Source: an uncultured Porphyromonadaceae bacterium (GTDB taxonomy: Bacteria; Bacteroidota; Bacteroidia; Bacteroidales; Muribaculaceae). Taken from it: a DNA stretch of 9,852 nucleotides. The notes under the pieces are model-generated. The model ran no database searches, was not told the DNA's origin, and saw only the letters and a list, made by a program, of their open reading frames with translations. This document shows, piece by piece, positions 1 to 9,852 of the stretch. The stretch is from assembly GCA_947174155.1 (NCBI GenBank), contig CAMWHX010000025.1, positions 1 through 9,852 on the forward strand, written 5' to 3'. A program made the translations under genes and the position numbers. Within the stretch, counting starts at the first letter, position 1; each line of letters opens with the position of its first letter.

Positions 1-79
1 TGATATACACACGCCCCCCCTACCGGGACGGTAATCTAAAGATGCTCCCCTTCTATCTCTTCCCCCTCCTACTCCACCG

Positions 80-118
80 CTGATAAAGGCATATCTCAGT
101 GGAGGAGGAGCGGAGGGC
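80..118. repeat. Left direct repeat (attachment-site-like)
   Basis: The first 28 bases (80-107, starting CTGATAAAGGCATATCTCAG) are identical to 3523-3550. The next 11 bases match 3551-3562 except that this copy lacks one G. To its left is GC-rich flank; to its right the sequence becomes AT-rich at once and no longer resembles the DUF2723 gene. This copy is probably the outer boundary of an integrated island. It also carries a copy of the last codons of the DUF2723 gene, read on the minus strand, in a shifted frame. Confidence 0.88.
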
Positions 119-167
119 ACGGCAAAAAATAATAGTGAGATTATAAATACGACTGAAGACAATAAAA

Positions 168-263
168 ATGGGATATTTCAAGATTAAAACCTACAAAAAA
201 GAGGATCTACAGGCTTATCCTCGAATCTCAAATCACTTTTTTTGTACATTTCATACAGAATAA
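168..263 (+). pseudogene. Possible DUF4248-like N-terminal remnant (31 codons)
   Basis: This short ATG-to-TAA frame of 31 residues begins MGYFKIKTYKKEDL and continues with a YPRIS segment. From memory this resembles the N-terminus of DUF4248 proteins (small, roughly 70 residues, common on mobile elements of Bacteroides), which start with an FKI(K/R)xYxKxEL pattern followed by YFP. Here the frame stops before the rest of the domain, so it would be a truncated remnant. It ends just before the -33 element of the ATPase promoter. A chance open frame cannot be excluded, because the match is short. Confidence 0.32.
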
Positions 264-295
264 TTTGCACCTTCCGATTTTTATGCTTAACTTTG
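264..295 (+). promoter_or_regulatory. Bacteroidota-type promoter of the ATPase gene
   Basis: TTTG (264-267) is followed by a 20-base spacer and TAACTTTG (288-295). This is an exact match to the Bacteroidota primary-sigma pattern TTTG-N19..21-TAnnTTTG. Transcription would start near 301-303, leaving a leader of about 13-15 bases before the ATG at 316, with no Shine-Dalgarno site. Confidence 0.8.
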
Positions 296-315
296 CACCA
301 TAAAAATCATAAAAT

Positions 316-1659
316 ATGATCCAGAAGATCACCATATCAAATTTCTTCTCCATTCGGGAGCCTTTGGAAATCTCATTTGAGGCTTCCAAAGAGCGACGGT
401 ATAGTGAGGATTGGATAACTCAAATTGGGAACACAAAATTGCTTAAAGCCCTTATTCTTTATGGCGCTAATGGCAGCGGGAAGACCAATATACTGTGTGC
501 ACTGGATTTTTTACGAGAAGCAATTATCTCTATCCCAGTGAAAGAAGATGACGACTTCGGATATTTGCAATTCGCTCTTGACCCACAATATGCTGAAAAG
601 AATTCTATCTTTGACCTCTACTTCTTTATAGACAACATTAGATACCGATACTATATCGAAATCTCCCCAAAGCGAATTTATAAAGAGGAGTTACGTGTTT
701 ACCACAACGGTAACAATAGCAGGGCAATCTATACAAGAAAGTATAACGATGAGAAAGAGATTAATACCGTTAGGTTTGGCACTTGGTTGTCCTTATCTCC
801 CAAGGATCGCAAGACGATTGAAGATAACACAAAAGATAATGTTTCTGTATTATCAGTTTATGCTTCTAAGAACATCTCATGTAATGAGCTAAAGATTGTT
901 CGCAATTATTTTAGATATGAATTCTTTAAAGTATATTACCTTCAAGATGCCGACCAAGAAGTCGCAACTGCTTTGAAACACGATAAACAATTAAAGTTTT
1001 TGATCGTAGATTTAATCCGCACATTTCACTCCAATATTGTAGATATTAGAGTAGAGGAAGAGATTAAAACTATCCCGGAAGAAGCCCGACAGATTTTACT
1101 GCAGATGAAGCATTCCGATGAAGAACGAGAAGCTATCGAAAAGATGCACACGCTGACAAAACTCACAAGCCACTATGTTCATAAGACTCGGCTTGGAGAA
1201 TTCTCTCTCGAAGATAATTTGCAATCAGAAGGTACACGCAGCTTTATTCGACATCTTGTCCTGTTCTACCAATCTATTCAGAAAGGGTGGTTGGTGGCTC
1301 TTGATGAATTTGGTGCTGGTATGCAAGCTAAGATTCAGCATTTGCTTTTAGAGTTCTTCCTGAAATTCTCAGAACATTCTCAACTAATATTTGCCACACA
1401 ATCACTTGGAGTCCTTGACTTCCCAAAGATGAGGCGAGATGCCATAAATATTGTTTCAAAAGATGATATCGGTCAAACGCATCTTGATAGAGACACTGTT
1501 AAGGGAATTCATAAAAACATAAAGCTTCGTAAAGCATATATCGACGGTAAGTTCACGACCATAGACCCCAATGAACCTGATATCGATTTAAGCTCTGAGT
1601 ATGAAAAATATAGATCACTAATTTTTTCAGATAGAAAGGAGGCAGATGATATGATGTAA
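316..1659 (+). CDS. AAA_15/OLD-like AAA family ATPase
   Basis: A 447-residue ATP-binding protein of the SMC/ABC-like class found in AAA_15, RloA-like and OLD-like families. The N-terminus (MIQKITISNFFSI) is the usual beta-strand start of these ATPases. The Walker A motif GANGSGKT is at residues 50-57, an ABC-signature-like SEGT at 304-307, and Walker B LVALDEF at 326-332 with D330 and E331. The position where relatives usually carry the switch histidine (TTHD-like) reads ATQS, so the histidine is replaced by Q362. No TOPRIM or other nuclease domain follows: the protein ends about 85 residues after this loop, so it is ATPase only. Such proteins often power anti-phage or abortive-infection systems with a separate effector, but no known partner (RloB, PtuB, AriB) is recognisable nearby. 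It has its own promoter at 264-295 and is first in the island. The family is confident; the role is inference. Confidence 0.85.
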   Translation: MIQKITISNFFSIREPLEISFEASKERRYSEDWITQIGNTKLLKALILYGANGSGKTNILCALDFLREAIISIPVKEDDDFGYLQFALDPQYAEKNSIFDLYFFIDNIRYRYYIEISPKRIYKEELRVYHNGNNSRAIYTRKYNDEKEINTVRFGTWLSLSPKDRKTIEDNTKDNVSVLSVYASKNISCNELKIVRNYFRYEFFKVYYLQDADQEVATALKHDKQLKFLIVDLIRTFHSNIVDIRVEEEIKTIPEEARQILLQMKHSDEEREAIEKMHTLTKLTSHYVHKTRLGEFSLEDNLQSEGTRSFIRHLVLFYQSIQKGWLVALDEFGAGMQAKIQHLLLEFFLKFSEHSQLIFATQSLGVLDFPKMRRDAINIVSKDDIGQTHLDRDTVKGIHKNIKLRKAYIDGKFTTIDPNEPDIDLSSEYEKYRSLIFSDRKEADDMM

Positions 1660-1661
1660 AT

Positions 1662-1701
1662 AAAAAAACGGTGTCCTACTCTTGGCGGAGAACAGGACAC
1701 C
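1662..1701 (-). terminator. Intrinsic terminator of the sRNA candidate
   Basis: AGGACACC (1694-1701) and GGTGTCCT (1670-1677) form an 8-bp stem. An inner GAG/CTC pairing (1688-1690 with 1679-1681) lengthens it. On the minus strand it is followed by one CG-type step and then seven T (1668-1662). On the plus strand no T-run follows, so it should act on the minus strand only. Confidence 0.78.
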
Positions 1702-1746
1702 AAGGAGACTATATCCCTGTAGAACTAGGGGGATAGAGCGGATTCC
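1662..1746 (-). ncRNA. Candidate small RNA (about 85 nt), minus strand
   Basis: Read on the minus strand, this stretch has a promoter immediately upstream (1752-1783), an internal hairpin (TATCCC at 1712-1717 pairing with GGGATA at 1730-1735) and an intrinsic terminator at its end (1662-1701). It holds no open frame of note. The 5' end carries CUUGG, which could pair with CCAAG in the loop of the terminator hairpin. The promoter, compact structure and terminator together argue for a stand-alone RNA rather than a leader, because the next thing downstream is the antisense of the ATPase gene's 3' end. The start is estimated from the promoter. I cannot assign it to a known RNA family. Confidence 0.6.
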
Positions 1747-1751
1747 AAGCG

Positions 1752-1783
1752 CAAAGTTACGAAAAATATTCGTGATATGCAAT
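1752..1783 (-). promoter_or_regulatory. Promoter of the sRNA candidate
   Basis: On the minus strand, ATTG (1783-1780) is followed by 20 bases and TAACTTTG (1759-1752). The -7 element fits TAnnTTTG exactly and is the same octamer used by the ATPase promoter; the -33 element matches TTTG in three of four bases. Transcription is expected to start near 1745-1747. Confidence 0.68.
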
Positions 1784-1844
1784 CGCTACACCCCTATTTC
1801 TGCTATTTTCGCAAGTTTTCTGAGAATTCTTAAATATTCAACAG

Positions 1845-2600
1845 ATGAAGAATAACATGAAATATGGGGGGGACCCTATCCAACTTACTCTTCCGTTTGA
1901 TGACTTACAATCGGAGGATGAAATACATTTGACTCAATCAGCTGAACGAGCAAACTCGTATAATTCCATTGCATCCATTCTTGGACGTAGAGATGACACG
2001 CTATTGTTCATGACAATGGCAGTCACAATGACGTCCAAACACGAGATGCCTATTGTGCGAGCATATACCGGAAAAATTCCCAACGATATTCGAGGGATTC
2101 ATCGTGTCGTTCGCCGAGGTTTGTATAATGTTGCTCCACACTTTTACTTCGAGGATGAACGAATTTTGAGATATTGGAACAAACCGTTTGAAACGGAAAA
2201 TATTCTTTCCAACTTTCCTGTCTCTATAGGGATAGACTTTTCTATGACGAACGAAATGCTACGTCCTCAAAAGATTCACGCCTCATTCCTCAACAAACTT
2301 TGGGTTGCTTGGCTCCAATCCAGAGGTCATAAGGTGATTCCAAATATCTCTTTCCCCGATGAATGGGATGAAGACTATTGGTTAGAAGGATGGCCAAGAC
2401 ATTCTGTAATTGCGGTAAGTAGTACCGGAGTTCTAACTCATGGGAATCCGAAGGATTGGCTTAGAGGGGTCGAAAGAATTCATAATGAACTACATCCGAC
2501 TCATATTCTCCGCTATGGGCCCAAAGTCCCCGGCGAAGATGAAAAAAACTGCTTATTTTTCTCTAACGATAATATTAGATCAGCAAATGGGTGGAAATAA
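1845..2600 (+). CDS. DUF4417 domain-containing protein
   Basis: A 251-residue protein. From about residue 120 to the end it carries the features I associate with DUF4417: a GIDFSM-type segment, then NKLWVAWLQSRGHKVIPNIS with the invariant-looking W and Q, then HSVIAVSSTGV, and HILRYG near the C-terminus. DUF4417 proteins occur on phages, plasmids and integrated elements; their biochemical function is not established as far as I know. The first 50 residues are low-conservation sequence with an LTLPFDD patch. ATG at 1845 is taken as the start; an in-frame ATG at 1857 is an alternative. No convincing promoter was found just upstream, where the divergent sRNA promoter lies. The 3' end overlaps the next gene by 14 bases, so the two are probably translated in a coupled way. 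Confidence 0.75.
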   Translation: MKNNMKYGGDPIQLTLPFDDLQSEDEIHLTQSAERANSYNSIASILGRRDDTLLFMTMAVTMTSKHEMPIVRAYTGKIPNDIRGIHRVVRRGLYNVAPHFYFEDERILRYWNKPFETENILSNFPVSIGIDFSMTNEMLRPQKIHASFLNKLWVAWLQSRGHKVIPNISFPDEWDEDYWLEGWPRHSVIAVSSTGVLTHGNPKDWLRGVERIHNELHPTHILRYGPKVPGEDEKNCLFFSNDNIRSANGWK

Positions 2601-3045
2601 TACATATAAAAAAGAGCTCGGAGGGGTACCAGAACATCTCCGAACACATAATGAGTTGCCAAATCGAATTGAAGGCCATAAGATCCTTCTACAGAAAGGA
2701 AATGAAAAAAGAGTCAAGATTCCGATGAACTCAAATTCCGAATCTCCAATATATCTTGGAGCGCATCGTAAAGATGATGGAACAATTGAAATATCAACCT
2801 TTGGTATCTACGATAAGCATAAGTGCATAGGTCAAGTAGATCTTAAGTTTGATGATATGGGGAACTATATTCCCTACGCTAATAATGGAGAGAAATCATC
2901 CCATTTTCATTTGTTTACTGAAAATCCATCAAATGGATTAGTTAGCCGTAAAAGTGGTCAAAAGAATAATCATCATCCCATTGACCCCAAATATGACTCA
3001 CTTATAAGAAAAATAGTTGAATACAATAAAGCAAAACACAAATGA
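2587..3045 (+). CDS. Uncharacterised basic 152-residue protein
   Basis: I do not recognise this protein. The frame is open from 2440, but the ATG at 2587 is preferred because it overlaps the DUF4417 stop by only 14 bases; ATG at 2539 is the other candidate. The protein is lysine- and histidine-rich with a net positive charge. It opens with MGGNNTYKKELGGVPEH and has conserved-looking His patches: SSHFHLF at residues 104-110 and KNNHHP at 126-131, ahead of a C-terminal helix-like stretch ending in NKAKHK. No signal peptide or membrane segment is seen. The His clusters would suit a small nuclease or metal site, but that is only a guess. Its stop overlaps the start of the next gene (ATGA), so the two are likely made together. 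A basic protein followed by an acidic one resembles toxin/immunity pairs, which is inference from charge and overlap alone. Confidence 0.68.
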   Translation: MGGNNTYKKELGGVPEHLRTHNELPNRIEGHKILLQKGNEKRVKIPMNSNSESPIYLGAHRKDDGTIEISTFGIYDKHKCIGQVDLKFDDMGNYIPYANNGEKSSHFHLFTENPSNGLVSRKSGQKNNHHPIDPKYDSLIRKIVEYNKAKHK

Positions 3046-3485
3046 CAAACAATTCAATCACAAATATACCTAAACGTGACCACACTGTAGTTGTACCCAA
3101 TTTCTTTGGAGAGGGGAAAAACCTTGAAATGTGGCAACTTGGCTGGCAACCTGAAAACAGACGCGAGACGAGATCTTCTGTATCTAAAAAGATCTTCCAA
3201 ACATACGTGGAAGAGGGTGGGTTCAATATGATTTTCTACTACATAGAAGATGGTAACTTCTACGGTATTCATGCTGAAAACTGCCCTATTCCTGTTTTTA
3301 GATTTAGAAAAGAATCAAGAAAATACATTTATGATCAACTTGGAGATAGAGACACTCATGACTATTACAATGAAGAGGTCTTGTATATGATTCCATGTGG
3401 TGAGAGTGTTTGGGATACGGTAGAGATTGACGGTAAACATCTTGAAGAAGTTCTTCAGGATTCATATATTGTCAATATCAGCTAA
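3042..3485 (+). CDS. Uncharacterised acidic 147-residue protein
   Basis: I do not recognise this family. The ATG at 3042 shares the ATGA overlap with the preceding stop, a strong sign of a coupled start. The protein is acidic (about 24 Asp/Glu against about 15 Lys/Arg), rich in Tyr, Trp and Phe, and has no signal peptide or membrane segment. Segments such as MWQLGWQP (about residues 30-37), FNMIFYYIEDGNFYGIH and a DxHDYYNEE patch suggest a small mixed alpha/beta soluble domain. Its small size, acidity and position directly after a basic protein fit an immunity- or antitoxin-like partner, but no motif proves it. It is the last gene of the island: 37 bases of AT-rich DNA separate it from the right direct repeat. 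Confidence 0.68.
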   Translation: MTNNSITNIPKRDHTVVVPNFFGEGKNLEMWQLGWQPENRRETRSSVSKKIFQTYVEEGGFNMIFYYIEDGNFYGIHAENCPIPVFRFRKESRKYIYDQLGDRDTHDYYNEEVLYMIPCGESVWDTVEIDGKHLEEVLQDSYIVNIS

Positions 3486-3522
3486 GCAGCTCACCAAAAT
3501 TTATTAATCACATTAAACGGTA

Positions 3523-3562
3523 CTGATAAAGGCATATCTCAGTGGAGGAGGGAGCGGAGGGC
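3523..3562. repeat. Right direct repeat over the DUF2723 gene 3' end
   Basis: This is the partner of 80-118: 28 identical bases, then a 12-base stretch with one extra G. It contains the stop codon (3539-3541, minus strand) and the last codons of the DUF2723 gene, plus 16 bases beyond the stop. To its left is the AT-rich island, to its right the GC-rich gene. A repeat that rebuilds a gene's 3' end is what tyrosine-recombinase integration into a gene end leaves behind; that reading is inference. Confidence 0.88.
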
Positions 3563-6500
3563 CCGGGCGCGGGGGGCTCCGGCGGCCATGTTGACGCTGC
3601 GGGGTGAGATGGCGCTGCGTCGCCATGTCGGCATAGCGCGCCAGTAGCGCTCCCAGGCTTCGTGGCGTGCGGTCTCCTCTTCGAGCAGGACGCGACCTGC
3701 CGCACGCTGCTTTTCGTCGCCATATTGCAGCAGCAGACGGGCCGTCTCGAGACCCGTGTAGAGCACTTCACCTCCCGTCACTACGGGGTGCATCGGCCAT
3801 ATCTCTGGGGCACAGTGATGCAAACTGAGCTCAGCCATCGAAGCGGCCTCGGCATACCGCCCCTCCCCTTCCAGGTCCAGGGCCAGGTCGAGCATCCGCT
3901 CCCGCTCGTATGCCATCATACGGGCACAGTAGGGATCGGCATACGCCTCAGGCGACATATAGTCGTCGGAGATAGCAGCGACATGACGCAGCCGCTCGTT
4001 GACACTCATCCCGTCAGCCGTCCCGACAGCTCTCAGCATTTCCCGCCACGGTGCGCCCTCCGACTGCGGGAAGAAGCATACCGACCGGGGAGACTCCTCG
4101 GTAGCATTGGTGAGTATCAGGTCTGTCATAACTATTTCGGAGAGAGTCAATCGTCCTCCCGGCGACTTCCCTAAAACCTCGCACAGGTTGACACTCTTTC
4201 CGCCGGCACGCAGAAGATAAGACGGTAGCCGCGGCACGCGTGCCGTGTCTGAATACATCATCCTCAATGCCTCCGCTGCCTCCATTTCGACAGCCGTATC
4301 CGGGAGGGTGGCAAAGGGGACCTGGCCATAGATGAAATCTTCTGAGCGCCCTGTCATGGCAGGCGAGACATGTCCCCCTTCACGCGGACGCCCCAACTGA
4401 GCGGCATACCACGGCGTGGAGAGATATGACCGGTTGACAATCACCACATCGCGTCTCACTCCACGCACATTCTGAGCATGCCACAGCGGGAAAGTGAAAT
4501 TGTCACCCTGCACCACTAAAATCGCATTTTCGGGGAGTGTCTGCAACACGTTGTCGGCCAGTGTCTCCGTCACTCTGCGTCCGGAGCGGTCATGGTCATC
4601 GTAGTTCTCCATCATCATCCACCCGGGCACCAGGATGGACAGGAGGGCCGCCACTATACGCGTCCCCCTGCTCCCGAGGCGACCGGAAGCCACTGCCGGC
4701 ACACATAGCGCTATCCCGATCCAGAAAGAGAAGACCCAGTAGGAGCCCAGGAAACTGTAATCGCGCTCACGAGGCTCACCCGGCGACTGATTGAGATAAA
4801 AGACTATCGCAAGGCCCGTCATCAGCCATAGCAACGCGCTGACACTCAACACACGCCGCCCCCGGCGACCGTAGAGACACAGGACAACACATCCCAACAA
4901 GCCGAGCAGGAAAGGGATCATGAAGTAGCGGTTATACCCTCTGTTGGCACTGCGCGCTTCGGAGGGAAGCTTATCCTGGGGTCCCAACATGGCATTATCA
5001 ATTATGGGGAAACCGGTGATGAAATTACCGTGGTCACACTCTCCGGTAGAGGGGAGGTCATTCTGGCGCCCCGAGTAGTTCCACATCAGATAACGCAGGT
5101 ACATATATCCCACCTGATACCCGAGGAAATAGCGCAGATTCTGAGTGTAGGTGGGTCGCAGTGCGACCGGGCGATGGCGCGAACCGTCTACTCCGCGCAA
5201 CCCGGCCGGATTACCGGCAGGGTCGAGAGTACGCGAAACCTCAACCGTATCCATGTTCTCCACCGTCATACCCGCCCAGGCCTCATAGGAGGGGAGATCC
5301 TCAGGAGAGCGGGAAGTGATGCGCGGCAACCACATATCCAGTTCGGGTGGATAGAGCAAGTCATAAGCCATACCCGAGGCCACATAACCGTGGCCGGCAG
5401 TGTCACTCCCGTGTCCACACCTCTCTATCAAGCCGAACGTATCGCGCACTCTCGCCCCCTCCCGACGAGGCGCGTAACGCACTCCGTCGGGTATACGCAC
5501 AAAGTCGCGATAGCGCCATAGGGTGTCGCCCGTGCTCAGCACACTCCCCTCCTCGACAAGCAACGGACGGCTGTAAGGGGTAGGACCGTGGAACAATGGA
5601 GCTGCGCCATATTGCTCCCGCGAGAGATAGGAGGCGAAGGCAAAGGGATCGGAGGGATTACCCTGATTCATCGGGGGATCAGCAAGTGCGCGTATCGGTA
5701 TAATCAGCCAGACCATATACCCGGTCAGTGTGAGGGCTCCCATCCAGGCGGCGAGTGACAGACGTCGGTAGCGACGCGTTAGCCACGGCAACGCCCAGGC
5801 CCCGGCCATTAGTAGGATAACGGAGGCACCTGCTCCGCTCAACCGCGGCAGGTGCAGGGTATTGGCGGCAAAGAGTTCGACCGCGCCCGACCACCATGAG
5901 GTCAGGGGCATCATACCTAACAGCAACACCCCGACCAACGCGCATCCGGCTATTATACCACCCCATGCGCGCCACCCGCAGGGGCGACCTCTGTTATGTC
6001 CATAGACCCATATAAGCGCCAATGCAGGTATACACAGCAAATTAAGCTGATGCACACCTATTGAGAGTCCGGTAAGATAAGCGATAAGGATCAGCCTCCG
6101 GTCGCGCGCGCGCCGCCCCGGCAGTGCAAGCCACCCTATCATAAGGCGCACACAGAGGGCGGTCAGGAAGAGTGACATGGCGTAGACCTCGGCTTCGACA
6201 GCCGAAAACCATGCCGAGTCACACCATCCGAAGGTCATGCTGCCACCCCACGATCCCAAGGCACACAGGCGCCACGACCGGGGATTACGGCGCAACAACG
6301 ACCCCCACACTATGCGGCAAACGGCCAGTATCACGCTGCACAGCAGAGCCGTGCCCAGAGCCATAAAGAGCGCCGAACAGAGGTTGATGGCGAAGGCTTC
6401 GTGACCGGGAGCCAAGGTAGCAACGACACGATGAAAGAGCATCCACATCGGATTCCCCGGTGGATGACCTATCTCCAGGCGCAGGGCCGTGGTGACATAT

Positions 6501-6613
6501 TCCGGACAGTCCCACAGCGACACCCCGTGTTCGACGGTGAGAACGTAGGTCACCAAGGATAGCACTCCGGCAGCTATGACGGCGACCCGCTGTGGCAGAA
6601 CCCCTCTCTTCAT
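3539..6613 (-). CDS. DUF2723 membrane protein, GT-C-type glycosyltransferase-like
   Basis: A 1024-residue polytopic protein of the DUF2723 family, typical of Bacteroidota and with a GT-C-like fold. The N-terminus has a first membrane helix followed by WDCPEY (residues 34-39), where Asp and Glu are the expected catalytic/metal residues, and GHPPG (49-53), a hallmark of the family. Many hydrophobic helices follow, then a large soluble C-terminal half containing VVQGDNFTFPLWHAQ at about residue 700, another family signature. Relatives are thought to act in protein or envelope glycosylation; the substrate here is unknown. ATG at 6613 is chosen over the in-frame TTG at 6619; it leaves 9 bases after the SDR stop, so the gene is probably the last of the minus-strand operon. 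The last codons and stop (TGA, 3539-3541) lie inside the right direct repeat, so the C-terminus may have been rewritten by the island's insertion. Confidence 0.85.
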   Translation of the reverse strand: MKRGVLPQRVAVIAAGVLSLVTYVLTVEHGVSLWDCPEYVTTALRLEIGHPPGNPMWMLFHRVVATLAPGHEAFAINLCSALFMALGTALLCSVILAVCRIVWGSLLRRNPRSWRLCALGSWGGSMTFGWCDSAWFSAVEAEVYAMSLFLTALCVRLMIGWLALPGRRARDRRLILIAYLTGLSIGVHQLNLLCIPALALIWVYGHNRGRPCGWRAWGGIIAGCALVGVLLLGMMPLTSWWSGAVELFAANTLHLPRLSGAGASVILLMAGAWALPWLTRRYRRLSLAAWMGALTLTGYMVWLIIPIRALADPPMNQGNPSDPFAFASYLSREQYGAAPLFHGPTPYSRPLLVEEGSVLSTGDTLWRYRDFVRIPDGVRYAPRREGARVRDTFGLIERCGHGSDTAGHGYVASGMAYDLLYPPELDMWLPRITSRSPEDLPSYEAWAGMTVENMDTVEVSRTLDPAGNPAGLRGVDGSRHRPVALRPTYTQNLRYFLGYQVGYMYLRYLMWNYSGRQNDLPSTGECDHGNFITGFPIIDNAMLGPQDKLPSEARSANRGYNRYFMIPFLLGLLGCVVLCLYGRRGRRVLSVSALLWLMTGLAIVFYLNQSPGEPRERDYSFLGSYWVFSFWIGIALCVPAVASGRLGSRGTRIVAALLSILVPGWMMMENYDDHDRSGRRVTETLADNVLQTLPENAILVVQGDNFTFPLWHAQNVRGVRRDVVIVNRSYLSTPWYAAQLGRPREGGHVSPAMTGRSEDFIYGQVPFATLPDTAVEMEAAEALRMMYSDTARVPRLPSYLLRAGGKSVNLCEVLGKSPGGRLTLSEIVMTDLILTNATEESPRSVCFFPQSEGAPWREMLRAVGTADGMSVNERLRHVAAISDDYMSPEAYADPYCARMMAYERERMLDLALDLEGEGRYAEAASMAELSLHHCAPEIWPMHPVVTGGEVLYTGLETARLLLQYGDEKQRAAGRVLLEEETARHEAWERYWRAMPTWRRSAISPRSVNMAAGAPRARALRSLLH

Positions 6614-6622
6614 CTTCAATCT

Positions 6623-7456
6623 TTAAGGACGACGTATGTCACGGTCCAGGAGGCGCCGCTTCACTTGCAGGCGCACCCAACGCGGCGAGGCCCCTACGGC
6701 CACGATGCTCAGACGGTTGAGGAAACCGTTGATATATTGATGCCGCCCGCGGAAGAGGCGACGTAATGCTCCCTCGACAAATTTATCAGGTCTGGCCACG
6801 GCCCGGAGACGCAGGGCGAGTTTCATAAGCTTGGGAGGCAATCCGAAGAGATCGGTCGCTATACCACCGGGAGTGGCGACCATCACATGCACTCCGCTGT
6901 CTTGGAGTTCGAGAGCCAGCGAGCGGCTGAACACTCGCAGGAAGGCCTTGGTCGAAGCATATAGCGCCAACCCCGGCATAGGCATCCAGCACGACATGGA
7001 GGACATATTCAATATATACCCTCTTCTGCGCGAGGCAAACCAGTCGCCGAATATGCGACATAGCTGTGCCACACTCCTGACGTGTAGATCGACAAAGAGG
7101 TCTATGCGTCGTGCAGAGGTCAGAGTGAGATAATCGAAGGAGAAGATACCGGCGTTGTTGACCAAAACCTCGACGCGATCCATCAGACCGCGGTTGTCCA
7201 GATAATCACATACTCTCTCGGGTGCGTCGGGTGCTGTCAGGTCGAGGGTGAAGCCCCAGGTCTGACAGCCATATTGCGCACTGATCCGTGCGGCTGCCTC
7301 CTGCAAGGGTTCATGGCGGTTGCTGATCATAAGCAGTGAGTATCCCCTCTTGGCAAGTCCACGACAAAACTCCATGCCGATCCCCCCGTCGGCACCTGTT
7401 ACGACAGCTACCGGTGCCGGACCCTGATGCTTATTGTCATTCTGTATCCTGCTCAT
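6623..7456 (-). CDS. Short-chain dehydrogenase/reductase (possible hydroxysteroid dehydrogenase)
   Basis: A 277-residue classical SDR. The cofactor motif TGADGGIG is at residues 20-27, NNAG at 100-103, the catalytic Ser in NMSS at 152-153 and YASTK at 166-170 (Y166, K170), followed by the usual PGG turn. An arginine at position 47, after the second strand, suggests NADP(H) preference. The C-terminus is basic and may be amphipathic (RLQVKRRLLDRDIRRP). SDRs act on many substrates. Here the gene lies downstream of a 5-alpha-reductase homologue and an OYE-type reductase, and its ATG overlaps the OYE stop (ATGA at 7453-7456), which makes a 3-hydroxysteroid dehydrogenase the best guess. Gut Bacteroidota clusters that make iso/allo bile acids combine these same three enzyme types. 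Alpha or beta stereochemistry cannot be read from sequence, and a long-chain 3-ketoacyl reductase is the main alternative. Confidence 0.85.
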   Translation of the reverse strand: MSRIQNDNKHQGPAPVAVVTGADGGIGMEFCRGLAKRGYSLLMISNRHEPLQEAAARISAQYGCQTWGFTLDLTAPDAPERVCDYLDNRGLMDRVEVLVNNAGIFSFDYLTLTSARRIDLFVDLHVRSVAQLCRIFGDWFASRRRGYILNMSSMSCWMPMPGLALYASTKAFLRVFSRSLALELQDSGVHVMVATPGGIATDLFGLPPKLMKLALRLRAVARPDKFVEGALRRLFRGRHQYINGFLNRLSIVAVGASPRWVRLQVKRRLLDRDIRRP

Positions 7457-8685
7457 CTGCGATCACGTCGTTTTATGTCTTCTATCTCCTTCCGGATACC
7501 GTGTGGAAGGTCGTCCAGATGATGATGACACGCCATCTCGCGCGAATACATACGGGCGATGCAATAATTGACGTGGTCACAGCCGCAGCGGTGTTCCGAC
7601 TCACTGCGGATACGGTTGACGAAATCCGGCTCGTTGAGCAGCGCACGTCCCATCTGCACAAACTCGAATCCCTCGTCGTCAATAACCGTGCGTGCCCCCT
7701 TCCCGTCAATGACACCTCCGACATAGACAAGGGGCATCTTGAGCGCCTGACGAAAACGACGTGCATCCTCCAGGAAATAGAGGGGGCGGAAGGGCTCCTT
7801 GCGTATCATCATCCCTCCAAACATCCTCACGCCATATTTCAGCCACCACTGCTTCATGTAGTGGGTCATGGTGTAGATCGGCATCTCGCCGCGCATGACA
7901 TACATCGGCGCCTTGCTGACGAATCCTCCCGAGAGTACGAGCGCATGCACGTCGTGCCCTTCTATGGCCCGTGCCACCTCCAGACACTCCTCCAATCCGA
8001 GTCCCCCCTTGAAGCCGTCGCGCATATTGGTTTTGACCAGTACGCCCATGTCGCTCCCGGCAGCGGTCATCACCTCGTCGAGACACTCATGCATGAAGCG
8101 CATGCGGTCGCGGAGCGTTCCGCCGTAGGAGTCTCGGCGCCGGTTGGTATAGGGAGAGAGGAACTGAGAAATGAGATAGCCGTGGCCCGCATGGACCTCC
8201 ACACAGTCAAACCCTGCCTGGCGCGCCACACGTACAGCCTCACCGAAATCCCGGGCCAGAGTCTTGAGTTCATCGGGGCGGAGTCCGCGCACGATGGTAG
8301 GGGAATACAGGTTGAAACCTGTAGAGGCGCCGACGGGAATCCCGCCGGCAGTCCGGATATGTGTCATGTTGCCGCAGTGCCCTATCTGGATAGAAGCCTT
8401 GGCACCACGGCGATGTATTCCGTCGGTGATGGCGCGCAGCTGAGGCACGATCTCGGGACGCAACCACAGCTGGGTGTCAAATGACAGCGCGGAGCGGCAT
8501 ATGCCGGCATAGGCCAGCGTGGTCATGCCCACTCCACCCTCGGCTACACTCCAATGATAATCGCGGAGCATGTCGGTAGGGCCGTTATCGCGTCCCATCC
8601 CCTCGAAAGCGGCGGAGCGGATGGTGCGGTTGGGGAGTGTGACGGGGCCTATACGCCCCGGAGTGAAAAGTCTTGTATCTGACAT
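7453..8685 (-). CDS. NADH:flavin oxidoreductase, Old Yellow Enzyme family (possible ketosteroid 5-beta-reductase)
   Basis: A 410-residue FMN-dependent TIM-barrel ene-reductase. It opens with LFTPGRIGPVTLPNRTIRS, the standard OYE start. QIGHCG at 100-105 and HAGHGYL at 165-171, followed by SQFLSPYTNRRRDSYGG, form the active-site and FMN region; VKTN (217-220), GGVIDG (323-328) and MGR (345-347) complete the barrel. The tail has Cys at 367, 369, 375 and 386, and where I recall relatives reading CDHCNYC this one reads CDHVNYC, so an iron-sulfur cluster is uncertain. The C-terminal FAD/NAD module of BaiCD and 2,4-dienoyl-CoA reductases is absent. ATG at 8685 is used; a longer frame from 8751 would overlap the upstream gene by 53 bases and adds nothing conserved. 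Between a 5-alpha-reductase homologue (13-base gap) and an SDR (4-base overlap), a delta4-3-ketosteroid reductase is likely but not proven. Confidence 0.85.
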   Translation of the reverse strand: MSDTRLFTPGRIGPVTLPNRTIRSAAFEGMGRDNGPTDMLRDYHWSVAEGGVGMTTLAYAGICRSALSFDTQLWLRPEIVPQLRAITDGIHRRGAKASIQIGHCGNMTHIRTAGGIPVGASTGFNLYSPTIVRGLRPDELKTLARDFGEAVRVARQAGFDCVEVHAGHGYLISQFLSPYTNRRRDSYGGTLRDRMRFMHECLDEVMTAAGSDMGVLVKTNMRDGFKGGLGLEECLEVARAIEGHDVHALVLSGGFVSKAPMYVMRGEMPIYTMTHYMKQWWLKYGVRMFGGMMIRKEPFRPLYFLEDARRFRQALKMPLVYVGGVIDGKGARTVIDDEGFEFVQMGRALLNEPDFVNRIRSESEHRCGCDHVNYCIARMYSREMACHHHLDDLPHGIRKEIEDIKRRDRR

Positions 8686-8698
8686 GGCAGAGAGGGAT

Positions 8699-9475
8699 TC
8701 AGTAGATGAAAGGGATGATATACCGGCGCCGCAGTGTGGTGTATTCCTCACCGAACTCCGATATATAGCGGCGGTGGAGCGACCGGGCGCGTGGCGCTAA
8801 GTTGGCGAAGGTCCAGAGGGCGAAAACCCACCCTCCGAGCGACCAGGTGAGCAGCGCGTAGCCACACCACTCGATAAACTCTCCCAGATAGTTGGCGCTG
8901 GTGACATAGCGATACATCCCCCCTCGCGGTATGTAGTGACCCGTGTCGCCGGGGCGCCGCAGGTGGCGTATGATATGGTCTGAGTGAAGATTAATACCCA
9001 TCCCGGCAAAGAACACCACGGTCCCGGCGATGAAGCAGGGGGAATAAAGCCACGACACGGGGTAGGTGTCGGCAGGAGATACGTAGAACAGCCACCCTCC
9101 GATCATATAGGCATTGACGAGATTGAAGGTAACACCCATGGCGATGATGGAGATGGGCATCCTCCCCCTCCCCTTGATCAGAAGAGGGAAGATGAATGAT
9201 CTTTGGAAATAGTGCAGCAGGAAGAGACACGCCATGACCACGAGGGGAGGCTCGCCGCTACGCTCCGAACACAGCCACAACGCAAGCATGGCAAAAAACA
9301 CCGGGCACTCCATCAGCACCCACCCGAGACGATTGGGCACCGTCGGACCCCAGGCACGTGTATAGGCCACACCATATCCGGCAGTGACAAACTGCAGTGA
9401 TATGAAGACCACCACCGCAAGCGCCGCCATCGTCCACACGACGCCATAGTATGTATCAACGGAAAACAAGTCCAT
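8699..9475 (-). CDS. Steroid 5-alpha-reductase family protein (3-oxo-5-alpha-steroid 4-dehydrogenase)
   Basis: A 258-residue integral membrane protein, nearly the same length as human SRD5A2 (254), with about seven hydrophobic segments. It follows SRD5A2 through its hallmarks: MECP at 55-58 (E56 matching human E57), HYFQRSFIF at 88-96 (Y89 matching Y91), GMGINLHSDHIIR at 158-170, then SANYLGEFIEWCGYAL at 193-208 (N195 and E199 matching N193 and E197) and a terminal IIPFIY. The Glu/Tyr pair that holds the steroid 3-keto group is therefore present, while the Gln before the Glu is Met (M55). The family reduces the delta4 double bond of 3-oxo-delta4 steroids with NADPH to give 5-alpha (allo) products. 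It is the first gene of the minus-strand operon, with a candidate -7 element at 9518-9525. The family is very secure by eye; whether the substrate is bile acid, steroid hormone or another enone is unknown. Confidence 0.92.
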   Translation of the reverse strand: MDLFSVDTYYGVVWTMAALAVVVFISLQFVTAGYGVAYTRAWGPTVPNRLGWVLMECPVFFAMLALWLCSERSGEPPLVVMACLFLLHYFQRSFIFPLLIKGRGRMPISIIAMGVTFNLVNAYMIGGWLFYVSPADTYPVSWLYSPCFIAGTVVFFAGMGINLHSDHIIRHLRRPGDTGHYIPRGGMYRYVTSANYLGEFIEWCGYALLTWSLGGWVFALWTFANLAPRARSLHRRYISEFGEEYTTLRRRYIIPFIY

Positions 9476-9517
9476 AATATCTCACACTCGAAAAAAACTC
9501 CTTTGTGTAATTCTCCA

Positions 9518-9525
9518 CAAAAATA
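9518..9525 (-). promoter_or_regulatory. Candidate -7 element of the reductase operon
   Basis: TATTTTTG on the minus strand fits TAnnTTTG and lies about 43 bases upstream of the 5-alpha-reductase ATG. No TTTG-like -33 box is found at the expected 19-21 base spacing, so the call is tentative. An AAAGGAG run (9505-9499) is about 22 bases from the ATG, too far to act as a normal ribosome binding site. Confidence 0.45.
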
Positions 9526-9693
9526 GTCAATTTTTATGGATTACGTATCCTCCCCCTCGTAAAAAAGATATTCACCGGGATTTTAATCACCATCTCCACT
9601 GGAAATGTCAGACCTGCCCCCCGGAAATGAGTCCCGACACTTACGAAGCGGAACCCGATATTCCTCCGGATCGTAGCTAATTACGCAGTGGTT

Positions 9694-9723
9694 TTTGGGA
9701 TTGGGATTTTTTTATTACCTTTG
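9694..9723 (+). promoter_or_regulatory. Promoter of the AAA-ATPase-like gene
   Basis: TTTG (9694-9697), an 18-base spacer and TACCTTTG (9716-9723) fit the Bacteroidota promoter pattern, with the spacer one base shorter than usual. The ATG lies only 5 bases after the -7 element, so transcription would begin at or very near the start codon. Confidence 0.65.
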
Positions 9724-9727
9724 CGGC

Positions 9728-9852
9728 ATGAGCACGCAGAAATTACCGATCGGGATTCAGACTTTCTCCAAAATCATTTCGGAGGGATATGTTTATGTGG
9801 ATAAGACAGCATATCTTATACCACTTGTCAGGGATGGTGGATACTATTTCCT
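9728..9852 (+). CDS. AAA-ATPase-like / PD-(D/E)XK family protein, N-terminal fragment
   Basis: The first 41 codons of a gene that runs off the window. KLPIGIQTFSKIISEGYVYVDKTAYL is the characteristic opening of the AAA-ATPase-like proteins (Pfam AAA-ATPase_like, usually with a C-terminal PD-(D/E)XK nuclease-like domain, DUF1703). The segment just reached, GGYYF, normally leads into the Walker A region (SRPRRFGKS-type), which lies beyond the end. Members occur in many copies per genome in Bacteroidales; their function is not well established, though a nuclease-type role is often proposed. ATG at 9728 is chosen because family members begin a few residues before the KLPIGIQ motif. The gene is divergent from the reductase operon and shares the intergenic region 9476-9727 with it. 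Confidence 0.82.
   Translation, partial: MSTQKLPIGIQTFSKIISEGYVYVDKTAYLIPLVRDGGYYF

What the first reader, a model, noticed from the sequence alone, without database searches (positions are those of the whole stretch)
6623..9475. Compact operon of 5-alpha-reductase, OYE-type reductase and SDR: likely bile-acid or steroid reduction
An SRD5A homologue with strong human-like motifs, an OYE-family reductase and a classical SDR are packed with 13-nt and 4-nt-overlap junctions. From the literature as I recall it, gut Bacteroidota that convert 3-oxo-delta4-lithocholic acid to isoallolithocholic acid carry clusters of just these three enzyme types (5AR, 5BR, 3-beta-HSDH). The predicted net activity is saturation of the delta4 bond in either stereochemistry plus reduction or oxidation at C3, affecting host-active bile acids or hormones.
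Basis: partly seen in the sequence, partly recalled or inferred. Interest (0 to 1): 0.75.

Follow-up and report, generated by a model that had tools for sequence, protein, structure and literature searches.

The report
Gut-bacterial steroid ring-flattening gene cluster

Summary
The three genes are real: 5-alpha-reductase (SRD5A, 9475-8699), Old Yellow Enzyme (OYE, 8685-7453) and short-chain dehydrogenase (SDR, 7456-6623), minus strand, 13-nt gap and 4-nt overlap; a TMEM260-like gene follows 3-9 nt on. Of 72 related loci with enough flank, 66 hold SRD5A-OYE-SDR1 in this order; 0 of 28 distant SRD5A loci have the OYE in the held flank. The full module has a second, different SDR: SRD5A-OYE-SDR1-SDR2.

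The window's SDR is SDR1; SDR2 is missing from its usual place. In 78 genomes of the Parabacteroides family, SRD5A and SDR2 occur in exactly the same 14; P. distasonis has OYE-SDR1 with no SRD5A beside it. Reviews say P. merdae makes isoalloLCA and needs its 5AR for allo products, and P. distasonis makes 5-beta products.

So 5-alpha-reductase and 5-beta-reductase/delta4-dehydrogenase roles are well supported by comparison. The 3-beta-HSDH role fits SDR2 better than the window's SDR1, which I take as a 3-alpha-HSDH (about 2:1). Predicted output: 3-oxo-allo and allo (3-alpha) acids, not necessarily isoallo. No activity is shown.

The parts
8699..9475 (-). SRD5A: membrane steroid 5-alpha-reductase homologue, 258 aa (of the class linked to OYE/SDR)
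   Evidence: PF02544 1.1e-44; PDB 7c83 7.7e-54 and human SRD5A2 7bw1 2e-43; Glu56 (codon 9310-9308) and Tyr89 (codon 9211-9209) align with human E57/Y91 and are invariant in the 178 of 178 sequences kept
7453..8685 (-). OYE: FMN ene-reductase, probable 3-oxo-delta4 5-beta-reductase / 5-beta-steroid delta4-dehydrogenase, 410 aa
   Evidence: PF00724 8.7e-50; two NCBIfam models tie as best, BaiCD (173.4 bits, cut-off 825) and mycofactocin OYE 2 (173.7 bits, cut-off 793), both far under their cut-offs and matched mainly in their N-terminal part; H165/H168/Y170 and C369/H371/C375/C386 at least 98% conserved in 146 sequences
6623..7456 (-). SDR1: classical short-chain dehydrogenase, likely 3-hydroxysteroid dehydrogenase (3-alpha favoured), 277 aa
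   Evidence: PF00106 5.8e-39; Ser153/Tyr166/Lys170 in 122 of 122 SDR1 sequences kept; AlphaFold model pLDDT 90.9; top structural rows include bile-acid 7-beta-HSDH 5fyd/5gt9, tied with other SDRs
3539..6613 (-). TMEM260-like (PF11028) gene, probably co-transcribed; no evident role in steroid chemistry
   Evidence: PF11028 9e-45; start ATG 6613 or TTG 6619, 3-9 nt after the SDR1 stop; follows the module on the same strand in 17 of 80 related loci, in 2 of them (L044, L045) with SDR2 between
9518..9525 (-). TATTTTTG, a lone match to the Bacteroidales -7 box (TAnnTTTG, motif recalled) 43-50 nt before the SRD5A start; weak promoter candidate
   Evidence: no TTTG at the right spacing upstream of it

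Best explanation
The genes form one transcription unit for redox inversion of the steroid A/B ring junction. SDR1 oxidises a 3-hydroxy-5-beta bile acid (or other steroid) to the 3-oxo form; the OYE interconverts 3-oxo-5-beta and 3-oxo-delta4; SRD5A reduces the delta4 bond with NADPH from the alpha face to 3-oxo-5-alpha ('flat', allo); SDR1 can then reduce C3 again. SDR1 is more likely a 3-alpha- than a 3-beta-HSDH, so the unit would turn bent 3-alpha,5-beta acids (LCA, DCA) into 3-oxo-allo and allo (3-alpha,5-alpha) acids rather than into isoalloLCA, unless a 3-beta-HSDH lies elsewhere in the genome. Shown: gene identity, catalytic residues, conserved synteny, SDR1/SDR2 distribution. Inferred: co-transcription, reaction directions, C3 stereochemistry, substrates.
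For: SRD5A: family and catalytic residues. Conserved linkage: SRD5A-OYE-SDR1 in 66 of 72 named loci with enough flank; SDR1 (E<=1e-45) in 39 of 39 SRD5A+ genomes and 1 of 80 others in the Muribaculaceae sample. OYE as 5-beta enzyme: P. distasonis L155 has OYE-SDR1 and no SRD5A beside it and is reported to make 3-oxoLCA from 3-oxo-delta4-LCA and to interconvert LCA/3-oxoLCA/isoLCA (PMC11647740 passages). SDR2 as the 3-beta enzyme: SRD5A and SDR2 in the same 14 of 78 genomes of the Parabacteroides family, adjacent or one gene apart in all 14; P. merdae makes isoalloLCA and its 5AR disruption stops allo products (PMC10382948 passage). A review table lists 3-alpha-HSD for P. distasonis and 3-beta-HSD for P. 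merdae and Odoribacter, and lists Alistipes under 5AR but not under 3-beta-HSD; the one Alistipes-titled locus here (L075) has SRD5A-OYE-SDR1 and no SDR2-like hit in its genome, G004, at E<=1e-25.
Against: P. distasonis is also credited with 3-beta-HSDH (isoLCA), so SDR1 could be 3-beta or unspecific. SRD5A/SDR1 avoidance there is not significant (1 of 14 against 7 of 64, Fisher p = 1.0). SDR1 always accompanies SRD5A in the Muribaculaceae sample, which a 5-alpha-side 3-beta-HSDH would also do. At E<=1e-25 SDR2-like hits also occur in 8 of 80 SRD5A-free Muribaculaceae genomes. Related genomes are not independent data. Bacteroides dorei is given as an isoalloLCA maker in one review but appears only under 5AR in the other's table.
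Confidence: 0.55

Rival explanations
1. One reading: SDR1 is the 3-beta-HSDH and the window makes isoalloLCA (3-beta,5-alpha) from 3-oxo-delta4-LCA or 3-oxoLCA.
For: SDR1 follows SRD5A-OYE in 66 of 72 loci and 39 of 39 SRD5A+ genomes of the Muribaculaceae sample hold an SDR1; P. distasonis, which has SDR1 and not SDR2 beside its OYE, is credited with isoLCA formation; secondary sources describe the enzyme set as 5AR, 5BR, 3-beta-HSDH.
Against: In the Parabacteroides family, to which P. merdae belongs and in which that cluster was tested, the SDR tied to 5AR is SDR2, from another subfamily, and SDR1 (E<=1e-50) is absent from 13 of the 14 SRD5A+ genomes.
Confidence: 0.27
2. Same chemistry, but the natural substrates are steroid hormones or dietary sterol derivatives rather than bile acids.
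For: The catalytic residues shared with human SRD5A2 act on testosterone there. The OYE carries neither the residue pair that PMC12238238 (passages) ties to clostridial hormone 5-beta-reductases (Asn/Ser) nor that of BaiCD (Tyr or Ser/Glu): counted from the catalytic Tyr170, the window has Gly169 and Gln174.
Against: Reviews report bile-acid activity for Bacteroidota 5AR strains, with a P. merdae 5AR disruption; bile acids are far more abundant in the gut (general knowledge).
Confidence: 0.13
3. The enzymes act on an endogenous lipid or isoprenoid, perhaps with the TMEM260-like gene in envelope biogenesis; host steroids are incidental.
For: TMEM260-like gene 3-9 nt downstream, and after the module in 17 of 80 loci; 28 distant SRD5A loci have no OYE in the held flank, so SRD5A has other contexts in the phylum.
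Against: The OYE/SDR linkage is confined to the closer SRD5A class; a TMEM260-like gene was not seen downstream in 63 of 80 loci (some cut short) and looks like the next gene left after loss of SDR2 (L044, L045 keep both).
Confidence: 0.05

Closest known systems
Bacteroidota 5AR / 5BR / 3-beta-HSDH cluster (P. merdae, Odoribacter, B. dorei; Sato 2021 and Li 2021, known here only through secondary sources)
   Same: SRD5A-type 5AR next to a BaiCD-like NADH:flavin oxidoreductase and an SDR (as told); in 11 of 14 unnamed Parabacteroides-family genomes the order SRD5A-OYE-SDR is the same.
   Different: The Parabacteroides-family clusters with 5AR have SDR2; the window has SDR1, no SDR2 in place, and a TMEM260-like gene instead.
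P. distasonis OYE-SDR pair (WP_005861966 / WP_009276610, L155)
   Same: OYE 61.5% and SDR1 40% identical to the window, adjacent and in the same order.
   Different: No SRD5A beside it; preceded by efflux genes; products reported in the passage read are 5-beta.
BaiCD / clostridial 3-oxo-delta4 5-beta-reductases (and E. [quoted passage not shown]
   Different: 410 aa against profile lengths of about 640: no C-terminal FAD/NAD domain; three invariant Cys and one His instead of the four-Cys motif (the latter recalled); BaiCD model 173.4 bits against a cut-off of 825.
Human SRD5A2 / bacterial PbSRD5A (7bw1, 7c83)
   Same: Family, length, catalytic Glu and Tyr.
   Different: In an operon with a 5-beta-type reductase and an SDR.

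Membership tests
Steroid 5-alpha-reductase (SRD5A) | PF02544 domain above cut-off | tested here: met
   152.5 bits against 22.6
Steroid 5-alpha-reductase (SRD5A) | Catalytic Glu and Tyr (human E57, Y91) | tested here: met
   Glu56, Tyr89; invariant in 178 of 178 sequences kept
Steroid 5-alpha-reductase (SRD5A) | Reduces 3-oxo-delta4 steroids to 5-alpha products | not testable with these tools
   needs expression and LC-MS
BaiCD (NF041087) | Score above the curated cut-off; full length with FAD/NAD domain | tested here: not met
   173.4 bits against 825; 410 aa, best stretch matches profile 3-261 of 642
FMN ene-reductase (OYE superfamily) | PF00724 and catalytic His/His/Tyr | tested here: met
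   170.3 bits against 27; H165, H168, Y170
Clostridial hormone 5-beta-reductase clade (PMC12238238) | Asn before and Ser four after the catalytic Tyr | tested here: not met
   Gly169 and Gln174 in the window, counted from Tyr170
Bacteroidota 5AR/5BR/3-beta-HSDH cluster | 5AR and flavin oxidoreductase adjacent on one strand | tested here: met
Bacteroidota 5AR/5BR/3-beta-HSDH cluster | The SDR of the type that accompanies 5AR in Parabacteroides-family genomes (SDR2) | tested here: not met
   Window SDR is SDR1; no SDR2 within the window; elsewhere in its genome not testable, no genome held
Bacteroidota 5AR/5BR/3-beta-HSDH cluster | Makes isoalloLCA from 3-oxo-delta4-LCA | not testable with these tools
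   needs culture or expression
Classical SDR | GxxxGxG cofactor motif, Ser/Tyr/Lys | tested here: met
   G21, G25, G27, S153, Y166, K170, each at least 97% in 122 sequences

The most novel reading that the evidence does not exclude
The ancestral gut-Bacteroidales unit is a four-gene, two-dehydrogenase module that carries a bile acid from 3-alpha,5-beta to 3-beta,5-alpha within one cell (SDR1 = 3-alpha-HSDH on the 5-beta side, SDR2 = 3-beta-HSDH on the 5-alpha side). Lineages then trimmed it in stereochemically sensible ways: P. distasonis kept the 5-beta/SDR1 half, P. merdae-like species dropped SDR1 and kept 5AR with SDR2, and the window's lineage lost SDR2, so it would make allo instead of isoallo acids. 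Which SDR remains would then predict each species' bile-acid product.
Probability: 0.4. Interest if true: 0.62.

Novelty: new variant of a known kind. Interest (0 to 1): 0.42.

Why it matters
IsoalloLCA acts on regulatory T cells (reviews, passages). If SDR1 and SDR2 fix the C3 outcome, product class could be predicted from genomes across Muribaculaceae, Rikenellaceae, Barnesiella and Parabacteroides, and Muribaculaceae (abundant in mice, general knowledge) would join the bacteria that flatten bile acids. It also warns against calling every SDR next to a 5AR a 3-beta-HSDH.

Tried and rejected
Own genome: none held, so whether an SDR2 lies elsewhere in the window's genome is unknown. As a substitute, 8 of 39 SRD5A+ genomes of the Muribaculaceae sample had no SDR2-like hit at E<=1e-25; at that threshold 8 of 80 SRD5A-free genomes also had a hit, so some hits are other SDRs.

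Mutual avoidance of SRD5A and SDR1 in the Parabacteroides family: rejected as a statistical claim (p = 1.0); kept only as an architectural observation.

Operon on mobile DNA: of 72,556 plasmid records, 2 hold an SRD5A-like match at E<=1e-5, one from Bacteroidota; the two Bacteroidota 'plasmid' records met here carry housekeeping genes and look like chromosome pieces. No RNA family at gathering threshold, no tRNA, no full Bacteroidales promoter pattern before SRD5A; the sigma-70 and terminator scan was near chance.

Primary papers (Sato 2021, Li 2021) are not held; all statements about them come from secondary passages. I saw no title or abstract start describing two SDR types in this cluster among the listings, and read only passages of eleven papers; that is no proof that it is unpublished.
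Full report
WHAT IS THERE. On the minus strand lie SRD5A (9475-8699), OYE (8685-7453), SDR (7456-6623) and a TMEM260-like gene (6613 or 6619 to 3539), with junctions of 13 nt, a 4-nt overlap and 3-9 nt. GC is about 54-63% across them and 35-42% in the 500-base windows of the first 3.5 kb. Muribaculaceae is therefore likely, not proven.

IDENTITY. SRD5A matches solved 5-alpha-reductases. Its Glu56 and Tyr89 align with human E57 and Y91, where PMC7591894 (passages) reports that E57Q compromises and Y91F essentially abolishes activity; both are invariant in 178 of 178 sequences kept (151 close, 27 distant; cut, odd-length and duplicate frames were dropped first). The OYE has the His/His/Tyr site, no FAD/NAD domain and a conserved C-terminal Cys/His motif. 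By NCBIfam, BaiCD (173.4 bits) and a mycofactocin-system OYE (173.7 bits) tie as best, both far below their cut-offs. Its model (pLDDT 86.8; the loop at 375-381 is under 50) scores highest with Fe-S flavoenzymes such as 2-naphthoyl-CoA reductase, with plain OYEs close behind. The SDR is a classical SDR with Ser/Tyr/Lys.

CONSERVATION. Of these 80, 72 have at least 3.7 kb downstream: 66 hold SRD5A-OYE-SDR1 in order, 1 has SDR1 upstream of SRD5A, 1 lacks SDR1 and 4 hold SRD5A alone. A survey of 295 genomes of the order gave 71 with a match at E<=1e-3: one class at about 50% identity and more, one at 35-45%, and a tail of weak hits. A survey of 296 genomes of the phylum gave 12, of which 4 were strong, the centre genome included. 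None of 28 distant SRD5A loci has the OYE in its held flank (3 of them have only 1.5 kb flanks and others end at contig ends). Seven loci at about 50% identity also lack it (L139-L141, L144-L146, L181).

TWO SDRs. Comparison with a Phocaeicola massiliensis record (L154) and a P. distasonis record (L155) showed that the third gene is of two kinds. SDR1 is the window's kind; SDR2 is an SDR of another subfamily (one named relative is called retinol dehydrogenase-12); the profile alignment gives 22% identity. The complete form is SRD5A-OYE-SDR1-SDR2, as in Barnesiella sp. An22 (L069). Among the 72 named loci 30 have SDR2, and 17 of all 80 have a TMEM260-like gene after the module; in 2 of these 17 SDR2 lies in between, so the window's layout looks like loss of SDR2. 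In 20 fetched loci of the 39 found in the Muribaculaceae sample (family of G003, whose locus L030 is so titled): 13 with SDR1+SDR2, 5 with SDR1 only, 2 with SRD5A alone. In 20 fetched loci of the 53 found in the Rikenellaceae sample (family of G004, the genome of the Alistipes-titled L075): 10 SRD5A-OYE-SDR1, 6 with SDR1+SDR2, 2 SRD5A-OYE (one cut by a contig end), 1 SRD5A-SDR2, 1 SRD5A alone. Some of these loci are the same as in the named set.

CO-OCCURRENCE. In 78 genomes of the family of G111 (placed by its nearest named proteins, mostly Parabacteroides; hence taken as Tannerellaceae), SRD5A (strong matches) and SDR2 (E<=1e-45) occur in the same 14 (Fisher p about 1e-15; one further genome, G598, had only a weak SRD5A match of 1.9e-7 and was left out). 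11 of the 14 have SRD5A-OYE-SDR2 and 3 have SRD5A-SDR2 without the OYE; one (G599) has a split SRD5A frame and stops in SDR2. SDR1 (E<=1e-50) occurs in 8, of which 7 have OYE-SDR1 and no SRD5A; the eighth (G630) has a 40% copy on another contig. In 119 genomes of the Muribaculaceae sample, SRD5A occurs in 39; SDR1 in all 39 and 1 other; an SDR2-like hit (E<=1e-25) in 31 of the 39 and 8 of the other 80. In 101 genomes of the Rikenellaceae sample, SRD5A in 53; an SDR2-like hit in 20 of the 53 and 1 of 48. Relatedness makes these p-values too small.

MECHANISM. From secondary passages: P. merdae, Odoribacter laneus and B. dorei turn 3-oxo-delta4-LCA into isoalloLCA, 20 other Bacteroidota strains turn it into 3-oxo-alloLCA, and P. 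merdae 5AR disruption stops allo products; the 5AR is clustered with a predicted 3-beta-HSDH and a flavin oxidoreductase (PMC10382948). P. distasonis makes 3-oxoLCA from 3-oxo-delta4-LCA and interconverts LCA, 3-oxoLCA and isoLCA (PMC11647740). A review table lists 3-alpha-HSD for P. distasonis, 3-beta-HSD for P. merdae and Odoribacter among others, and Alistipes under 5AR but not 3-beta-HSD (PMC12789469). Combined with the gene distribution: OYE = 5-beta-reductase running both ways, SDR2 = 3-beta-HSDH, and SDR1 = a 3-HSDH of the 5-beta side, more likely 3-alpha. The weak point is that P. distasonis is also credited with 3-beta-HSDH activity. The substrate class is open: the OYE has neither the hormone-clade nor the BaiCD residue pair of PMC12238238 (passages).

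VERDICT. A genuine, widely conserved and already recognised kind of cluster, in a variant that lacks the SDR found beside 5AR in the Parabacteroides family.

Noticed in passing
window 316-3485, plus strand: Low-GC island (35-42% against 54-63%) with an AAA ATPase matching the PADLOC model AbiLi (1.7e-51) and Pfam AAA_21, then a DUF4417 protein (matches phage PHROG 8680) and two ORFs without family matches: a possible acquired defence island.
   Followed up: partly
window 264-295 and 9694-9723, plus strand: Two full matches to the Bacteroidales promoter pattern TTTG-N18-23-TAnnTTTG (0.1 expected by chance; motif recalled), before the ATPase gene and before the open frame at the right end, but none before SRD5A.
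   Followed up: no
window 9728-9852, plus strand: Start of an open reading frame cut by the window end; from memory it resembles the common Bacteroidales AAA-ATPase/PD-(D/E)XK family (no search made).
   Followed up: no
window 7528-7581 (OYE residues 369-386): Cys369, His371, Cys375 and Cys386 are 98-100% conserved in 146 OYEs that lack the FAD/NAD domain of BaiCD-type enzymes: a possible Fe-S site with no evident electron donor.
   Followed up: partly
L154 (OY726067.1) and L155 (NZ_OY725754.1): Both are labelled plasmids but carry frames that read like aconitase, isocitrate dehydrogenase and citrate synthase (my reading of the translations), or annotated ribosomal protein L25 and pth; they look like chromosome pieces.
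   Followed up: no
L041 (JAMPAQ010000001.1): Contig titled Pseudoflavonifractor sp. holds a complete Bacteroidales SRD5A-OYE-SDR1-SDR2 module; the name is probably wrong.
   Followed up: no
   Followed up: no
Only G872's SRD5A flank was read (L285: no OYE or SDR beside it).
   Followed up: partly
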